A DNA stretch of 64,000 nt. Source: Blautia hansenii DSM 20583 (GTDB lineage: Bacteria > Bacillota > Clostridia > Lachnospirales > Lachnospiraceae). The stretch spans positions 1,318,001-1,382,000 of the forward strand of contig NZ_CP022413.2 of the NCBI RefSeq assembly GCF_002222595.2. Reading direction: 5' to 3'. The position numbers and the translations under genes were made by a program. Positions 1 to 64,000 of the stretch are shown here, one piece after another (within the stretch, counting starts at the first letter, position 1; each line of letters begins with the position of its first letter). The notes beneath the pieces are model-generated. The model saw only the letters and a program-made list of their open reading frames with translations. It was not told where the DNA came from and did not search any database.

Positions 1-35
1 ACAATATTCGCAATAGTAATTCCGTCAAATGCCAT
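1..35 (-). CDS. rqcH: Start of RqcH/NFACT-family ribosome quality control protein (partial)
   Basis: Only the first 11 codons are in the window, reading leftward from ATG at 35. They spell M-A-F-D-G-I-T-I-A-N-I, which is the usual opening of the NFACT/FbpA family (RqcH, Rqc2 homologue, formerly fibronectin-binding protein). RqcH binds stalled 50S-peptidyl-tRNA and adds C-terminal alanine tails. A good ribosome binding site (AAAGGAGA) lies upstream on the minus strand. Context agrees: in Bacillus the homologue yloA lies just before yloC-remA-gmk-rpoZ, and the same genes follow here, though divergently. The assignment rests on a very short stretch plus synteny. Confidence 0.6.
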   Translation of the reverse strand, partial: MAFDGITIANI

Positions 36-77
36 AATTTCTATCTCCTTTAAAGAAAAACTCGTCAAGTATATTTC

Positions 78-106
78 ATTTTAGCATAAAATTTCTTCAG
101 AGGCAA
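78..106 (-). promoter_or_regulatory. SigA-type promoter for the leftward rqcH gene
   Basis: Read on the minus strand: -35 TTGCCT (106-101), 17-bp spacer, -10 TAAAAT (83-78), preceded by TGC (extended -10). It is back to back with the promoter of yicC. Confidence 0.6.
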
Positions 107-114
107 AAAAATAT

Positions 115-144
115 TTGACGGGGAAGTCGTTATTGGCTTATAAT
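115..144 (+). promoter_or_regulatory. SigA-type promoter of yicC-remA-gmk-rpoZ
   Basis: -35 TTGACG (115-120), 18-bp spacer, consensus -10 TATAAT (139-144). The predicted transcription start near 151 lies downstream of the in-frame ATG at 143, which rules that codon out as the yicC start. Confidence 0.75.
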
Positions 145-199
145 GACCATGTATGTTTATGCCTTACGGCAAATCAAAAACATAAGAAAGAGTTCAAAA

Positions 200-1078
200 A
201 TGATTAAAAGCATGACTGGCTTTGGCAGAGCCGAGCTAATAGACGAAGAAAAGAAGATTACGGTGGAGATGAAATCCGTCAATCACCGTTATCTGGATAT
301 CAATATGAGAATGCCAAAGAAATTCAGCGTTTTTGAAGCTTCTATTCGCTCTTTGTTAAAAGAGTATATCCAGAGAGGAAAGGTTGATGTATTTATCACC
401 TGTGAGGATTACACACAAAGCAGGGTATCCGTAAAGTACAACCGTGAGCTTGCACAGCAGTATCTGGGATATCTTCAGGAGATGAGCAGGGATTTTCATC
501 TGGAAGGGGAGATAAACGCAGCGCTGCTTTCCCGTTATCCGGAAGTTCTGACTATGGAAGAACAGACAGAGGATGAAGATGAAATGTGGAGCGCACTGGA
601 AGGGGTAATCAGAAGAGCAGCCGTTCAGTTCGTAGAAGCCAGAACAAAAGAAGGAACAGAGCTAAAGCGAGATATTCTTGAAAAGCTTAAAAATATGGAA
701 GAAAAGGTAGAGCTGGTTGAAAAACGTTCTCCTGTTATTATACAGGAATACAGAGAAAAGCTGGAAACGAAGGTAAAAGAGCTTTTAGCGGATACACAGA
801 TTGAAGAAAGCCGTATTGCAGCAGAAGTTATTCTGTATGCAGATAAGATTTGTACTGATGAAGAAACCGTTCGTCTGAAAAGTCATATTAAGCATACCAT
901 GTCTGTGCTTGACGAAAAGGAAGGAATTGGAAGAAAGCTGGACTTTATTGCACAGGAGATGAACCGGGAGGCAAATACCATTTTGTCCAAGGCAAACGAT
1001 TTGGAAACATCCAATCTTGCCATTGATTTGAAAACAGAAATTGAGAAAATTCGTGAACAAATTCAAAATATTGAATAA
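200..1078 (+). CDS. yicC: YicC/YloC family endoribonuclease
   Basis: This 292-residue protein begins with the family signature [12 protein letters not shown] and ends with the conserved C-terminal region rich in [11 protein letters not shown]. YicC_N spans roughly residues 1-155 and the DUF1732 C-terminal domain the last 80 residues. Family members are RNases; E. coli YicC promotes decay of the small RNA RyhB. I chose ATG 200 over the in-frame ATG 143, because 143 falls inside the -10 element and would add 19 non-family residues. It is first in an operon with remA, gmk and rpoZ, as in Bacillus (yloC). Confidence 0.92.
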
Positions 1079-1092
1079 AGGCAGGATGTGCT

Positions 1093-1365
1093 ATGGCAAA
1101 GCTGTTGAACATAGGATTTGGAAATGTGGTAAACATGGATAAGGTGGTTGCGGTGGTAAGTCCCGATGCAGCGCCGATTAAGCGTCTGGTGCAGGCGGCG
1201 AAGGAGTCCGGAAGGGCAATCGATGCAACACAGGGAAGAAAGACAAAGGCTGTTCTTATTACAGACGGAGATATGCTGGTGTTGTCTGCTTTGCAACCAG
1301 AAACAATAGCAAAGAGATTTGGAATTTTTTCAGAGAATGAAGCAAAAGGGGAATACGATGGCTGA
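1093..1365 (+). CDS. remA: Extracellular matrix regulator RemA (DUF370)
   Basis: A 90-residue protein of the RemA/DUF370 family, recognised from the opening [20 protein letters not shown] and the K-R-L-V-Q-A-A-K motif. In Bacillus RemA is a ring-forming DNA-binding activator of matrix and osmoprotection genes. In non-biofilm Clostridia the target is unknown, but the gene is almost always kept next to gmk. Here its last codons overlap the gmk start by 8 nt, so the two are probably translationally coupled. No operator or target sites can be predicted from this window. Confidence 0.9.
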
Positions 1366-1990
1366 TAGAGGAATTTTAGTAGTAGTATCCGGCTTTTCAG
1401 GCGCCGGAAAGGGAACATTGATGAAACGTCTGATGGAAAAATATGATAATTATGCATTATCTGTTTCTGCTACAACGAGAGATCCAAGACCGGGAGAAGA
1501 ACATGGCAGGGAATATTTTTTCCATACAAAGAAAGAATTTGAGGAACTGATTTTAGAAGATGCGCTGATTGAATATGCACAGTATGTTGATAATTATTAC
1601 GGAACACCTAAGGCTTACGTTGAAAAACAGTTAAACATGGGGAAAGACGTAATTTTGGAAATCGAAATACAGGGAGCATTAAAGGTCAAGAAAAAAATGC
1701 CGAATACCCTGCTGCTTTTTGTAACTCCGCCAAATGCAGAAGAATTAAAACATCGTCTGGTTAATCGGGGAACAGAAAGCATGGACGTTATCGAATCAAG
1801 ACTCAGCAGAGCCTCAGAAGAAGCAAAGGGAATGTCTGAGTATGATTATATATTGATTAACGATGTGATTGAGGAGTGTGTTGATAATATGCACAGTATT
1901 ATCCAGAGTCAGCATGATGCAGTCAAAAATCGTCAGGAATTTATAAAAGAAATCACAGAAGAAATTGCTGTATTCAAGAAAGGAGAATAA
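1358..1990 (+). CDS. gmk: Guanylate kinase
   Basis: Catalyses GMP + ATP to GDP + ADP in the cytoplasm. The P-loop [10 protein letters not shown] is at about residues 11-20, followed by the guanylate-binding stretch [13 protein letters not shown] and the YGTPK motif. The protein has 210 residues, normal for the family. ATG 1358 is preceded by AAAGGGG at good spacing and gives the canonical N-terminus; an in-frame upstream start at 1319 would lie deep inside remA. It overlaps remA by 8 nt and is followed 2 nt later by rpoZ. Confidence 0.96.
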
Positions 1991-1992
1991 TT

Positions 1993-2262
1993 ATGATACA
2001 TCCATCTTACACAGAACTTATGGAGGTTATTAACGAAGGAGCCGAAATTGATGACGAACCATTAGTAACCAGCCGCTATTCTGTTGTGCTTGCTACAAGT
2101 AAAAGAGCGAGACAGTTAATTGCAGGAAAAGAGGCTATGGTTCCAAGCTCAGGTAAAAAACCGCTTTCCACAGCAGTAGAAGAAATCTACAAGGGAAAGG
2201 TTCACATTTTGCCGGAAGAAGCAGAAGTGGAAGAAGAAACAACAGAAGAAAACGAAATCTAA
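1993..2262 (+). CDS. rpoZ: DNA-directed RNA polymerase omega subunit
   Basis: An 89-residue omega subunit, which assists folding and assembly of beta-prime into RNA polymerase. The family core is visible: SYTELMEVI near the N-terminus, then LVTSRYSVVLATSKRARQLI, where the R-x5-A-x-K-R-A-R-Q helix contacts beta-prime. The acidic glutamate-rich tail is variable in Clostridia. It starts 2 nt after gmk with AAAGGAG upstream, and it closes the yicC operon. Confidence 0.93.
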   Translation: MIHPSYTELMEVINEGAEIDDEPLVTSRYSVVLATSKRARQLIAGKEAMVPSSGKKPLSTAVEEIYKGKVHILPEEAEVEEETTEENEI

Positions 2263-2270
2263 TAAAAAAT

Positions 2271-2315
2271 GAGGCTGTCGCATTAAACGGAAATTGCACT
2301 TAATGCAACAGCCTC
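2271..2315. terminator. Perfect-looking hairpin of the TGTCGCA family after rpoZ
   Basis: Arms 2271-2286 (GAGGCTGTCGCATTAA) and 2300-2315 pair over 16 positions with one mismatch, around a 13-nt loop. On the + strand there is no T-run after the stem. On the minus strand a T-rich tract follows (the A-rich run at 2261-2269), so it resembles a terminator in reverse orientation. It lies between rpoZ and rimO and may act as an RNA-processing or 3'-stabilising hairpin. It shares its core with hairpins elsewhere in the window. Confidence 0.55.
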
Positions 2316-2337
2316 GTGTTGCAGTTAAGGAGGATAC

Positions 2338-3678
2338 ATGAGAAAAGTATTGTTTATTTCTCTGGGATGTGACAAAAATCTGGCAGACTCCGAGGAAATG
2401 CTGGGTATGCTGGTGGAGAATGGTTATACACTTACCAATGATGAAACAGAAGCAGAAATCATTGTGGTGAATACCTGTGCCTTTATTCATGATGCAAAGG
2501 AAGAAAGTATCAACAGTATTCTGGAAATGGCACGTTACAAAACAGAGGGTGTGTTAAAAGTATTGCTGGTAACAGGCTGTCTTGCACAGAGATATAAGGA
2601 AGAAATTATTAAAGAAATTCCTGAGGTAGACGCAGTTCTGGGAACGACCAGCTTTGGAGATATTATCAAGGCATTGGATATAGTTTTTGAAGGAGAGCGT
2701 TATCTGGAATTTAAAGATATTAACGCCCTGACAGAAATCAGTAAAAAACGTGTTTTGACAACAGGCGGCTATTACGGATACCTCAAAATTGCAGAGGGCT
2801 GCGATAAGAGATGTACATACTGTATTATTCCCAAGCTTCGTGGAAACTATCGCAGTATTCCTATGGAACAACTGATTTCTCAAGCAGAATATCTGGCAGG
2901 GCAGGGAGTTCGGGAGCTGATTTTAGTGGCACAGGAAACTACCGTATACGGAAAAGATATTTACGGAAAAAAATGCCTTCACAAGCTTTTAAAAGAGCTT
3001 TGCAAAATTCCGGGTATTCAGTGGATACGAATTTTATACTGCTATCCGGAAGAGATTTATCCGGAGCTTATTCAGACCATGAAAGAAGAAAAGAAAATCT
3101 GTCATTATCTGGATTTGCCTATTCAGCATTGCAGCGATAAAATTTTAAAGAAAATGGGCAGAAGAACCACCAAGCAGGAGCTGATTGACATTGTTACGCT
3201 TTTGAGAAAAGAAATTCCTGATATTATACTGCGAACTACGTTAATCACAGGATTTCCCGGTGAAACAGAGGAAGACCATGAGGAATTGATGGAATTTATT
3301 GACACTATGGAATTTGACCGTCTGGGTGTCTTTACTTATTCAGCAGAGGAAGACACACCGGCTGCCAATATGCCAAATCAGATTGCAGAAGAAGTAAAAC
3401 AGGATAGGCAGGCAGAACTTATGGAGCTGCAGCAGGAGATTTCCATTGATAAGGGAAATGATAAAATCGGCACCTGCGTAGAGGTAATGATTGAAGGCAA
3501 AGTTGCGGACGAAAATGCTTATGTGGGAAGAACTTATGGAGATGCTCCAAACGTAGACGGATATATTTTTATCAACACAGACACAGAGCTGATGTCAGGA
3601 GATTTTGCCAGAGTTCATGTAACAGGGGCGCTGGAATATGATTTGATAGGAGAGTTGGAAAATGAATACACCGAATAA
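2338..3678 (+). CDS. rimO: Ribosomal protein S12 methylthiotransferase RimO
   Basis: A 446-residue radical-SAM methylthiotransferase that modifies Asp of ribosomal protein S12 (beta-methylthio-aspartate). The N-terminal UPF0004 domain has its three cluster cysteines near residues 11, 47 and 81. The radical-SAM motif CDKRCTYC has Cys155, Cys159 and Cys162. A C-terminal TRAM domain covers roughly the last 65 residues. The opening KVLFISLGCDKNLADSE distinguishes RimO from MiaB. A strong TAAGGAGG precedes ATG 2338. Its 3' end overlaps pgsA by 17 nt. Confidence 0.95.
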   Translation: MRKVLFISLGCDKNLADSEEMLGMLVENGYTLTNDETEAEIIVVNTCAFIHDAKEESINSILEMARYKTEGVLKVLLVTGCLAQRYKEEIIKEIPEVDAVLGTTSFGDIIKALDIVFEGERYLEFKDINALTEISKKRVLTTGGYYGYLKIAEGCDKRCTYCIIPKLRGNYRSIPMEQLISQAEYLAGQGVRELILVAQETTVYGKDIYGKKCLHKLLKELCKIPGIQWIRILYCYPEEIYPELIQTMKEEKKICHYLDLPIQHCSDKILKKMGRRTTKQELIDIVTLLRKEIPDIILRTTLITGFPGETEEDHEELMEFIDTMEFDRLGVFTYSAEEDTPAANMPNQIAEEVKQDRQAELMELQQEISIDKGNDKIGTCVEVMIEGKVADENAYVGRTYGDAPNVDGYIFINTDTELMSGDFARVHVTGALEYDLIGELENEYTE

Positions 3679-4204
3679 ATTAACGATTGCAAGAATTATT
3701 ATGATACCGTTTTTTGTTGCGTTTTTAATGTATGATATTACAGGCAGTGCAGATAAATGGATTGCTCTTGCTATTTTTGTAATTGCCAGCCTTACCGATT
3801 TACTGGATGGCTATCTGGCAAGAAAATATCACCTTGTAACAAATTTCGGGAAATTTATGGACCCGCTGGCTGACAAACTGCTTGTTTGTTCTGCGTTGAT
3901 TTGCTTTACTTCCACAGGACAGCTTCCTGCATGGATTACCATTATCATTATTGCCAGAGAATTTATTATCAGCGGCTTCCGCCTGATTGCAGCAGACAAC
4001 GGAATTGTCATTGCAGCAAGCTACTGGGGTAAATTTAAAACAGTTTCTCAGATGATTATGATTATTTTAATGATTATGAATATTCAGAATACTGTATTTC
4101 AGGGAGCAATTACGGTATTTGTAGTAATTGCCGTAGCGCTAACTGTTATTTCACTGGTGGATTATATTCTGAAGAATAAAAATGTATTAAGTATGCAGGA
4201 TTAA
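3662..4204 (+). CDS. pgsA: CDP-diacylglycerol-glycerol-3-phosphate 3-phosphatidyltransferase
   Basis: Integral membrane enzyme making phosphatidylglycerol phosphate, the committed step to anionic phospholipids. The CDP-alcohol phosphotransferase signature D-G-x2-A-R-x8-G-x3-D-x3-D is complete (DGYLARKY to GKFMDPLADK, about residues 43-68). The 180-residue protein has about five hydrophobic segments. It overlaps rimO by 17 nt and is followed 15 nt later by cinA. The order rimO-pgsA-cinA is common in Firmicutes. Confidence 0.95.
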   Translation: MNTPNKLTIARIIMIPFFVAFLMYDITGSADKWIALAIFVIASLTDLLDGYLARKYHLVTNFGKFMDPLADKLLVCSALICFTSTGQLPAWITIIIIAREFIISGFRLIAADNGIVIAASYWGKFKTVSQMIMIILMIMNIQNTVFQGAITVFVVIAVALTVISLVDYILKNKNVLSMQD

Positions 4205-4219
4205 AAAGAGGGTGACAGA

Positions 4220-4702
4220 ATGAAACCGGAAGAAAAGGTTGTAGAGCTTTTGAAAAAGCATCAGTTAAAACTGACAACCATAGAGTCCTGTACGGCAGGA
4301 GCCATTGCAGCACGGATTGTAGACGTGCCGGGAGCTTCGGAGGTGTTTGAGCAGGGCTTTGTGACTTATTCCAATGAAGCGAAAATGCGTGCCGTGAAGG
4401 TACGGGAGGAAGTGTTTGAAAAATACGGTGCAGTCAGCAAGGAATGTGCCAAAGAAATGGTTCATGGAGGACTTTTGGAGGCAAAAGCAGATATAGCGGT
4501 ATCGGCTACCGGATTTGCAGGTCCTTCCGGTGGCTGGGAAGCACCGGTTGGAACTGTCTTTATCGGCTGTGGCTCTGCCAAAGAGATACAGGTGAAGGAA
4601 TATCATCTGGAGGGCAGTCGGAGTGAGGTAAGAGAAAAAGCAGTTACCTGTGCCGTTCGTCAGCTTTGGAATTATTTATCCCAGCATTTTGAACATTTGT
4701 AG
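4220..4702 (+). CDS. cinA: Stand-alone CinA C-terminal domain protein (PncC-type amidase)
   Basis: A 160-residue protein equal to the C-terminal domain of CinA, a family that includes nicotinamide-mononucleotide amidase PncC (NMN to NaMN + NH3, pyridine nucleotide salvage). Visible family motifs are TIESCTAG near residue 22, VTYSNEAK, and ATGFAGPSGG near residue 98 (usually ATGIAGPGGG). The N-terminal MoCF-like domain of full CinA is absent. Its last 27 nt overlap the convergent gene ending at 4676. Enzyme activity is inferred from family membership only. Confidence 0.85.
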   Translation: MKPEEKVVELLKKHQLKLTTIESCTAGAIAARIVDVPGASEVFEQGFVTYSNEAKMRAVKVREEVFEKYGAVSKECAKEMVHGGLLEAKADIAVSATGFAGPSGGWEAPVGTVFIGCGSAKEIQVKEYHLEGSRSEVREKAVTCAVRQLWNYLSQHFEHL

Positions 4703-5011
4703 GATTTTGTCCATGCGGGCGGCTTCTTCCGGCGATTTGCCGGCTTTTAATACCTGAATGATTGCTTCCATTTCCTGCGGGGAGAAACGGACACCTTTTG
4801 ATTTATTTGTGGAAGCGGCAGACATGAGAAAAGGCAGCAGCTCCTGCGGCGTTTTTTTCGCAGAGCCCTGTTCTGCCAGAGCATTGAGCATGGCAAGCTT
4901 TGACATATCCATTCCCGCGAGCTTGGGATTATCCATCCATGAGGAGGTTGCTTTTTGTGCAGCCTCCTCTTTTTTTGTTTCCTGATTGAACTGTGAATGA
5001 AAATTATTCAT
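4676..5011 (-). CDS. Hypothetical protein, 111 aa, helical
   Basis: I do not recognise this protein. It is 111 residues, predicted mostly helical, with no signal peptide or membrane segment. It has a lysine/glutamine-rich N-terminus and a C-terminal half with a repeated E-A-A-R / K-I-L-Q-M-F-K pattern. The ribosome binding site AAAGGAGG lies upstream of ATG 5011 on the minus strand. It overlaps the end of the preceding gene (5004-5351) by 8 nt, so the two form a translationally coupled pair, and its 3' end runs 27 nt into cinA. The paired arrangement and good binding site argue that it is real. Confidence 0.6.
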   Translation of the reverse strand: MNNFHSQFNQETKKEEAAQKATSSWMDNPKLAGMDMSKLAMLNALAEQGSAKKTPQELLPFLMSAASTNKSKGVRFSPQEMEAIIQVLKAGKSPEEAARMDKILQMFKMLG

Positions 5012-5351
5012 GAAAGGGTGTACCTCCTTTTTGTGGATTGTCGAAATCCAGCATTTGCATCATTAAAAATGTATTGGTAATGTTTTCCAGTTTTTCCTTT
5101 AGTGGTCCGTGGCATACTTTACTGCAGGCAGAGAGCATTTCCAAGGGATCGGTCTTTTCCTGAGGCTTGGCGCAGATCTGCATAGCATTTTCAGAAGAAT
5201 GTAAAAGCTTAAAGGTGTTTTGCAGTTCCAGAAATTTTGCAAAAATGCAGATAAAGGACTGTCCTTTTGAAGGCAGATAAGGAATTGCCGCTTTTAAAAT
5301 CCGCACAGAGTCTTCATTTACCATTTCGTCCAGTAATGATTGGGAATTCAT
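5004..5351 (-). CDS. Hypothetical protein, 115 aa, Cys-containing
   Basis: Unrecognised 115-residue protein, first gene of a two-gene minus-strand unit. It looks all-helical, with four scattered cysteines (in the segments SFICIFAK, MQICAKP and LSACSKVCHG) and no export signal. A ribosome binding site TAGGAGT sits upstream of ATG 5351. The following gene overlaps by 8 nt, which suggests the two products act together or are made in fixed proportion. Nothing in the neighbours gives a function. Confidence 0.6.
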   Translation of the reverse strand: MNSQSLLDEMVNEDSVRILKAAIPYLPSKGQSFICIFAKFLELQNTFKLLHSSENAMQICAKPQEKTDPLEMLSACSKVCHGPLKEKLENITNTFLMMQMLDFDNPQKGGTPFHE

Positions 5352-5455
5352 AGATTATTACTCCTAGAATGAAATCCCTAAATTATATGTTGGGCTGTGG
5401 GAGGCTATGTCAAAAATTCCGTGCAGGCATAAAATAAAAGAGAAAGGAGCTGCTT

Positions 5456-5608
5456 ATGGAAAAAGGAAAAACAAGATTAGTGGAAGATGGGAATACCATC
5501 TATGAGATAGATTTAGACTGTATGAAAAGAAAGCAGATGTTAAGGCAGAAAGAGGCGGCAAATACAAAAAACAGACAGAGAAAGACTTCTCAAAAAAGAG
5601 CAAAGTGA
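5456..5608 (+). CDS. Small basic protein, 50 aa
   Basis: An ATG at 5456 preceded by AGAAAGGAG opens a 50-codon reading frame ending TGA at 5606-5608. The product starts MEKGKTRLVEDGNTIYEIDL and then becomes strongly basic (many K, R and Q, ending Q-K-R-A-K), suggesting a nucleic-acid- or ribosome-associated peptide. It lies between the divergent hypothetical pair and the alaS promoter. Function unknown. The good ribosome binding site and the even composition support it as a real gene. Confidence 0.55.
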   Translation: MEKGKTRLVEDGNTIYEIDLDCMKRKQMLRQKEAANTKNRQRKTSQKRAK

Positions 5609-5615
5609 TTTTTTC

Positions 5616-5644
5616 TTGAAATACCTTTCGCACTGTGCTATCAT
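5616..5644 (+). promoter_or_regulatory. SigA promoter of alaS with extended -10
   Basis: -35 TTGAAA (5616-5621), 17-bp spacer, -10 TATCAT (5639-5644) preceded by TGC. The predicted start near 5651 makes the ATG at 5653 an unlikely initiation codon for alaS. Confidence 0.75.
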
Positions 5645-5691
5645 AAAAAACAATGATTATCTTATCAGATATACCATTAGGAGGGAAAAAC

Positions 5692-8331
5692 GTGCAAAAA
5701 TACGGAGTAAACGAACTTAGAAAAATGTTTTTAGAGTTCTTTGAAAGTAAAGAACATTTAGCTATGAAAAGCTTTTCGCTGGTTCCTAGAAATGATAAGA
5801 GCCTGCTTTTAATTAACTCAGGAATGGCTCCTTTAAAGCCATATTTTACAGGTGCGGAAATTCCGCCAAGACGCAGAGTGACAACCTGTCAGAAATGTAT
5901 TCGTACAGGAGATATTGAAAATGTAGGAAAGACAGCACGCCACGGTACTTTCTTTGAAATGCTTGGTAACTTCTCTTTTGGAGATTATTTTAAGCGTGAA
6001 GCCATTGCGTGGTCATGGGAATTTCTTACAGAAGTAGTAGGACTGGATCCACAGCGTCTTTACCCGTCTATTTATGAAGAAGATGAGGAAGCTTTTGAAA
6101 TCTGGAATAAAGAAATGGGAATTCCGGCAGAGCGTATCTTCCGTTTCGGTAAAGCGGATAACTTCTGGGAACATGGTGCAGGACCATGCGGACCATGTTC
6201 TGAAATTTATTATGACAGAGGTGAAAAATACGGCTGCGGCAGTCCGGACTGTACCGTGGGCTGTGAATGTGACCGATATATGGAAATCTGGAACAATGTA
6301 TTTACACAGTTTGAAAGTGACGGAGAGGGAAATTATACCGAATTAGTTCAGAAGAACATCGATACCGGTATGGGATTAGAGCGTCTGGCATCTGTTGTAC
6401 AGGATGTTGACTCCATCTTTGACGTTGATACTTTATGTGCTCTTCGAACAAAAGTATGTGAGCTGGCACACACAGAGTATAAAAAAGATGCGGCAAAGGA
6501 CGTTTCTATTCGTCTGATTACAGACCATATCCGTTCTGCAACTTTTATGATTTCTGATGGTATTATGCCTACCAATGAAGGCAGAGGCTATGTGCTTCGC
6601 CGTTTAATCAGACGTGCGGCACGTCACGGACGTCTTCTGGGTATTGAAGGCAAATTCTTAGCAGAGTTAAGCGCTGTTGTAATTGAAGGCTCTAAAGACG
6701 GATATCCGGAGCTGGAAGAAAAGAAAGATTTTATTTTCCAGGTTCTGACAAAAGAAGAAGAGCAGTTTAACAAAACCATTGACCAGGGATTAAATATTTT
6801 GTCTGAAATGGAAGCTGCCATGAAAGCAGAAGGAAAAACAGAGCTTTCCGGAGAAGCTGCGTTTAAGCTTTATGATACTTATGGATTTCCTCTTGACCTG
6901 ACAAAGGAAATTTTAGAAGAAAAAGGCTGTACCATTGATGAAGCAGGCTTTAAAGCTGCGATGGATGAGCAGAGAGAAAAAGCCCGTATTGCAAGAAGCA
7001 CAACCAACTATATGGGTGCAGATGCAACGGTATATGATGAAATTGATGTAAATGTTACAACAGAATTTGTGGGCTATGACTCTTTAACCTGTACTTCTAA
7101 AATCACAGTTCTCACAACAGAGGATGAAATTACAGAAGCTCTCACAGAAGACCAGAGAGGTACTGTTTTTGTAGAGCAGACACCATTTTACGCTACTATG
7201 GGCGGACAGCAGGGCGATAAAGGTGTGATTACTCTGGGAGATGCAGAATTTAAGGTAGAAGATACCATTAATTTAAGAGGCGGAAAAGTAGGTCATGTAG
7301 GTGTTCTCACAAAAGGTATGCTGAAAACAGGTGATGTGGTGACTTTACAGGTTTGTGAAAAATACAGAATGAATTCCTGTAAGAACCACAGTGCAACGCA
7401 TCTTTTACAAAAAGCATTAAAGACTGTTTTAGGCTCTCATGTAGAACAGAAGGGTTCTCTTGTGACACCGGACAGACTGCGTTTTGACTTTGCACACTTC
7501 CAGTCCATGACAGCAGAAGAATTAGCAGCAGTGGAAGAAATTGTAAACAAAGAAATTCAGGCTGCACTTCCTGTTGTGACAGAGGTTATGAGCATTGAGG
7601 AAGCAAAGAAAGTGGGAGCAATGGCTTTATTCGGAGAGAAATACGGCGAAGAAGTTCGTGTGGTTTCCATGGGTGATTTCTCCAAAGAGCTTTGCGGAGG
7701 TACTCATGTTTCCAACACAGGTGTGATTACTACATTTAAAATCATTTCTGAAAGCGGTATTGCGGCAGGTGTACGCCGTATTGAAGCTCTTACCGGAGAC
7801 GGAGTGTTTGCTTATTATAAAGAAATCGAGAAGAAACAGGCTGAAATTGCAGCGATGTTAAAAACTTCTCCCTCAGAAATCGAAGAAAAGATTGCACATC
7901 TTCAGGCAGAAGTGAAAGCGCTTCACAGTGAAAATGAGTCTCTGAAAGCAAAAATGGCACAGGAAGCAGTAGGCGATGTCTTAAATCAGGTACAGGATGT
8001 AAAAGGCGTGAAGCTTTTGGCAGTATCTCTTACCGATGTAGATATGAACGGGCTTCGTGACTTGGGCGACCAGTTAAAAGAAAAGTTGGGCGAAGGTGTA
8101 GTTGTTCTGGCAAGTGTTGCAGGCGGTAAGGTAAGTCTTCTTGCTATGGTAACAGAACAGGCACAGAAAGCAGGGGCACACGCAGGAAACCTGATTAAGG
8201 GAATGGCTGCTATCGTAGGCGGTGGCGGCGGCGGACGTCCGAATATGGCACAGGCAGGGGGCAAAAACCCGGATAAAGTGCCGGAAGCATTGGAAGCCGC
8301 AGCAAATATTTTGGCAGACCAGATAAAATAA
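5692..8331 (+). CDS. alaS: Alanine-tRNA ligase
   Basis: Charges tRNA-Ala in the cytoplasm. The class II catalytic core covers about residues 1-250 (FFESKEHL, RRRVTTCQKCIRTGDIENVG). The editing domain has the zinc ligands HSATH (His566, His570) and CGGTH (Cys668, His672), and the C-terminal C-Ala domain contains a Gly-rich segment GGGGGGRPNMAQAGG. With GTG 5692 as start the protein is 879 residues, the family norm. AGGAGGG sits 7 nt before that GTG. The upstream ATG 5653 would add 13 non-family residues and lies at the transcription start. No T-box or terminator is seen in the short leader. Confidence 0.95.
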   Translation: MQKYGVNELRKMFLEFFESKEHLAMKSFSLVPRNDKSLLLINSGMAPLKPYFTGAEIPPRRRVTTCQKCIRTGDIENVGKTARHGTFFEMLGNFSFGDYFKREAIAWSWEFLTEVVGLDPQRLYPSIYEEDEEAFEIWNKEMGIPAERIFRFGKADNFWEHGAGPCGPCSEIYYDRGEKYGCGSPDCTVGCECDRYMEIWNNVFTQFESDGEGNYTELVQKNIDTGMGLERLASVVQDVDSIFDVDTLCALRTKVCELAHTEYKKDAAKDVSIRLITDHIRSATFMISDGIMPTNEGRGYVLRRLIRRAARHGRLLGIEGKFLAELSAVVIEGSKDGYPELEEKKDFIFQVLTKEEEQFNKTIDQGLNILSEMEAAMKAEGKTELSGEAAFKLYDTYGFPLDLTKEILEEKGCTIDEAGFKAAMDEQREKARIARSTTNYMGADATVYDEIDVNVTTEFVGYDSLTCTSKITVLTTEDEITEALTEDQRGTVFVEQTPFYATMGGQQGDKGVITLGDAEFKVEDTINLRGGKVGHVGVLTKGMLKTGDVVTLQVCEKYRMNSCKNHSATHLLQKALKTVLGSHVEQKGSLVTPDRLRFDFAHFQSMTAEELAAVEEIVNKEIQAALPVVTEVMSIEEAKKVGAMALFGEKYGEEVRVVSMGDFSKELCGGTHVSNTGVITTFKIISESGIAAGVRRIEALTGDGVFAYYKEIEKKQAEIAAMLKTSPSEIEEKIAHLQAEVKALHSENESLKAKMAQEAVGDVLNQVQDVKGVKLLAVSLTDVDMNGLRDLGDQLKEKLGEGVVVLASVAGGKVSLLAMVTEQAQKAGAHAGNLIKGMAAIVGGGGGGRPNMAQAGGKNPDKVPEALEAAANILADQIK

Positions 8332-8363
8332 TGAAACTTTTTAAGAAAAATGATTTAAAACAG

Positions 8364-8391
8364 TTGACGAACTGTAAAAATCTGATATAAT
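8364..8391 (+). promoter_or_regulatory. SigA promoter of rpsU
   Basis: -35 TTGACG (8364-8369), 16-bp spacer, consensus -10 TATAAT (8386-8391) with upstream TGA (extended -10). Confidence 0.75.
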
Positions 8392-8468
8392 ATCAGTTGT
8401 GCAATAAAAATACCCAGACAGTTGTATTATGCACAATTTACAGCTGGAGGGAGGTTAGGTGTGAGCTT

Positions 8469-8645
8469 ATGTCAAATGTAATCGTAAAAGAAAACGAGAC
8501 TTTAGATAGCGCTTTACGTCGTTTCAAGCGTAGCTGTGCAAAAGCAGGTATTCAGCAGGAAATCCGTAAAAGAGAGCATTACGAAAAACCAAGTGTTCGT
8601 CGTAAGAAAAAATCTGAAGCAGCTAGAAAACGTAAATATAATTAA
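8469..8645 (+). CDS. rpsU: 30S ribosomal protein S21
   Basis: A 58-residue basic protein with the S21 signature ([20 protein letters not shown]) and the arginine/lysine-rich C-terminus that contacts 16S rRNA near the anti-Shine-Dalgarno. ATG 8469 gives the family-length protein. The reading frame extends up to 8397, but that region contains the promoter and the 5' leader. A rho-independent terminator follows directly, so it is monocistronic. Confidence 0.95.
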
Positions 8646-8654
8646 TGTGCAGTT

Positions 8655-8687
8655 AAAAGCCTCTGGACAATTACCAGAGGCTTTTTT
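8655..8687 (+). terminator. Intrinsic terminator after rpsU
   Basis: Stem GCCTCTGG (8659-8666) / CCAGAGGC (8674-8681), 7-nt loop, then six T (8682-8687). Confidence 0.9.
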
Positions 8688-8717
8688 ACCATATTACAGA
8701 CGGGAAAAAGGAATTTT

Positions 8718-10253
8718 ATGAAAAAGATTATCGATTTAATATCCAATCGGATTTTTGTTACAGTAGTAGCGGTTCTTTTGCAGTTAATCTGGATTTTTGC
8801 AATGCTTTGGGGGCTGGGAGCATTTTCCGGCCATATTATGAATTTGATTAGTCTGCTGAGTCTTCTTATGGTATTGTGGATTGTAAATAAAGATATCAAT
8901 CCCTCCTATAAGCTGGCGTGGACGATCCTGATATTGGCAGTTCCTGTTTTCGGTGTAATTATTTATCTTCTTTTCGGACAATCCCGTGTTGCAAAGAAAA
9001 TGACACAGGAGTCAAAAGAAGTAGTAAAAGAGATTGAGAACTATTTTAAAGAGAGTGCGGGAACGAGAAAGGCTTTGGCTAAGGAAAGTCTGAGCGCTTC
9101 CAACCAGTCAGCGTATATCAGAGATTTTGCCGGATTTCCGGTTCATAGAAACACTACTACCAAGTATTATCCGGTAGGCGATGAGATGTTTGTAGATATG
9201 CTGGAGGATTTGAAAAAAGCAGAGCATTTTATTTTTCTGGAGTATTTTATTATACACGAAGGGAAAATGTGGGATGAAATTTTGGAAATTCTCGAAGAAA
9301 AAGTAAAGCAGGGTGTAGATGTAAGGCTGATTTATGATGATATGGGCTGTGTGACAACACTTCCATACCGCTATTATAAGAAGCTTCAGGCAAAAGGAAT
9401 TAAATGTGCTGCCTTTAATCCCATAAGACCGATTTTAAACATTGTGTTAAACAACCGAGACCATAGAAAAATATTGGTAATTGACGGACACACAGGTTAT
9501 ACGGGAGGCATCAATCTGGCAGATGAATATATTAACCAGCAGATGCGCTTCGGTCATTGGAAGGATACGGGTGTGCGCCTTTGCGGAGAAGGTGTATGGA
9601 ATTTAACGGTAATGTTTTTGCAGATGTGGTCTGTAATCACCAGAACAAAAACTCATTTGCCTGCTTACGGACCTTATGTGTATCATCCGGAGGAATTTGA
9701 AAATGACGGTTTTGTGCAGCCTTACGGAGACTCTCCTTTAGATGGAGAGGTTGTAGGGGAAAATGTATATTTGAACGTAATCAATCAGGCAAAAAAATAT
9801 ATTTATATTACAACGCCGTATTTGATTATTGACAATGAAATGATGACCGCTCTTTGTCTGGCATCGAAAAAAGGAATTGATGTGAGGATTATTACACCGG
9901 GAATACCGGACAAAAAACTGGTATTTTTATTAACCCGCTCTTATTACCGACAGCTTTTGGAAGCAGGTGTGAGAATTTATGAATATACGCCGGGCTTTAT
10001 CCATGCCAAGAGCTTTGTCTGTGATGATGAAATTGCGGTAGTGGGTACGATAAATCTGGATTATCGCAGCTTGTATCTGCATTTTGAGTGTGCTGCGTGG
10101 ATGTATCAATGTCAGGCAGTGGGGCAGGTAAAAGAAGATATGCTGAATACCTTTCGAAACAGCAGGGAAGTCAGCTTAAACACATGTAAAGAACAGAATG
10201 TATTTCGCAGAGGCTTACAGAGTATTCTGCGCTTGTTTGCTCCTATGCTTTAG
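8718..10253 (+). CDS. cls: Cardiolipin synthase (phospholipase D superfamily)
   Basis: A 511-residue membrane enzyme condensing two phosphatidylglycerols to cardiolipin. It has two N-terminal transmembrane segments (PLDc_N, about residues 8-75). Two HKD catalytic motifs follow: HRKILVIDG...GGIN starting at His249 and HAKSFVCDD...GTINLDYRS starting at His429. The ribosome binding site AAAGGAAT lies upstream of ATG 8718. It is followed by a CmpB-family membrane gene 29 nt downstream, so the two may share a transcript ending at the hairpin near 10870. Confidence 0.95.
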   Translation: MKKIIDLISNRIFVTVVAVLLQLIWIFAMLWGLGAFSGHIMNLISLLSLLMVLWIVNKDINPSYKLAWTILILAVPVFGVIIYLLFGQSRVAKKMTQESKEVVKEIENYFKESAGTRKALAKESLSASNQSAYIRDFAGFPVHRNTTTKYYPVGDEMFVDMLEDLKKAEHFIFLEYFIIHEGKMWDEILEILEEKVKQGVDVRLIYDDMGCVTTLPYRYYKKLQAKGIKCAAFNPIRPILNIVLNNRDHRKILVIDGHTGYTGGINLADEYINQQMRFGHWKDTGVRLCGEGVWNLTVMFLQMWSVITRTKTHLPAYGPYVYHPEEFENDGFVQPYGDSPLDGEVVGENVYLNVINQAKKYIYITTPYLIIDNEMMTALCLASKKGIDVRIITPGIPDKKLVFLLTRSYYRQLLEAGVRIYEYTPGFIHAKSFVCDDEIAVVGTINLDYRSLYLHFECAAWMYQCQAVGQVKEDMLNTFRNSREVSLNTCKEQNVFRRGLQSILRLFAPML

Positions 10254-10282
10254 AGTAAAAATACAGGAGAGGAGGAGTTTTT

Positions 10283-10852
10283 ATGTGGACAAGGAATTTT
10301 TTCGGAATTGAACTGTATTATATTATTCAGTGGTTTTTGATTTATAGTATGCTGGGTTGGCTGGTGGAGTCTGTCTATATGTCGATTTGTAACAGGAAAC
10401 TGACAAACAGAGGCTTTGTAAGAGGACCTTTCTGTCCGATTTACGGCTTTGGCGCATTGATTGTATATTTTTTGTTAAGACCTGTTTGTGACAATATATA
10501 TCTATTGTATCTTTTCGGATGTCTCGTTCCCACAGCTTTTGAATACCTGACTGCAAAACTGATGATGAAGGTCTTCGGAGAGGTATGGTGGGATTATTCC
10601 AATAAACCCTTTAATTATAAAGGTATTCTCTGTTTGGAAAGTACCATTGCATGGGGCTTTTATACCGTAGGTTTGTTTCTGTTTCTTCATAAAGGAGTGG
10701 AGTTTATTGTGAGCAGATATTCTGTTCATACGGGAAAATGGCTGGCAGGTATTTTGATGTTTTTATTGGGAAGTGATTTTCTTTGGAATATGTATCTTCA
10801 AAAAAAGGATAGCATTTCAGTCGTAAAAGAAAAAATACAGAAATATATTTAA
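10283..10852 (+). CDS. CmpB-family multispanning membrane protein (ABC-transporter type IV-like)
   Basis: A 189-residue protein with about five membrane segments, of the family annotated as putative ABC-transporter type IV (ABC_trans_CmpB). Diagnostic stretches are YYIIQWFLIYSMLGWLVES, N-R-G-F-V-R-G-P-F-C-P-I-Y-G and E-V-W-W-D-Y-S. A longer paralogue lies at 37426. No ATPase partner is adjacent, so a transport role is unproven; the family's function is not established. AGGAGAGGAGG precedes the ATG. Confidence 0.8.
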   Translation: MWTRNFFGIELYYIIQWFLIYSMLGWLVESVYMSICNRKLTNRGFVRGPFCPIYGFGALIVYFLLRPVCDNIYLLYLFGCLVPTAFEYLTAKLMMKVFGEVWWDYSNKPFNYKGILCLESTIAWGFYTVGLFLFLHKGVEFIVSRYSVHTGKWLAGILMFLLGSDFLWNMYLQKKDSISVVKEKIQKYI

Positions 10853-10854
10853 AG

Positions 10855-10887
10855 AAAAGGAACTGTCGCATTAGGCAGTTCCTTTTT
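10855..10887 (+). terminator. Intrinsic terminator (TGTCGCA loop) after the CmpB gene
   Basis: Stem AAAAGGAACTG / CAGTTCCTTTTT (arms 10859-10865 and 10876-10882 plus A/T flanks), loop TCGCATTAGG, then T5. Confidence 0.9.
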
Positions 10888-10946
10888 GTCATATTTTCCT
10901 TTTTTCCTGCTTACAATGCTATAAGAGGAATTTTGGGAGCTTGTGT

Positions 10947-12128
10947 ATGATTTACAGAGCAACAGCAAAAATCGTTGTAGGTATTCTGCTTTTTTGTTCT
11001 TTGTTTCTGACGCCCCTTACGGTAAAAGCAGAAAATGAGGAGTTGATTACAGCTCCTCATGGGGTGCTGATGGAGGCGTCCACGGGGAAGATTATCTATG
11101 AAAAGGATATGGATACCAGAGTGAAGCCTGCCAGTATTACAAAAATCATGACCTTGATTTTAATTTTTGACGAGCTGGAAAAGGGAAACCTACATATGGA
11201 AGACGAGGTAGTAACCAGCGCCTATGCCAAATCCATGGGCGGTTCGCAGGTGTTTTTGGAAGAAGGAGAAAAGCAGACAGTCGAAACGCTGATAAAATGT
11301 ATTGTCATTGCTTCCGGTAATGATGCCAGTGCGGCTATGGCAGAGCACATTGCAGGAAGTGAGACAGAATTTGTAAAGCGAATGAACGAAAGGGCAAAAG
11401 GGCTGGGTATGGAGAATACGAATTTTGAAGACTGCTGTGGCCTTACAGAGTCGGATAATCATTATACCAGCGCTCATGATGTGGCAATTATGTCCAGAGA
11501 GCTGATTACCCGTTATCCGAAAATTTTGGAATATTCTTCTGTGTGGATGGAAAATATCACTCATGTAACGCAAAAAGGCAACAGTGAGTTTGGTCTTACC
11601 AATACCAATAAGCTTATTCGAAGCTATGACGGGTGTGTTGGCTTAAAGACAGGAAGTACCAGCGTGGCAAAATATTGTGTATCGGCGGTAGCACAGAGAG
11701 AGGGAATTACTTTAATCAGTGTGGTGATGACTGCGCCGGATTATAAGGTTCGCTTTAAAGATGCGGCAGCCATGCTGAATTTAGGCTTTGGAAGCTGTAA
11801 GCTGTATGTAGATGAGCAAAAGGAAAAGCTTCCTCAAATTCCGGTGGAGGGTGGCGTTTTGGAAAAAGTCCCATGTGCTTACGAAAAAGAATTTCGCTAT
11901 TTAGATACAGAGGGCGCTTCTTTTGAAAATATAGAAAAGAAAATAAAGCTGAAAAAGGACTTAAAAGCTCCGGTGAAAAAAGGAGATACCGTAGGAACTG
12001 TCAATTATTATCTGGACGGAAAAGAAATCGGAAGTGTGAAAATCCTCTGCACCAAAGGAACAAAACAGGCACAGTACAGTGACTGTGTAAAGAAGGTGTG
12101 GGAGAGCTTTTTAAAGAAAATAGGTTGA
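10947..12128 (+). CDS. dacF: D-alanyl-D-alanine carboxypeptidase, DacF/PBP5 type (first copy)
   Basis: Removes the terminal D-Ala from peptidoglycan stem peptides outside the membrane. It has a signal peptide (hydrophobic residues 9-26, KAEN after it). The penicillin-binding motifs are S63-x-x-K66 (SITK), S123-G-N125 and K234-T-G236, and a C-terminal PBP5-like beta domain lies at about 270-370. ATG 10947 with GGGAG 7 nt upstream is preferred to the TTG at 10941. The protein has 393 residues and no obvious C-terminal membrane anchor. A second family member lies at 14445. Confidence 0.9.
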   Translation: MIYRATAKIVVGILLFCSLFLTPLTVKAENEELITAPHGVLMEASTGKIIYEKDMDTRVKPASITKIMTLILIFDELEKGNLHMEDEVVTSAYAKSMGGSQVFLEEGEKQTVETLIKCIVIASGNDASAAMAEHIAGSETEFVKRMNERAKGLGMENTNFEDCCGLTESDNHYTSAHDVAIMSRELITRYPKILEYSSVWMENITHVTQKGNSEFGLTNTNKLIRSYDGCVGLKTGSTSVAKYCVSAVAQREGITLISVVMTAPDYKVRFKDAAAMLNLGFGSCKLYVDEQKEKLPQIPVEGGVLEKVPCAYEKEFRYLDTEGASFENIEKKIKLKKDLKAPVKKGDTVGTVNYYLDGKEIGSVKILCTKGTKQAQYSDCVKKVWESFLKKIG

Positions 12129-12153
12129 AAGTGCTTATGGTTTATACTATAAT
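12125..12153 (+). promoter_or_regulatory. SigA promoter inside the end of dacF
   Basis: -35 TTGAAA (12125-12130) contains the dacF stop codon TGA (12126-12128); 17-bp spacer; consensus -10 TATAAT (12148-12153). It drives the downstream phosphoesterase. Confidence 0.75.
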
Positions 12154-12189
12154 AAGCCGAGTTACAGAGAAAATATCGGGTGAGGAACA

Positions 12190-12999
12190 TTGAAAACATT
12201 TAAAACAACTTTTTATAAAATACAGTCAGATAAATTAAAAATACAAAGTATCCGTTTGGCAGTGCTCAGTGATTTGCATAATGTAGAGCTGGGGAAGGGG
12301 AATGAAAATCTTCTGGGAGAATTAAGGAAGCAGGCGCCGGATGCAATATTGATTGCCGGTGATTTGGTTCTGGGAAAAGAGAAGGCATCGTTTCAGATAC
12401 CCTATGCTTTTTTAAAGGAAGCTGTGCATATAGCTCCTGTTTATTATGCTTTGGGCAATCATGAGCAGAGAATGAAAAGGAAACCGGAGGTTTATGGAGA
12501 GGGCTATCTGGAATTTGAAAAGGAAGTACGAGAATTGGGTGTCGTATTTCTGGAAAATGAGACAAGAGAGTTGGAAATGGGAGGAGAGAAAATTTTAATT
12601 TCCGGTCTTTTGCCTCCTTATCAATATTATAAAAAAGGAGGCAAAGATTTTCTGAAAAGTGAGGAAATCGAAGTGCTTTTAGGAAAAACATCCAAAAATC
12701 AGTTTCAGGTACTTCTGGCGCATACCCCAAAGTATGGAGACAGCTATCTGGAATGGGGCAGTGATGTGACTTTTTCAGGGCATTATCATGGAGGAATGGT
12801 ACAGCTTCCGTTTTTAGGCGGTGTTATCAGCCCTGATTTTCGGATTTTTCCCAAGTATTGTAAGGGACATTTTCAAGAAGGAGACAGACATCTGATAGTC
12901 AGCGGAGGCCTGGGAGAGCATACCATTCCCCTGCGTATTTTCAATCCCAGAGAGCTGATTATGGTAGAGTGCAGTCCCAAGAAAAATTCTGAAAAGTAG
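12190..12999 (+). CDS. Calcineurin-like metallophosphoesterase
   Basis: A 269-residue protein carrying the five metallophosphoesterase motifs in order: D-L-H (SDLHNVE, residues 28-31), G-D-L (IAGDL), G-N-H-E (ALGNHE), H (LAHTPKY) and G-H-x-H-G-G (FSGHYHGG). These bind a dinuclear metal centre. It resembles the YkuE/YaeI type acting on phosphodiesters or UDP-linked lipids, but the substrate cannot be read from sequence. It has no clear signal peptide. Translation appears to start at TTG 12190 behind GGTGAGG. It has its own promoter at 12125. Confidence 0.85.
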   Translation: MKTFKTTFYKIQSDKLKIQSIRLAVLSDLHNVELGKGNENLLGELRKQAPDAILIAGDLVLGKEKASFQIPYAFLKEAVHIAPVYYALGNHEQRMKRKPEVYGEGYLEFEKEVRELGVVFLENETRELEMGGEKILISGLLPPYQYYKKGGKDFLKSEEIEVLLGKTSKNQFQVLLAHTPKYGDSYLEWGSDVTFSGHYHGGMVQLPFLGGVISPDFRIFPKYCKGHFQEGDRHLIVSGGLGEHTIPLRIFNPRELIMVECSPKKNSEK

Positions 13000-13025
13000 A
13001 CTTTTTTGTGAAAATAGTGTAGAAT
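12997..13025 (+). promoter_or_regulatory. Probable SigA promoter of scpAB
   Basis: -35 TAGACT (12997-13002), 17-bp spacer, -10 TAGAAT (13020-13025). The -35 overlaps the stop codon of the phosphoesterase gene. Confidence 0.5.
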
Positions 13026-13060
13026 GACTGAGGAAAGAAAGGCAGAAAGAGGTAGAAGAC

Positions 13061-13828
13061 ATGGGAATTCCCGTAAAGCTTCAGGTGTTTGAAGGTCCGT
13101 TGGATTTGCTCCTGCATCTGATTGAGAAAAATAAAGTAAATATTTATGATATTCCCATTGTAGAGATTACAGAGCAGTACATGGACTACATTCGTGCAAT
13201 GGAGAGAGAAGATTTAAACATTATGAGTGAGTTCATGGTTATGGCTGCGACCTTGATTTCCATTAAATGCAGAATGCTTCTGCCAAGAGAAGTGAATGAG
13301 GAAGGGGAGGAAGAAGACCCCAGAGAAGAATTGGTGCGCCAGCTGTTGGAATATAAGATGTATAAATATATGTCTTATGAGCTTCGAGACCGTATGGCAG
13401 CCGCATCAAAAAAGGTATACAAGCTTCCTACTATCCCAAAAGAAGTGCTGTCTTACCGTGAGCCGGTAGATACCGGTCAGTTATTGGACGGACTTACCTT
13501 GGAAAAACTCAATGAAATTTTTCAGAGTGTCATCCGCCGTCAGGAGGATAAGGTTGACCCAATCCGAAGCAAATTCGGTAAAATTGAGAAAGAAGAAGTA
13601 AGTCTGCCTGAGAAAATGGAAGAAATCGAAGAATATGCCAGAACACATTCCAGATTTAATTTTCGTGATTTGTTGGAAGGACAGGCAAGTAAAGTACAGA
13701 TTATCGTATCGTTTCTGGCAATTCTGGAGTTGATGAAAATGGGAAAGATTTCCATTTATCAGGAGCATATTTTTGCAGAGATAGAGATTAAATCCTGTTT
13801 GGAGAGAGAAAAAAATGGAACTGAATAA
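13061..13828 (+). CDS. scpA: Segregation and condensation protein A
   Basis: The kleisin subunit of the SMC-ScpAB condensin that organises and segregates the chromosome. A 255-residue protein starting with the conserved KLQVFEGPLDLLLHLIEKNK and IYDIPIVEITEQYMDYI (N-terminal SMC-neck contact). A C-terminal winged helix is seen in SFLAILELMKMGKISIYQ. AGAGG precedes ATG 13061. It overlaps scpB by 14 nt. The Bacillus order scpA-scpB-dacB-type carboxypeptidase is preserved. Confidence 0.95.
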   Translation: MGIPVKLQVFEGPLDLLLHLIEKNKVNIYDIPIVEITEQYMDYIRAMEREDLNIMSEFMVMAATLISIKCRMLLPREVNEEGEEEDPREELVRQLLEYKMYKYMSYELRDRMAAASKKVYKLPTIPKEVLSYREPVDTGQLLDGLTLEKLNEIFQSVIRRQEDKVDPIRSKFGKIEKEEVSLPEKMEEIEEYARTHSRFNFRDLLEGQASKVQIIVSFLAILELMKMGKISIYQEHIFAEIEIKSCLEREKNGTE

Positions 13829-14384
13829 AATAGAAGGCGCAATAGAAGCGCTGTTGTTTGCCATGGGAGAGTCGGTAGAATTAAGTACACTGGCAAAAAC
13901 CATCGGACATGATATAGAGACCACAAGAAAAATTGTCAGAAATATGATGCTGAAATATCAGGCAGAGGACCGTGGAATTAAAATTATCGAGCTTGAAAAT
14001 GCGTATCAGATGTGTACAAAGGAAGAGTATTATGATTATCTGGTAAAGATGGCTTTGCAGCCGAAAAAGGCTGTGCTTTCCGATGTTATGCTGGAAACTC
14101 TTTCCATCATTGCTTATAAACAGCCTGTTACAAAGCTGGAAATAGAAAAAATCAGGGGTGTAAAATGCGACCATGCCATAGCAAAGCTTATGGAATATGG
14201 ACTGGTGCAGGAGGTAGGGCGCTTGGATGCTCCGGGAAGACCGATTTTACTTGGCACTACGGAGGAATTTCTCCGCAATTTTGATGTGCAGGGGCTGGAT
14301 GCGCTGCCGGAGATTGACCCTGTTCAAATGGAAGATTTTAAAGCAGAGGCAGAAGAAGAAATTCAATTACAGCTTAATTTATAG
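13815..14384 (+). CDS. scpB: Segregation and condensation protein B
   Basis: A 189-residue dimeric winged-helix protein that binds ScpA in the SMC complex. The family pattern IEGAIEALLFAMGESVE, the second winged helix LETLSIIAYKQPVTKLEIEK with the RGV tripeptide, and GRLDAPGRPILLGTT near the C-terminus are all present. Its start lies inside scpA (14-nt overlap). An intrinsic terminator follows within 20 nt of the stop, ending this transcription unit. Confidence 0.95.
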   Translation: MELNKIEGAIEALLFAMGESVELSTLAKTIGHDIETTRKIVRNMMLKYQAEDRGIKIIELENAYQMCTKEEYYDYLVKMALQPKKAVLSDVMLETLSIIAYKQPVTKLEIEKIRGVKCDHAIAKLMEYGLVQEVGRLDAPGRPILLGTTEEFLRNFDVQGLDALPEIDPVQMEDFKAEAEEEIQLQLNL

Positions 14385-14409
14385 AGATACCTTTCTGGTA
14401 TCTTTTTTT
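14385..14409 (+). terminator. Intrinsic terminator after scpB
   Basis: Stem AGATACC (14385-14391) / GGTATCT (14397-14403), loop TTTCT, followed by T7. Confidence 0.85.
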
Positions 14410-14444
14410 AATATCTACATATATTGTAAAAAGGAGAAATCAGA

Positions 14445-15680
14445 ATGAAGAAAAATAAATGGAAAAAAATCTTGTCTCTTTTTCTTGCTTTTTACATAAG
14501 TATGTCTGCATTTCCCGTTTTAGTAGCAGGAAAGGGGGACGAGCCGGAGAATTTATATGCGCTTTCTGCGGCTTTGATTGACGGAGAGTCAGGACGTGTG
14601 CTGTATGAGAAAAACGGAGAGGAAAAACGTCCTATGGCGAGCACCACAAAGATTATGACCTGCATTTTAACTTTAGAAAGCGGCTGTTTGGAGGAGATTG
14701 CAGAAGCTTCAGAGAAAGCGGCGAGGATGCCAAAGGTACATTTAGGAGCTTCGGTGGGAGAGAAGTTTTATGTAAAGGATTTGTTGTATTCTCTGATGCT
14801 GGAAAGCCATAATGACTCCGCAGTAATTTTGGCAGAGCATGTGGGAGGAAGCGTAGAAGGTTTTGCAGAAAAGATGAATGAAAAAGCAAGGGAAATCGGC
14901 TGTGAAGACACTTGGTTTATTACTCCCAATGGGCTGGATGCAAAGGAAGAACGAGAGGGAGAAGAAAAGGTTCATGAAACAACTGCCGAAAATTTAGCGC
15001 AGATTATGCGGTACTGTGTTTGTTTATCCCCTGCAAGGGAAGAGTTTTTGAAAATTACCCAGACACCATCTTACCGCTTTTCCGATGCAGACGGAAAGCG
15101 GGAGTTTAGCTGCCAAAATCACAACGCTTTTTTGTCTATGATGGAAGGGGCAATCAGCGGAAAAACAGGATTTACGGCACAGGCGGGGTATTGCTATGTG
15201 GGAGCGCTGCAAAGAGACGGGAAAACCCTAATTGTAGCCCTTTTGGGCTGTGGCTGGCCCAATAATAAAGGATATAAGTGGTCAGATACCAGAAAATTGA
15301 TGGAATATGGTTTAAATGAGTATTCCCTTCATTCCTTTGATGAAATAGAATTTTCAAAATGTCCCAAAGAAATTCCTGTAAAGAATGCCAAAAATAAAGA
15401 GTTGGATAAAAATTCTAAAATTTCCCTTGTCAGAGAAAAGGGAGAGGAGAAAAAAATCCTGCTGAAAGAAGGCGAGGAAATAGAAGTCAGTTATCACGGG
15501 AAAAAGAAACTGACGGCTCCGGTGAAAAAGGGAGAAAAAATAGGAGAACTGCGTTACAAAGTAGACGGAGAAGTCTGGTATACGGAGGATATTTTGACAG
15601 CAGAGGGAAAGAAGAAAATTGATTTTCCATGGTGTTTCGAACAGGTAGTGAAAAGATATGGAAACGTTGAAAAAAATTAG
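14445..15680 (+). CDS. D-alanyl-D-alanine carboxypeptidase, DacF/PBP5 type (second copy)
   Basis: A 411-residue penicillin-binding protein with a signal peptide (residues 8-29) for export. The motifs are S66-T-T-K69, S121-H-N123 (serine-x-asparagine with His in the middle, where the first copy has Gly) and K240-T-G242. A C-terminal beta domain follows. It carries an unusual charged E-E-R-E-G-E-E-K insertion at about 168-175, after PNGLDA. AAAAGGAG precedes ATG 14445. It lies after scpAB, as dacB does in Bacillus, so a sporulation or cell-wall maturation role is plausible but not shown. Confidence 0.88.
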   Translation: MKKNKWKKILSLFLAFYISMSAFPVLVAGKGDEPENLYALSAALIDGESGRVLYEKNGEEKRPMASTTKIMTCILTLESGCLEEIAEASEKAARMPKVHLGASVGEKFYVKDLLYSLMLESHNDSAVILAEHVGGSVEGFAEKMNEKAREIGCEDTWFITPNGLDAKEEREGEEKVHETTAENLAQIMRYCVCLSPAREEFLKITQTPSYRFSDADGKREFSCQNHNAFLSMMEGAISGKTGFTAQAGYCYVGALQRDGKTLIVALLGCGWPNNKGYKWSDTRKLMEYGLNEYSLHSFDEIEFSKCPKEIPVKNAKNKELDKNSKISLVREKGEEKKILLKEGEEIEVSYHGKKKLTAPVKKGEKIGELRYKVDGEVWYTEDILTAEGKKKIDFPWCFEQVVKRYGNVEKN

Positions 15681-15694
15681 AAACGTGTTAGAAT
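15667..15694 (+). promoter_or_regulatory. SigA promoter of the arginase-like/VWA/MoxR operon
   Basis: -35 TTGAAA (15667-15672), 16-bp spacer, -10 TAGAAT (15689-15694). It overlaps the last codons and stop of the upstream carboxypeptidase gene. Confidence 0.6.
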
Positions 15695-15731
15695 GAAAGT
15701 AGAAATACAGAGACAGGATAAAGAGGTGCTT

Positions 15732-16835
15732 ATGAACGCAAAGACAGTAATTATGGATTTTTCCGGTGTCTATAAAGAGGAAAACTTTTATCAGGGAAAA
15801 GATGCCCAATGGCTGGATTTTACAAAGATGACAGGAGTCAACTGCTATTGTACAGAGGAAGCAGAGGAGGAAATTAAAGAACGGATAAAAAATCTTGATT
15901 TTTCAGGTATTCATTTTCTGGACTCCGGCAATTATCATTATTTAAGTAAATTTTGGACGGAAAAGATAGACAGACCGTTTTTGCTTGTGGTATTTGATAA
16001 CCATACAGATATGCAGGAAGCTTCCTTTTGGGGACTGCTTTCCTGCGGAAGCTGGGTGCGGGAGTGTATTCTTTCCAATAAATATATAAAAGAAGTCTGC
16101 GTAATCGGACCGCCGAGAACCGCTTTTTTGGAATGTGAAAAGGAAATTTTAGAAAAGGTTACTCCTATTAGCAGGGAGGATATGAAGCAGGAAAAATCCC
16201 AATGGCATGAATTTTTAGAGAGAAATCAAGACGTTCCGGTGTATTTGTCTCTTGATAAAGATATTTTATCTTTAGAGGCGGCCAGAACCAACTGGGATCA
16301 GGGAGATGTAAGTTTTGAGGAAATAAAAGAGTGGCTGCACGAATTATTTTCGCAATGCTTTGTATTGGGAGCGGATGTGTGCGGAGAGCATACGCCGGAT
16401 ACAACATCTCTTTCTTATCAGGAAGATATAGAAAAGAACAATGCAATCAACAAAAAAATCTGGGAGCTATTGGAAAAAAAGCTTACAGAGCAGGAAGAGC
16501 GTCAGCTGGACAAGGTATTTTCGGAAACAAAACAGGCAGATAAAAAATTGTCTATTGCGCTTATGCGATATTTTGATTTGAAAAAAGAGGATAAAAGAAA
16601 GCGCCTGTATGGAGAATATTTAAAGCTGCGTTTTCGTCCGGCAGTGGAATTGCTGATTAAGAAAAAAGAAAATAAAAAGCTGACAGAGCTTATTAAAGAA
16701 CAGGAGGCGGATGAAAATCTTCTCAACTCTTTTTTGAAAACAGCGGTTCAATATGGCAATCAGGAAGCACAGATTTTTTTGTTGCAGGAAAAAGAAGCTT
16801 TGGGAGGATTTCAGGAAAAGAGCTGGGAGCTTTAA
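15732..16835 (+). CDS. Arginase-fold (ureohydrolase-like) protein with extra C-terminal helical domain
   Basis: A 367-residue protein. Residues 1-250 follow the arginase/agmatinase/histone-deacetylase-like fold: metal-ligand candidates are H69 (GNYHY), D89-x-H91-x-D93 (DNHTD) and S173-x-D175-x-D177 (SLDKDIL), with GADVCGEH near 213-220. Residues 255-367 are charged and helical, may be repeat-like, and are not part of normal arginases. ATG 15732 with AAGAGGTG is chosen because the upstream in-frame ATG 15693 lies in the -10 box. The next gene starts 2 nt after its stop, so it is co-translated with a VWA protein and a MoxR ATPase. The substrate is unknown; arginase activity should not be assumed. 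Confidence 0.7.
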   Translation: MNAKTVIMDFSGVYKEENFYQGKDAQWLDFTKMTGVNCYCTEEAEEEIKERIKNLDFSGIHFLDSGNYHYLSKFWTEKIDRPFLLVVFDNHTDMQEASFWGLLSCGSWVRECILSNKYIKEVCVIGPPRTAFLECEKEILEKVTPISREDMKQEKSQWHEFLERNQDVPVYLSLDKDILSLEAARTNWDQGDVSFEEIKEWLHELFSQCFVLGADVCGEHTPDTTSLSYQEDIEKNNAINKKIWELLEKKLTEQEERQLDKVFSETKQADKKLSIALMRYFDLKKEDKRKRLYGEYLKLRFRPAVELLIKKKENKKLTELIKEQEADENLLNSFLKTAVQYGNQEAQIFLLQEKEALGGFQEKSWEL

Positions 16836-16836
16836 A

Positions 16837-18105
16837 ATGGAAGCAAAAGAAGAATATTTATGGGAAGAGGTAAAAGAGCTTGCCCTGACAAAATTTTGCT
16901 GTGAAAGTCCGAGGCTTTATCGGATTTTTCAAATGGTGTTTACAGGCTTTCAAAGAAATACTTTAACAGGGACGGATGGAGAAACTTTTTTCTATGAGCC
17001 GAAGCTTTTCCTGAACCTCTATATGGAAAAGGGAGCACAGGGAATAAACCGTTTTTTTCTTCATACACTGTTTCATCTGTTGTACAGACAGGTAAGGGAG
17101 AATACAGAATCTTCGCCTTTTTGGCATTTGGCTTGTGATATGGTGACAGAGTATACCATTGATGCGCTGGGACAGGAGGAGCTTACAGGGAAAATGTCAA
17201 AGGCAGCCCAAGAATTTTGCAGTCAAATCTGGGAAAACGGGGAAGGGCTGTCAGCAGAAGCAGTAGAGGAAAGACTGGAAAGGAAAAAATTTTCTCCAAG
17301 TGAACTAGAATTTTGGCAAAAGTGTTTTGAGCAGGACAATCACACGCTTTGGAAAGAAGTAAAAGAAGAACAGACAGAAAAGCTGCTTGACTGGGCGCTT
17401 TCCTTAAAAGCATCAGGAGAGGACGGCAGCGGAAATGGATTTGGAAAAAGAGGTACGCAGAGAGGATATAAACAGGAGTGGTATGAGCTTCAGGAAGAAA
17501 GGAAGCGAAATTATAATAAATTTTTAAGACGGTTTACAGTGGAAAGAGAAGAGTTACAGTTAGATATGGAAGCTTTTGATTATATTCCCTACTTGTACGG
17601 GCTTTCTCATTATGGAAATCTCCCTTTTTTAGAGCCTTTGGAATATACAGAGGCAAAGAAGCTGGAGGAGCTGGTCATTGCCATTGATACCTCCGCATCT
17701 TGTAAAAGACCTACGGTACAGCGGTTTTTACAGGAAACTTATGCGGTTTTGGGGCAGCAGGAAAATTTTTTTAAAAAGCTGCGGGTACATATTATACAGT
17801 GTGACTGTTATGTGCAGGAAGATGTAAAAGTCACCTGTGAAAAGGAATGGAAAGAATATCTAAAGCACATTAAAATACAGGGAGGAGGGGGGACAGACTT
17901 TCGTCCGGTATTTCAATATGTGAATAAGATGATTGTGGATAGAACGCTGAAAAATTTAAAGGCGCTTTTATATTTTACCGATGGAGATGGGATTTATCCC
18001 AGAGAAAAACCGGATTACGAGACAGTTTTTTTACTGACGAAAGAACCACCGAAAGAAGCTAATGTTCCAAATTGGGCAAAGCTTTTCTATATGGATGAGA
18101 GATAA
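16837..18105 (+). CDS. VWA-like metallopeptidase-related protein (DUF2201 family)
   Basis: A 422-residue protein. The N-terminal part resembles the DUF2201 metallopeptidase-like domain, but the expected HExxH helix reads H76-T-L-F-H80, so the catalytic Glu is replaced by Thr. WHLACDMVTEYTID corresponds to the following conserved segment. The C-terminal half is a von Willebrand A domain with a complete MIDAS site: D-T-S-A-S, GGGGTDF and FTDGDG. Such proteins partner with MoxR ATPases, which follows here 12 nt later. ATG 16837 is taken, 1 nt after the upstream stop codon. Likely role: adaptor or substrate-binding half of a chaperone pair (inference). Confidence 0.78.
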   Translation: MEAKEEYLWEEVKELALTKFCCESPRLYRIFQMVFTGFQRNTLTGTDGETFFYEPKLFLNLYMEKGAQGINRFFLHTLFHLLYRQVRENTESSPFWHLACDMVTEYTIDALGQEELTGKMSKAAQEFCSQIWENGEGLSAEAVEERLERKKFSPSELEFWQKCFEQDNHTLWKEVKEEQTEKLLDWALSLKASGEDGSGNGFGKRGTQRGYKQEWYELQEERKRNYNKFLRRFTVEREELQLDMEAFDYIPYLYGLSHYGNLPFLEPLEYTEAKKLEELVIAIDTSASCKRPTVQRFLQETYAVLGQQENFFKKLRVHIIQCDCYVQEDVKVTCEKEWKEYLKHIKIQGGGGTDFRPVFQYVNKMIVDRTLKNLKALLYFTDGDGIYPREKPDYETVFLLTKEPPKEANVPNWAKLFYMDER

Positions 18106-18117
18106 CAGGAGAAGATA

Positions 18118-19593
18118 ATGAATATTGCAGAAGCAAAACAGGAAATTATCAATACACTTCGAGCCTATACGGCAAAGGATGAGGAGGAGAATTATAAAAT
18201 TCCTATACAGTATCAAAGGCCGGTGCTGCTTATGGGACCTCCGGGTATTGGAAAAACTGCTATTATGAAGCAGATTGCAGAGGAAGAAAAAATCGGACTT
18301 GTGGAGTATACGCTGACACACCATACACGGCAAAGCGCCGTGGGACTGCCGATTTTAGAGAAGAAAAGATTTCAGGGAGAAGAATATACGGTTACAGAAT
18401 ATACCATGAGCGAAATGCTTGCATCGGTATATGAATGTATAGAAAAAGAAGGCGCAGAAACAGGAATTTTATTTTTAGATGAGATTAACTGTGTTTCTGA
18501 AACCTTAGCGCCTACTATGCTGCAGCTTTTGCAGAACAAGACTTTTGGTGCACATAAACTTCCAAAGGGTTGGTGTATTGTAGCAGCAGGAAATCCGGAG
18601 AGATACAATAAGTCTGTGAGGGAATTTGACATCGTAACTCTTGATAGAGTAAAGAAAATAGAAATTCAGGAAAATCATTCTGTTTGGGATCGATATGCTG
18701 CAAAACAGGGCGTTCATTTAGGGATACGCAGTTATTTGCAGCTAAAAACAGAAAATTTTTACCGCATAGAAGAACGGCAGGAAGGAAGCTGTTTTGTAAC
18801 GGCAAGAGGCTGGGAGGATTTATCCCGAATTTTGCAAAGCTACGAAGAAATGAAAGTGCCTGTAACAGAGGAGCTGATAGGCGAATACATACAGTATGAG
18901 GAAGTGGCAGCAGACTTTTATGGCTTTTATCAGCTGTTTAAGAGCTATGAAGAAAAGTATCAAAGGTATTCTTTTGAAGAAAAAGAGGACATGCTTTTTC
19001 ATGCAGATTTTGACGGAAAGGTTTTGCTTATGCAGCTTTTAGAGGGTGAGCTGGAAGGAAAAATAAAGGAATATCAACAGGAAAAGGCTTATATAAACGG
19101 TTTGTATGAAGAACTAAAAAAGATGAAAAAGGCTGTTGCAGAGGAACTGCAGGATATAGACACGCTTTTTTGTCAGACAATAGAACGAAGGAAAAGACAG
19201 GAAAAAATTCTGGCAGAGCAGGGACTTTTGTCAAAAGAAAAACAAAAGACTGACAAAAATATCACAAAGTGGTTGGATGAGAGAAAATGGAAATTGAAAG
19301 AAGCAGGATTTGCGGCTGTAAAAGAAGATTTTTACAGAGAAACCTTGAAATTAAAGCATCAGGAGGAACAAATCCGGATACTGCTTGACAAGGAGCTGGG
19401 AGACGTGAAAAACAGCAGTAAAACAGGGCAGGAGCTGCCTCTGTTTCTGTCTATGCTGTCTCAAAATGAAAGGATTGCGGAATTTATCGCAGAGCATAGA
19501 TGTGAAAGCTATTTAAAGGAGAGTAAAGCCCTTTTGTTACAGGAAAGAGAAGCTGCTTTAAAAGAGGAAATACAGGCGTTTCAGACAAATTAA
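18118..19593 (+). CDS. MoxR-type AAA+ ATPase with C-terminal coiled coil
   Basis: A 491-residue AAA+ protein. Walker A is GPPGIGKT (residues 40-47) and Walker B is ILFLDEIN (117-124), followed by sensor-1 AAGNP and an arginine-rich VTLDRVKKI segment, all typical of MoxR. From about residue 300 to the end it is highly charged (K/E-rich) and probably forms coiled coils, an extension not found in minimal MoxR. AGGAGAAG precedes ATG 18118. MoxR/VWA pairs act in protein maturation or metal insertion; here the client could be the arginase-fold product or the CODH-like enzyme encoded next. The client link is speculation. Confidence 0.85.
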   Translation: MNIAEAKQEIINTLRAYTAKDEEENYKIPIQYQRPVLLMGPPGIGKTAIMKQIAEEEKIGLVEYTLTHHTRQSAVGLPILEKKRFQGEEYTVTEYTMSEMLASVYECIEKEGAETGILFLDEINCVSETLAPTMLQLLQNKTFGAHKLPKGWCIVAAGNPERYNKSVREFDIVTLDRVKKIEIQENHSVWDRYAAKQGVHLGIRSYLQLKTENFYRIEERQEGSCFVTARGWEDLSRILQSYEEMKVPVTEELIGEYIQYEEVAADFYGFYQLFKSYEEKYQRYSFEEKEDMLFHADFDGKVLLMQLLEGELEGKIKEYQQEKAYINGLYEELKKMKKAVAEELQDIDTLFCQTIERRKRQEKILAEQGLLSKEKQKTDKNITKWLDERKWKLKEAGFAAVKEDFYRETLKLKHQEEQIRILLDKELGDVKNSSKTGQELPLFLSMLSQNERIAEFIAEHRCESYLKESKALLLQEREAALKEEIQAFQTN

Positions 19594-19623
19594 AAAAGAA
19601 ATGGAAAATCATACAAGTTATAC

Positions 19624-19653
19624 TTGACTAATTTAGTTTAGAATTGTTATAAT
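19624..19653 (+). promoter_or_regulatory. SigA promoter of the cooS operon
   Basis: -35 TTGACT (19624-19629), 18-bp spacer, consensus -10 TATAAT (19648-19653). The -10 lies inside a Rex-like palindrome (19644-19661). Confidence 0.75.
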
Positions 19654-19661
19654 CTTAACAG
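19644..19661. promoter_or_regulatory. Candidate Rex operator over the cooS -10 box
   Basis: The 18-mer TTGTTATAATCTTAACAG matches the Rex consensus TTGTTAA-N4-TTAACAA at 12 of 14 specified positions. Rex is an NADH-sensing repressor. A site on the -10 box would block transcription when NADH/NAD+ is low. The rex gene is not in this window. Confidence 0.55.
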
Positions 19662-19698
19662 ATTAAAAAATAATGTACATATCAGGAGGATATTAAGT

Positions 19699-21582
19699 AT
19701 GAATCAGTGTTTTGGATGCAATACATGTGCCAGTGCAGATAAGCCTTTAGAAGGATTTATCCGTAATTTACCTATGGAAACTTCTCATCATAGAGTGGAA
19801 GGACAGAGTACAAAATGTGGTTTTGGTTTACAGGGCGTATGCTGCCGTCTTTGCTCCAATGGTCCATGTCGTATTACACCAAAAGCTCCAAGAGGAATTT
19901 GTGGTGCTACAGCAGATGTTATTGTTGCGCGTAACTTCCTTCGTGCAGTGGCAAGTGGCTCTGGATGCTATATTCATATTGTAGAAAATACAGCATTAAA
20001 TGTAAAGAAAACTGCTGAAATTAAAGGTGAGATTAAAGGTGAAAAATCCCTTGCAAGACTTGCTGAAATTTTTGGCGTTCAGGGAACAGATAAATGGGAT
20101 ACTGCAAAACAGGTAGCTCAGAAAGTTCTGGACGATTTATATAAACCGGAATATGAAAAAATGGAATTGGTTGAAAAAATGGCTTATGCACCTCGTTTTA
20201 AAAAATGGCAGGAATTAGGTATTTTACCAGGCGGTGCAAAAAGTGAAGTATTCCATGGAGTGGTAAAATGTTCTACAAACTTAAATTCCGATCCGGTTGA
20301 TATGTATACAGATTGTCTGAAACTGGGTATTTCCACAGGTTTATACGGACTGACTCTTACAAATCTGTTAAATGACGTACTTTTAGGAGAACCAGAACTT
20401 CGTATGGCTCCTGTTGGACTTCGTGTAATTGATCCAGATTATATCAACATTATGATTACAGGACATCAGCATACAATTTTTGTAGATTTACAGGAAAGAC
20501 TTACATCCAAAGAAGCAGTAGAAAAAGCAAAAGCAGCAGGAGCAAAAGGCTTTAAACTGGTTGGATGTACTTGTGTAGGTCAGGATTTACAGCTTAGAGG
20601 TGCTCATTACGAAGAAGTATTTGATGGACATGCAGGTAACAACTATACAAGTGAGGCAGTACTGGCTACCGGTGGTATTGATGCTGTTCTTTCTGAATTT
20701 AACTGTACACTTCCGGGTATCGAGCCAATCTGTGACGAATTAAAGATTAAACAGATTTGTCTTGACAGTGTTGCAAAGAAGGCAAATGCAGAGCTGAAAC
20801 CATTTGTTTTTGAAGAAAGAGAAAAACAGAGCGAAGAAATCATTGACGAAATTATTGAAGCATACAAAGCAAGACGTGGCAACGTTCCGATGAACTTAAT
20901 GCCGGAACACGGAAATGACCATACCTTAACAGGTGTTTCCGAAGGTTCTTTGAAAGAATTTTTAGGCGGCAACTGGAAACCGTTAATTGATTTAATCGTA
21001 TCCGGTGATATCAAAGGTATTGCTGGCGTAGTTGGATGCTCCAACCTGACAGCAGGCGGACATGACGTTCTCTCCGTAGAACTGACAAAAGAACTGATTG
21101 CAAAAGATATTCTGGTATTGACAGCAGGATGTTCTTCAGGAGGTATTGAAAACTGTGGACTTATGACTCCAGAAGCTGCAAAATACGCAGGTCCAAAGCT
21201 TCGTGCCGTATGTGAAAAATTAAATATTCCTCCGGTATTGAACTTTGGTCCATGTCTTGCAATCGGACGTCTTGAGATTGTAGCAACAGAATTGGCAGAA
21301 GCGATTGGTGTAGATATTCCTCAGCTTCCATTAGTTCTTTCCGCAGCACAGTGGTTAGAAGAACAGGCTCTTGCAGATGGATGTTTCGGATTGGCACTTG
21401 GACTTCCGCTTCATTTAGGACTTCCTCCATTTGTTACAGGAAGTGAAATAGCAGTAAAACTGTTGACAGAAGATATGAAGAATCTTACAGGCGGACAGGT
21501 GATTATCAATCCGGATGCAAAAGAAAGTGCAGATATTCTTGATAAGATTATTGAAGAAAGACGTGCAGGATTAAATATCTAA
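19699..21582 (+). CDS. cooS: Anaerobic Ni-CO dehydrogenase catalytic subunit-like protein (CooS), divergent
   Basis: A 627-residue protein of the CooS/hybrid-cluster superfamily; true CooS oxidises CO to CO2. Cluster-D/B cysteines are present (C40, C48, C49, C52, C57, C68). Plausible C-cluster ligands are H256 (GHQH), C292, C336, C447, C478 and C519. Departures from textbook CooS: the histidine channel (AHSDHG-type stretch) reads ASGSGCYIHIVENTAL at about 85-100, the usual SEK lysine near 556 is Gln, and the extra N-terminal motif CFGCNTC is present. It begins an operon with a four-cluster ferredoxin and an FAD/NAD oxidoreductase. CO activity is uncertain; no acetyl-CoA synthase gene is nearby. 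Confidence 0.82.
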   Translation: MNQCFGCNTCASADKPLEGFIRNLPMETSHHRVEGQSTKCGFGLQGVCCRLCSNGPCRITPKAPRGICGATADVIVARNFLRAVASGSGCYIHIVENTALNVKKTAEIKGEIKGEKSLARLAEIFGVQGTDKWDTAKQVAQKVLDDLYKPEYEKMELVEKMAYAPRFKKWQELGILPGGAKSEVFHGVVKCSTNLNSDPVDMYTDCLKLGISTGLYGLTLTNLLNDVLLGEPELRMAPVGLRVIDPDYINIMITGHQHTIFVDLQERLTSKEAVEKAKAAGAKGFKLVGCTCVGQDLQLRGAHYEEVFDGHAGNNYTSEAVLATGGIDAVLSEFNCTLPGIEPICDELKIKQICLDSVAKKANAELKPFVFEEREKQSEEIIDEIIEAYKARRGNVPMNLMPEHGNDHTLTGVSEGSLKEFLGGNWKPLIDLIVSGDIKGIAGVVGCSNLTAGGHDVLSVELTKELIAKDILVLTAGCSSGGIENCGLMTPEAAKYAGPKLRAVCEKLNIPPVLNFGPCLAIGRLEIVATELAEAIGVDIPQLPLVLSAAQWLEEQALADGCFGLALGLPLHLGLPPFVTGSEIAVKLLTEDMKNLTGGQVIINPDAKESADILDKIIEERRAGLNI

Positions 21583-21615
21583 AATAAATTCAATGATACA
21601 GAACGGGGGTATCTG

Positions 21616-22062
21616 ATGAGAAGAATAATGATTGACGCTGCCAAATGTGATGGCTGTAAAAGCTGCTCCGTAGCATGTATGCAGGCGCATAGAAAAGATG
21701 ACGGAAATGTTTATACCTTAGATTTGACAGATATTACAAATGAATCCAGAAACTTTATATACAAAAATCCGGACGGAAGCTATACACCTGTATTTTGCAG
21801 ACACTGCGAGCAGCCGGAATGTGTAATGTCCTGTATGAGCGGCGCTCTGAAAAAGGACGAAAAAACAGGTCATGTACAGTATGACGCTGAAAAATGCGGT
21901 TCCTGTTTTATGTGTGTTATGAATTGCCCTTACGGCGTTTTAAAACCGGATGAAACAACTCATACAAAAGTCATTAAATGTGACTTTTGTATTGAGAAGG
22001 GTGAAGAGCCAAGTTGTGTAAAAGCCTGTCCAAAACAGGCAATCTGGGTAGAGGAGGTGTAG
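21616..22062 (+). CDS. cooF: CooF-like ferredoxin with four [4Fe-4S] motifs
   Basis: A 148-residue electron carrier with exactly sixteen cysteines in four tetrads: C11/14/17/21, C61/64/69/73, C94/97/100/104 and C122/125/134/138. This is the HycB/CooF/DMSO reductase-B pattern. It is expected to take electrons from the CooS-like enzyme and pass them to the flavoprotein encoded 4 nt downstream. It has no Tat or Sec signal, so it is cytoplasmic. The CooS-CooF-oxidoreductase order is known in Clostridia and Geobacter, where it links CO or a related reductant to NAD(P)H. Confidence 0.88.
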   Translation: MRRIMIDAAKCDGCKSCSVACMQAHRKDDGNVYTLDLTDITNESRNFIYKNPDGSYTPVFCRHCEQPECVMSCMSGALKKDEKTGHVQYDAEKCGSCFMCVMNCPYGVLKPDETTHTKVIKCDFCIEKGEEPSCVKACPKQAIWVEEV

Positions 22063-22066
22063 GCAG

Positions 22067-23293
22067 ATGCAGTATGTGATTTTAGGAGCAGGTGCAGCCG
22101 GTATTATGGCTGCAAAGACCATTCGAAAGACAGATGCACAAGGTGAAATTACAGTGATATCTACGGATACACAGGTGCATTCACGTTGTATGCTGCATAA
22201 ATTCCTCAGCCATGAAAGAAGTGCAGAGAGCATTAGCTTTATTGATGCGGATTTCTTTGAGAAAAATAAAATTAACTGGTTAAAAGGAAAAACAGTGAAT
22301 AAGCTGGATACCGTAAAGAAAACAGTATTTACGGAAGACGGTAATGAAATCGGATACGATAAACTTTTGATTGCAACAGGTGCAGAAAGCTTTATCCCAC
22401 CTGTGGGAAAATTAAGAGAGGCAAACAATGTTTTCGGGCTTCGTCATTTAAGAGATGCACAGGCAATCGATGAAATGGCAAAAAATGCAGAAAATATTGT
22501 GATTATCGGTTCCGGTCTGGTAGGACTGGATGCTGCTTACGGACTGATGGAAACAGGAAAGAAGGTTTCCATTGTAGAGATGGCAGAACAAATTCTTCCT
22601 ATTCAGTTGGATAAGACAGGCGCTTTTGAATATCAGAAACGTTTTGAAAAAGCAGGAGCTTCTTTCTATCTGGGAAGAAAAGCGGCAGATACATTGATGA
22701 ATGATGAGGGAAATGTTTCCTGTATCGTGCTGGACAACGGAGAAGAAATTCCATGTGATTTAGTGATAGTGGCAGCCGGTGTTCGTTCCGCAGTGGCAGG
22801 CATGGACGGAGAAGGGATTGTCATTGACAGAGGTATTAAAGTAGACGACTATCTGGAAACAGGAGCAAAGGACGTCTATGCGGCAGGTGATGTGGCAGGC
22901 TTATCCGGTATCTGGCCAAACGCTCAGAAACAAGGAGAGACAGCGGCGCTTAATATGTGCGGGAAAAAGACAGCTTACACAGACCGTTATGCTATCAAAA
23001 ATACCATTAATTTCTTCGGGCTTGTTTCTATGTGTATCGGAGTTATTGTTCCGGAAGAAACAGACACCGTAGTGGCAAGAGAAGACTCCAAGGAATATAA
23101 ACGTGTCATTATCCGTGACGGAAAAGTTGTGGGCGTACTGCTTCAGGGTGATATTTCTCATGGCGGTATCTGGCAGTATTTAATTAAAAATCAGATTTCC
23201 GTAGAGAATATTCAGAAGAATATTTTAGATTTGAACTTTGGTGATTTCTACGGTATTAAGGAAAACGGCGAATACCAGTGGAATATGTCTTGA
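22067..23293 (+). CDS. FAD-dependent NAD(P) oxidoreductase partner of CooS/CooF
   Basis: A 408-residue two-dinucleotide-fold flavoprotein. The FAD-binding GAGAAG is at residues 6-11, the NAD-binding GSGLVG at about 148, and the second FAD motif AAGDVAG at about 270. It belongs to the NADH oxidase/rubredoxin reductase-like family. Its position directly after cooF suggests that it transfers electrons between the ferredoxin and NAD(P). Its stop codon TGA lies inside the -35 box of the next promoter, and no terminator separates it from the tyrS leader. Confidence 0.85.
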   Translation: MQYVILGAGAAGIMAAKTIRKTDAQGEITVISTDTQVHSRCMLHKFLSHERSAESISFIDADFFEKNKINWLKGKTVNKLDTVKKTVFTEDGNEIGYDKLLIATGAESFIPPVGKLREANNVFGLRHLRDAQAIDEMAKNAENIVIIGSGLVGLDAAYGLMETGKKVSIVEMAEQILPIQLDKTGAFEYQKRFEKAGASFYLGRKAADTLMNDEGNVSCIVLDNGEEIPCDLVIVAAGVRSAVAGMDGEGIVIDRGIKVDDYLETGAKDVYAAGDVAGLSGIWPNAQKQGETAALNMCGKKTAYTDRYAIKNTINFFGLVSMCIGVIVPEETDTVVAREDSKEYKRVIIRDGKVVGVLLQGDISHGGIWQYLIKNQISVENIQKNILDLNFGDFYGIKENGEYQWNMS

Positions 23294-23318
23294 CAACCAT
23301 AGAGGAAATTTGTATACT
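23290..23318 (+). promoter_or_regulatory. SigA promoter of the tyrS T-box transcript
   Basis: Consensus -35 TTGACA (23290-23295), which overlaps the preceding stop codon; 17-bp spacer; -10 TATACT (23313-23318). Confidence 0.8.
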
Positions 23319-23324
23319 GTTGCT

Positions 23325-23620
23325 GTAAATGAAAAAGCAAAGATGAGAAGAAGTAATTTTCAGGGGAATGCACAGAAAGCAGCCGGCTGATGAGAGGCGC
23401 GCAGGAAGCTGGAAATGAATACATCTCGGAGCTTCACACCGAAAAGAAATGAGTAGGCTGTGACGGAAAGGTGCACGTTATAGCATTTTGAGTATCGCTT
23501 CGGCTGTACTTGCAGAGGCAGGCAATGCGAGTTGTCTGTGAATAAAGGTGGTAACACGAGAAGGCTTATCGCTCTCGTCCTTTTTATAATTATAAAGAGG
23601 ACGGGAGTGTTTTTATTTTA
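23325..23620 (+). promoter_or_regulatory. T-box riboswitch, tyrosine-specific
   Basis: A leader of about 300 nt before tyrS with all T-box parts. The Stem I specifier loop contains UAC (Tyr) at 23420-23422. The T-box sequence AAAGGTGGTAACACG is at 23544-23558, and its UGGU matches the ACCA end of tRNA-Tyr. A terminator CTCTCGTCC (23572-23580) / GGACGGGAG (23599-23607) is followed by T-rich DNA. The antiterminator forms between the T-box and the 5' arm of the terminator. Uncharged tRNA-Tyr should therefore switch tyrS on. Confidence 0.93.
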
Positions 23621-23661
23621 TAAGAAATTCTGTCCTCAGAGAACAGAAGGGAGAAAACGAA

Positions 23662-24882
23662 ATGAAAATTTATGATGAACTGGTTGCCAGAGGCCTGATT
23701 GCTCAGGTGACAGATGAAGAAGAAATCCGTGAACTGATTAACAATGGGAAGGCTACCTTCTACATTGGCTTTGACCCTACGGCTGACAGTCTTCATGTAG
23801 GACATTTTATGGCATTATGTCTGATGAAACGTTTGCAGATGGCAGGAAATAAACCAATCGCATTGATTGGCGGAGGAACAGGCTATATCGGAGACCCGTC
23901 AGGAAGAAGCGATATGCGTTCCATGATGACACCGGAGATTATCCAGCACAACTGTGACTGCTTCAAAAAGCAGATGGAACGTTTTATTGACTTTTCTGAA
24001 GGAAAAGCAATGATGGTAAACAATGCAGACTGGCTTTTAGATTTGAATTATGTAGAGCTGTTAAGAGAAGTAGGACCTCATTTCTCCGTAAACCGTATGC
24101 TGACAGCAGAATGTTACAAACAGCGTATGGAAAAAGGTCTGAGCTTTTTGGAATTTAACTACATGATTATGCAGAGCTACGACTTCTATATGCTGTACCA
24201 GAAATACGGCTGTAATATGCAGTTCGGCGGAGATGACCAGTGGAGCAACATGCTGGGCGGAACAGAGTTAATTCGCAGAAAATTAGGCGAAAATGCCTGT
24301 GCAATGACCATTACTCTGCTTTTAAATTCCGAAGGTAAAAAAATGGGTAAAACACAGTCCGGAGCAGTTTGGTTAGATCCAAATAAAACTTCTCCATTTG
24401 ACTTTTACCAGTACTGGAGAAACGTGGCAGATGCAGACGTATTAAAATGTATTCGTATGCTTACTTTCCTTCCATTGGAACAGATTGACGAAATGGATAA
24501 ATGGGAAGGAAGCCAGTTAAATAAGGCAAAAGAAATTTTAGCTTACGAATTAACTGCCTTAGTACACGGAAAAGAAGAAGCGGAAAAAGCGCAGGAAGCT
24601 GCAAGAGCATTGTTCAGCAGCGGAAATGCAGCAAACATGCCGTCAGCAAAAATCGAAGAGGCTGATCTTGTAGACGGAAATATTGATTTGATTTCTCTGT
24701 TACACAAAAGCGGACTGGCAAATACACGTTCCGAGGCAAGACGTGCCATTGAACAGGGCGGTGTGTCTATTGACGGAGAGAAGGTTACAGATATTAAGCA
24801 TCTGGTTTCCGGAGAAAAATTGCAGGGCGATGGAATTGTGCTGAAAAAAGGAAAGAAAAACTTTAGAAAAGTAACATTATAA
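23662..24882 (+). CDS. tyrS: Tyrosine-tRNA ligase
   Basis: A 406-residue class I synthetase charging tRNA-Tyr. The HIGH-like motif HVGH is at residues 45-48, tRNA/tyrosine-binding segments GGDDQWSNM and QSYDFYMLY are present, and KMGKT replaces KMSKS at about 230. A C-terminal S4 RNA-binding domain ([19 protein letters not shown]) completes the protein. GAAGGGAG precedes ATG 23662. It is controlled by the T-box leader and ends at a strong terminator. Confidence 0.96.
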
Positions 24883-24889
24883 GAAAGTC

Positions 24890-24936
24890 AGGTCATAAAT
24901 CACTTAGGGAGAAGAAAGTGGTTTATGGCCTTTTTT
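24890..24936 (+). terminator. Intrinsic terminator after tyrS
   Basis: Long stem AGGTCATAAATCACTT / AAAGTGGTTTATGGCCT with one G-T wobble and an ~9-nt loop, then T6 (24931-24936). Confidence 0.9.
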
Positions 24937-25087
24937 ATGAACAGAAAAATTAGCAGTTGAGAGAAAGCTTATTTTGTAGTAAAATGAAAAAAACACAAGT
25001 CTGTATTCAATTTCTAAATCATATCTGAATTTTCATCTTATCCGAATTATCCATTTCAAAATTTAATACAGGCAGAAAAGAGGTTAT

Positions 25088-25708
25088 ATGAGAACGCAGG
25101 GAATTTTATTTCAAGGCCTATATTTTTCTACAAAAGCGGAAGGATCTTTTCTGAAAGAAGAATTTTCATATTGCAAGGAATTACAAACAGAAACTGGGCA
25201 TTATATAGATGTTACGTATTTTCTTTTATATGCTCTTTGTAAAAATCCCAAAATCAGAAAAATGTTGGAGACAATGGAGAAAGACTGGAAAGAATATATT
25301 TTATCAGCAGCAGAAAAAAGTATTTATCAAAGAGGTGCATTCTGGGAATATTTAGATAAAGGGGAAAGGGAAAATGCTCAAATTCTTTTAGGGTTATTAG
25401 AAGAAATCAGAAATTGCCACACATCCAGAGCAGAAAAATCATGGATTGCCTTTGCTTATTTGTTTCATAAAAGTATTGGAGTAGAATACAGCTTTCTGGA
25501 AGGGGAGAAGCTTGTATCTTTTGAAAAAATATGCAGTGTGGCAGAAAAATATCAGGAAATTCCATTTCTCCCTTCTGCCTATATTTGTGCAGCCTTTTTC
25601 TGGGCAGAGAGTCAAAATATTGAGATACAGAGAAACGGAACTTATGATTTTTTATATCCCTGTTTGAAAGAAGGAAGAAAAATTTGGGAAAGGGAAAAAA
25701 GCCTGTAA
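25088..25708 (+). CDS. Hypothetical protein, 206 aa
   Basis: I do not recognise this protein. It has 206 residues, is predicted mostly helical, rich in aromatic residues and glutamate, with seven cysteines and no signal peptide or clear membrane span. AAGAGG precedes ATG 25088. It stands alone: the tyrS terminator is upstream, a separate promoter for the decarboxylase operon is downstream, and the 150 bp before it are AT-rich without a clear promoter. Its low-GC codon use (many AAA, TTT and ATT) differs from flanking genes and may indicate recent acquisition or relaxed selection. Confidence 0.6.
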   Translation: MRTQGILFQGLYFSTKAEGSFLKEEFSYCKELQTETGHYIDVTYFLLYALCKNPKIRKMLETMEKDWKEYILSAAEKSIYQRGAFWEYLDKGERENAQILLGLLEEIRNCHTSRAEKSWIAFAYLFHKSIGVEYSFLEGEKLVSFEKICSVAEKYQEIPFLPSAYICAAFFWAESQNIEIQRNGTYDFLYPCLKEGRKIWEREKSL

Positions 25709-25736
25709 AATTGAGTTAAAACTTTGTCAAAAACTA

Positions 25737-25765
25737 TTGAAAAAAAATACGAAACAGGGTACAAT
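25737..25765 (+). promoter_or_regulatory. SigA promoter of the decarboxylase operon
   Basis: -35 TTGAAA (25737-25742), 17-bp spacer, -10 TACAAT (25760-25765). Predicted start near 25772, giving a 5' leader of about 175 nt. Confidence 0.75.
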
Positions 25766-25771
25766 TAAAAT

Positions 25772-25947
25772 CGGCAGAAATTGGTTTTAACAATCTATTG
25801 CGATGAAGCGAACACAAGGTGATTTCTGCAAAAAAACCGGAAAAAACTCACAAAAGCAGTGCAGAAATCCCGGTGAACAGCATGAATTTTATTGATTTGC
25901 AATAGATTTTTGCTGTTAAAATAAAAATTAATATGGAGGGCTGATTA
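25772..25947 (+). ncRNA. Structured leader RNA, candidate cis-regulatory element
   Basis: The leader folds by eye into a closed element. Outer stem: 25785-25792 with 25914-25921 (TTTTAACA/TGTTAAAA), stacking on 25793-25801 with 25899-25907 (ATCTATTGC/GCAATAGAT) across a 6-nt bulge. Inside, 25821-25830 pairs with 25860-25869 (GATTTCTGCA/TGCAGAAATC). ACCGG in that hairpin's loop (25836-25840) can pair with CCGGT just 3' of it (25870-25874), making a pseudoknot. GCAGAAAT at 25774-25781 competes for the same 5' arm. No terminator is present; the ribosome site GGAGGG (25935-25940) follows the element. I could not match it to a known riboswitch. Confidence 0.55.
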
Positions 25948-27384
25948 ATGAGTAGTACAGCACAAACCTTAGCAGGTAAAAGAATTGCTTCTTTGCTTGA
26001 TGAGAACAGTTTTGTTGAAATTGGCGGCTATGTAACAGCCAGAAACACAGATTTCAACTTATCTGAAAAAGAAACACCGGCAGACGGTGTTATCACCGGA
26101 TATGGTGTGATTGATGGCAGCCTGGTATATGTTTACAGCCAGGATGTTTCCGTGTTAAACGGTTCTATCGGCGAAATGCATGCAAAAAAAATCACAAATC
26201 TGTATGACTTGGCAATGAAAACAGGCGCACCGATTATCGGATTGCTTGATTGTGCAGGTTTAAGATTGCAGGAAGCAACAGATGCATTAAATGCCTTTGG
26301 TGAAATTTACACAAAACAGGTTATGGCATCTGGAGTAATTCCACAGATTACAGGTATCTTCGGTACATGTGGTGGAGGACTGGCAGTTGTTCCTGCTCTG
26401 ACAGATTTCACATTTATGGAAGCAAACAAGGGAAGACTCTTTGTAAATGCACCAAATGCTTTGGAAGGAAATGAAATTTCAAAATGTGATACTTCCAGTG
26501 CAGCATATCAGAGCGAACATGCAGGTCTTGTAGATGTAATGGGAAGCGAAGAAGATATTTTAGCTCAGATGAGAGAATTAGTTTCTATGCTTCCATCTAA
26601 TTTTGAAGACAATTCTTCTTACATTGAATGTACAGATGACTTAAACCGTATCTGTCCTGATTTAGAAAACTGTGCAGGAGATACTTCTATTGCACTTTCT
26701 CAGATTGCAGACAATCAGGAATTCTTTGAAGTGAAAGCTGAATATGCAAAAGACATGGTTACAGGATTTATCCGTTTAAACGGAGCAACTGTAGGATGCG
26801 TTGCAAACAGAAGTGAACTTTACAATGAAGAAGGCGAAAAGACAGAAACCTTTGAAAAAGTTTTATCAGCAAGAGGATGCAAAAAAGCTGCGGAATTTGT
26901 GAAATTCTGTGACGCTTTCGATATTCCTGTTTTAACTTTAACAAATGTAAAAGGTTATAAAGCTACAAAATGCTCTGAAGCAAATATGGCAAGAAGTGCA
27001 GCGGAACTTACAAATGCTTATATCAGTGCAACAGTTCCAAAAGTAAATGTAGTTGTAGGAGAAGCTTTTGGAAGCGCTTATCTTACAATGAACAGCAAAT
27101 CTACCGGTGCAGATATGGTATTTGCATGGCCAAACGCACAGATTGGTATGATGGATGCAAAACTGGCTGCAAAGATTATGTATGCAGATGCAGATGCAGC
27201 TACAATTAATGAAAAAGCAGCAGAATATGCAATGTTACAGTCCAGTGCACTTTCAGCAGCTAAGAGAGGATATGTAGACACAATTATTCAGGCAGAAGAT
27301 ACAAGAAAATATGTGATTGGTGCTTTTGAAATGTTATTCACAAAGAGAGAAAATCGTCCTAGCAAAAAACATGGCACGGTTTAA
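25948..27384 (+). CDS. mmdA: Biotin-dependent carboxyltransferase, 12S/MmdA type
   Basis: A 478-residue acyl-CoA carboxyltransferase of the crotonase-like family (propionyl-/methylmalonyl-CoA carboxyltransferase beta). It has two crotonase-like halves: oxyanion-hole glycines in FGTCGGGLAVVP in the N-terminal half and VVVGEAFGSAYLTMNSK in the C-terminal half. It would move a carboxyl group between an acyl-CoA and the biotin carrier encoded at 28184. It is shorter than classical MmdA (about 510 residues). GGAGGG precedes ATG 25948. First gene of a five-gene operon behind a structured leader. Confidence 0.85.
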   Translation: MSSTAQTLAGKRIASLLDENSFVEIGGYVTARNTDFNLSEKETPADGVITGYGVIDGSLVYVYSQDVSVLNGSIGEMHAKKITNLYDLAMKTGAPIIGLLDCAGLRLQEATDALNAFGEIYTKQVMASGVIPQITGIFGTCGGGLAVVPALTDFTFMEANKGRLFVNAPNALEGNEISKCDTSSAAYQSEHAGLVDVMGSEEDILAQMRELVSMLPSNFEDNSSYIECTDDLNRICPDLENCAGDTSIALSQIADNQEFFEVKAEYAKDMVTGFIRLNGATVGCVANRSELYNEEGEKTETFEKVLSARGCKKAAEFVKFCDAFDIPVLTLTNVKGYKATKCSEANMARSAAELTNAYISATVPKVNVVVGEAFGSAYLTMNSKSTGADMVFAWPNAQIGMMDAKLAAKIMYADADAATINEKAAEYAMLQSSALSAAKRGYVDTIIQAEDTRKYVIGAFEMLFTKRENRPSKKHGTV

Positions 27385-27399
27385 GCGAGGTGAATTAAT

Positions 27400-28158
27400 A
27401 TGAAGCAGACATGGAAAAAATTAGGTAGTTTAGTTTCAGTAGGAATTTTGGCAGTATCTTTAACTGCCTGTGGTTCTACAAAGAACGAAATTAACGAAAA
27501 AGTAGCTCAAAATCTTTATGACAGCAGTGTGAATGTTGTTCAGACATTAACACAAAGCAATCCAAGTGAATTAGAACAGGCTTTAGAAGAAAATCCAAAT
27601 ATGGATGATTTTTCTAAAAATGCCTTTACATCATGGATTGATTCCTATGAAGAATTAGGAAGTTTTATTGACTATGAAGAAGTAGACCCTCAAGAAGCTA
27701 TCAAAAAAGATGGCACGAACTATGTTGTGACATTAAAATGCGACTTTGAAAAAAGAGATGCTGAAGTACAGGTGGTTTATGATATTAAACTTACAGGAAA
27801 GTCTGTAGGATTTAGTGCGAACTATTCAATGGCAGAGAAAATGCAGGAAGCAGGGGGAAATACTTTAATCGGTCTTGTTATTGTATTTGCAATGCTTCTG
27901 TTCTTGAGTTTTATTATTTCTTTGATGAAATATATTCCAAAGTTTGTAGAAGGCTTTGGCAAGAAGAATGCAGCAGAACCAACACCGGCTCCGACACCTG
28001 TACAGCCGGCTATAGAAGAAACTGTTGAAGAAGATCTGACAGATGATCAGACATTAGTAGCAGTTATTGCAGCAGCAATTGCGGCATCAGAAAATACTTC
28101 AACAGATGCGTTTGTAGTACGTTCTATCAGAAAATTAAATAAGAGAAATTGGCGATAG
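27400..28158 (+). CDS. oadG: Lipoprotein-type OadG/gamma subunit of Na+-pumping decarboxylase
   Basis: A 252-residue protein. The signal sequence ends in a lipobox L-T-A-C24, so the N-terminus is probably lipidated outside the membrane. Residues 30-145 form a DUF3887-like extracytoplasmic domain. One transmembrane helix (154-179) is followed by a cytoplasmic proline/alanine linker and the OadG-like tail ending VVRSIRKLNKRNWR. Ordinary OadG is only about 80-120 residues and lacks the lipoprotein part. It probably anchors carboxyltransferase and biotin carrier to the beta subunit encoded at 28628. Confidence 0.75.
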   Translation: MKQTWKKLGSLVSVGILAVSLTACGSTKNEINEKVAQNLYDSSVNVVQTLTQSNPSELEQALEENPNMDDFSKNAFTSWIDSYEELGSFIDYEEVDPQEAIKKDGTNYVVTLKCDFEKRDAEVQVVYDIKLTGKSVGFSANYSMAEKMQEAGGNTLIGLVIVFAMLLFLSFIISLMKYIPKFVEGFGKKNAAEPTPAPTPVQPAIEETVEEDLTDDQTLVAVIAAAIAASENTSTDAFVVRSIRKLNKRNWR

Positions 28159-28183
28159 GCTAAGCTCGTAGGAGGAAAAGAAT

Positions 28184-28555
28184 ATGAAATCTTATACAAT
28201 TACAGTAAATGGCGTTGCATACGATGTAACAGTTGAAGAAACAGCTGGAAATGGTGCACCAGTTGCTGCTCCAAAAGCAGCTCCGAAGGCAGCACCAAAA
28301 GCTGCACCAGCAGCAAAACCGGCAGCAGCTTCTGCAGCAGGTGCTGTTGAAGTAAAAGCTTCTGTACCGGGAAAAGTTTGTAAAATTGAAGCAAGTGTAG
28401 GACAGGCTTTAAAAGCTGGTGATGCGATCGTAATTCTGGAAGCTATGAAAATGGAAATCCCAGTTGTTGCACCTCAGGACGGAACTGTAGCAAGTATTAA
28501 TGTTGCAGTAGGTGATTCCGTGGATAACGGCGCTGTTCTGGCATCTATGAATTAG
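28184..28555 (+). CDS. Biotin carrier protein (biotinyl domain, 1.3S type)
   Basis: A 123-residue protein. The short N-terminal part is followed by a flexible alanine-proline-lysine linker (residues 26-52, repeated KAAP units). A biotinyl/lipoyl domain has the attachment site EAMKMEI, with biotin on Lys89. It carries CO2 between the two carboxyltransferases and the membrane beta subunit. AGGAGG precedes the ATG. It is the only biotin domain in the operon, since the 5S-type subunit at 29807 lacks one. Confidence 0.93.
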   Translation: MKSYTITVNGVAYDVTVEETAGNGAPVAAPKAAPKAAPKAAPAAKPAAASAAGAVEVKASVPGKVCKIEASVGQALKAGDAIVILEAMKMEIPVVAPQDGTVASINVAVGDSVDNGAVLASMN

Positions 28556-28627
28556 AATTTGCATACAGTGTAAATTCCCAAGACAGGAAAAATTCCTGTG
28601 CAATATAAATAAATGGGAGGTAAAAAA

Positions 28628-29776
28628 ATGTCTAACATTGCAGATACAGTGTCAAACCTGATTGGACAGACAGCCTTTATGAATCTGACAGTGGGAAACC
28701 TGATTATGATTTTAGTGGCATTTATCTTTTTGTATCTTGCCATTAAAAAAGGATTTGAACCGCTTTTGCTGGTTCCAATTGCATTTGGTATGCTTTTGGT
28801 AAATATCTATCCGGATATTATGGCCAGCGCAGAAGAAACATCAAACGGAGTAGCAGGACTCCTTCATATTTTTTATATTTTGGATGAATGGAGCGTGCTT
28901 CCATCTCTGATTTTCCTTGGAGTAGGTGCTATGACAGACTTTGGTCCGTTAATTGCAAATCCAAAGAGCTTTTTGTTAGGTGCAGCAGCACAGCTTGGAA
29001 TTTATGTTGCATACTTCCTTGCAATCCTGTTAGGATTTAACGGAAAAGCAGCAGCAGCAATCTCCATTATCGGTGGTGCGGATGGTCCAACATCAATCTT
29101 CCTTGCCGGTAAACTGGGGCAGACAGGCTTGATGGGAGCCATTGCGGTAGCGGCATATTCTTATATGTCTTTAGTACCGATTATCCAGCCTCCAATTATG
29201 AAACTCTTTACAACAGAGGAAGAAAGAAAGATTAAAATGGAACAGCTTCGTCCGGTATCTAAACTGGAAAAAATCTTGTTCCCAATTATCATTACCGTTG
29301 TTGTATGTTTAATTCTGCCAACAACAGCTCCGCTGGTTGGTATGTTAATGCTGGGTAACCTGTTCAGAGAATCAGGTGTTGTAAAACAGTTAACAGAAAC
29401 AGCATCCAATGCTTTAATGTACATTGTAGTTATCTTACTTGGTACATCTGTAGGTGCATCTACAAGTGCAGAAGCATTCCTGAAATTAGATACGATTAAA
29501 ATCGTAGTATTAGGTCTTGTTGCTTTCATATTTGGTACAGCCGGAGGTGTACTGTTTGGTAAACTTATGTGTAAGCTTACACACGGCAAGATTAATCCTC
29601 TGATTGGTTCCGCAGGTGTGTCTGCTGTTCCAATGGCAGCCCGTGTTTCACAGAAGGTCGGTGCAGAAGCAGATCCGACAAACTTCCTGTTGATGCACGC
29701 TATGGGACCAAACGTTGCAGGTGTTATCGGTACAGCCGTAGCGGCAGGTACTTTTATGGCGATTTTTGGAGTTTAA
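28628..29776 (+). CDS. oadB: Sodium-ion-translocating decarboxylase beta subunit
   Basis: A 382-residue multispanning membrane protein (about 9-11 helices) of the OadB/MmdB/GcdB family, which decarboxylates carboxybiotin and exports Na+. The conserved loop IIGGADGPTSIFLAGKL (around residue 145-160), with its catalytic/Na+-binding Asp, is intact, as are the second-half motifs GTSVGAS and GANA-like AMGPNVAGVIGTAVAAG. ATG 28628 with GGGAGG is chosen over the in-frame ATG 28613. It forms the ion pump of the operon. Confidence 0.93.
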   Translation: MSNIADTVSNLIGQTAFMNLTVGNLIMILVAFIFLYLAIKKGFEPLLLVPIAFGMLLVNIYPDIMASAEETSNGVAGLLHIFYILDEWSVLPSLIFLGVGAMTDFGPLIANPKSFLLGAAAQLGIYVAYFLAILLGFNGKAAAAISIIGGADGPTSIFLAGKLGQTGLMGAIAVAAYSYMSLVPIIQPPIMKLFTTEEERKIKMEQLRPVSKLEKILFPIIITVVVCLILPTTAPLVGMLMLGNLFRESGVVKQLTETASNALMYIVVILLGTSVGASTSAEAFLKLDTIKIVVLGLVAFIFGTAGGVLFGKLMCKLTHGKINPLIGSAGVSAVPMAARVSQKVGAEADPTNFLLMHAMGPNVAGVIGTAVAAGTFMAIFGV

Positions 29777-29806
29777 TCCAAGATGAATAAAATGGAGGAA
29801 AAAAAG

Positions 29807-31219
29807 ATGGCAGAAGTAGTGAAAAAACCAATTAAAATTACTGAAACAATTCTGCGTGATGCTCATCAGTCTCTGATTGCTACAAGAATGACAACAGAGC
29901 AGATGCTTCCTATTGTAGAAAAACTGGATAAAGTAGGATATCATTCCGTAGAATGTTGGGGTGGAGCTACCTTTGATGCTTCCCTGCGTTTCTTAAAAGA
30001 AGATCCATGGGAAAGACTTCGTAAATTCCGTGACGGATTTAAAAATACAAAATTACAGATGTTATTCCGTGGACAGAATATCTTAGGATATCGTCCTTAT
30101 GCAGATGATGTAGTAGAATATTTCGTTCAGAAGTCTATTGCAAACGGTATTGATATTATCCGTATTTTCGACTGTTTAAATGACCTTCGTAACTTACAGA
30201 CAGCAGTAAAAGCTGCGAACAAAGAAAAAGGTCATGCTCAGGTTGCATTATCTTATACTTTAGGTGATGCTTATACATTAGATTACTGGGTAGATATGGC
30301 GAAAAAAGTTGAAGACATGGGTGCAAATTCTATTTGTATCAAAGATATGGCTGGTTTATTGCTTCCATACAAAGCAACAGAGCTTGTAACAGCATTAAAA
30401 GAAGCAGTTGATATTCCAATTCAGCTTCATACACACTATACTTCCGGTGTTGCTTCCATGACTTACTTAAAAGCAGTAGAAGCAGGTGTAGATGTTATCG
30501 ATACAGCAATGTCACCATTTGCATTGGGAACATCTCAGCCGGCAACAGAAGTTATGGTTGAAACATTTAAGGGAACACCTTATGATACAGGTTTTGACCA
30601 GCAGTTATTGGCTGAAATCGCTGATTACTTCCGTCCAATCCGTGACGAAGCTTTAGACAGCGGTCTGTTAAATCCAAAGAACTTAGGTGTAAACATCAAA
30701 ACTTTACTGTATCAGGTACCGGGAGGGATGTTATCCAACTTAACATCCCAGTTAAAAGAACAGCATGCGGAAGATAAATTCTATGATGTTCTGGAAGAAG
30801 TACCAAGAGTACGTAAAGACCTTGGAGAACCGCCACTTGTAACACCATCCTCTCAGATTGTTGGTACACAGGCTGTATTTAACGTAATCATGGGTGAACG
30901 TTACAAAATGGTTACAAAAGAAACAAAAGACGTATTAAGCGGAAAATACGGTGCAACTGTAAAACCGTTTGATAAAGAAGTACAGAAAAAATGTATCGGT
31001 GACACAGAAGTAATTACATGCCGTCCGGCTGATTTACTGTCTCCTGAGCTTGATACATTAAGAGGAGAAATGGCACAGTGGTCCGAACAGGAAGAAGACG
31101 TATTGTCTTACGCACTGTTCCCACAGGTAGCAACAGACTTCTTCAAGTACAGAGAAGCACAGCAGACGAAGGTAGATCCAAAGGAAGCTGACACAGAAAA
31201 CGGAGCATATCCGGTATAA
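29807..31219 (+). CDS. oadA: Oxaloacetate decarboxylase/transcarboxylase 5S-type carboxyltransferase
   Basis: A 470-residue protein homologous to the carboxyltransferase part of OadA, pyruvate carboxylase and the 5S subunit of transcarboxylase. It is an HMGL-like TIM barrel (metal/pyruvate site RDAHQSL near the N-terminus, the carbamylated-lysine segment CIKDMAGLL, HTH in QLHTHYTSG) followed by the PYC_OADA domain. There is no C-terminal biotin domain, consistent with the separate carrier gene. GGAGG lies 10 nt before ATG 29807, which is preferred to ATG 29783. Last gene of the operon; a terminator follows. Confidence 0.92.
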   Translation: MAEVVKKPIKITETILRDAHQSLIATRMTTEQMLPIVEKLDKVGYHSVECWGGATFDASLRFLKEDPWERLRKFRDGFKNTKLQMLFRGQNILGYRPYADDVVEYFVQKSIANGIDIIRIFDCLNDLRNLQTAVKAANKEKGHAQVALSYTLGDAYTLDYWVDMAKKVEDMGANSICIKDMAGLLLPYKATELVTALKEAVDIPIQLHTHYTSGVASMTYLKAVEAGVDVIDTAMSPFALGTSQPATEVMVETFKGTPYDTGFDQQLLAEIADYFRPIRDEALDSGLLNPKNLGVNIKTLLYQVPGGMLSNLTSQLKEQHAEDKFYDVLEEVPRVRKDLGEPPLVTPSSQIVGTQAVFNVIMGERYKMVTKETKDVLSGKYGATVKPFDKEVQKKCIGDTEVITCRPADLLSPELDTLRGEMAQWSEQEEDVLSYALFPQVATDFFKYREAQQTKVDPKEADTENGAYPV

Positions 31220-31227
31220 AACAAAAA

Positions 31228-31268
31228 GAAAGGCTCAGCGCCCTATATGGGGTGTCTGAGCTTTTTCT
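31228..31268 (+). terminator. Intrinsic terminator of the decarboxylase operon
   Basis: Stem GCTCAG (31233-31238) / CTGAGC (31256-31261) with an inner CCC/GGG pair and flanking A/T tracts, followed by T5. Confidence 0.85.
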
Positions 31269-31292
31269 TTGTGCAAAAGAGCAAAGTTTTTG

Positions 31293-31321
31293 CTGAAACT
31301 TTTTTGTTTCTGTGCTATCAT
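31293..31321 (+). promoter_or_regulatory. Promoter of the RpiR-family regulator
   Basis: -35 CTGAAA (31293-31298), 17-bp spacer, -10 TATCAT (31316-31321) with TGC upstream. The twelve bases CTGTGCTATCAT are identical to those in the alaS promoter. Confidence 0.55.
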
Positions 31322-31360
31322 AGAGAAAGTATGAAAGAAAAAGTAAAGAGGGGAAGGTTC

Positions 31361-32284
31361 ATGAGCAATACAGAGCACCTGCTTAGTAAAATGAATGTGC
31401 AGTATCAAAATTTCAGCAAGGGTCAGAAGAAGCTGGCAGCATATATAAAAGAAAATTATGATAAAGCAGCATTTTTAACTGCGGCAAAGCTGGGAGAGAC
31501 TGTGGGCGTCAGCGAGTCCACGGTTGTGCGCTTTGCAACACATCTGGGATACAAGGGATATCCTGAATTTCAGAGGGAATTAGAGGAGCTTGTGCGGAAT
31601 AAATTAAATTCTATTCAGCGAATGGAAGTGACTTATGGAAAAGTGCCGCAGTCAGAGATTTTAGATACAGTGCTGCATTCAGATATTGATAAAATAAAAA
31701 TGACTTTGGAAGCGGTGGATCATGAAGCGTTTAATCTGGCAGTGGAGACCATTTTAGAAGCAAAAAATATATATGTGGTAGGTATTCGAAGCTGTGCTCC
31801 TTTGGCAGAGTTTCTTGCCTTTTATCTGAATTTGATTTTTGACGGAGTGAGGCTTTTAAATACCAACAGCGCCAGTGAGCTTTTTGAGCAGATGATACGC
31901 ATTGGGGAAAAGGATGTCATTATCGGAATTAGCTTTCCGAGATATTCCATGCGCACCTTAAAAGCCTTGGAATTTGCAAACAATCGAAATGCAAAGGTAA
32001 TTACGCTTACCGACAGCATCCATTCTCCTATGAATTTATATTCCTCCTGCAATTTAATTGCCAGAAGTGACATGGCTTCTATTGTAGACTCTCTTGTAGC
32101 GCCTCTTAGTGTGATTAACGCATTGGTTGTGGCGCTCAGTATGCGCAAGCAAAAAACTGTGGTGGCAACCTTAGAGGCATTGGAGAAGATATGGGATGAA
32201 TATCAGGTCTATAATAATGATGAAATCAATCTGCCGGATAATCACGAAATTGAATTGACAGACCCCAAAGTGTTAAAAAATTGA
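31361..32284 (+). CDS. MurR/RpiR family transcriptional regulator
   Basis: A 307-residue regulator. The N-terminal helix-turn-helix of the RpiR type covers about residues 1-77 (GETVGVSESTVVRFATHLGY). A SIS sugar-phosphate-binding domain follows at about 120-260 (YVVGIRSCAPLAEFLAFYLN and VIIGISFPRYSMRTLKALEF). The ligand is probably a phosphosugar, but no sugar genes are adjacent. ATG 31361 with GGGGAAGG is chosen; the reading frame upstream runs into the previous terminator and the promoter. It is followed 18 nt later by an FAD protein. Confidence 0.88.
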   Translation: MSNTEHLLSKMNVQYQNFSKGQKKLAAYIKENYDKAAFLTAAKLGETVGVSESTVVRFATHLGYKGYPEFQRELEELVRNKLNSIQRMEVTYGKVPQSEILDTVLHSDIDKIKMTLEAVDHEAFNLAVETILEAKNIYVVGIRSCAPLAEFLAFYLNLIFDGVRLLNTNSASELFEQMIRIGEKDVIIGISFPRYSMRTLKALEFANNRNAKVITLTDSIHSPMNLYSSCNLIARSDMASIVDSLVAPLSVINALVVALSMRKQKTVVATLEALEKIWDEYQVYNNDEINLPDNHEIELTDPKVLKN

Positions 32285-32302
32285 GAATTAAAGGAGCATT
32301 TT

Positions 32303-33550
32303 ATGGCAAAGATACTAATTATTGGCGGCGGCGCAGCCGGGATGGCGGCAGCGGTTTTTCTGGGCGAAAAAAATCATCAGGTACATCTTTTTGAGAAAAA
32401 TGAAAAGCTTGGAAAAAAACTGTTTATTACCGGAAAAGGACGCTGCAATATTACCAATACCTGTGACGATGAAACGTTCTTTAAGTCCGTAGTGACAAAC
32501 GCAAAGTTTTTATACAGCGCATTTTACGGATACAGCAATCAGGACGTGGTCTCTTTCTTTGAAAATCTGGGCTTGGCAGTGAAAGAAGAACGGGGAGGGC
32601 GAATTTTCCCTGTTTCGGATCATTCCTCTGATGTTATTCGTATTCTGGAAAAGCGTATGAAAGAATTAGACGTAAAGGTACACTTAAAAAGCGAGGCAGA
32701 AGCTCTTTTGACAGAAGAAGGAGAGAACGGCGAAAGGAAAATAAAAGGCGTACGTCTTCGAAACGGTGCGGAGATTTTGGGTGAGAAGGTGATTGTTGCC
32801 ACAGGCGGATTTTCCTATCAGGCAACAGGTTCTACGGGAGATGGCTACACCTTTGCCAAAGAGGCCGGACATACGGTTACACAACTGCGTCCGGCGCTTG
32901 TTCCCATTGCCACAAAAGAAGAATATGTAACGCAGATGCAGGGACTTGCATTAAAAAACATTCGTTTTACGGTAAAAGACGGCAAAAAAGTTTTATATGA
33001 CGATTTCGGAGAGCTGTTGTTTACTCATTTTGGAATTTCAGGTCCTCTGGTTTTGACTGCCAGCTCCTATATTGGGAAAAAATTAGAAAAAAAGGAGCTT
33101 CAGGGATATATTGATTTAAAAGCAGCGCTGACAGAGGAACAGCTGGACGCCAGACTTTTAAGAGAATTTGAGGCAGGCATAAATCGACAGTTTAAAAATG
33201 TAATTACAGGTATGTTTCCTGCAAAGCTCTATCCGGTTATTTTAGAGCTGGGAGGCATTGCTCCTGATAAAAAAGTGAATGAAATAACAAGAAAAGAAAG
33301 ACAGGATTTTATCCATCTTGTGAAACACTTTCCGCTGACACTTGTGGAGCTGCGTCCGTTTCGGGAGGCAATTATTACACAGGGCGGCGTAAAAGTAAAA
33401 GAAATCAATCCGAAGACCATGGAGTCTAAGCTGGTAAAGGGACTGTATTTTATCGGGGAGGTTCTTGATTTGGATGCAGTTACCGGCGGATTTAATTTGC
33501 AGATTGCCTGGTCTACGGCAAAGGCAGCAGCAGAATTTATAGAAGAATAA
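32303..33550 (+). CDS. NAD(P)/FAD-dependent oxidoreductase, BaiN/RdsA (HI0933) family
   Basis: A 415-residue flavoprotein. FAD-binding GGGAAGM is near the N-terminus, followed by EKNEKLGKKLFITGKGRCNITN, the family signature. The C-terminal GGV..EINPKTMESKLVKGLYFIGEVLDLDAVTGGFNLQIAWSTA segment is cut here to family features G-E-V-L-D and GGFN. Members include the bile-acid dehydrogenase-like BaiN. The physiological substrate is usually unknown. It sits directly upstream of cmk (14 nt), as in many Clostridia, and may be co-transcribed with it. Confidence 0.88.
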   Translation: MAKILIIGGGAAGMAAAVFLGEKNHQVHLFEKNEKLGKKLFITGKGRCNITNTCDDETFFKSVVTNAKFLYSAFYGYSNQDVVSFFENLGLAVKEERGGRIFPVSDHSSDVIRILEKRMKELDVKVHLKSEAEALLTEEGENGERKIKGVRLRNGAEILGEKVIVATGGFSYQATGSTGDGYTFAKEAGHTVTQLRPALVPIATKEEYVTQMQGLALKNIRFTVKDGKKVLYDDFGELLFTHFGISGPLVLTASSYIGKKLEKKELQGYIDLKAALTEEQLDARLLREFEAGINRQFKNVITGMFPAKLYPVILELGGIAPDKKVNEITRKERQDFIHLVKHFPLTLVELRPFREAIITQGGVKVKEINPKTMESKLVKGLYFIGEVLDLDAVTGGFNLQIAWSTAKAAAEFIEE

Positions 33551-33564
33551 AGGGAGAGAAGAAA

Positions 33565-34233
33565 ATGGCAATTAACATAGCGATTGACGGACCTGCCGGA
33601 GCAGGCAAAAGTACCATAGCAAAGGCAGTGGCAAAGGAATTGGAATTTATCTATGTAGATACAGGCGCCATGTATCGTGCAATGGCATTATATCTGATTA
33701 GAAAAGGAATTTCTCCAAAGGAACAGGAGAAAATGGAAGAAGCCTGTAAAAATGCAGAGATTTCCATTGTGTATGAAAAAGGAGCGCAGCAGGTGATTTT
33801 AGACGGGGAAAATGTCACAGAATATTTAAGACAGGAAGAAGTAGGCAATATGGCATCTGTAAGCTCTGTAAATCCGAAAATCAGAGAAAAGCTGGTAGAG
33901 CTTCAGAGAGTGCTTGCGTCGAAAGAAAACGTAGTTATGGATGGAAGAGATATCGGAACCTGCGTATTGCCTCATGCAGATATAAAAATTTATTTAACTG
34001 CCAGCGCACGTACAAGAGCCCTGAGAAGATGCAAAGAGCTGGAGGAAAAGGGAATTGCCTGTGTATTGGAAGAAATTGAGGCAGATATCAATGACAGAGA
34101 TTACAGGGACATGCACAGAGATATTTCCCCTTTAAAACAGGCAGAAGACGCTGTTTTACTGGACTCCTCCAATATGAATATTACAGAAGTAAAAGACGAA
34201 ATTATTCGTTTATACAAAGAGGCAATCGCATAG
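33565..34233 (+). CDS. cmk: Cytidylate kinase
   Basis: Phosphorylates CMP and dCMP. A 222-residue P-loop kinase: GPAGAGKS at about residues 9-16, YVDTGAMYRA as CMP-binding segment, MDGRDIGTCVLP in the core, and the LID-region RDYRDMHRDISPLKQA. AGGGAGAG precedes ATG 33565. It begins the conserved trio cmk-ispH-rpsA. Confidence 0.96.
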   Translation: MAINIAIDGPAGAGKSTIAKAVAKELEFIYVDTGAMYRAMALYLIRKGISPKEQEKMEEACKNAEISIVYEKGAQQVILDGENVTEYLRQEEVGNMASVSSVNPKIREKLVELQRVLASKENVVMDGRDIGTCVLPHADIKIYLTASARTRALRRCKELEEKGIACVLEEIEADINDRDYRDMHRDISPLKQAEDAVLLDSSNMNITEVKDEIIRLYKEAIA

Positions 34234-34249
34234 AGAACAGGAGAAAAGC

Positions 34250-35101
34250 ATGGATGTAAAGGTAGCAAAAACAGCCGGATTTTGTTTTGGAGTGAAAAGA
34301 GCCGTGGAAGAAGTCTATAAGGTGGCGGAAACGACCAAAGGGACTGTGTATACTTACGGCCCGATTATCCACAATGAAGAAGTGGTATCTGATTTAGAAA
34401 AGAAAGGCGTAAAGGTTCTGGAAACAGAGGAAGACTTAAAAAATCTTACAGAAGGGACTGTGATTATTCGTTCTCACGGCGTTCCAAAATATATTTACGA
34501 GCTGTTGGAAGAGAGAAATATTTCCTATGTAGACGTTACCTGTCCTTTCGTTTTAAAAATACACAGGATTGTAGAAAAAGAAAGTGCACAGGGAAAACAC
34601 ATTGTAATTGTAGGAGATCCCAATCATCCTGAGGTAGTAGGAATTAAAGGCTGGTGTCAGAGGAAAGCTACGATTATAAAAACAAAAGAGGATGCAAAGA
34701 GCTTTTTGGCAGAAAGCGGCGAAAAACTATGTATTGTGTCTCAGACGACATTTAATTACAATAATTTTCAAGAAATAGTTGAAATTTTGAGCGAAAAGGG
34801 TTATGATAAACTTGTTTTAAATACGATTTGTAATGCTACCCAGGACAGACAGTCTGAAGCAGCTCAAATCGCTAAGCAGGTAGACGCCATGATAGTCGTA
34901 GGAGGCAAACATAGCTCCAATACCCAGAAACTATATGAGATATGTAAAAGCGAATGTAAGGACACTTACTATATACAGACACTTGCTGACTTGGATTCTG
35001 AAGGTTTTCCGTCCGTTCAATGTGTAGGTATTACAGCTGGGGCGTCAACCCCGAATAAAATAATTGAGGAGGTTTCAAAACATGTCAGAATTAAGTTTTG
35101 A
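34250..35101 (+). CDS. ispH: 4-hydroxy-3-methylbut-2-enyl diphosphate reductase
   Basis: Final enzyme of the non-mevalonate isoprenoid pathway (HMBPP to IPP and DMAPP), with a [4Fe-4S] cluster held by three conserved cysteines: in AGFCFGVKRAV (C13), VTCPFV and NTICNATQDRQ. A 283-residue protein, with SHGVP and GKHSSNTQKL substrate-binding motifs and TAGASTP near the end. Its last 20 nt overlap rpsA. In many Clostridia IspH is fused to ribosomal protein S1; here the two are separate but overlapping. Confidence 0.96.
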   Translation: MDVKVAKTAGFCFGVKRAVEEVYKVAETTKGTVYTYGPIIHNEEVVSDLEKKGVKVLETEEDLKNLTEGTVIIRSHGVPKYIYELLEERNISYVDVTCPFVLKIHRIVEKESAQGKHIVIVGDPNHPEVVGIKGWCQRKATIIKTKEDAKSFLAESGEKLCIVSQTTFNYNNFQEIVEILSEKGYDKLVLNTICNATQDRQSEAAQIAKQVDAMIVVGGKHSSNTQKLYEICKSECKDTYYIQTLADLDSEGFPSVQCVGITAGASTPNKIIEEVSKHVRIKF

Positions 35102-36167
35102 ACAGATGCTGGACGAAACATTTAAAACAATCAGAAATGGAGAGGTAGTTGAAGGTACAGTTATCGATGTCAAAGAAGACCAGATTATTTTGAACATTGA
35201 TTATAAAGCAGACGGTATCATTACAAGAACTGAATACTCAAATGACCAGAACCTGGATTTAAGAACTGTTGCACACCCAGGCGATACAATGGAAGCAAAA
35301 GTTCTCAAATTAAACGATGGTGACGGACAGGTGCTTTTAACTTATAAAAGACTGGCAGCTGATAAAGGAAATAAGAGATTAGAAGAAGCATTCGAAAATA
35401 AAGAAGTGCTTACAGCAAAAGTAAATCAGGTATTAGACGGCGGATTAAGCGTTATCGTGGAAGAAGCAAGAGTTTTCATTCCTGCAAGCCTTGTATCTGA
35501 TACTTATGAAAAAGACCTGACAAAATATCAGGATCAGGAAATTGAATTTGTAATTACAGAGTTCAACCCAAGAAGACGCCGTGTAATCGGTGACAGAAAA
35601 CAGCTCTTAGTAGCTAAAAAAGAAGAAATGAAGAAAGAATTATTCGAAAGAATTCACGCCGGAGATGTTGTTGAAGGTACAATTAAAAATGTAACAGATT
35701 TCGGTGCATTTATTGACTTAGGTGGCGCTGACGGACTTCTTCATATTTCCGAAATGTCTTGGGGAAGAGTTGAAAATCCAAAGAAAGTATTTAAAGCAGG
35801 AGAGAAAATTACTGTTCTGATTAAAGAAATCAATGGTGATAAAATTGCGTTAAGTCTGAAATTTGAAGACCAGAACCCTTGGTTAAATGCAGCTGAAAAA
35901 TACGCAGTTGGTAATGTTGTAGAAGGAAAAATTGCTCGTATGACAGATTTCGGTGCATTCATCGAATTAGAACCGGGTGTAGATGCGTTACTTCACGTTT
36001 CTCAGATTTCCAGAGCACATGTTGAAAAACCATCTGATGTATTAAAAGTTGGTCAGGTAGTTACTGCGAAAGTAGTAGACTTCAACGAAGAAGAAAAGAA
36101 AATCAGCCTGAGCATGAAGGTTCTTGAACCGGTTCAGGAAGAAGCAGAAGAAACAACAGAAGAATAA
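35082..36167 (+). CDS. rpsA: 30S ribosomal protein S1 homologue (four S1 domains)
   Basis: A 361-residue protein with four S1/OB-fold RNA-binding domains at roughly residues 15-90, 100-165, 190-260 and 275-345. The last two carry the typical NVTDFGAFIDLGG-DGLLHISEMS pattern. The acidic C-terminus is glutamate-rich. ATG 35082 follows GAGGAGG, which lies inside ispH, so translation is coupled. Four domains is the usual Firmicutes form, shorter than the six-domain E. coli S1. A bidirectional terminator follows. Confidence 0.93.
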   Translation: MSELSFEQMLDETFKTIRNGEVVEGTVIDVKEDQIILNIDYKADGIITRTEYSNDQNLDLRTVAHPGDTMEAKVLKLNDGDGQVLLTYKRLAADKGNKRLEEAFENKEVLTAKVNQVLDGGLSVIVEEARVFIPASLVSDTYEKDLTKYQDQEIEFVITEFNPRRRRVIGDRKQLLVAKKEEMKKELFERIHAGDVVEGTIKNVTDFGAFIDLGGADGLLHISEMSWGRVENPKKVFKAGEKITVLIKEINGDKIALSLKFEDQNPWLNAAEKYAVGNVVEGKIARMTDFGAFIELEPGVDALLHVSQISRAHVEKPSDVLKVGQVVTAKVVDFNEEEKKISLSMKVLEPVQEEAEETTEE

Positions 36168-36184
36168 TCAATAAGGTCGCAGTA

Positions 36185-36218
36185 AAACAGCCATTACGAC
36201 AAAGTAATGGCTGTTTTT
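36185..36218. terminator. Bidirectional terminator between rpsA and the convergent nuclease gene
   Basis: Stem AAACAGCCATTAC (36185-36197) / GTAATGGCTGTTT, 6-nt loop GACAAA, T5 on the + strand and T4 on the minus strand. The stop codon of the minus-strand gene (36194-36196) lies within the stem. Confidence 0.88.
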
Positions 36219-37318
36219 AATATTTCTTGAATATAACTTTTTTGCATGGTCAGAGATGAATTTTGAAGAGGCCAGAAGGTATAACATTCTTTGGTACGGA
36301 TATCTTCTTTTAAAAGCGGCAGAGTACAGGTTTGAGGGGCATAAACAAAAATGCCGTTATATTTTTTGTAGCAGGTAGAAGCAGTTGCCTTTTGCCGGTG
36401 CTGTGCATCAATATAGACAGCAACACTTTTGTGAACGGCTTCATCTTCTAAAGGTAAATAGTAATAATTTTTATAGTCAGGATAATAGAATTTTAAAGTT
36501 CCCTCGTACAAGGGAAGCTTTATCTTTACCGTATGCCAAGAAGCCGTTATGTAGCCGAAAGGAAAGGAAGCGGAAAGCTGGCCGGGAATAGGGGCGGGAA
36601 TTGTGAGGGTAAACAACAGTTCTTTGGTAATTGTTTGGTCTGCTTCCTGTTTTTTTAATTCCTCCACATGGGTGAGTTCCCATTGTCCTTTGGGGAGCTG
36701 TCTTAGATTAAAAAGAGGAAGGACAGAGAGCATTCCCACAAGGTCATCATAGTTATGCTGTAAAAGCAGGTCTTCTTTTTCCTTGGAAGGCGATTTTGTG
36801 TAGCTGTGATAAAATTTTATCATTTCTTTTCCTGATAAAAGGTCTTTTCTTGTATAAGAAGTCAATTCTTCAAAAGCTTTTTGGGTATGATTGGGCATTT
36901 GCCGGAAAAAAGCAGGCATACGCAGAAATTCCCGATACAAATCAAGGGAGCTTTTATGGGAAAAAGGGTTGGGAAGCTGATGCTTTTCATAGCGGGACAC
37001 AAGATAAGGGATATCAAAAGAGCTTCCATTAAAGTGAATGAGCTGTGTTCTGTTTTTTGCAAAGGCAGAGAAAGTCTCTAAAAGTGCTCTTTCCTCTTCC
37101 TCGTTATCCTGCTCCTGAAGGAACTGGATAAGCTGCCATTCTTTGGTGTCAGGCTGAAAGGAAATAAGACCAATTAAAAATACATGGCTTGTTTTGGAGC
37201 TTAATCCCGTGGTTTCAATATCAAAAAACAGGACGTCCTTCGGCTCATAATTTAAGACGGAAAAGGTTACTGGTAAAACTGTTGAGAATTGGTGAAGAAT
37301 TCGCACATTTGTTATCAT
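36194..37318 (-). CDS. yprB: YprB-like RNase H-fold exonuclease domain protein
   Basis: A 374-residue protein with an N-terminal DnaQ/RNase H-like 3'-5' exonuclease domain (residues ~25-200). Exo I is FFDIETTGL, Exo II is HFNGSSFDIPYL and Exo III is HNYDDLVGML with the conserved Tyr-x-x-x-Asp-like spacing. The C-terminal 150 residues are not recognised and may bind nucleic acid. AAAGGAT precedes ATG 37318. Bacillus YprB is of unknown role and often pairs with a helicase YprA; no helicase is adjacent here. Its 3' end lies in the shared terminator. Confidence 0.8.
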   Translation of the reverse strand: MITNVRILHQFSTVLPVTFSVLNYEPKDVLFFDIETTGLSSKTSHVFLIGLISFQPDTKEWQLIQFLQEQDNEEEERALLETFSAFAKNRTQLIHFNGSSFDIPYLVSRYEKHQLPNPFSHKSSLDLYREFLRMPAFFRQMPNHTQKAFEELTSYTRKDLLSGKEMIKFYHSYTKSPSKEKEDLLLQHNYDDLVGMLSVLPLFNLRQLPKGQWELTHVEELKKQEADQTITKELLFTLTIPAPIPGQLSASFPFGYITASWHTVKIKLPLYEGTLKFYYPDYKNYYYLPLEDEAVHKSVAVYIDAQHRQKATASTCYKKYNGIFVYAPQTCTLPLLKEDIRTKECYTFWPLQNSSLTMQKSYIQEILKTAITLS

Positions 37319-37425
37319 TTTAACAAAATCCTTTCAAATTGTTTTTAAAATAATACGAAAAATTACTAAATTTTTCTAGTGATTTCTGCAAAAAAGTGTT
37401 ATATTATATAACAGAGGAGGAAAAC

Positions 37426-38340
37426 ATGGATATAGAAATCGCAGGTGTATCTTTATATTATATCATAAGCTGGTTCTTTGTATATAGCTTTTTGGGATGG
37501 CTGTGGGAAACTGCTTATGTATCGGTAAGAAAAAAGAAGTTTGTAAACAGAGGGTTTATTAACGGTCCTCTATGTACCATTTATGGTATGGGTGCTGTAA
37601 GCATTTATTTGATTTTGAAACCTTTTGGTGATAATTTGGCTGTTTTGTACATAGGCGGTGTAGTGGTTGCGACTATACTGGAATATATCACCGGATGGCT
37701 GATGGAAAAGATTTTTCATACGCGCTGGTGGGATTACAGCCACAGAAAATATAATCTTCAGGGATATATCAGTCTGGGGACTTCTCTGGGATGGGGCGTG
37801 TTTACAGTTTTGCTGTTTGAAGTGCTTCAACCGGCTGTCTCATGGTTTACGGATTTATATCCTCAGAAAATAGGAGAAATCCTTCTGATTGTGATTATGA
37901 TTTTATACGCATTGGATTTTATCACTTCGGCTTGGGCAGCTTTCGGTCTTACAAAGAACTTTGCAAAGGTAGAGGATATGATGGAGGATATTACCCAATA
38001 TCTTCACAGCAGCAGGCTGTATGAAACGAAAGAAGAAATTCGGGAACGATTGGAAACAGTCAGAGCTCATATACGTACGCAGGAGGCGGTAGAGCGTTTA
38101 TCTGTCAGACGACAGGAGTTTATGGAGCGTTTTGAAGCTTTGTTTGCGGAAAAGCATCTGCTGGATGAGGACAGTTATCTTTCCAAGAAGGCAGAGATGG
38201 AGCAGAAGCTGGATGAATTTGCAAAAAAATATACGGATATTCGCAAGAAACAAAATATTGTGAAAAAACGTATGGTTTACGCATATCCTGAACTGAAAAA
38301 TCAGTTTAAGAAATATAGAAAAAAACATCAGAAAGAATAA
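37426..38340 (+). CDS. CmpB-family membrane protein with cytoplasmic coiled-coil extension
   Basis: A 304-residue paralogue of the protein at 10283. The N-terminal 170 residues have the same membrane core (YYIISWFFVYSFLGWLWET, N-R-G-F-I-N-G-P-L-C-T-I-Y-G, RWWDYSHRKYNLQG). It then carries about 120 extra residues of charged helix, likely a coiled coil. ATG 37426 with GAGGAGG is preferred over ATG 37396. It lies 41 nt before rnfC with no terminator between, so it may be co-transcribed with the Rnf genes. Function unknown. Confidence 0.78.
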   Translation: MDIEIAGVSLYYIISWFFVYSFLGWLWETAYVSVRKKKFVNRGFINGPLCTIYGMGAVSIYLILKPFGDNLAVLYIGGVVVATILEYITGWLMEKIFHTRWWDYSHRKYNLQGYISLGTSLGWGVFTVLLFEVLQPAVSWFTDLYPQKIGEILLIVIMILYALDFITSAWAAFGLTKNFAKVEDMMEDITQYLHSSRLYETKEEIRERLETVRAHIRTQEAVERLSVRRQEFMERFEALFAEKHLLDEDSYLSKKAEMEQKLDEFAKKYTDIRKKQNIVKKRMVYAYPELKNQFKKYRKKHQKE

Positions 38341-38381
38341 TCGGCGTAAGCTGATTAGGATAAATAAAGGAGGGACAAAAT

Positions 38382-39736
38382 ATGGCGTTTTTAACCTTTA
38401 GGGGTGGCGTACATCCTTATGATGGAAAAGAACTGTCAAAAGAAAAGCCTGTACGGGAATATTTTCCCGGAAAAGAAATGGTTTATCCGCTGTCACAGCA
38501 TATCGGAGCTCCGGCGCAGCCTGTTGTGAAAAAGGGCGATTATGTTCTGGCGGGACAGAAAATCGCAGAGATGGGAGGCTTTGTTTCTGCACCTATTCAT
38601 TCTTCTGTATCGGGAGTGGTAAAGGAACTCAAGAAGGTACGGAATAATGTAGGAGCTATGGTGGATGCTATTGTTATAGAAAATGACGAAAAATATGAAA
38701 CCGTAGAATTTACACCGGCAGAGTCTTTAAAGGAACTTACTAAAGAAGAAATCATCGGCAGAATTAAAGATGCGGGCGTTGTCGGTATGGGAGGAGCGGG
38801 CTTTCCTACCCATGTAAAGCTTTCGCCAAAGGAGCCGGATAAAATTGAATATGTTCTGGTCAACGGAGCAGAATGTGAGCCTTATCTGACCTCTGATTAT
38901 CGCCGTATGTTAGAGCAGCCGGATTGGATTATCGCCGTATGTTAGAGCAGCCGGATTGGATTATCGGCGGATTAAAGTGTATTTTAAAGCTTTTTGACCA
39001 CGCAAAGGGTTATATCTGTATTGAAGACAACAAACCAGATTGTATTGAAAAGCTTACAGAGCTGGTAAAGGATGAACCAAGAATAGAAGTTGCTCCGTTA
39101 AAAACAAAATATCCGCAGGGAGCGGAGCGTTGCCTGATTGCGGCAGTAAGCGGCAGAGAAATCAATTCTTCCATGCTTCCGGCAGATGCGGGATGCGTAG
39201 TGGATAATATTGATACAGTATGTGCTGTTTATCGTGCAGTGATGAAAGGCGAACCGGTTATGGACCGTATTGTTACGGTTACAGGAGATGCGGTGGCAGA
39301 GCCGGGGAACTTTAAAGTCCGTCTGGGTACTTCCTTTGCAGAGCTTTTAGAAGAGGCAGGAGGCTTGAAGACTCCTGCAAAGAAAATCATTTCCGGCGGT
39401 CCTATGATGGGATTTGCCATGTTTGATTATCACGTTCCTGTTGTAAAAACATCTTCGGCTCTGCTTTGTATGTCAGAGGATGAGGTTTCGGAAAATGAAC
39501 CGACTGCTTGTATTAACTGTGGAAGATGTGTATCTGCCTGTCCGGCAAGACTGGTTCCTTCCAGACTTGCAACTTATTCGGAGCACGGCAGAGAGGACTT
39601 ATTTGTAAAATATAACGGTATGGAGTGTGTAGAATGTGGCTGCTGCAGCTTTGCCTGTCCGGCGAAAAGACCATTGACGCAGTCCATGCGTTCTATGAGA
39701 AAAATGGTTCTGGCAAATCGCAGAAAACCAAAGTAG
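38382..39736 (+). pseudogene. rnfC: rnfC, electron-transport complex subunit C, split by a 32-bp tandem duplication
   Basis: RnfC is the NADH/FMN- and [4Fe-4S]-binding subunit of the Rnf ferredoxin:NAD+ oxidoreductase ion pump. The first frame (38382-38945) encodes the N-terminal barrel and GGAGFPTHVK nucleotide site, then ends prematurely after DWII with A-V-C-stop. The second frame (from TTG 38924 or ATG 38939 to 39736) repeats DYRRMLEQPDWII and continues with the rest, including both cluster motifs CINCGRCVSACP and CVECGCCSFACP. Removing one 32-bp copy restores a single 440-codon gene, the normal length. Both halves are otherwise intact, so the lesion is recent, reversible or an assembly error. 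The ATG at 38939 overlaps the premature stop and could allow reinitiation. Confidence 0.9.
38895..38966 (+). repeat. Exact 32-bp tandem duplication in rnfC
   Basis: Copy 1 is 38895-38926 and copy 2 is 38927-38958, identical over 32 bp, followed by GATTATCG again (38959-38966). The ancestral single-copy sequence therefore had GATTATCG at both ends of a 32-bp unit, the classic substrate for slippage or short-homology recombination. 32 is not a multiple of three, hence the frameshift. Confidence 0.97.
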
Positions 39737-39748
39737 GAGGAGAAAATC

Positions 39749-40708
39749 ATGAGTGAATTATTACATGTTTCATCTTCCCCTCATGTAAGGTCGAAGGTGA
39801 GTACCAGCGGCATTATGCGCACAGTCTTTCTTGCGCTTATGCCTGCGGCATTATTCGGAATTTATAATTTTGGCTTAAATGCACTTCTGCTGATTTTAAT
39901 TTCCATTGCAGTGTGCATGGCAACAGAAGCCGGATATGAGAAAATTGTACATAAGAAGCTGACCATTCAGGATGGCAGTGCGGCTGTTACCGGTCTTTTG
40001 CTGGCGCTTAATCTGCCTCCAAATGCACCTTGGTGGATTGCCGTAATCGGCGGAGTTTTTGCTATTTTAGTGGTGAAACAGCTTTTCGGCGGACTGGGAC
40101 AGAATATTATGAACCCTGCGCTGGCAGCAAGATGTTTTCTTTTAATTTCTTTTACAGGAAGAATGACGGATTTCACAGTTCCAAGCGGTGGTTGGGGCAA
40201 CATTGCTGATACTGTATCAGGAGCAACTCCATTAGCGGCTTTAAAAGCAGGAGAGAGTGTAAAGTGGGTAGACTTATTCTTTGGAAACGTACAGGGAACC
40301 ATTGGCGAGACATCTGCTCTGGCAATTCTCATCGGAGCAGCAATTCTCTTAATCAACAGAATTATTGATTTTCGAATTCCATTGACTTATATCGGTACTT
40401 TTGCAGTATTTGTACTGTTATTTGGCGGTCATGGATTTGATGTGGAATATTTATTATGCCATTTATTTGGCGGCGGCTTAATGCTGGGAGCATGGTTTAT
40501 GGCAACAGATTATGTTACAACACCGATTACCAAGGCAGGACAGCTTGTCTATGGTGTATGTCTTGGTATCTTTACAGGGCTGTTCCGTATTTTCGGCGGC
40601 TCCGCAGAAGGCGTATCTTATGCAATTATATTCTGCAACCTGTTGATACCTTTAATTGAGCGTTATACAATGCCCCGTGCCTTCGGAAAAGGAGGTAAAA
40701 AAGCATGA
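39749..40708 (+). CDS. rnfD: Rnf complex subunit RnfD
   Basis: A 319-residue integral membrane subunit (about 9-10 helices) with covalently bound FMN at the threonine of SGAT (T160, in DTVSGATPLAALKAG). The NQR2/RnfD family pattern VSSSPHVRSKVST opens the protein and PLTYIGTFAVF sits in the middle. It starts 12 nt after rnfC with AGGAGG and overlaps rnfG by 4 nt. Electron path: ferredoxin to RnfB, through membrane flavins, to RnfC/NAD. Confidence 0.95.
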   Translation: MSELLHVSSSPHVRSKVSTSGIMRTVFLALMPAALFGIYNFGLNALLLILISIAVCMATEAGYEKIVHKKLTIQDGSAAVTGLLLALNLPPNAPWWIAVIGGVFAILVVKQLFGGLGQNIMNPALAARCFLLISFTGRMTDFTVPSGGWGNIADTVSGATPLAALKAGESVKWVDLFFGNVQGTIGETSALAILIGAAILLINRIIDFRIPLTYIGTFAVFVLLFGGHGFDVEYLLCHLFGGGLMLGAWFMATDYVTTPITKAGQLVYGVCLGIFTGLFRIFGGSAEGVSYAIIFCNLLIPLIERYTMPRAFGKGGKKA

Positions 40709-41316
40709 AAAAGAATACGATATTAAAAGATGCCCTTATTCTTATTGTGATTACTCTGATTGCAGGAGGGCTTTTAGGCTTGGTATATGAGGTTACGAAA
40801 AAGCCCATTGCCAATCAGCAGGAGAAAGCGAAACAGGAAGCATATAAGGCGGTATTTGAAGACGCAGACTCTTTTGAGGTGTGTGTGGAAGCAGAAGATG
40901 CAGATTTGGCAGAAGCTTTAAAAGAACAGGGCTTTGAAGCTCAGAAAATCAATGAAATTATGGAAGCAAAGGATGCTTCCGGAGAGACTTTAGGATATGC
41001 TGTCAATGTGACGACCTCAGAAGGCTATGGCGGCGATATCACCTTTTCTATGGGAGTTCAGCTTGACGGAACCTTAAACGGTATTTCTATTTTAAGTATC
41101 AGTGAAACGGCCGGACTTGGCATGAATGCCACAAAAGATGAATTTAAAAATCAGTTTTCTGATAAAAATGCAGAGGCTTTTGAAGTTACTAAAGCAGGTG
41201 CGTCTGATGAAAATGAAATCAATGCAATCAGCGGTGCAACCATTACTTCAAAGGCAGTAACCGGTGGGGTAAATGCCGGAATTTGTGCATTTAACTATGT
41301 AAAGGAGGGAGAATGA
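40705..41316 (+). CDS. rnfG: Rnf complex subunit RnfG
   Basis: A 203-residue membrane-anchored flavoprotein: one N-terminal transmembrane helix and an extracytoplasmic FMN-binding domain. The flavinylation motif is SGATIT (T179), preceded by GYGGDITFSMG. The flavin transferase ApbE needed for attachment is not encoded in this window. It overlaps rnfD by 4 nt and rnfE follows after 1 nt. Confidence 0.95.
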   Translation: MKKNTILKDALILIVITLIAGGLLGLVYEVTKKPIANQQEKAKQEAYKAVFEDADSFEVCVEAEDADLAEALKEQGFEAQKINEIMEAKDASGETLGYAVNVTTSEGYGGDITFSMGVQLDGTLNGISILSISETAGLGMNATKDEFKNQFSDKNAEAFEVTKAGASDENEINAISGATITSKAVTGGVNAGICAFNYVKEGE

Positions 41317-41317
41317 T

Positions 41318-42019
41318 ATGAAAAAGAATTCACCTGTTGAACGTCTTTATAACGGTATCATCAAAGAAAACCCGACTTTTGTGCTGGTACTTGGTATGTG
41401 TCCAACGCTGGCAGTTACCACAGCAGCCATAAACGGAATAGGAATGGGACTTACCACAACGGTGGTTCTGGCAATGTCCAACTTATTTATTTCTCTTTTG
41501 AGAAATATTATTCCGGACAAGGTACGTATGCCGGCATATATTGTGGTGGTAGCCTCCTTTGTAACCATTGTTCAGCTTTTGCTTCAGGGTTTTATTCCGG
41601 TTTTATACGATGCACTGGGAATTTATATTCCTCTTATCGTAGTAAACTGTATTATTTTAGGAAGAGCAGAGTCTTATGCGTCTAAGAACGGACCGGTTGC
41701 TTCTATTTTTGACGGAATAGGAATGGGACTTGGTTTTACACTTTCCATTACCATTCTTGCAGGCTTCCGTGAGCTTATTGGCGCAGGCACTTTGTTTGGT
41801 TTCCAGATTATGCCTGAGGCTTATGAGCCTGCTACTATTTTTATTTTAGCTCCGGGAGCTTTCTTTGTGCTTGCATTTTTGGCAGCGCTTCGTGCAAAAA
41901 TGCAGGAAAAGAAACCAAAGGAAGAGCAAAAGCCGGTACATTGTATGGAAGGCGGCTGTGCTTCCTGTGGCAATGAGTCTTGCAGCGGAAAATTTTACGA
42001 TAATACAGTGAAGAAATAA
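41318..42019 (+). CDS. rnfE: Rnf complex subunit RnfE with Cys-rich C-terminal tail
   Basis: A 233-residue membrane subunit with about six helices, NqrD/RnfE family (NPTFVLVLGMCPTLAVT, RMPAYIVVVASFVT, GRAESYASKNG). After the last helix it has a charged linker and a tail with four cysteines in the order C-x4-C-x2-C-x4-C (CMEGGCASCGNESC). The tail is not part of the minimal RnfE fold and could bind a metal or an Fe-S cluster. AGGAGGG precedes the ATG. Confidence 0.93.
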   Translation: MKKNSPVERLYNGIIKENPTFVLVLGMCPTLAVTTAAINGIGMGLTTTVVLAMSNLFISLLRNIIPDKVRMPAYIVVVASFVTIVQLLLQGFIPVLYDALGIYIPLIVVNCIILGRAESYASKNGPVASIFDGIGMGLGFTLSITILAGFRELIGAGTLFGFQIMPEAYEPATIFILAPGAFFVLAFLAALRAKMQEKKPKEEQKPVHCMEGGCASCGNESCSGKFYDNTVKK

Positions 42020-42034
42020 GGGGAGGGAGACGGA

Positions 42035-42610
42035 ATGAAAGAATTATTGATTATAGCTGTTGGAGCAGCGGTGGTAAATAATGTTGTTTTAAGTCAGTTC
42101 CTCGGTCTTTGTCCCTTCTTTGGAGTTTCTAAGAAAATAGAAACGGCAGCGGGCATGGGAGGAGCGGTTATCTTTGTTATTACCCTGTCTTCACTGGTAA
42201 CCAGCTTAATTTATCAGTTTGTTTTAAGTCCTTTGGATATGGGCTATATGCAGACGATAGTATTTATTTTAGTTATTGCGGCGTTAGTTCAGTTTGTAGA
42301 AATGTTTTTGAAAAAGGCAATGCCGGCGCTGTATCAGAGCCTTGGTGTTTACCTTCCTCTGATTACTACAAACTGTGCGGTTTTAGGTGTTGCAGTTATC
42401 AATGTGCAGAAATCTTATAATGTCTTGCAGGGAACAGTAAACGGATTTGCCACAGCAGTGGGCTTTACCATTTCTATTGTTTTAATGGCAGGGCTTCGTG
42501 AAAAAATGGAGTATAATGATGTTCCGAAATATTTTCAGGGATTTCCGATTGTGCTTTTGACTGCCGGATTGATGGCCATTGCTTTCTTTGGCTTTTCAGG
42601 AATTATTTAG
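42035..42610 (+). CDS. rnfA: Rnf complex subunit RnfA
   Basis: A 191-residue membrane subunit with six helices, paralogous to RnfE and related to NqrE. Family motifs are VVNNVVLSQFLGLCPFFGVSK at the N-terminus and LPLITTNCAVLGVAV in the middle, whose conserved cysteines hold the membrane [2Fe-2S] site shared with RnfE. GGGAGGGAG precedes the ATG; rnfB follows after 12 nt. Confidence 0.95.
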   Translation: MKELLIIAVGAAVVNNVVLSQFLGLCPFFGVSKKIETAAGMGGAVIFVITLSSLVTSLIYQFVLSPLDMGYMQTIVFILVIAALVQFVEMFLKKAMPALYQSLGVYLPLITTNCAVLGVAVINVQKSYNVLQGTVNGFATAVGFTISIVLMAGLREKMEYNDVPKYFQGFPIVLLTAGLMAIAFFGFSGII

Positions 42611-42622
42611 GAGGTGTGAACT

Positions 42623-43411
42623 ATGATAACAGGAATTATCATTGCGGCAGCTCTGGTAGGCGGCGTAGGGCTTTTCATCGGACTTTTTCTGGGAGTTGCC
42701 GGAAAGAAATTTGCAGTAGAAGTAGATGAAAGAGAAATACAGGTAAGGGAAGAGCTGCCCGGCAATAACTGCGGAGGTTGCGGATTTCCGGGATGTGACG
42801 GACTGGCAGCAGCCATTGCAAAGGGAGAAGCGCCTGTAAATGCCTGTCCCGTAGGTGGAGCGGCAGCAGCGGCAAAGATTGCAGCGATTATGGGGCAGGA
42901 AGCAGGAGAAAACATTCGTATGACAGCTTTTGTAAAATGTGCCGGTGATTGCGAAAAAGCCGGAAAAAGCTACGATTACACCGGTGTAAAGGACTGTAAA
43001 ATGGCTGCTCTTATGCAAAACGGCGGAGAAAAAGCCTGCTCCTACGGATGTCTTGGCTATGGCTCCTGTGTAAAAGCCTGTGGTTTTGATGCTATACATA
43101 TTGTCAACGGTATTGCCGTGGTAGACAAAGAGAAATGTAAGGCATGCGGAAAATGCGTGGCAGAATGTCCGAAGCATTTAATCGAATTAATTCCATATCA
43201 GCAGAAGCAGGCTGTGGCATGCAGCTCCAAGGAGAAAGGAAAGGCAGTCATGAGCGCCTGTGAAATCGGTTGTATCGGCTGCCGTAAATGTGTCAAAGAG
43301 TGTCCGAGCGAAGCCATTACAGTGGTAGACAATGTGGCACAGATTGATTATGAAAAATGTACAAATTGTGGAAAATGTAAAGAAACATGTCCACGCCACA
43401 TTATTCTGTAA
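42623..43411 (+). CDS. rnfB: Rnf complex subunit RnfB
   Basis: A 262-residue ferredoxin-accepting subunit: N-terminal membrane helix, then a four-Cys module NCGGCGFPGCDG...ACPVGG ([4Fe-4S]), and further ferredoxin-type clusters C-x2-C-x2-C-x3-C at GYGSCVKAC, CKACGKCVAECP, CIGCRKCVKECP and CTNCGKCKETCP. GGAGGTG precedes the ATG. Last gene of the Rnf operon, followed by a terminator. Confidence 0.95.
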   Translation: MITGIIIAAALVGGVGLFIGLFLGVAGKKFAVEVDEREIQVREELPGNNCGGCGFPGCDGLAAAIAKGEAPVNACPVGGAAAAAKIAAIMGQEAGENIRMTAFVKCAGDCEKAGKSYDYTGVKDCKMAALMQNGGEKACSYGCLGYGSCVKACGFDAIHIVNGIAVVDKEKCKACGKCVAECPKHLIELIPYQQKQAVACSSKEKGKAVMSACEIGCIGCRKCVKECPSEAITVVDNVAQIDYEKCTNCGKCKETCPRHIIL

Positions 43412-43417
43412 GATAAG

Positions 43418-43467
43418 AATGCAAATGTATCAGTCGCATATTTTGCGAACATACATTTGCATTTTTT
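43418..43467 (+). terminator. Terminator of the rnf operon
   Basis: Stem AATGCAAATGTAT (43418-43430) / ATACATTTGCATT (43451-43463), inner TCGCA/TGCGA pair in the loop, T6 at the end. Confidence 0.9.
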
Positions 43468-43518
43468 ATTTGGCTATGTTAAGATAGGACACAGAAAATA
43501 AGAACAGGAGAGTAATTC

Positions 43519-43893
43519 ATGAAGAAAAAGGATTTGTTTCTAATTTGTATTCTCTTGGCAGCAGGAATGATTGGTTTTGTTGCGTTTAAAGGCATTCAGA
43601 AATCAGCAGCTTCAGATAAGCAAATGCTGAAAATTTCTGTGGATGGAGAAGTCTGCGGAGAGTATTCTTTAAAAGATAAACAGGAAATTAAAATCGGGGA
43701 TACCAATGTATGCCAAATTGAAGAGGACGGAACAGTGTCCATGACAGAGGCGGACTGCCCTGACCAGCTGTGCGTAAAGCAGGGGAAAATCAAAGCGTTT
43801 GGAGAAAGTATCATCTGTCTGCCAAATAAAGTGGTTTTGGAAATTGTAACAGAGAATAAAAAGGCAGAGGAAATTGACAGTATAGTGAAATAG
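43519..43893 (+). CDS. NusG domain II-containing membrane-anchored protein
   Basis: A 124-residue protein with one N-terminal transmembrane/signal helix (residues 5-24) and an extracytoplasmic NusG_II domain. The family pattern E-A-D-C-P-D-Q-L-C-V-K-Q-G and SIICLPNKV is present. It commonly accompanies the Gx transporter gene that follows, and both occur near Rnf or apbE genes in Clostridia. Its role is not established. AGGAGAG precedes ATG 43519. Confidence 0.85.
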   Translation: MKKKDLFLICILLAAGMIGFVAFKGIQKSAASDKQMLKISVDGEVCGEYSLKDKQEIKIGDTNVCQIEEDGTVSMTEADCPDQLCVKQGKIKAFGESIICLPNKVVLEIVTENKKAEEIDSIVK

Positions 43894-43907
43894 AAGCGAG
43901 GATTTGA

Positions 43908-44417
43908 ATGAAAAAAACAGCGTATATCGGACTGCTCTGTGCATTGGCAATTATCTTGGGATATGTGGAAATGCTGCTTCCTTTGTTTCCCTTTGCACCG
44001 GGAGTAAAGCTTGGAATTACAAATTTGGTAACGGTATTTCTTTTATATAGCTTTACTTACAAAGAGGCTGCTCTTGTCTCCTGCATCCGAATTGTGTGCA
44101 TTGGATTTATGTTTGGAAATTTGTTTTCTATTGTATACAGCCTGGCAGGAGCTTTTTTAAGCCTGTTTTGCATGACTTTGGCAAAGAAAATAAAAGGCTT
44201 ATCTATGGCAGGAGTCAGTGTAATCGGAGGTGTGACACATAATATAGGACAGCTTATCATAGCAGCTTTGGTGGTGGAAAGCGGAAGTGTCTTTTTCTAT
44301 TTTCCGATTTTACTTTTTGCAGGAACAGTAACCGGACTTTTAATAGGAATTGTATCTTCGGAAATTTATAAGAGAATACCGGGAAGGATAGGAAATGATA
44401 GCGTATTTAAAAGGTGA
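43908..44417 (+). CDS. Gx transporter family protein (formerly heptaprenyl diphosphate synthase component I)
   Basis: A 169-residue protein with five or six membrane helices. The signature PFAPGVKLGITNLVTVFLLY is typical of the Hpre_diP_synt_I/Gx transporter family. Despite the old name it resembles ECF S components and is probably a small-molecule transporter; the substrate is unknown. It overlaps ruvA by 23 nt. Confidence 0.85.
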   Translation: MKKTAYIGLLCALAIILGYVEMLLPLFPFAPGVKLGITNLVTVFLLYSFTYKEAALVSCIRIVCIGFMFGNLFSIVYSLAGAFLSLFCMTLAKKIKGLSMAGVSVIGGVTHNIGQLIIAALVVESGSVFFYFPILLFAGTVTGLLIGIVSSEIYKRIPGRIGNDSVFKR

Positions 44418-45006
44418 AATTGTTGAAATTTTAGAAGACAGAGTAATTTTGGAAGCGGGAAATATAGGATATAATCTTTTTATGCCCATGGCAGGAGTAG
44501 ATGGGGTTCTGCGTACAGGTGATGAGACGAAGATTTACACTTACTTAAATGTCAGGGAGGATGCCATGCAGCTGTATGGTTTTCTTACCAAAGACGATTT
44601 GAATGTTTTCAAATTGCTGTTGGGAGTAAATGGTATCGGACCAAAGGCGGCGCTTGGAGTCTTATCGGGACTGTCCGCAGACGAGCTGCGCTTCGCTGTT
44701 TTGGCGGATGATGTGAAGACCATCTCAAAAGCGCCGGGAATTGGGAAGAAGACGGCACAAAAGCTGATTTTAGAATTAAAGGATAAAATGAGTCTTCAGG
44801 AAGCGTTTGACTTAAAATCAGAGCATGTGCAGGAAAGCGCAGGAAGCCTGAGTGATGTTTCTGATATTAAGAAGGAGGCAGTAGAGGCATTGACTGCTCT
44901 GGGATATTCCGGAGCAGATGCCCTTCGTGCGGTAAAGCATACAGAAATTACAGAGGGTATGAGCGTGGAGGATTTATTAAAACAGGCATTGAAAAACATG
45001 TTTTAA
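44395..45006 (+). CDS. ruvA: Holliday junction branch migration protein RuvA
   Basis: A 203-residue DNA-binding subunit that forms tetramers on four-way junctions and loads RuvB. It has an OB-fold (MIAYLKGEIVEI...), two helix-hairpin-helix motifs (LLGVNGIGPKAALGVLSGL and ISKAPGIGKKTAQKLILELK) and a C-terminal RuvB-binding domain ending EDLLKQALKNM. ruvB starts 16 nt downstream. Confidence 0.96.
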   Translation: MIAYLKGEIVEILEDRVILEAGNIGYNLFMPMAGVDGVLRTGDETKIYTYLNVREDAMQLYGFLTKDDLNVFKLLLGVNGIGPKAALGVLSGLSADELRFAVLADDVKTISKAPGIGKKTAQKLILELKDKMSLQEAFDLKSEHVQESAGSLSDVSDIKKEAVEALTALGYSGADALRAVKHTEITEGMSVEDLLKQALKNMF

Positions 45007-45022
45007 ATAAAGAGGAAAAATC

Positions 45023-46012
45023 ATGGAAAAAAGAATTATTACCACAGATGTGATGGAGGAAGACCTTCGCACAGAGGGCAATTTAAGACCTCAGCTTTTA
45101 AATGATTATATCGGACAGGAAAAAGCAAAGAAAAACCTGAAGGTTTATATTGAGGCTGCAAAGCAAAGAGGAGATGCCTTAGACCATGTGCTGTTTTACG
45201 GACCTCCGGGACTTGGAAAAACAACACTGGCAGGAATTATTGCCAATGAGCTGGGCGTGCACATGAAAGTAACCAGTGGGCCTGCCATTGAAAAGCCGGG
45301 AGAAATGGCGGCAATTTTAAATAATTTGCAGGAAAATGATGTGTTGTTTGTAGATGAAATCCACCGCCTGAACAGACAGGTGGAGGAAGTGCTTTACCCT
45401 GCAATGGAAGACTATGCCATTGATATTATGATTGGAAAGGGTGCGACTGCCCGCTCCATTCGTCTGGATTTGCCGAAATTTACACTGGTAGGAGCTACAA
45501 CAAGAGCAGGACTTTTAACCGCTCCTCTGCGTGACCGATTTGGTGTCGTACATCATCTGGAATTTTATACAGAAGAGGAGCTTCAGACCATTATTATTCG
45601 TTCTGCAAAGGTTTTGGGCGTAGAAATTGACGAGGCAGGAGCTTTGGAAATGGCAAAGCGTTCCAGAGGAACACCACGACTTGCAAATCGTCTTTTGAAA
45701 AGAGTACGAGATTTTGCACAGGTAAAATACGATGGGAAGATTACAAAGGAAGTTGCGGATTTTGCTATGGATTTGTTAGAGGTGGACCGCTACGGTCTGG
45801 ACCAGACAGACAGACTTTTGCTTACCACCATTATTGAACGGTTTTCAGGAGGACCTGTGGGGCTGGATACCCTGTCAGCCGCAATCGGCGAGGATGCAGG
45901 AACCATTGAAGATGTGTATGAGCCATATCTGATTAAAAACGGATTTTTGCTTCGAACTCCAAGGGGAAGAACCGTAACAGAATTGACCTATCATCATCTG
46001 GGAATAAAATAA
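45023..46012 (+). CDS. ruvB: Holliday junction ATP-dependent DNA helicase RuvB
   Basis: A 329-residue AAA+ motor for branch migration. Walker [10 protein letters not shown], Walker [10 protein letters not shown], sensor 1 GATTRAG, and the C-terminal winged helix ending [17 protein letters not shown]. The opening [19 protein letters not shown] is canonical. AGAGGAA precedes ATG 45023. Confidence 0.97.
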
Positions 46013-46015
46013 TGG

Positions 46016-46043
46016 TTGTTTTTCTCGGAATTTCGATTATAAT
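46016..46043 (+). promoter_or_regulatory. Probable promoter of zapA
   Basis: -10 TATAAT (46038-46043) is perfect; -35 TTGTTT (46016-46021) at 16-bp spacing is weaker. Confidence 0.5.
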
Positions 46044-46080
46044 AGACAATAAGGAACGTAAGAAAAGGCGGGAGGATTAG

Positions 46081-46479
46081 ATGGCAGTTAAGAATACAAC
46101 CCAGGTGCTGATTGGAGGAAAAATCATCACTTTAAGCGGATATGAAAGTGAAGAATACCTACAAAAGGTTGCAAATTATATGAACGGAAAGCTGACAGAG
46201 TTAGGACAGCTTCCGGGATACAACAGACAGTCACAGGAAACCAGACATACCCTGCTCAGTTTAAATATTGCAGATGATTATTTTAAGGCAAAGAGACAGG
46301 CGGAAATGTTCGAGGAAGAACTGGAAGCCAAAGACAGGGAAATGTATGATTTAAAACATGACTTAATCAACAAACAGGTAGAGCTTGATGAAGCAAAGGA
46401 AAAGGCTCAGGAAAGAATACAGGAATTGCAGCAAAAAGCAGCAGAGCTGGAGAAGGAGCTGGACGAGCTTTTAAAATAA
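46081..46479 (+). CDS. zapA: Cell division protein ZapA
   Basis: A 132-residue FtsZ-ring stabiliser. The N-terminal ZapA fold (VLIGGKIITLSGYESEEYLQKVANYMN) is followed by a long coiled coil (about residues 60-130) rich in E, K and Q. The coil is longer than in E. coli ZapA, as is usual in Clostridia. GGGAGGA precedes ATG 46081. It is usually next to a U32 peptidase gene in Lachnospiraceae, as here. Confidence 0.88.
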   Translation: MAVKNTTQVLIGGKIITLSGYESEEYLQKVANYMNGKLTELGQLPGYNRQSQETRHTLLSLNIADDYFKAKRQAEMFEEELEAKDREMYDLKHDLINKQVELDEAKEKAQERIQELQQKAAELEKELDELLK

Positions 46480-46491
46480 TATAGAAAAGAG

Positions 46492-46527
46492 CGATGGGGT
46501 GGGCAGTTGTTGTTTGCCCCATTTCTA
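46492..46527 (+). terminator. Probable terminator between zapA and the U32 peptidase
   Basis: GATGGGGTGGGCA can pair with TTTGCCCCATTTC around a short loop, with a T-rich tail. Weaker than the others because the stem can slip. Confidence 0.5.
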
Positions 46528-46556
46528 TTATTTGAAAAAGAAAGGATATTTGAATT

Positions 46557-48773
46557 ATGAAAGCAGAATTGTTAGCACCGGCAGGCTCTTATGAAGGCTT
46601 GCAGGCAGTTGTAAAGGCAGGTGCAGATGCTGTTTATATTGGAGGAAGTATGTTTGGCGCAAGAGCATACGCCAATAATCCTCAGCAGGATGAAATGCTG
46701 GAGGCCATTGACTATGCCCACATACACGGAAAACAAATCTATTTGACGGTAAATACCCTTTTAAAGAATAAAGAGCTTTACGGACAGCTCTATGATTTTC
46801 TGGCTCCGTACTATCAGCAGGGAATTGATGCGGTGATTGTGCAGGACTTGGGCGTGCTGTCTTTTTTGAAAAAAGAATTTCCCAACTTTCCTATTCATGC
46901 CAGTACACAGATGGCGGTGACAGGCGCAAGGGGAGCGGCGCTTTTAAAGGAAGCAGGAGTATCCAGGATTGTAACGGCAAGAGAGCTGTCTTTAAAGGAA
47001 ATTCATGAAATTTACAAGGAAACAGGGATGGAAATCGAAAGCTTTGTCCATGGGGCGCTTTGCTACTGTTATTCCGGCATGTGCCTGTTCAGCAGCATGC
47101 TGGGAGGCAGAAGCGGCAACAGAGGCAGATGCGCTCAGCCCTGCCGTCTGCCCTATACAGCATATAAAGGCAGAGAGCAGATTAGTCAGGAAGAGCAGGC
47201 ATATCTGTTAAGTCCAAAGGATATGTGTACCGTTGACATTTTGCCGGAAATTTTACAGGCGGGAGTCTATTCCTTGAAAATAGAAGGCAGAATGAAGCGT
47301 CCGGAGTATGCGGCAGGGGTGACCTCCATTTACAGAAAGTATCTGGATTTGTACGAGAAAAATCCCAAGAATTATGGAGTTACATCTGAGGATAGGCAGA
47401 TACTCCTTGATTTATATCAAAGAGACGGCTTTAATCAGGGCTATTATCATTCTCATAACGGAAAAGAGATGATGGCGGTGGTAAATCAGAAGGAGCAGAA
47501 TAAAAAACAGAAGATTGCGGGAAAACGGAATGAGCTTCTCTTTGAACAGTTAAAGAAAGAATACTTGGACACAAAAAAACAAGAAAAAATTAATGGGAAT
47601 TTTATCCTTTTTGCCAATTCTCCTGCTATACTGGATTTAGACTTTCAGGATATTCATGTTCAGGTTATGGGAGATACCGTAGAGGAGGCAAAAAAGCAGC
47701 CTTTGTCAGCAGACCGGGTAGAAAAGCAGATGAGAAAGACAGGGCAGACGCCTTTTGTGTTTGACACTTTGGAAATCATGACAGACGAAGCGGGATTTCT
47801 TCCTATGCAGAGCATCAACGAGCTTCGAAGAAAGGGCTTAGAAGAGCTGGAAAAAGAAATTTTAAAAAAGTATCGCAGAGCTTTGCCTGAAAGAACAGAA
47901 AACAGCAGAGAGAAGAGTTGTGAAGCATTTGGGAAAAATCCTGTTTTCTATGTTTCTGTGGAGACAAAAGAACAGCTGGAGGCTGTACTGGAGGAAAAGG
48001 ATATACAGGGTGTGTATTGCCATATCTCCATGTTTGATAAAAAACAGCGTTGGAAAGAGGCTTTTGAGACCATGTATCAGGTGCATAAGCAGGGAAAAGA
48101 ATTTTATCTGGCGCTGCCGTACATGCTGAGAGACGGACAGCTTGCTGATGAGGAACAGGAGTTTTTGAAAATGGCAGAGCAATGTGAAGGATTTCTGGTG
48201 AGAAATTTAGAAGAGCTGGGATATTTATCCAAGCTTGGACTGTTGCAGAAGGCTGTTACTGACTATTCTGTGTATGCGTTTAATGACAATGCAAAGAATA
48301 CGCTGGATAAATTAGGCGTTATGCGTACCACAGTTCCACTGGAGCTTAACGGAAAAGAAATTCATGCAAGAGATAATGAAAACAGTGAAATGGTGATTTA
48401 TGGGCATTACCCCATGATGATATCTGCCCAGTGCATTAAGAAAACCTGCGGAAAATGTGATAAAAACAGCAGCCTTGTGAAATTAAAGGACCGTTATGGA
48501 AAATACTTTCCCACAAGGACCTTCTGTGATTTTTGCTATAATGTGATTTATAACAGTGTTCCCACAGGGCTTTTAGAGGAAGCACCGCAGCTTTTCGGAG
48601 AGGGATTTGCGTCATTGAGACTGAATTTTACTGTTGAAACAAAGGAAGAAATGAAAAATCTGCTGGATATGTTTCTTGGAGCATACGCACAGGAAAACAA
48701 AAATGTGAAAAAGAAAAACCCGAAAGAAATGCCGGAATTTACAAAAGGGCATTTTAAAAGAGGGGTAGAGTAG
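46557..48773 (+). CDS. U32 family peptidase (RlhA/TrhP-like) with DUF3656 region
   Basis: A 738-residue protein. The N-terminal U32 domain starts ELLAPAGSYEGLQAVVKAGADAVY and carries the conserved cysteine-rich core CYCYSGMCLFSSMLGGRSGN followed by RGRCAQPCRLPY, likely an Fe-S or metal site. A DUF3656-like region follows and a second Cys group (CIKKTCGKCDKNS, TFCDFCYN) lies near the C-terminus. Named collagenases historically, close relatives hydroxylate tRNA or rRNA using prephenate, so an RNA modification role is likely. AAAGGAT precedes ATG 46557. Confidence 0.87.
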   Translation: MKAELLAPAGSYEGLQAVVKAGADAVYIGGSMFGARAYANNPQQDEMLEAIDYAHIHGKQIYLTVNTLLKNKELYGQLYDFLAPYYQQGIDAVIVQDLGVLSFLKKEFPNFPIHASTQMAVTGARGAALLKEAGVSRIVTARELSLKEIHEIYKETGMEIESFVHGALCYCYSGMCLFSSMLGGRSGNRGRCAQPCRLPYTAYKGREQISQEEQAYLLSPKDMCTVDILPEILQAGVYSLKIEGRMKRPEYAAGVTSIYRKYLDLYEKNPKNYGVTSEDRQILLDLYQRDGFNQGYYHSHNGKEMMAVVNQKEQNKKQKIAGKRNELLFEQLKKEYLDTKKQEKINGNFILFANSPAILDLDFQDIHVQVMGDTVEEAKKQPLSADRVEKQMRKTGQTPFVFDTLEIMTDEAGFLPMQSINELRRKGLEELEKEILKKYRRALPERTENSREKSCEAFGKNPVFYVSVETKEQLEAVLEEKDIQGVYCHISMFDKKQRWKEAFETMYQVHKQGKEFYLALPYMLRDGQLADEEQEFLKMAEQCEGFLVRNLEELGYLSKLGLLQKAVTDYSVYAFNDNAKNTLDKLGVMRTTVPLELNGKEIHARDNENSEMVIYGHYPMMISAQCIKKTCGKCDKNSSLVKLKDRYGKYFPTRTFCDFCYNVIYNSVPTGLLEEAPQLFGEGFASLRLNFTVETKEEMKNLLDMFLGAYAQENKNVKKKNPKEMPEFTKGHFKRGVE

Positions 48774-48781
48774 GTGAACAA

Positions 48782-50110
48782 GTGTTAAATTTAATTATTG
48801 AACTTTCAAAATATTTTTTATTAATTCTCATTGTACTTTATACCTTTGAAAGCTTTACCGTATTTAAGTATGAGGATGATTATGACAAACGTTATATTTT
48901 AAGAAAACAGCTTCTGATCATTGTATTCTTGGATTTTACCGCTTTTTTGGTTATTTTTTTAAAGACAGAGAAAGTGGAGATTATTTATCTTTTTGGGGCG
49001 TTGCTGCTATACCTGATTACTGTGCAGGCCTTGTATCGCATTTTCTATAAAAAGGCGTCTATCTTGCTTTTAAATCATATGTGTATGCTGCTGTCTATTG
49101 GGTTTATTATGCTGTCCAGACTTTCTCCGGACTCAGCCATTCGGCAGTTTGCCATTGTAGCTGTGGCTACGGTCATTGCTATGATTATACCGATTATGAT
49201 TAAAAAAATGTATTTTTTGAAAAACTGGACATGGTTTTACGCTGCATTAGGCTTGGGACTTTTGCTGGTTGTACTGATTTTCGGTAAGAATGTTAACGGG
49301 GCAAAAATCAATATTGACCTTGGCTTCTTTGTGTTTCAGCCATCTGAGTTTGTAAAAATTATTTTTGTGTTTTTTGTGGCAAGTCGTTTATATCGAAAAA
49401 GCGCTACCTTTAAAGACCATGTAATCACAACTGCCATTGCGGCGGTCTATGTGCTGACTTTGGTGCTTTCCAGAGATTTGGGAAGTGCGGTTGTATTTTT
49501 TATTACTTATGTCATTATGCTTTATGTGGCAACCAAAAAACCGTTTTATCTTTTGGCAGGATTGGGAAGCGGAAGTGCGGCGGCAGTGATTGCCTATTTC
49601 CTTTTCTCTCACGTAAGACAGCGAGTGGTGGCTTGGAAATCTCCTTTCAGTGTCTATGAGGGGGCGGGATATCAGATTGTGCAGGGGCTATTTGCCATCG
49701 GTGCAGGAGGCTGGTTTGGCATGGGGCTTTGTCAGGGCTCGCCGGAAATGATACCTTTTGTAAAACAGGACTATATGTTTGCGGCAATTTGTGAAGAGCT
49801 GGGAGGACTGTTTGCTATTTGTCTGATTTTAATTTGTATGAGTATGTTTCTTTTGGTTGTAAATATTTCTCTGCGGATTAAGAAAAGATTTTATAAGCTG
49901 ATTGCATTGGGACTGGGAACAGAATATGCCTTTCAGGTATTTCTTACCATTGGCGGAGTGACGAAGTTTATTCCTATGACGGGAATTACGCTGCCCTTGG
50001 TCAGCTATGGAGGAAGTTCTGTGTTAAGTACCATTATCATGCTGGCAATTATTCAGGGATTGTATATTTTAAGAGAAGATGAGGACGAAGAAATTGAAAG
50101 ACAAAAATAA
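48782..50110 (+). CDS. FtsW/RodA/SpoVE family peptidoglycan glycosyltransferase
   Basis: A 442-residue SEDS protein with about ten membrane helices that polymerises lipid II. Signature segments are FFVFQPSEFVKIIFVFF, SRDLGSAVVFFITY and PMTGITLPLVSYGGSS. Translation starts at GTG 48782 behind TAGGTGA. It overlaps or abuts the PBP2-like gene downstream, its expected transpeptidase partner. The pair could serve elongation, division or sporulation; sequence alone does not decide. Confidence 0.9.
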   Translation: MLNLIIELSKYFLLILIVLYTFESFTVFKYEDDYDKRYILRKQLLIIVFLDFTAFLVIFLKTEKVEIIYLFGALLLYLITVQALYRIFYKKASILLLNHMCMLLSIGFIMLSRLSPDSAIRQFAIVAVATVIAMIIPIMIKKMYFLKNWTWFYAALGLGLLLVVLIFGKNVNGAKINIDLGFFVFQPSEFVKIIFVFFVASRLYRKSATFKDHVITTAIAAVYVLTLVLSRDLGSAVVFFITYVIMLYVATKKPFYLLAGLGSGSAAAVIAYFLFSHVRQRVVAWKSPFSVYEGAGYQIVQGLFAIGAGGWFGMGLCQGSPEMIPFVKQDYMFAAICEELGGLFAICLILICMSMFLLVVNISLRIKKRFYKLIALGLGTEYAFQVFLTIGGVTKFIPMTGITLPLVSYGGSSVLSTIIMLAIIQGLYILREDEDEEIERQK

Positions 50111-50147
50111 GAAAAGCGCAAAAAAGCTTCAAAAAGAAGAGGAAGCT

Positions 50148-51584
50148 ATGAAGAAAAAGCGCAAAAAAAGAAAACGTTCCAAAAACAAAGAGTATACGAT
50201 TATCAGCTATTTCTTTGTAGCTATTTTTATATCCTTAATTGGATATATGGTATATTTTAATGTGGAAAAACGAGAGGATGTTATCAGCAGTCCGTATAAT
50301 ACCCGTCAAAACCAGTTGGCAGACAGGATTACCAGAGGAAAAATTCTATCCTCAGACGGACAGACTCTCGCATATACAGAAACTGACGGAGAGGGTAATG
50401 AAACAAGAGTTTATCCTTACGGAAATAAGTTTGCCCATGTGGTAGGCTATGACTGTAATGGAAAAAACGGAATTGAAGCGCTGGCTAATTTTTCGTTGAT
50501 GTCTTCCCATAATAATTATATTGAGCAGGTGAAAAACGAAATTCTGGAGAACAAAAATCCGGGTGACAGCGTGGTAACTACCTTAAACACAAAATTGCAG
50601 GAGGCAGCTTATAATGCCCTTGGCTCTTACAACGGCGCTGTGGTTGTTTTAGACCCAAAGACAGGTGCTGTACTGGCTTCTGTAAGCAAACCGGATTTTA
50701 ATCCGAATATGGTAGAGGAAGATTGGGATGCCTTGGTAAATGACTCTGCAAACAGCAGTCTTTTAAATAGAGCTACACAGGGGGCTTATCCGCCCGGGTC
50801 TATTTTTAAAGTGGTAGATGCGTTGGCATATTTGCGGGAGCATGGAACGATTGATGGATTTTCTTATAATTGTAAGGGAAGCATTACGGTAGACGACCAT
50901 AAAATTCCTTGCTTTGGCGGGGAGGTTCACGGCTCGGAGGATTTTACAAAAGCATTTGCAAAATCCTGTAATACGGCATTTACACAGATCGGACTTGATT
51001 TAGGAGCGAAAAATCTGCAGGAGACAGCAGAGAACCTGTTGTTTAACAGTAAGCTTCCAATTCCTTTGGAATATAACAAGAGTAGATTTGACCTTGGAAG
51101 TGCGCCGGGAAATCCACTGCTGATGCAGACGGCCATCGGACAGGGAAATACGCTGGTATCACCGATGCACATGGCTATGATTACCGCTGCTATTGCCAAT
51201 GACGGAAAGCTTATGAAACCTTATTATATAGAAAAGGTAGAAACGGTCAGCGGCCAGACAGTAGAAACTACAAAGCCGTCTGTCTATAAAGAGCTTATGA
51301 CAGCAGAAGAAGCAGGAGTATTAAAAGCATTGATGACGGAAGTGGTAAAAAGCGGTACGGCAACAAAGCTTTCAGGAGAAAGCTACTCCGCAGCGGGAAA
51401 AACAGGTTCTGCGGAATATACGGGAAGTGACGGAAAGATAAAGACACATTCCTGGTTTATTGGATTTTCTAATGTAGAGGAGCTGGACTTAGCCATTGCC
51501 GTAATTGCAGAGGGCGCCGGAACAGGAAGTAAGGTAGCAGTTCCGGTAGCACATCAGGTGTTCAACGCTTTTTATTATAATTAG
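50148..51584 (+). CDS. Class B penicillin-binding protein (PBP2-type transpeptidase)
   Basis: Cross-links peptidoglycan outside the membrane. It has a very basic N-terminal tail, one transmembrane helix (residues ~17-36), an N-terminal pedestal domain and a transpeptidase domain with S218-I-F-K (catalytic Ser), S273-C-N275 and K418-T-G420. ATG 50148 with AGAGGA at good spacing is chosen; an alternative ATG at 50079 inside the upstream gene adds 23 lysine-rich residues. The protein is then 478 residues, shorter than most PBP2, lacking a PASTA or long pedestal. Coupled to the SEDS gene before it. Confidence 0.9.
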   Translation: MKKKRKKRKRSKNKEYTIISYFFVAIFISLIGYMVYFNVEKREDVISSPYNTRQNQLADRITRGKILSSDGQTLAYTETDGEGNETRVYPYGNKFAHVVGYDCNGKNGIEALANFSLMSSHNNYIEQVKNEILENKNPGDSVVTTLNTKLQEAAYNALGSYNGAVVVLDPKTGAVLASVSKPDFNPNMVEEDWDALVNDSANSSLLNRATQGAYPPGSIFKVVDALAYLREHGTIDGFSYNCKGSITVDDHKIPCFGGEVHGSEDFTKAFAKSCNTAFTQIGLDLGAKNLQETAENLLFNSKLPIPLEYNKSRFDLGSAPGNPLLMQTAIGQGNTLVSPMHMAMITAAIANDGKLMKPYYIEKVETVSGQTVETTKPSVYKELMTAEEAGVLKALMTEVVKSGTATKLSGESYSAAGKTGSAEYTGSDGKIKTHSWFIGFSNVEELDLAIAVIAEGAGTGSKVAVPVAHQVFNAFYYN

Positions 51585-51598
51585 TGGCTGTAAATTTC

Positions 51599-51627
51599 TT
51601 GCGCCTGCGAAAAAAAAGAGGTATACT
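51599..51627 (+). promoter_or_regulatory. Promoter of the Nudix gene
   Basis: -35 TTGCGC (51599-51604), 17-bp spacer, -10 TATACT (51622-51627). Confidence 0.6.
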
Positions 51628-51686
51628 ACCAATAAAGAAACACAACGCAGACATACTTGTATGTCTTAAGCAGGAGGAAGTGCAAT

Positions 51687-52139
51687 ATGATTGAAGCAAC
51701 GAGCTGTGGCGGAGTGGTAATATATCGGGGCAAGATACTGACCTTGTATAAATCTTATAAGCACAAATACGAGGGCTGGGTACTGCCGAAAGGAACGGTA
51801 GAAAAGGGCGAAGACTATAAGGATACTGCCCTGCGGGAAGTGAAAGAAGAAGCAGGAGTATCAGCCAGCATCATTAAGTATGTGGGAAAGAGTCAATATA
51901 GTTTTTGTGTGCCGGAGGATGTAGTAGAAAAGGACGTACATTGGTATTTAATGTCTGCCAACAGCTATTACAGCAGACCGCAGAGAGAAGAATATTTTGT
52001 GGATTCCGGTTTTTACAAATTCCATGAAGCTTACCATCTGTTACGTTTTTCAAATGAAAAGCAGATTTTGGAAAAGGCTTATAGTGAATACCTGGATTTG
52101 AAAAAAGCAAATCTTTGGGGAAATAGAAAGTATTTCTGA
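51687..52139 (+). CDS. Nudix hydrolase
   Basis: A 150-residue protein with a complete Nudix box G-x5-E-x7-R-E-V-x-E-E-A-G-V (GTVEKGEDYKDTALREVKEE, residues ~36-58), which binds Mg2+ and hydrolyses nucleoside diphosphates linked to X. GWVLPKG just before it is typical of Ap4A/ADP-sugar-like pyrophosphatases, but the substrate is not readable. ATG 51687 with AGGAGG is used. A monocistronic unit between promoter 51599 and the terminator at 52152. Confidence 0.9.
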   Translation: MIEATSCGGVVIYRGKILTLYKSYKHKYEGWVLPKGTVEKGEDYKDTALREVKEEAGVSASIIKYVGKSQYSFCVPEDVVEKDVHWYLMSANSYYSRPQREEYFVDSGFYKFHEAYHLLRFSNEKQILEKAYSEYLDLKKANLWGNRKYF

Positions 52140-52151
52140 GTAAGCATGGAA

Positions 52152-52203
52152 AAAGAGGACTGTCGCAGGAAGCAGTAGCAGGCTTTTGTGACAGCCTCTT
52201 TTT
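52152..52203 (+). terminator. Intrinsic terminator (TGTCGCA stem) after the Nudix gene
   Basis: AAAGAGG-A-CTGTCGCA (52152-52167) pairs with TTGTGACAG-C-CTCTTTTT (52186-52203); ~18-nt loop, T5. Confidence 0.85.
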
Positions 52204-52223
52204 AAAATATAGGAGTGGAAAAT

Positions 52224-52559
52224 ATGTTAAACTGGTATAAAAAACTCTATGTTGGCGATAATGCAAAAAAGAAGAAAAGACAGCTGATGTTTAAAATTAA
52301 CGCAGGAGCAGGAGTGTTTGATGTGTATTTGATTACCTTTGCCTGCAATTCTCAAAATCAGCTGGAAATTTTTTCAGCCAATGAGCTGAAGCAGAAGGCA
52401 AGACGGAAATTTTGTCCCGTGATTATCGGGCTGTGCTGCGGCTATGAGGAGGCATTGGAGATGACCAGAACGCTTGTGGAAGAGGCATATAAGGAGACAG
52501 GTACGCCTAATGTGAGAAAATGGCTGGAAAATAAGATAAAAGAGGAAGGCAGCAGGTGA
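52224..52559 (+). CDS. Hypothetical protein, 111 aa
   Basis: Unrecognised 111-residue soluble protein. It opens MLNWYKKLYVGDNAKKKKRQ and has a hydrophobic beta-like core with four cysteines, including an L-C-C-G pair. AGGAG lies 8 nt before ATG 52224; a GTG at 52215 is a less likely start. It is followed 4 nt later by the DUF2953 gene and then gerW, so it belongs to a presumed sporulation-linked operon. Confidence 0.65.
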   Translation: MLNWYKKLYVGDNAKKKKRQLMFKINAGAGVFDVYLITFACNSQNQLEIFSANELKQKARRKFCPVIIGLCCGYEEALEMTRTLVEEAYKETGTPNVRKWLENKIKEEGSR

Positions 52560-52563
52560 GAGA

Positions 52564-53427
52564 ATGGCGATGCTACATATTTTATTGGGAATTTTGAAAA
52601 TAGCAGGTATTCTTCTGGCAGTTCTTTTGGGGCTTTTGCTGCTGATTTTAAGCTGTATGCTCTTTTGTCCTGTTGTTTATCAGGGGGCAGGAGAGAAAAA
52701 TCAGGACAGCTTGAAAGGAAGCCTAAAAATTTCGTGGCTGTTTCGTGGAATTTCTTTGAAAGTATGGTATGAAGAAGGTACACATTATTCTGTGCGGATT
52801 TGCGGTATTTCCACGGAGCAATTTAAGAGGATTTTTAAAAGGCGGGCAGGAAAGAAAACCGAAAAAAAACAGCCAAAAGAGCTTACTGCCGTGCAGGAAA
52901 ACAGTGGCGAAGCCAAGAAAAGGGAGTATACAGGGCAAAGCCCAAGGGAAGCTGTTCAAAAGGAAACAGAAAAAGCAGAAGAACAAGTTTCTCCAAAAGA
53001 AAAGTCGAAAAGAAAAGGAATAGGGCGGTCTTTTGCGGATTTTCGATTAACAATCGAAAAAATCTGTGATAAAATAAAAAAAGTAAAAAAAATTTTAAAG
53101 TCAGAGCAGATGAAGCAAACAAAAGCATGGATGCTGAAAGAAATCAAGTCCTTGATTTTTCATATAAAACCGAAAAAATTGCAGGGTAATATTCGCTTTG
53201 GATTGGAAGACCCTTGTCTGACAGGAGAAATTCTGGCTGTTGCAGGTGTATTTTATCCACTGTATGGGGAATATTTTACAATAGAGCCCTTTTTTGAGGA
53301 ACAGATTTTAGAAGGAGAAATATCTTTTCGAGGACGCATTTACGGTATTTATTTTGCGCTTCTTGCATGGCGCATATTTCAAAACAGAGAGCTTCGTTTT
53401 ATTATAAAAAAATTTAAGTATCTTTAA
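52564..53427 (+). CDS. DUF2953 domain protein (YtfI-like)
   Basis: A 287-residue protein: an N-terminal transmembrane helix (residues ~8-36), a charged lysine/glutamate-rich central region (about 95-160), and a C-terminal DUF2953 segment with G-L-E-D-P-C-L-T-G-E and F-R-G-R-I-Y-G-I. Its Bacillus homologue ytfI precedes ytfJ (gerW), as here, pointing to a role in spore germination or assembly. The exact function is unknown. Confidence 0.82.
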   Translation: MAMLHILLGILKIAGILLAVLLGLLLLILSCMLFCPVVYQGAGEKNQDSLKGSLKISWLFRGISLKVWYEEGTHYSVRICGISTEQFKRIFKRRAGKKTEKKQPKELTAVQENSGEAKKREYTGQSPREAVQKETEKAEEQVSPKEKSKRKGIGRSFADFRLTIEKICDKIKKVKKILKSEQMKQTKAWMLKEIKSLIFHIKPKKLQGNIRFGLEDPCLTGEILAVAGVFYPLYGEYFTIEPFFEEQILEGEISFRGRIYGIYFALLAWRIFQNRELRFIIKKFKYL

Positions 53428-53441
53428 GGAGGAAACAGAAT

Positions 53442-53843
53442 ATGGCTTCAGAAAACAATTTTCAGACAACAGTAGAGTCGCTATTTAAAGGGATGGATAG
53501 TTTTATTACGACAAAGACGGTGGTAGGTGAGGCAATTACCGTGGGAGATACCATTATACTTCCGTTGGTAGATGTTTCCTTTGCAGTGGGAGCAGGCGCT
53601 TTTTCCGGTGAGAAAAAGAATAACGGCGGCGGCGGAATGGGCGGAAAGGTTTCTCCAAGTGCTGTTTTGGTGATTTCCAATGGCATGACAAAGCTGGTAA
53701 ATATTAAAAATCAGGATGGTCTTACAAAAATTCTGGATATGGTTCCTGATTTCCTGAATAAATTTTCAGAAGGGAAAAAAGAGCAGGAGCCGGAAAAAGA
53801 AGGATTAAAAAAAGAAGAAACGGTTTCTGAGGAAGAAGAATAA
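53442..53843 (+). CDS. gerW: GerW family sporulation protein (YtfJ)
   Basis: A 133-residue protein with the family pattern GDTIILPLVDVSFAVGAGAF, the glycine-rich NNGGGGMGGKVSPSAVLVI and GLTKILDMVPDF. In Bacillus GerW is needed for normal L-alanine-type spore germination. The C-terminus is a variable Glu/Lys tail. AAGGAGG precedes ATG 53442. Terminator downstream. Confidence 0.92.
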   Translation: MASENNFQTTVESLFKGMDSFITTKTVVGEAITVGDTIILPLVDVSFAVGAGAFSGEKKNNGGGGMGGKVSPSAVLVISNGMTKLVNIKNQDGLTKILDMVPDFLNKFSEGKKEQEPEKEGLKKEETVSEEEE

Positions 53844-53851
53844 GACAGAAG

Positions 53852-53882
53852 AGCTGCTGCGGGTAATCTGCGGCAGCTTTTT
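53852..53882 (+). terminator. Terminator after gerW
   Basis: AGCTGC (53852-53857) / GCAGCT (53873-53878) with additional pairing inside the loop, followed by T5. Confidence 0.75.
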
Positions 53883-53920
53883 GCATATACTATAAAAAGA
53901 GAAAAGAGAAGGAAAAAGAT

Positions 53921-54064
53921 ATGAGTCGTGTATGCGGACTGTTTTTGTTTGGAATAGGGATTGGATTATTTTTAGCGCTTATTTTTCCAAAATCTCTTTT
54001 TATGGTGATTATGGCAGTGCTGTGCTTGCTGGCAGGATATAATCTGTTTTGCAGTTGTTCATAA
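53921..54064 (+). CDS. Small membrane protein, 47 aa
   Basis: ATG 53921 behind GAGAAGGA opens 47 codons ending TAA 54062-54064. The product is almost entirely hydrophobic, with two likely membrane helices separated by a P-K-S turn (residues ~5-23 and 26-43), and ends C-S-C-S. It sits between the gerW terminator and the rpmB terminator. Unknown function; good ribosome site, coherent membrane topology and a short TATACT box upstream (53886-53891) support it. Confidence 0.55.
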   Translation: MSRVCGLFLFGIGIGLFLALIFPKSLFMVIMAVLCLLAGYNLFCSCS

Positions 54065-54075
54065 ATAGAAGAGAA

Positions 54076-54110
54076 TAAAAAAACAGACCTTGTCGCATGG
54101 ACAAGGTCTG
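54076..54110 (-). terminator. Terminator of rpmB
   Basis: Perfect 11-bp stem CAGACCTTGTC / GACAAGGTCTG (54084-54094, 54100-54110), loop GCATG. On the minus strand it is followed by T7, matching the leftward rpmB gene. It contains the TTGTCGCA core. Confidence 0.9.
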
Positions 54111-54129
54111 TTGATGTGTCAATCAGTAA

Positions 54130-54318
54130 TTAAGCTCTTTCAACTTTACCGCTTCGTAAGCAGGAAGTACAAACATACATTTTTTTTGCGTTTCCGCCTT
54201 CTGTTTTAACTCTTACAGATTTAATGTTGGATTTCCACATTTTGTTTGATCTTCTATGAGAATGGCTCACGTTGTTTCCAAAATGAGCACCTTTTTCACA
54301 AATTGCGCACTTTGCCAT
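54130..54318 (-). CDS. rpmB: 50S ribosomal protein L28
   Basis: A 62-residue basic ribosomal protein. The family pattern MAKCAICEKGAHFGNNVSHSH is present with a cysteine pair C4-x2-C7, and the second pair CTSCLRSGKV near the C-terminus, so this is the zinc-ribbon form. AGGAGG precedes ATG 54318. It is divergent from asp23, equivalent to rpmB-yloU in Bacillus. Confidence 0.95.
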   Translation of the reverse strand: MAKCAICEKGAHFGNNVSHSHRRSNKMWKSNIKSVRVKTEGGNAKKMYVCTSCLRSGKVERA

Positions 54319-54374
54319 GGTAGCACCTCCTTAGAAATATAATAAGTCTGTATAACAAACTCACAACATAGCTT

Positions 54375-54403
54375 ATTTTAGCAGATGATATTTGTTTTTG
54401 CAA
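54375..54403 (-). promoter_or_regulatory. Promoter of rpmB
   Basis: On the minus strand: -35 TTGCAA (54403-54398), 17-bp spacer, -10 TAAAAT (54380-54375). Confidence 0.65.
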
Positions 54404-54493
54404 GTAAAATTATAAAAAAATTAAATTATTATTTCGTTTTTGGAAAAGATATGTTAGAATAGCATATATAAAAAAGTATGGAGGTATCCGTGC

Positions 54494-54850
54494 ATGAATG
54501 GATTTGTTGATACAGGATTAGGAAAAATTACAATTGATACTGATGTAATTGCAACTTATGCAGGCAGTGTGGCAGTGGAATGTTTTGGAATTGTGGGCAT
54601 GGCTGCTGTAAGTATGAAGGACGGCCTTGTAAAGCTGTTAAAGAAAGACAGCTTAAAACACGGCATTAATGTTATGATTGCAGATAATAAGATTACACTG
54701 GAGTTTCATGTAATCGTGGCTTACGGAGTAAGTATTTCTGCTATGGCTGATAACTTAATCAGCAATGTAAAATACAAAGTAGAAGAATTTACAGGCCTGA
54801 CTATTGAGAAGATAAATATCCTTGTAGAAGGCGTAAGAGTAATTGATTAA
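54494..54850 (+). CDS. yloU: Asp23/Gls24 family envelope stress protein
   Basis: A 118-residue protein of the Asp23/DUF322 family, a small cell-envelope stress-linked fold (VIATYAGSVAVECFGIVGMAAV in the N-terminal half). Bacillus YloU lies between rpmB and the DAK2 protein YloV, the arrangement seen here. GGAGGT precedes ATG 54494. It is followed 17 nt later by the FakA-like gene. Confidence 0.93.
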   Translation: MNGFVDTGLGKITIDTDVIATYAGSVAVECFGIVGMAAVSMKDGLVKLLKKDSLKHGINVMIADNKITLEFHVIVAYGVSISAMADNLISNVKYKVEEFTGLTIEKINILVEGVRVID

Positions 54851-54867
54851 TAAGGAGGAAACTTGTT

Positions 54868-56517
54868 TTGAATACCAATACCGTTGATGCGAAAATGCTT
54901 GGCCGGATGTTCCTTTCCGGAGCGAAAAATCTGGAGGCAAAGAAAGAGTGGATAAATGAATTAAATGTTTTTCCTGTGCCGGACGGCGATACAGGAACCA
55001 ACATGACACTGACCATTATGGCGGCAGCGTCTGAGGTAAGCGCATTATCAGATTCTACTATGAAAACTCTGGCGAAAGCAATATCTTCCGGTTCTTTAAG
55101 AGGAGCAAGAGGAAACTCCGGTGTTATTCTTTCACAGCTTTTAAGAGGATTTACAAAATCAATCGAACATCATGAGCAGGTAGATGCCATGGCATTTGCC
55201 AGAGCTTTTGAAAAAGGTGTGGAAACTGCGTATAAAGCAGTTATGAAACCAAAAGAAGGTACAATTTTAACTGTGGCAAAGGGCGCTGCGGTAAAAGCTC
55301 TGGAAATTGCAGAGGACAGTGAAAATCTGGAAACATTTTTTGCAGATGTAATTGCAGAAGCAGAGGAGGTTCTTTCCAGAACCCCGGAAATGCTTCCTGT
55401 TTTAAAAGAAGCAGGTGTAGTAGATTCCGGCGGACAGGGACTTTTAGAAGTGTTAAAAGGTGCTTTTGACGGATATCTGGGCAAAGAAATTGATATGAAT
55501 TTCGAAAAACCGGCTCATGCAGTGATGAGCAAGCCAATGTCCGCAGAGGAAAGCGATATTAAATTCGGTTACTGTACAGAATTTATTATTATGCTGGAAA
55601 AAGAATTCTCTGAAAAAGAAGAAAGAGCTTTCAAAGAATACCTGTTATCCATTGGTGACTCTCTGGTAGTCGTGGCAGATGATGAAATCGTAAAGGTGCA
55701 TGTACATACCAATGCGCCGGGTGATGCAATTCAGAGAGCTTTGACCTACGGACAGCTGTCCAACATGAAAATTGACAATATGCGCTTAGAGCATCATGAA
55801 CGTTTGATTAAAGACGCTGAAAAAGTAGCTGCACAGCAGGCAAAGGCAGAGCCGGAAAAAGAGGTTGGATTTATTTCCGTATCTGTGGGAGATGGTATGG
55901 GAGAGATTTTCCGTGAATTGGGAGCAGATTATCTCATTGAAGGCGGACAGACCATGAACCCAAGTACAGAGGATGTGCTTCAGGCAATCTCTCATGTAAA
56001 TGCAAAAAATATATTTATTTTTCCAAATAATAAAAATATTATTCTGGCTGCAAATCAGGCAAGAGACCTGACAGAGGATAAGAACATTATTGTTATTCCG
56101 ACAAAAACCATTCCTCAGGGTATTACAGCGTTGATTTCTTATGTGCCGGATAAAACCGTTGAGCAGAACACAGAAGAAATGTTAGAAGCTATGACACATG
56201 TGAAAACAGGTCAGGTGACTTATGCAGTGCGTGATACAAAGATTGATGACAAAGAAATTCGTCAGGGCGATATCATGGGCATTGGCGATAAGGGGATTTT
56301 GGCAGTCGGACAGGGTATCGAAGACATTACCGTAGAAACATTAAAAGAGATGGTAGACGAAGATACAGAAATTATCAGCATTTATTACGGGGCTGATGTA
56401 ACAGAAGAAGATGCAGAACAGTTATGTGAGCGTCTGGAGGAGTTATATCCTGATTTTGATGTGGAAATCAATCAGGGCGGACAGCCGATTTATTACTACG
56501 TGGTTTCCGTAGAATAA
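54868..56517 (+). CDS. fakA: DAK2 domain fatty-acid kinase FakA-like protein
   Basis: A 549-residue protein. The N-terminal DhaL/DAK2 nucleotide-binding domain (residues ~10-200) contains the Mg-ATP motif VPDGDTGTNM. A middle and a C-terminal EDD-fold-like part follow (FakA_C). In staphylococci FakA with FakB phosphorylates exogenous fatty acids; Bacillus calls it YloV. No fakB is in this window. Translation probably starts at TTG 54868 with AGGAGG 9 nt upstream; no in-frame ATG gives the family N-terminus. Confidence 0.9.
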   Translation: MNTNTVDAKMLGRMFLSGAKNLEAKKEWINELNVFPVPDGDTGTNMTLTIMAAASEVSALSDSTMKTLAKAISSGSLRGARGNSGVILSQLLRGFTKSIEHHEQVDAMAFARAFEKGVETAYKAVMKPKEGTILTVAKGAAVKALEIAEDSENLETFFADVIAEAEEVLSRTPEMLPVLKEAGVVDSGGQGLLEVLKGAFDGYLGKEIDMNFEKPAHAVMSKPMSAEESDIKFGYCTEFIIMLEKEFSEKEERAFKEYLLSIGDSLVVVADDEIVKVHVHTNAPGDAIQRALTYGQLSNMKIDNMRLEHHERLIKDAEKVAAQQAKAEPEKEVGFISVSVGDGMGEIFRELGADYLIEGGQTMNPSTEDVLQAISHVNAKNIFIFPNNKNIILAANQARDLTEDKNIIVIPTKTIPQGITALISYVPDKTVEQNTEEMLEAMTHVKTGQVTYAVRDTKIDDKEIRQGDIMGIGDKGILAVGQGIEDITVETLKEMVDEDTEIISIYYGADVTEEDAEQLCERLEELYPDFDVEINQGGQPIYYYVVSVE

Positions 56518-56527
56518 GAGATGAACA

Positions 56528-56581
56528 GAGGAGCTGTTGGGGTTGTTGCACTTATGCGATAGCCTTGACCGCTTCTTTTTT
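56528..56581 (+). terminator. Wobble-rich terminator-like hairpin before recG
   Basis: RNA stem GGUUGUUGCA (56540-56549) / UGCGAUAGCC (56554-56563) around loop CUUA, fully paired if G-U wobbles count, with weaker flanking pairs and T6 (56576-56581). It looks like a member of the TGTCGCA hairpin family. It would attenuate or separate fakA and recG. Confidence 0.5.
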
Positions 56582-56596
56582 ATGAGGATTTTTCAG

Positions 56597-58654
56597 ATGA
56601 AGGAACAGGAAAGTATTCGCAATATAAAAGGAATTGGAGAAAAAACAGAAAAGCTTCTGGCAAAATTGGGAATTACCACAGTAGGTGATTTCCTCCGTTA
56701 TTATCCAAGGGAATATGATGAATATACAGAGCCTGTCGGTGTTTCTCAGGTGACCGCAGGAAAAAAATGTGCGGTTATGGGAAGGATTACAGGAAAAGTG
56801 GGCGTGCGAAATACAGGCAGACTTACCATAGTGACTGCCACGTTAAAAGAAGAAAATTCTTTCTTGCAGCTTACGTGGTACAATATGCCTTTTTTACGCA
56901 ATACCTTGCGGTCCGGCGGGTTTTATATTTTCAGAGGAATGGTAACGGACAAAAACGGGCGAAAGACCATGGAGCAACCGGAGATTTTCAAAAGAGAAGA
57001 TTACAAGGCGCTGCTTCACAGTCTCTACCCCATTTACGGGCTGACAAAGGGATTAACCAATAAGCTGATGGTAAAAACCATACATCAGATTTTGGAAAAT
57101 AAAGAAATTGTGCAGGAATATCTTCCGGAGGAGTATAGAAACTATTATCAGTTGGCAGAATATAACTATGCAGTTTCACATATTCATTTTCCAAAAGATA
57201 AGAAAGATTTACTTCTGGGGCATCATCGATTAGTTTTTGATGAATTTTTACTTTTTATTCTTTCTATTCGAATGATGAAGGAAAAAACACAGGACATGCC
57301 GAATTCTTTTGCCATAAAACCGGTATGGGAAACAGAGAATGTAATTGATGGACTGCCGTATCCATTGACAAATGCACAAAAGAGAGTGTGGAATGAAATT
57401 GAAAGGGATATGACAGGACATACGCTGATGTCCAGACTGGTACAGGGAGATGTGGGAAGCGGAAAAACCATTATGGCATTTCTGGCAATGCTTCTGGCGG
57501 CATTTAACGGATATCAGGCTGCGCTCATGGTTCCTACGGAGGTTTTGGCAAAGCAGCATTTTAAAGAAATGGAAAAGCTGCTCAAGGAGCATCAGCTGCC
57601 GCTAAAAGCCGTTCTTCTGACCGGCTCGAATACCGCAAAGGAAAAAAGGGAGAGATGTGCTCAAATTGCTTCCGGAGAAGCAAAGCTGATTATCGGAACC
57701 CATGCGCTGATACAGGAAAAGGTAGAATATGAAAATTTGGCATTGGTGATTACCGATGAGCAGCATCGTTTTGGGGTTCAGCAAAGGGAAGACTTATCCA
57801 AAAAAGGAACAAGACCTCATGTGCTGGTCATGAGCGCCACGCCAATTCCCAGAACATTGGCAATTATTTTATACGGAGATTTGGACATTTCTGTCATGGA
57901 TGAGCTGCCGGCAAAGCGATTACCTATAAAAAACTGTGTGGTGGACACTTCTTACCGTCCAAGAGCCTATCATTTTATTCAAAAGCAGGTGGAGGAAGGA
58001 CGACAGGTGTATGTCATCTGCCCTATGGTAGAGGAAAGCGAAGGGCTGGATGCGGAGAACGTCATTGATTACACGCAAATTTTAAAGGAGGCTCTGCCCT
58101 CTGATATCTCTGTTGCGTATCTTCACGGAAGAATGAAGGCAGGAGAAAAGAACAAAATTATGGAAGCGTTTGCTGCAAATGAAATACAGGTGCTGGTATC
58201 TACCACGGTTATTGAGGTAGGGGTAAATGTTCCCAACGCAACGGTAATGATGGTAGAAAACGCAGAACGCTTCGGACTTGCTCAGCTTCATCAGTTAAGA
58301 GGAAGGGTAGGCCGAGGAGAACATCAGTCTTACTGTATTTTCGTGCAGGGAGGACAGGATACGGAAACAAAGGAGAGATTGGAAATTCTGGTGAAATCCA
58401 ATGACGGCTTTCAGATTGCAGGAGAAGATTTGCGCTTGCGGGGACCGGGGGATTTTTTTGGTATACGGCAAAGCGGCTTAATGGAATTTAAGATTGCAGA
58501 TATTTATCAGGATGCAGAGATACTAAAAGAAGCCGGTGAGGCGGCAGGAGCAATTTTAGCTTTAGATCCGGATTTATCATTGCCTCAGCATGAAAGATTA
58601 AGGGACAGACTTTTCTCTTACGGAAAAGAAAGAATGGAAACGCCGGGAATATAA
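56597..58654 (+). CDS. recG: ATP-dependent DNA helicase RecG
   Basis: A 685-residue helicase that regresses stalled replication forks. It has a wedge/OB-fold domain (about residues 60-150), helicase motif I GDVGSGKT (284-291), motif II DEQH (387-390), motif III SATPIPRT, motif VI QLRGRVGRG, and the C-terminal TRG region. ATG 56597 with GAGGA 8 nt upstream is preferred; the frame extends to TTG 56537 but that covers the terminator. Bacillus keeps rpmB-yloU-yloV...recG together. Confidence 0.93.
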   Translation: MKEQESIRNIKGIGEKTEKLLAKLGITTVGDFLRYYPREYDEYTEPVGVSQVTAGKKCAVMGRITGKVGVRNTGRLTIVTATLKEENSFLQLTWYNMPFLRNTLRSGGFYIFRGMVTDKNGRKTMEQPEIFKREDYKALLHSLYPIYGLTKGLTNKLMVKTIHQILENKEIVQEYLPEEYRNYYQLAEYNYAVSHIHFPKDKKDLLLGHHRLVFDEFLLFILSIRMMKEKTQDMPNSFAIKPVWETENVIDGLPYPLTNAQKRVWNEIERDMTGHTLMSRLVQGDVGSGKTIMAFLAMLLAAFNGYQAALMVPTEVLAKQHFKEMEKLLKEHQLPLKAVLLTGSNTAKEKRERCAQIASGEAKLIIGTHALIQEKVEYENLALVITDEQHRFGVQQREDLSKKGTRPHVLVMSATPIPRTLAIILYGDLDISVMDELPAKRLPIKNCVVDTSYRPRAYHFIQKQVEEGRQVYVICPMVEESEGLDAENVIDYTQILKEALPSDISVAYLHGRMKAGEKNKIMEAFAANEIQVLVSTTVIEVGVNVPNATVMMVENAERFGLAQLHQLRGRVGRGEHQSYCIFVQGGQDTETKERLEILVKSNDGFQIAGEDLRLRGPGDFFGIRQSGLMEFKIADIYQDAEILKEAGEAAGAILALDPDLSLPQHERLRDRLFSYGKERMETPGI

Positions 58655-58707
58655 AAAGAGATTTCCTTCTTTTTACTTTAAGAATAAGCAGAAGAAAATC
58701 CCTTTTT
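58653..58707. terminator. Bidirectional terminator between recG and the SASP gene
   Basis: Arms AAAAAGAGATTTCCTTCT (58653-58670) and AGAAGAAAATCCCTTTTT (58690-58707) pair with two wobble/mismatch positions; T-tracts on both strands serve the two convergent genes. Confidence 0.8.
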
Positions 58708-58740
58708 CTAGTTGTTAGACTTTACTAGTGATTTCGTACA

Positions 58741-58968
58741 CTAGAACTGCTGAGTGCTTCCGTTTCCAGACATCTGACGTTCCTGAGCTTCAATCATTTT
58801 TTTGACCATATATCCCCCAACGGAACCGTTCTGTTTAGATGTTAAGTTACCGTTGTAACCATCTGTAAGAGGTACACCTAATTCGTTTGCAACCTCATAT
58901 TTGAAGCGGTTTAATGCTCCCTTTGCTTCCGGTACAACTGCTTTGTTTGAAGAATTATTGTTAGACAT
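58741..58968 (-). CDS. Alpha/beta-type small acid-soluble spore protein
   Basis: A 75-residue DNA-coating protein that protects spore DNA. It has both family signatures: FKYEVANELGVPL near residue 22 (germination-protease site is E-V/A) and GSVGGYMVKKMIEAQE near the C-terminus. AAAGGAGG precedes ATG 58968. A sigma-G-like promoter lies upstream. It supports sporulation ability of the organism. Confidence 0.95.
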   Translation of the reverse strand: MSNNNSSNKAVVPEAKGALNRFKYEVANELGVPLTDGYNGNLTSKQNGSVGGYMVKKMIEAQERQMSGNGSTQQF

Positions 58969-59007
58969 TTTAATTTCCTCCTTTGGAATTTATTTTTGTT
59001 ACAATGC

Positions 59008-59036
59008 TAGTATGTGATTTAAAAAAGTTTTTACAC
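59008..59036 (-). promoter_or_regulatory. SigG-like promoter of the SASP gene
   Basis: On the minus strand: -35 GTGTA (59036-59032), 17-bp spacer, -10 CATACTA (59014-59008). The -10 fits the forespore sigma-G consensus fully; the -35 matches 4 of 5. Confidence 0.65.
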
Positions 59037-59054
59037 TAGAAGTTCTTTCAAGTT

Positions 59055-59083
59055 TTGACAAATTATGTGAATTGTATTACAAT
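59055..59083 (+). promoter_or_regulatory. Upstream consensus SigA promoter before mgsA (P1)
   Basis: -35 TTGACA (59055-59060), 17-bp spacer, -10 TACAAT (59078-59083). Rightward, about 180 bp before mgsA. No gene lies between it and P2; the interval 59090-59160 is AT-rich and shows no clear structure. Confidence 0.65.
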
Positions 59084-59169
59084 GAGTATTCGGATTTGGG
59101 GTTTCAAGTCGATTTTTTTTGTGAAAGTACACAAAATTTGTAAAAAATGTATAAAATGATAAAAAATAA

Positions 59170-59198
59170 TTGCAAAAAGTTAGTGCTTTTGCTATAAT
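59170..59198 (+). promoter_or_regulatory. Proximal SigA promoter of mgsA (P2)
   Basis: -35 TTGCAA (59170-59175), 17-bp spacer, -10 TATAAT (59193-59198) with TGC extended -10. Confidence 0.75.
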
Positions 59199-59262
59199 AG
59201 ACTCTGGAATACAAGAGAACCGGATGGTTTGATTGAATTAAAATAAATAAGGATTGATGTAA

Positions 59263-59655
59263 ATGAATGTTGGAATTATAGCGCATAACAGTAAAAAAGC
59301 CCTGATTGAGGACTTCTGCATTGCTTATAAGAATATTTTGGCAAAGCATGAGATTTATGCAACAGGGACTACGGGACGCAGAATTGAAGAGGTTACAAAT
59401 CTGCGTGTCCACAAATTCCTTCCGGGAAGCATGGGAGGAGATAAACAGTTTACAGAAATGATTGAGCGTGGAGATATTGATATGGTAATCTTTTTCTACA
59501 ATCCGGCGATGATTGACGGTACGGAACCGGATGTATATCAGATATCCGGCTGCTGCGACCAGTACAATATTCCTATTGCAACGAATATTGCAACGGCAGA
59601 GTCTCTGATATTGGGACTGGAGCAGGGAGATTTGGATTACCGCTTAAACCGATAA
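59263..59655 (+). CDS. mgsA: Methylglyoxal synthase
   Basis: Converts dihydroxyacetone phosphate to methylglyoxal + Pi, a bypass of glycolysis under phosphate limitation. A 130-residue protein. The active-site patterns are present: N-G-T/ATGTTGR, the catalytic LPGSMGGDKQ and FFYNPAMIDGTEPD. Two tandem promoters lie upstream. It is followed 27 nt later by rsmD. Confidence 0.94.
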   Translation: MNVGIIAHNSKKALIEDFCIAYKNILAKHEIYATGTTGRRIEEVTNLRVHKFLPGSMGGDKQFTEMIERGDIDMVIFFYNPAMIDGTEPDVYQISGCCDQYNIPIATNIATAESLILGLEQGDLDYRLNR

Positions 59656-59682
59656 AAGATACTGAAGAAGGAAAAACAGCTT

Positions 59683-60234
59683 ATGAGAGTCATTGCAGGA
59701 AGTGCAAAAAGTATGCCTTTAAAAACAATTCCGGGCTTGGAAACAAGACCGACCACAGACAGGGTGAAGGAGACGTTATTTAATATGCTTCAGCCGTATT
59801 TGTGCGAATGTCGATTTTTGGATATTTTTGCGGGAAGCGGCGGAATTGGAATAGAAGCTTTAAGCAGAGGTGCACAGTTTTGTGTTTTTATTGAAAAAAA
59901 CAGAAAGGCAGCAGCCGTAATTGAAGATAATCTGAAATTTACCAAACTGGCAGACAGAGCTGATGTATGGTGCAAAGATATATTTCAGGCAGTTGCTTTT
60001 TTGGAAAATGAAGAACCGTTTGATTGTATCTTCATGGACCCACCTTATAATCAGGAATTGGAAAAACAGGTTTTAGAATTTTTAAGAGATGTAAAGTTTG
60101 TAAATGAAGATACAAGAATTATTGTGGAAGCTTCTTTGGAAACAGATTTTAGTTATCTGGAGGAGCTGGGTTTTTCCATTGATAAAATCAAAAGATACAA
60201 GACAAATCAGCACATTTTTATTAGAAAGGCATAG
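59683..60234 (+). CDS. rsmD: 16S rRNA (guanine(966)-N(2))-methyltransferase
   Basis: A 183-residue SAM-dependent methyltransferase of the small subunit. SAM motif FLDIFAGSGGIGIEALSRGA is near residue 45, and the catalytic MDPPY motif (FMDPPYNQELE) near 115. The N-terminus RVIAGSAKS and RPTTDRVKETLFNML are typical. It is followed 3 nt later by coaD, matching Bacillus ylbH-coaD. Confidence 0.95.
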   Translation: MRVIAGSAKSMPLKTIPGLETRPTTDRVKETLFNMLQPYLCECRFLDIFAGSGGIGIEALSRGAQFCVFIEKNRKAAAVIEDNLKFTKLADRADVWCKDIFQAVAFLENEEPFDCIFMDPPYNQELEKQVLEFLRDVKFVNEDTRIIVEASLETDFSYLEELGFSIDKIKRYKTNQHIFIRKA

Positions 60235-60237
60235 AAA

Positions 60238-60750
60238 ATGGTACGAGCAATTTATCCGGGAAGCTTTGACCCGGCAACTTACGGTCATCTGGACATTATT
60301 AGACGGGCAGCAAGCTTATTTGATGAGGTTGTTGTAGGAGTTTTGAATAATTCTGCAAAAAGTCCGTTGTTTTCTGTGGAAGAACGTGTTAATATATTAG
60401 AGAATGTAACAGAAGATATTCCCAACGTGAAAATTCAGGCGTTTGACGGATTATCTGTTAATTTTGCACGAAGCTGCGAGGCAAAGGTAATTATTCGTGG
60501 TTTGAGAGCCTTTACTGATTTTGAATATGAATTACAGATGGCACAGACAAACCGCGTGTTGGCAACTGATGTGGATACTATGTTTTTGACTACCAGTCTT
60601 CAGTATGCGTATTTAAGCTCTACTACATTGAAGGAGGCAGCGTCTTTCGGTGCGGATATTTCAAATTTTGCACCGGATTTTGTAGTACGACAGGTGGAGG
60701 AAAAATACAGGCAGAGGCATTTGGGAAAAGAATACAATAAGGAGAAATAA
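60238..60750 (+). CDS. coaD: Pantetheine-phosphate adenylyltransferase
   Basis: Adds AMP to 4'-phosphopantetheine in CoA synthesis. A 170-residue protein with the nucleotidyltransferase start [14 protein letters not shown] (H18-like motif; Ala replaces the usual Val/Phe before Thr), [18 protein letters not shown], and [12 protein letters not shown] at the end. ATG overlaps closely with rsmD (3-nt gap). The downstream gene starts 3 nt after its stop. Confidence 0.95.
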
Positions 60751-60753
60751 AAG

Positions 60754-61404
60754 ATGAGCAGCAGAATTGAACAGATTATTGAAGAAATCGAAGAATATGT
60801 GGAAAGTTGTAAATATCAGGCGTTATCTACAACAAAGATTATTGTAAATAAAGAGGAAATCGAAGAGCTGTTAAGAGAGCTTCGTTTAAAAACACCGGAT
60901 GAAATCAAAAGATATCAGAAAATCATCAGCAATAAAGATGCGATTTTAGCAGATGCACAGGCAAAAGCAGACAATATCATAGAAGACACCAAAAAACAGG
61001 TGCAGGAGATGGTAAAAGAGTCTGAGGTTATGCAGCAGGCTTACGCACAGGCAAACGAAACAATCAACAGTGCAAATCAGCAGGCACAGGCAATTATTGA
61101 CGCAGCTACCAATGATGCAAATACACTTCGTTTAAGCGCAGTATCTTATACAGATGAAATGATGGCAAATATGGGACAGCTTGCCAGCAATATGTTAGAG
61201 GATGCAGCAGCAAAATATAATGATTTTGTTCAGGCGCTTCGCAGCTCTTTAGAGGTTATCAACCAGAACAGAGCCGAGTTATCTCCGCAGCTTGTTCGGA
61301 GCAATGAAGCTCCGGTTCAGGAAGAAGCTTCTGCACCTTCCTATGAGCCGGATGGTTTCGACGAAGATGAAGATTTAGATGATGACTTTGACGATTTTGA
61401 CTAA
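60754..61404 (+). CDS. Coiled-coil protein of clostridial H+-ATPase subunit H-like family
   Basis: A 216-residue soluble protein dominated by a coiled coil (about residues 55-180, rich in A, Q, E and K) and ending in a very acidic tail with about 14 Asp/Glu (D-E-D-E-D-L-D-D-D). The family is often annotated as V-type H+-ATPase subunit H or DivIVA-like, but its function is not known. It is inserted between coaD and ylbJ relative to Bacillus. Its last 30 nt overlap the convergent ylbJ gene, so the acidic tail is antisense to the ylbJ C-terminus. Confidence 0.7.
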   Translation: MSSRIEQIIEEIEEYVESCKYQALSTTKIIVNKEEIEELLRELRLKTPDEIKRYQKIISNKDAILADAQAKADNIIEDTKKQVQEMVKESEVMQQAYAQANETINSANQQAQAIIDAATNDANTLRLSAVSYTDEMMANMGQLASNMLEDAAAKYNDFVQALRSSLEVINQNRAELSPQLVRSNEAPVQEEASAPSYEPDGFDEDEDLDDDFDDFD

Positions 61405-62316
61405 GCAAAAGGCAATAGCAAAGGTACAGAAAAAGTTGCATATTTTTCCTTTTAAATAAGAGGAAAAGGGCAGGTCTGTATCAGCAAGCATGGACTTTGT
61501 CTGTGCGGCTACGCTTAAACCGCCAAAGGAAGTAAAGGCAAGGATGAGAGGATAAAGAAGGTCAAAGCTCCAAGAAGCTTTTGATAAAGCGGCATTTCCG
61601 GTAGTGATTTCCGTAATTCCCTGTAAGAAATAGCCGAGGGTGGGGAAGGAACGAAGGGCTATGCTGGAAATTCCCTGAAGGATGGAAAAAATTAAAATAT
61701 ATCCTCCCAGCTTTGTAATTGTTTCAAAACCGTTCATAATAGAGGTATCCAGAATATTTCCGAGAAAATCGGAGCCGGATATCTCTTTTTTTGTTTTTTT
61801 CAGATAAGAAAATTCCGAGCTTTTTTGAGGGCGAAACAGAAGGGAGCATAAAAAGCCGGAGCTGTAAAGAATAAAATATGTAGGGAAAATCAGGCGGGTA
61901 TTTTTAAAAAGTCCCACACATAAATAGGAAGACAGGAAAGAGGGACCGGGAAAACAGGCAAAGGTCAGCAGATAGGAGGCTTCCTGTTTGGAAATACGGT
62001 GTTCTGCGTAAAGGTCTGCGGTGATTTTTGCGCCCATGGGATAACCGCAGAAAATCCCCATACATAATGCGTAAGCGCCGGATGGAGACAGGGCAAAGGC
62101 TTTTTTCCAAAATTTTTTCGGGGCTTCAAAAAGTTTGTCCAGCAGCCCTGTTTTGATGCAGATATTGGATAAAATCATAAAAGGCAAAAGCGAAGGCAAA
62201 AGGGTATAAAACCACAACATAAGCCCTGCCTTGGCATAGGAAAACGCCTGAGAGGGAAATAATAAAAGAAAAAATAAAAAGAATAGTAGGGCAAAAGGAA
62301 GAAGAATTTTTTTCAT
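61375..62316 (-). CDS. ylbJ: Sporulation membrane protein YlbJ/SpoVV-like
   Basis: A 313-residue membrane protein with about eight helices, nucleoside-recognition/gate-domain family. In Bacillus ylbJ (spoVV) is made in the mother cell, is needed for dipicolinic acid transport during sporulation, and follows coaD. The opening KKILLPFALLFFLFFLLLFP and the segments SGAYALCMGIFCGYPMGAKI and FACFPGPSFLSSYLC fit the family. Here it faces coaD instead of following it. Only a weak GGGAT precedes ATG 62316. Confidence 0.85.
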   Translation of the reverse strand: MKKILLPFALLFFLFFLLLFPSQAFSYAKAGLMLWFYTLLPSLLPFMILSNICIKTGLLDKLFEAPKKFWKKAFALSPSGAYALCMGIFCGYPMGAKITADLYAEHRISKQEASYLLTFACFPGPSFLSSYLCVGLFKNTRLIFPTYFILYSSGFLCSLLFRPQKSSEFSYLKKTKKEISGSDFLGNILDTSIMNGFETITKLGGYILIFSILQGISSIALRSFPTLGYFLQGITEITTGNAALSKASWSFDLLYPLILAFTSFGGLSVAAQTKSMLADTDLPFSSYLKGKICNFFCTFAIAFCLVKIVKVII

Positions 62317-62447
62317 GATAAAATCCCGAGGTTTTTATCTAAAATATATGTGAGAAGAAATAGAATATTCAAGTTTTTCCGGAAAGCTTGCTATTTTTTT
62401 CAATCTGTGTAAGAATGAAGAAAGAAAAGAAACAGGAGGAAACAAAA

Positions 62448-63899
62448 ATGGCAGTATTAGAACATTTACAGCCTGAAAGGGTATTTTATTATTTTGAGGA
62501 AATCAGTAAAATTCCTCGCGGCTCAGGAAATACAAAGGAAATCAGTGATTATCTGGTAAGCTTTGCAAATTCTCATAATTTACGCTGTATTCAGGATGAT
62601 GATAATAATGTAATTATTTTTAAAGAGGCTTCCGAGGGTTATGAAAATGCGCCTGTGGTTATGCTTCAGGGACACATGGATATGGTTTGCGAAAAAACAG
62701 CAGACAGTACACATGATTTTACAAAGGACCCGCTGCAGCTTCGGATAGAGGGTGATTTTGTTTCTGCAACCAACACAACCTTAGGCGGAGATAACGGAAT
62801 TGCCGTTGCTTACGGACTGGCAATTATGGAAGATACCACCCTTTCCCATCCGGCGCTGGAGCTGGTTATTACCGTAGATGAGGAAATCGGACTTTTGGGA
62901 GCAGCCTCTGTTGACACAACGCCTTTAAAGGCAAAATATTTAATCAATCTGGACTCAGAAGAGGAAGGATATATTTGTGCAGGCTGTGCAGGAGGAATGA
63001 CAGCGGTTTCCGAAATTCCTGTTCGCTATCAGGAATATACGGATTATAAATGGAGAGTAAAAGTATCCGGACTTTTAGGTGGTCACTCCGGTGCAGAAAT
63101 CGATAAGAACAGAGCAAATGCCACATTGCTTTTGGCACGTTTTCTGCATGAAGGAAAAGAACTTGCAGAGTATTCCGTTTCAGAGCTTTTCGGAGGACAA
63201 AAAGACAATGCCATTCCGAGAGAGGCAGAGGCATTAGTGCTGGCATCCAAGGAAGACGGAGAAAAGCTTTCTGCTTATGCGGCAGCCTATACAGAAGCCC
63301 TGAGAAAAGAATATACAGGAAGTGACGAAGAGATTACTGTTACCGTAGAGGAGGAAGGACAGGGCACAGAGCCGGTGCTTCATCCGGTAAGTCAGGAAAA
63401 AGCGCTGTTTTTCCTTTTGAATTATCCAAACGGCATTCAGAAGATGTGTGGGTTTATTGACGGTCTGGTAGAGACCTCCTGTAACGTGGGAATTACAAAA
63501 CTGACTCCTGCTGTATTGAGCTGCTCTGCCAGTGTGAGAAGCTCTGTGGGAACGGCAAAGAAAGCGCTGGCTGATAAAATCGGATATCTGACAGAATTTT
63601 TAGGCGGTACTTTCACCATAGAAGGGGAATATCCTGCATGGGAATTCAAACAGGACTCTAAGCTTCGTCAGGTGTTGGTGGATGTATATGAGGAAATGTA
63701 TCAGAAAGAGCCTGTTGTGAATGTTATTCACGCCGGCCTGGAATGTGGTTTATTCTACGAGAAAATTGCAGGACTGGACTGTGTATCTATCGGCCCTGAC
63801 ATGCAGGATATTCATACTTCCGAGGAGAAGCTTTCTATCTCCTCCGTAGAGCGTGTATGGAACTATTTATTAGAGGTTTTAAAAAGAATAAAGGAATAA
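62448..63899 (+). CDS. pepD: Aminoacyl-histidine dipeptidase (PepD)
   Basis: A 483-residue cytosolic zinc dipeptidase of the M20 family that cleaves Xaa-His dipeptides such as carnosine-like substrates. Catalytic/metal motifs are LQGHMDMV, the TTLGGDNGIAVAYG bridging Asp, VDEEIGLLGA and, in the C-terminal half, NVIHAGLECGLF. AGGAGGA precedes ATG 62448; the in-frame extension to 62388 is not family-like. It ends at a large terminator hairpin. Confidence 0.94.
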   Translation: MAVLEHLQPERVFYYFEEISKIPRGSGNTKEISDYLVSFANSHNLRCIQDDDNNVIIFKEASEGYENAPVVMLQGHMDMVCEKTADSTHDFTKDPLQLRIEGDFVSATNTTLGGDNGIAVAYGLAIMEDTTLSHPALELVITVDEEIGLLGAASVDTTPLKAKYLINLDSEEEGYICAGCAGGMTAVSEIPVRYQEYTDYKWRVKVSGLLGGHSGAEIDKNRANATLLLARFLHEGKELAEYSVSELFGGQKDNAIPREAEALVLASKEDGEKLSAYAAAYTEALRKEYTGSDEEITVTVEEEGQGTEPVLHPVSQEKALFFLLNYPNGIQKMCGFIDGLVETSCNVGITKLTPAVLSCSASVRSSVGTAKKALADKIGYLTEFLGGTFTIEGEYPAWEFKQDSKLRQVLVDVYEEMYQKEPVVNVIHAGLECGLFYEKIAGLDCVSIGPDMQDIHTSEEKLSISSVERVWNYLLEVLKRIKE

Positions 63900-63910
63900 T
63901 GTCATAATTG

Positions 63911-63989
63911 CCTTCGTCTGCACATAGAATGATATGTAATGGTAAGCGTGTAGTTACCGGAGTATCTTGTGTGCAGACGGAGGTTTTTT
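63911..63989 (+). terminator. Large-loop terminator after pepD
   Basis: Stem CCTTCGTCTGCACA (63911-63924) / TGTGCAGACGGAGG (63970-63983), T6 after it. The 45-nt loop contains a small GGTAA/TTACC hairpin, so the element could be a composite structure. Confidence 0.8.
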
Positions 63990-64000
63990 GTGCTGAAAAG

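Follow-up and report, generated by a model that had tools for sequence, protein, structure and literature searches.

A 32-bp tandem duplication, probably of slippage origin, splits rnfC in the rnf cluster of a Blautia genome

The rnfC gene of the window (i.e. the whole 64,000-nucleotide stretch analysed, G000:C1:1318001-1382000 of a 3,065,949-base single-contig genome whose nearest named relatives are Blautia) is split by an exact tandem duplication of 32 bp. With a probability of about three in four, this duplication arose spontaneously by slippage in the lineage or culture that was sequenced; it would inactivate Rnf and could in principle revert. Such a change is most likely an ordinary type of mutation and not an evolved switch. 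The split gene is the first gene of an rnfCDGEAB cluster with the following features.

38382..38945, + strand: 5' part of rnfC (187 aa; RnfC_N and first part of the FMN-binding Complex1_51K domain)
38895..38926, + strand: 32-bp unit, first copy
38927..38958, + strand: 32-bp unit, second identical copy
38959..38966, + strand: downstream 8-bp repeat, third GATTATCG
38943..38945, + strand: premature stop TAG from the frameshift
38924..39736, + strand: 3' part of rnfC (270 aa; remainder of the FMN-binding domain, SLBB, 4Fe-4S dicluster region)
39749..40708, + strand: rnfD, uninterrupted
40705..41316, + strand: rnfG, uninterrupted
41318..42019, + strand: rnfE, uninterrupted
42035..42610, + strand: rnfA, uninterrupted
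42623..43411, + strand: rnfB, uninterrupted

The two identical copies were read directly in the sequence, with the third occurrence of GATTATCG lying immediately after the second copy. Tandem Repeats Finder reported the same site (38895-38966, period 32, 2.2 copies, 100% matches, score 144), bearing out the duplication described by an earlier sequence-only reading. The exact self-match at offset 32 extended over 40 bases; when the window was shuffled 20 times under a first-order Markov model, the longest self-match at offsets of 15-199 reached 11-15 bases. Because 32 is not divisible by three, the reading frame shifts and the premature TAG closes the 5' ORF after 187 aa, the last three of which are out of frame; the predicted end at about 187 residues was thus correct. 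The 3' ORF has a TTG start at 38924 and an in-frame ATG at 38939. This ATG (38939-38941) had been said to overlap the stop, but the two triplets are one base apart and share no base, the overlap being between the two ORFs. Against the RnfC profile TIGR01945, the 5' ORF matched positions 2-184 with 208.5 bits, below the cut-off of 245.95, and the 3' ORF matched positions 172-431 with 307.8 bits and was the sole half above the cut-off. No continuous ORF therefore covered the whole profile above the cut-off, and the break fell within the FMN-binding domain at position 58 of 150 of the Complex1_51K profile. The other five subunits (i.e. RnfD, G, E, A and B) gave family matches over nearly their whole length, in agreement with the earlier claim that they are intact.

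An exact direct copy with microhomology at the unit boundary is the pattern of a slippage-type intragenic duplication. In the proposed sequence of events, the rnfC of the parent sequence would have carried two chance 8-bp repeats (GATTATCG) at a distance of 32 bp, and the replicating strand would have slipped between them, producing a spontaneous tandem duplication. The resulting shift of frame would stop RnfC inside the FMN-binding domain. A unit ending at an 8-bp repeat is the product expected of slippage between short repeats and so supports the origin put forward by the sequence-only reading. As the two tandem copies are perfect, one of them could be lost again, which would regenerate an intact rnfC. 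A 464-kb sample (i.e. the window and 20 further stretches, about 15% of the genome) contained 1876 pairs of direct repeats of 8 bp or more spaced 10-100 bp apart, 14 of them at a distance of 32; the total extrapolates to about 12,400 genome-wide. The window had 274 such pairs against 129 in its Markov shuffles, a twofold excess. Such pairs are common, so the 8-bp repeat at the rnfC site is nothing special. A DNA hairpin aiding slippage was rejected, as the single-strand fold had a z of 0.85 and 163 of 200 shuffles folded at least as well.

The state of the locus was examined in relatives. Among 19 same-genus genomes searched, all 18 with a full-length rnfC (G002 giving a short partial match only) contained one copy of the unit and 440 codons, matching the normal gene length that had been predicted and indicating that the duplication is absent from close relatives. 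Of 109 relative loci in a wider set, 107 had 90% or more of RnfC in a single ORF and two were cut by contig ends; hence, the only exceptions to a one-ORF layout among the 110 rnfC loci fetched in all were these two and the window's own genome. The 107 uncut loci were drawn from two overlapping sets (e.g. G013 and L031 have contigs of the same length, 1,196,008), one set being the best 80 of 591, and so are neither independent nor complete. One contig (L034), titled Blautia hansenii MSK.15.26, encoded an RnfC whose C-terminal half was 89% identical to that of the window.

These comparisons bear on the proposal that RnfC is made as two half-proteins, the second arising from re-initiation at the ATG at 38939 or the TTG at 38924. 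Coupled translation is conceivable with an ATG one base ahead of the stop, and the C-terminal part alone exceeds the TIGR01945 cut-off. The two-protein layout raised by the sequence-only reading was, however, absent from all 107 uncut relative loci, on which ground a conserved two-gene rnfC was rejected. The break also lies inside the FMN-binding domain and within a predicted helix (residues 180-191) of an AlphaFold2 model of a relative's RnfC, a poor model with a mean pLDDT of 48.9, too low for a fold search. Inspection by eye showed no strong Shine-Dalgarno sequence ahead of the internal starts. Production of two functional halves is accordingly considered very unlikely.

Database proteins were a second source of evidence on copy state. 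Three protein searches gave 3912, 7989 and 7986 matches, and the best 120 of each were merged into 260 distinct proteins. By motif pattern, 196 of these were in the one-copy form, three differed in other ways and 61 were unreadable; the protein signature of the duplication was seen in none of the 260. The database is clustered at 90%, such that 187-aa forms may sit hidden inside longer clusters and the protein counts give no allele frequency; for the same reason, the lack of a separate cluster of a 187-aa protein among the 120 best of 3912 matches is uninformative. Several proteins were nearly identical to the RnfC of the window. P0001, in the one-copy form, was identical over the first 278 of 284 residues, and P0130, also in the one-copy form, had a single difference (Y27C) in the first 429 of 444 residues. 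Two partial proteins, P0015 and P0026, were identical at 99.3% of 152 and 98.5% of 136 residues of the N-terminal half, respectively. P0001, P0015 and P0026 carry no source, P0130 is labelled 'ena' and the strain is not stated for any of the four; from their identity, we infer that they derive from the same species as the window. P0241 corresponds to the 270-aa ORF of the window itself. The one-copy state was seen in database proteins and the two-copy state in the window's genome alone, with the proviso that clustering at 90% may hide others.

A few further proteins were unusual. P0242 matched the C-terminal half over 269 residues with a clearly different N-terminal half and is perhaps a chimaera. 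A scan detected an in-frame internal repeat with a period of 47 aa in the N-terminal part of the RnfC of P0129, and a shorter, imperfect in-frame N-terminal repeat was seen by eye in P0205; both are possibly chimaeric assemblies. P0011, a 186-aa RnfC of a related species encoded on a 763-base contig, changes frame just after CEPYLTSD, which by eye fits a one-base deletion and not a duplication, and may reflect an error or an independent lesion.

Substitution patterns were used to date the lesion. Relative to the nearest relative, dN/dS was 0.031 for the N-terminal half and 0.022 for the C-terminal half, indicating strong purifying selection on both. Ratios against six further relatives ranged from 0.033 to 0.089, and are rough since dS exceeded 1 in several. 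Low ratios in both halves imply that constraint held until recently. One copy in relatives, near-identical one-copy proteins and purifying selection together indicate that the rnfC duplication is recent, in line with the suggestion from the sequence that the defect is new or reversible; the layout of the repeat would make reversal possible.

The sequence-only reading had also offered a maintained phase-variable switch, in which gain and loss of a 32-bp copy would set Rnf off and on within a population. The layout is mechanically able to toggle, the one-copy state exists in near-identical proteins and, in relative L015, 7 bases match at offset 32 at another point close by. Spontaneous duplications within capsule genes of pneumococci have moreover been called reversible or a cause of phase variation (excerpts of PMC4243769 and PMC2995930). 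Against such a switch, the 8-bp repeat was present at both ends of the unit in none of the 18 same-genus relatives at the DNA level, the two positions agreeing at 2 to 6 of 8 bases, so that the unstable repeat of a contingency locus is not kept in relatives. Comparable repeat pairs are also abundant, as shown by the counts in the 464-kb sample, and the duplication signature was absent from the 260 best-matching proteins (61 unreadable). With a flanking repeat that is not conserved and pairs of this kind being common, a maintained switch is not supported and is regarded as very unlikely. Equally unlikely is the related idea that gut Blautia populations mix Rnf-positive and Rnf-negative cells through this copy-number toggle, each suiting different substrates.

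The main alternative to slippage in cells is an assembly or consensus error, whereby the cells are one-copy and the second copy was introduced by assembly or polishing. In its favour, the near-identical proteins and every relative with a full-length match are one-copy, and a published comparison of two M. tuberculosis Erdman assemblies listed 28 structural differences, half of them judged probable mistakes in the older one (excerpt of PMC12817950). Two controls argue against this explanation. In a scan of periods from 9 to 600 across the 464 kb, the rnfC site was the sole exact tandem repeat with a period of >12 bp, and a duplication-rich genome or assembly was therefore rejected within the sample. 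In a gene-by-gene control against the nearest relative, 65 of 76 matched relative ORFs (at least 100 aa) were covered to 90% or more by one window ORF. The other 11 comprised eight matching window ORFs that lie antisense under a larger ORF, one start-site difference, rnfC and one ambiguous short ORF (window 2149-2490, minus strand); with the comparison turned round, 68 of 78 window ORFs were covered. Thus, rnfC was the only clearly split gene among the 76. A sole tandem repeat and a sole clearly split gene indicate that assembly errors are not rife, and a unit ending at the 8-bp repeat is what slippage in cells leaves. An error is judged unlikely, but likelier than a switch or two half-proteins. 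A megablast search of a plasmid collection with a 501-base query gave no match.

Searches of the rest of the genome found no further canonical rnfA, rnfE or rnfB: the sole two PF02508 matches (i.e. rnfE and rnfA) and the sole TIGR01944 match above its cut-off (i.e. rnfB) are those of the window's operon, leading to rejection of a second complete rnf operon as a backup. With no second set of these genes, the sequenced lineage probably lacks a functional Rnf pump. An uninterrupted RnfC paralogue is encoded at G000:C1:943469-944818 (449 aa, 414 bits to TIGR01945) and shares 42% identity with RnfC from relative L031. This paralogue belongs to a partial Rnf-like cluster at G000:C1:943469-947862 (L161:8469-12862), separate from the window's operon, that also encodes an RnfD-like protein, a 432-aa protein with two FMN-binding stretches (best NCBIfam match PplA, below its cut-off) and a 255-aa protein without a Pfam match. 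The partial cluster contains no canonical RnfA, E or B, and an aromatic amino acid lyase and a BCCT transporter are encoded upstream of it.

Loss of Rnf would have to be tolerated in culture. In Clostridium ljungdahlii, a strain deleted for rnfCDGEAB grew heterotrophically and not autotrophically (excerpt of PMC9124969), and by analogy loss of Rnf is plausible in a sugar-fed culture. If the duplication is real, physiological studies and metabolic models that rely on this reference may mistakenly credit the organism with a functional Rnf pump; the strain would then be a naturally occurring rnfC null from which revertants might be obtained. In the event of a consensus error, it is the reference that has to be corrected. 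Either way, rnfC in the reference genome deserves a flag.

In the literature library searched, no paper joined 'tandem duplication' with 'rnfC'. The cluster itself resembles the rnfCDGEAB operon of C. ljungdahlii, as described in the same excerpt, in its C-D-G-E-A-B order and in having all six families present, and differs in that rnfC is split by the duplication. Changes in tandem-repeat copy number are known from M. tuberculosis Erdman, where comparison of assemblies of one strain detected changes that were in part consistent with in vitro evolution and in part likely assembly errors. According to that source (PMC12817950, in excerpt), the Erdman repeats lie in promoters and vary within isogenic populations and across lineages, whereas the rnfC repeat is frameshifting, lies in coding sequence and has been seen once. 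The closest published case is that of reversible duplications in pneumococcal capsule genes. Spontaneous sequence duplications were described in cap3A, cap8E and tts of Streptococcus pneumoniae (Waite et al. 2001, 2003, as cited in excerpts of PMC4243769, PMC2995930 and PMC4022640), where they are reported as reversible (PMC4243769) and as causing phase variation (PMC2995930), and a duplication in serotype 8 was reported in continuous culture (PMC4022640). The rnfC duplication differs in affecting an energy-conserving pump subunit of a gut anaerobe and in being a single case known from sequence alone; it is alike in lying within an ORF whose function is abolished in the capsule genes, as described in these excerpts, and would be abolished here.
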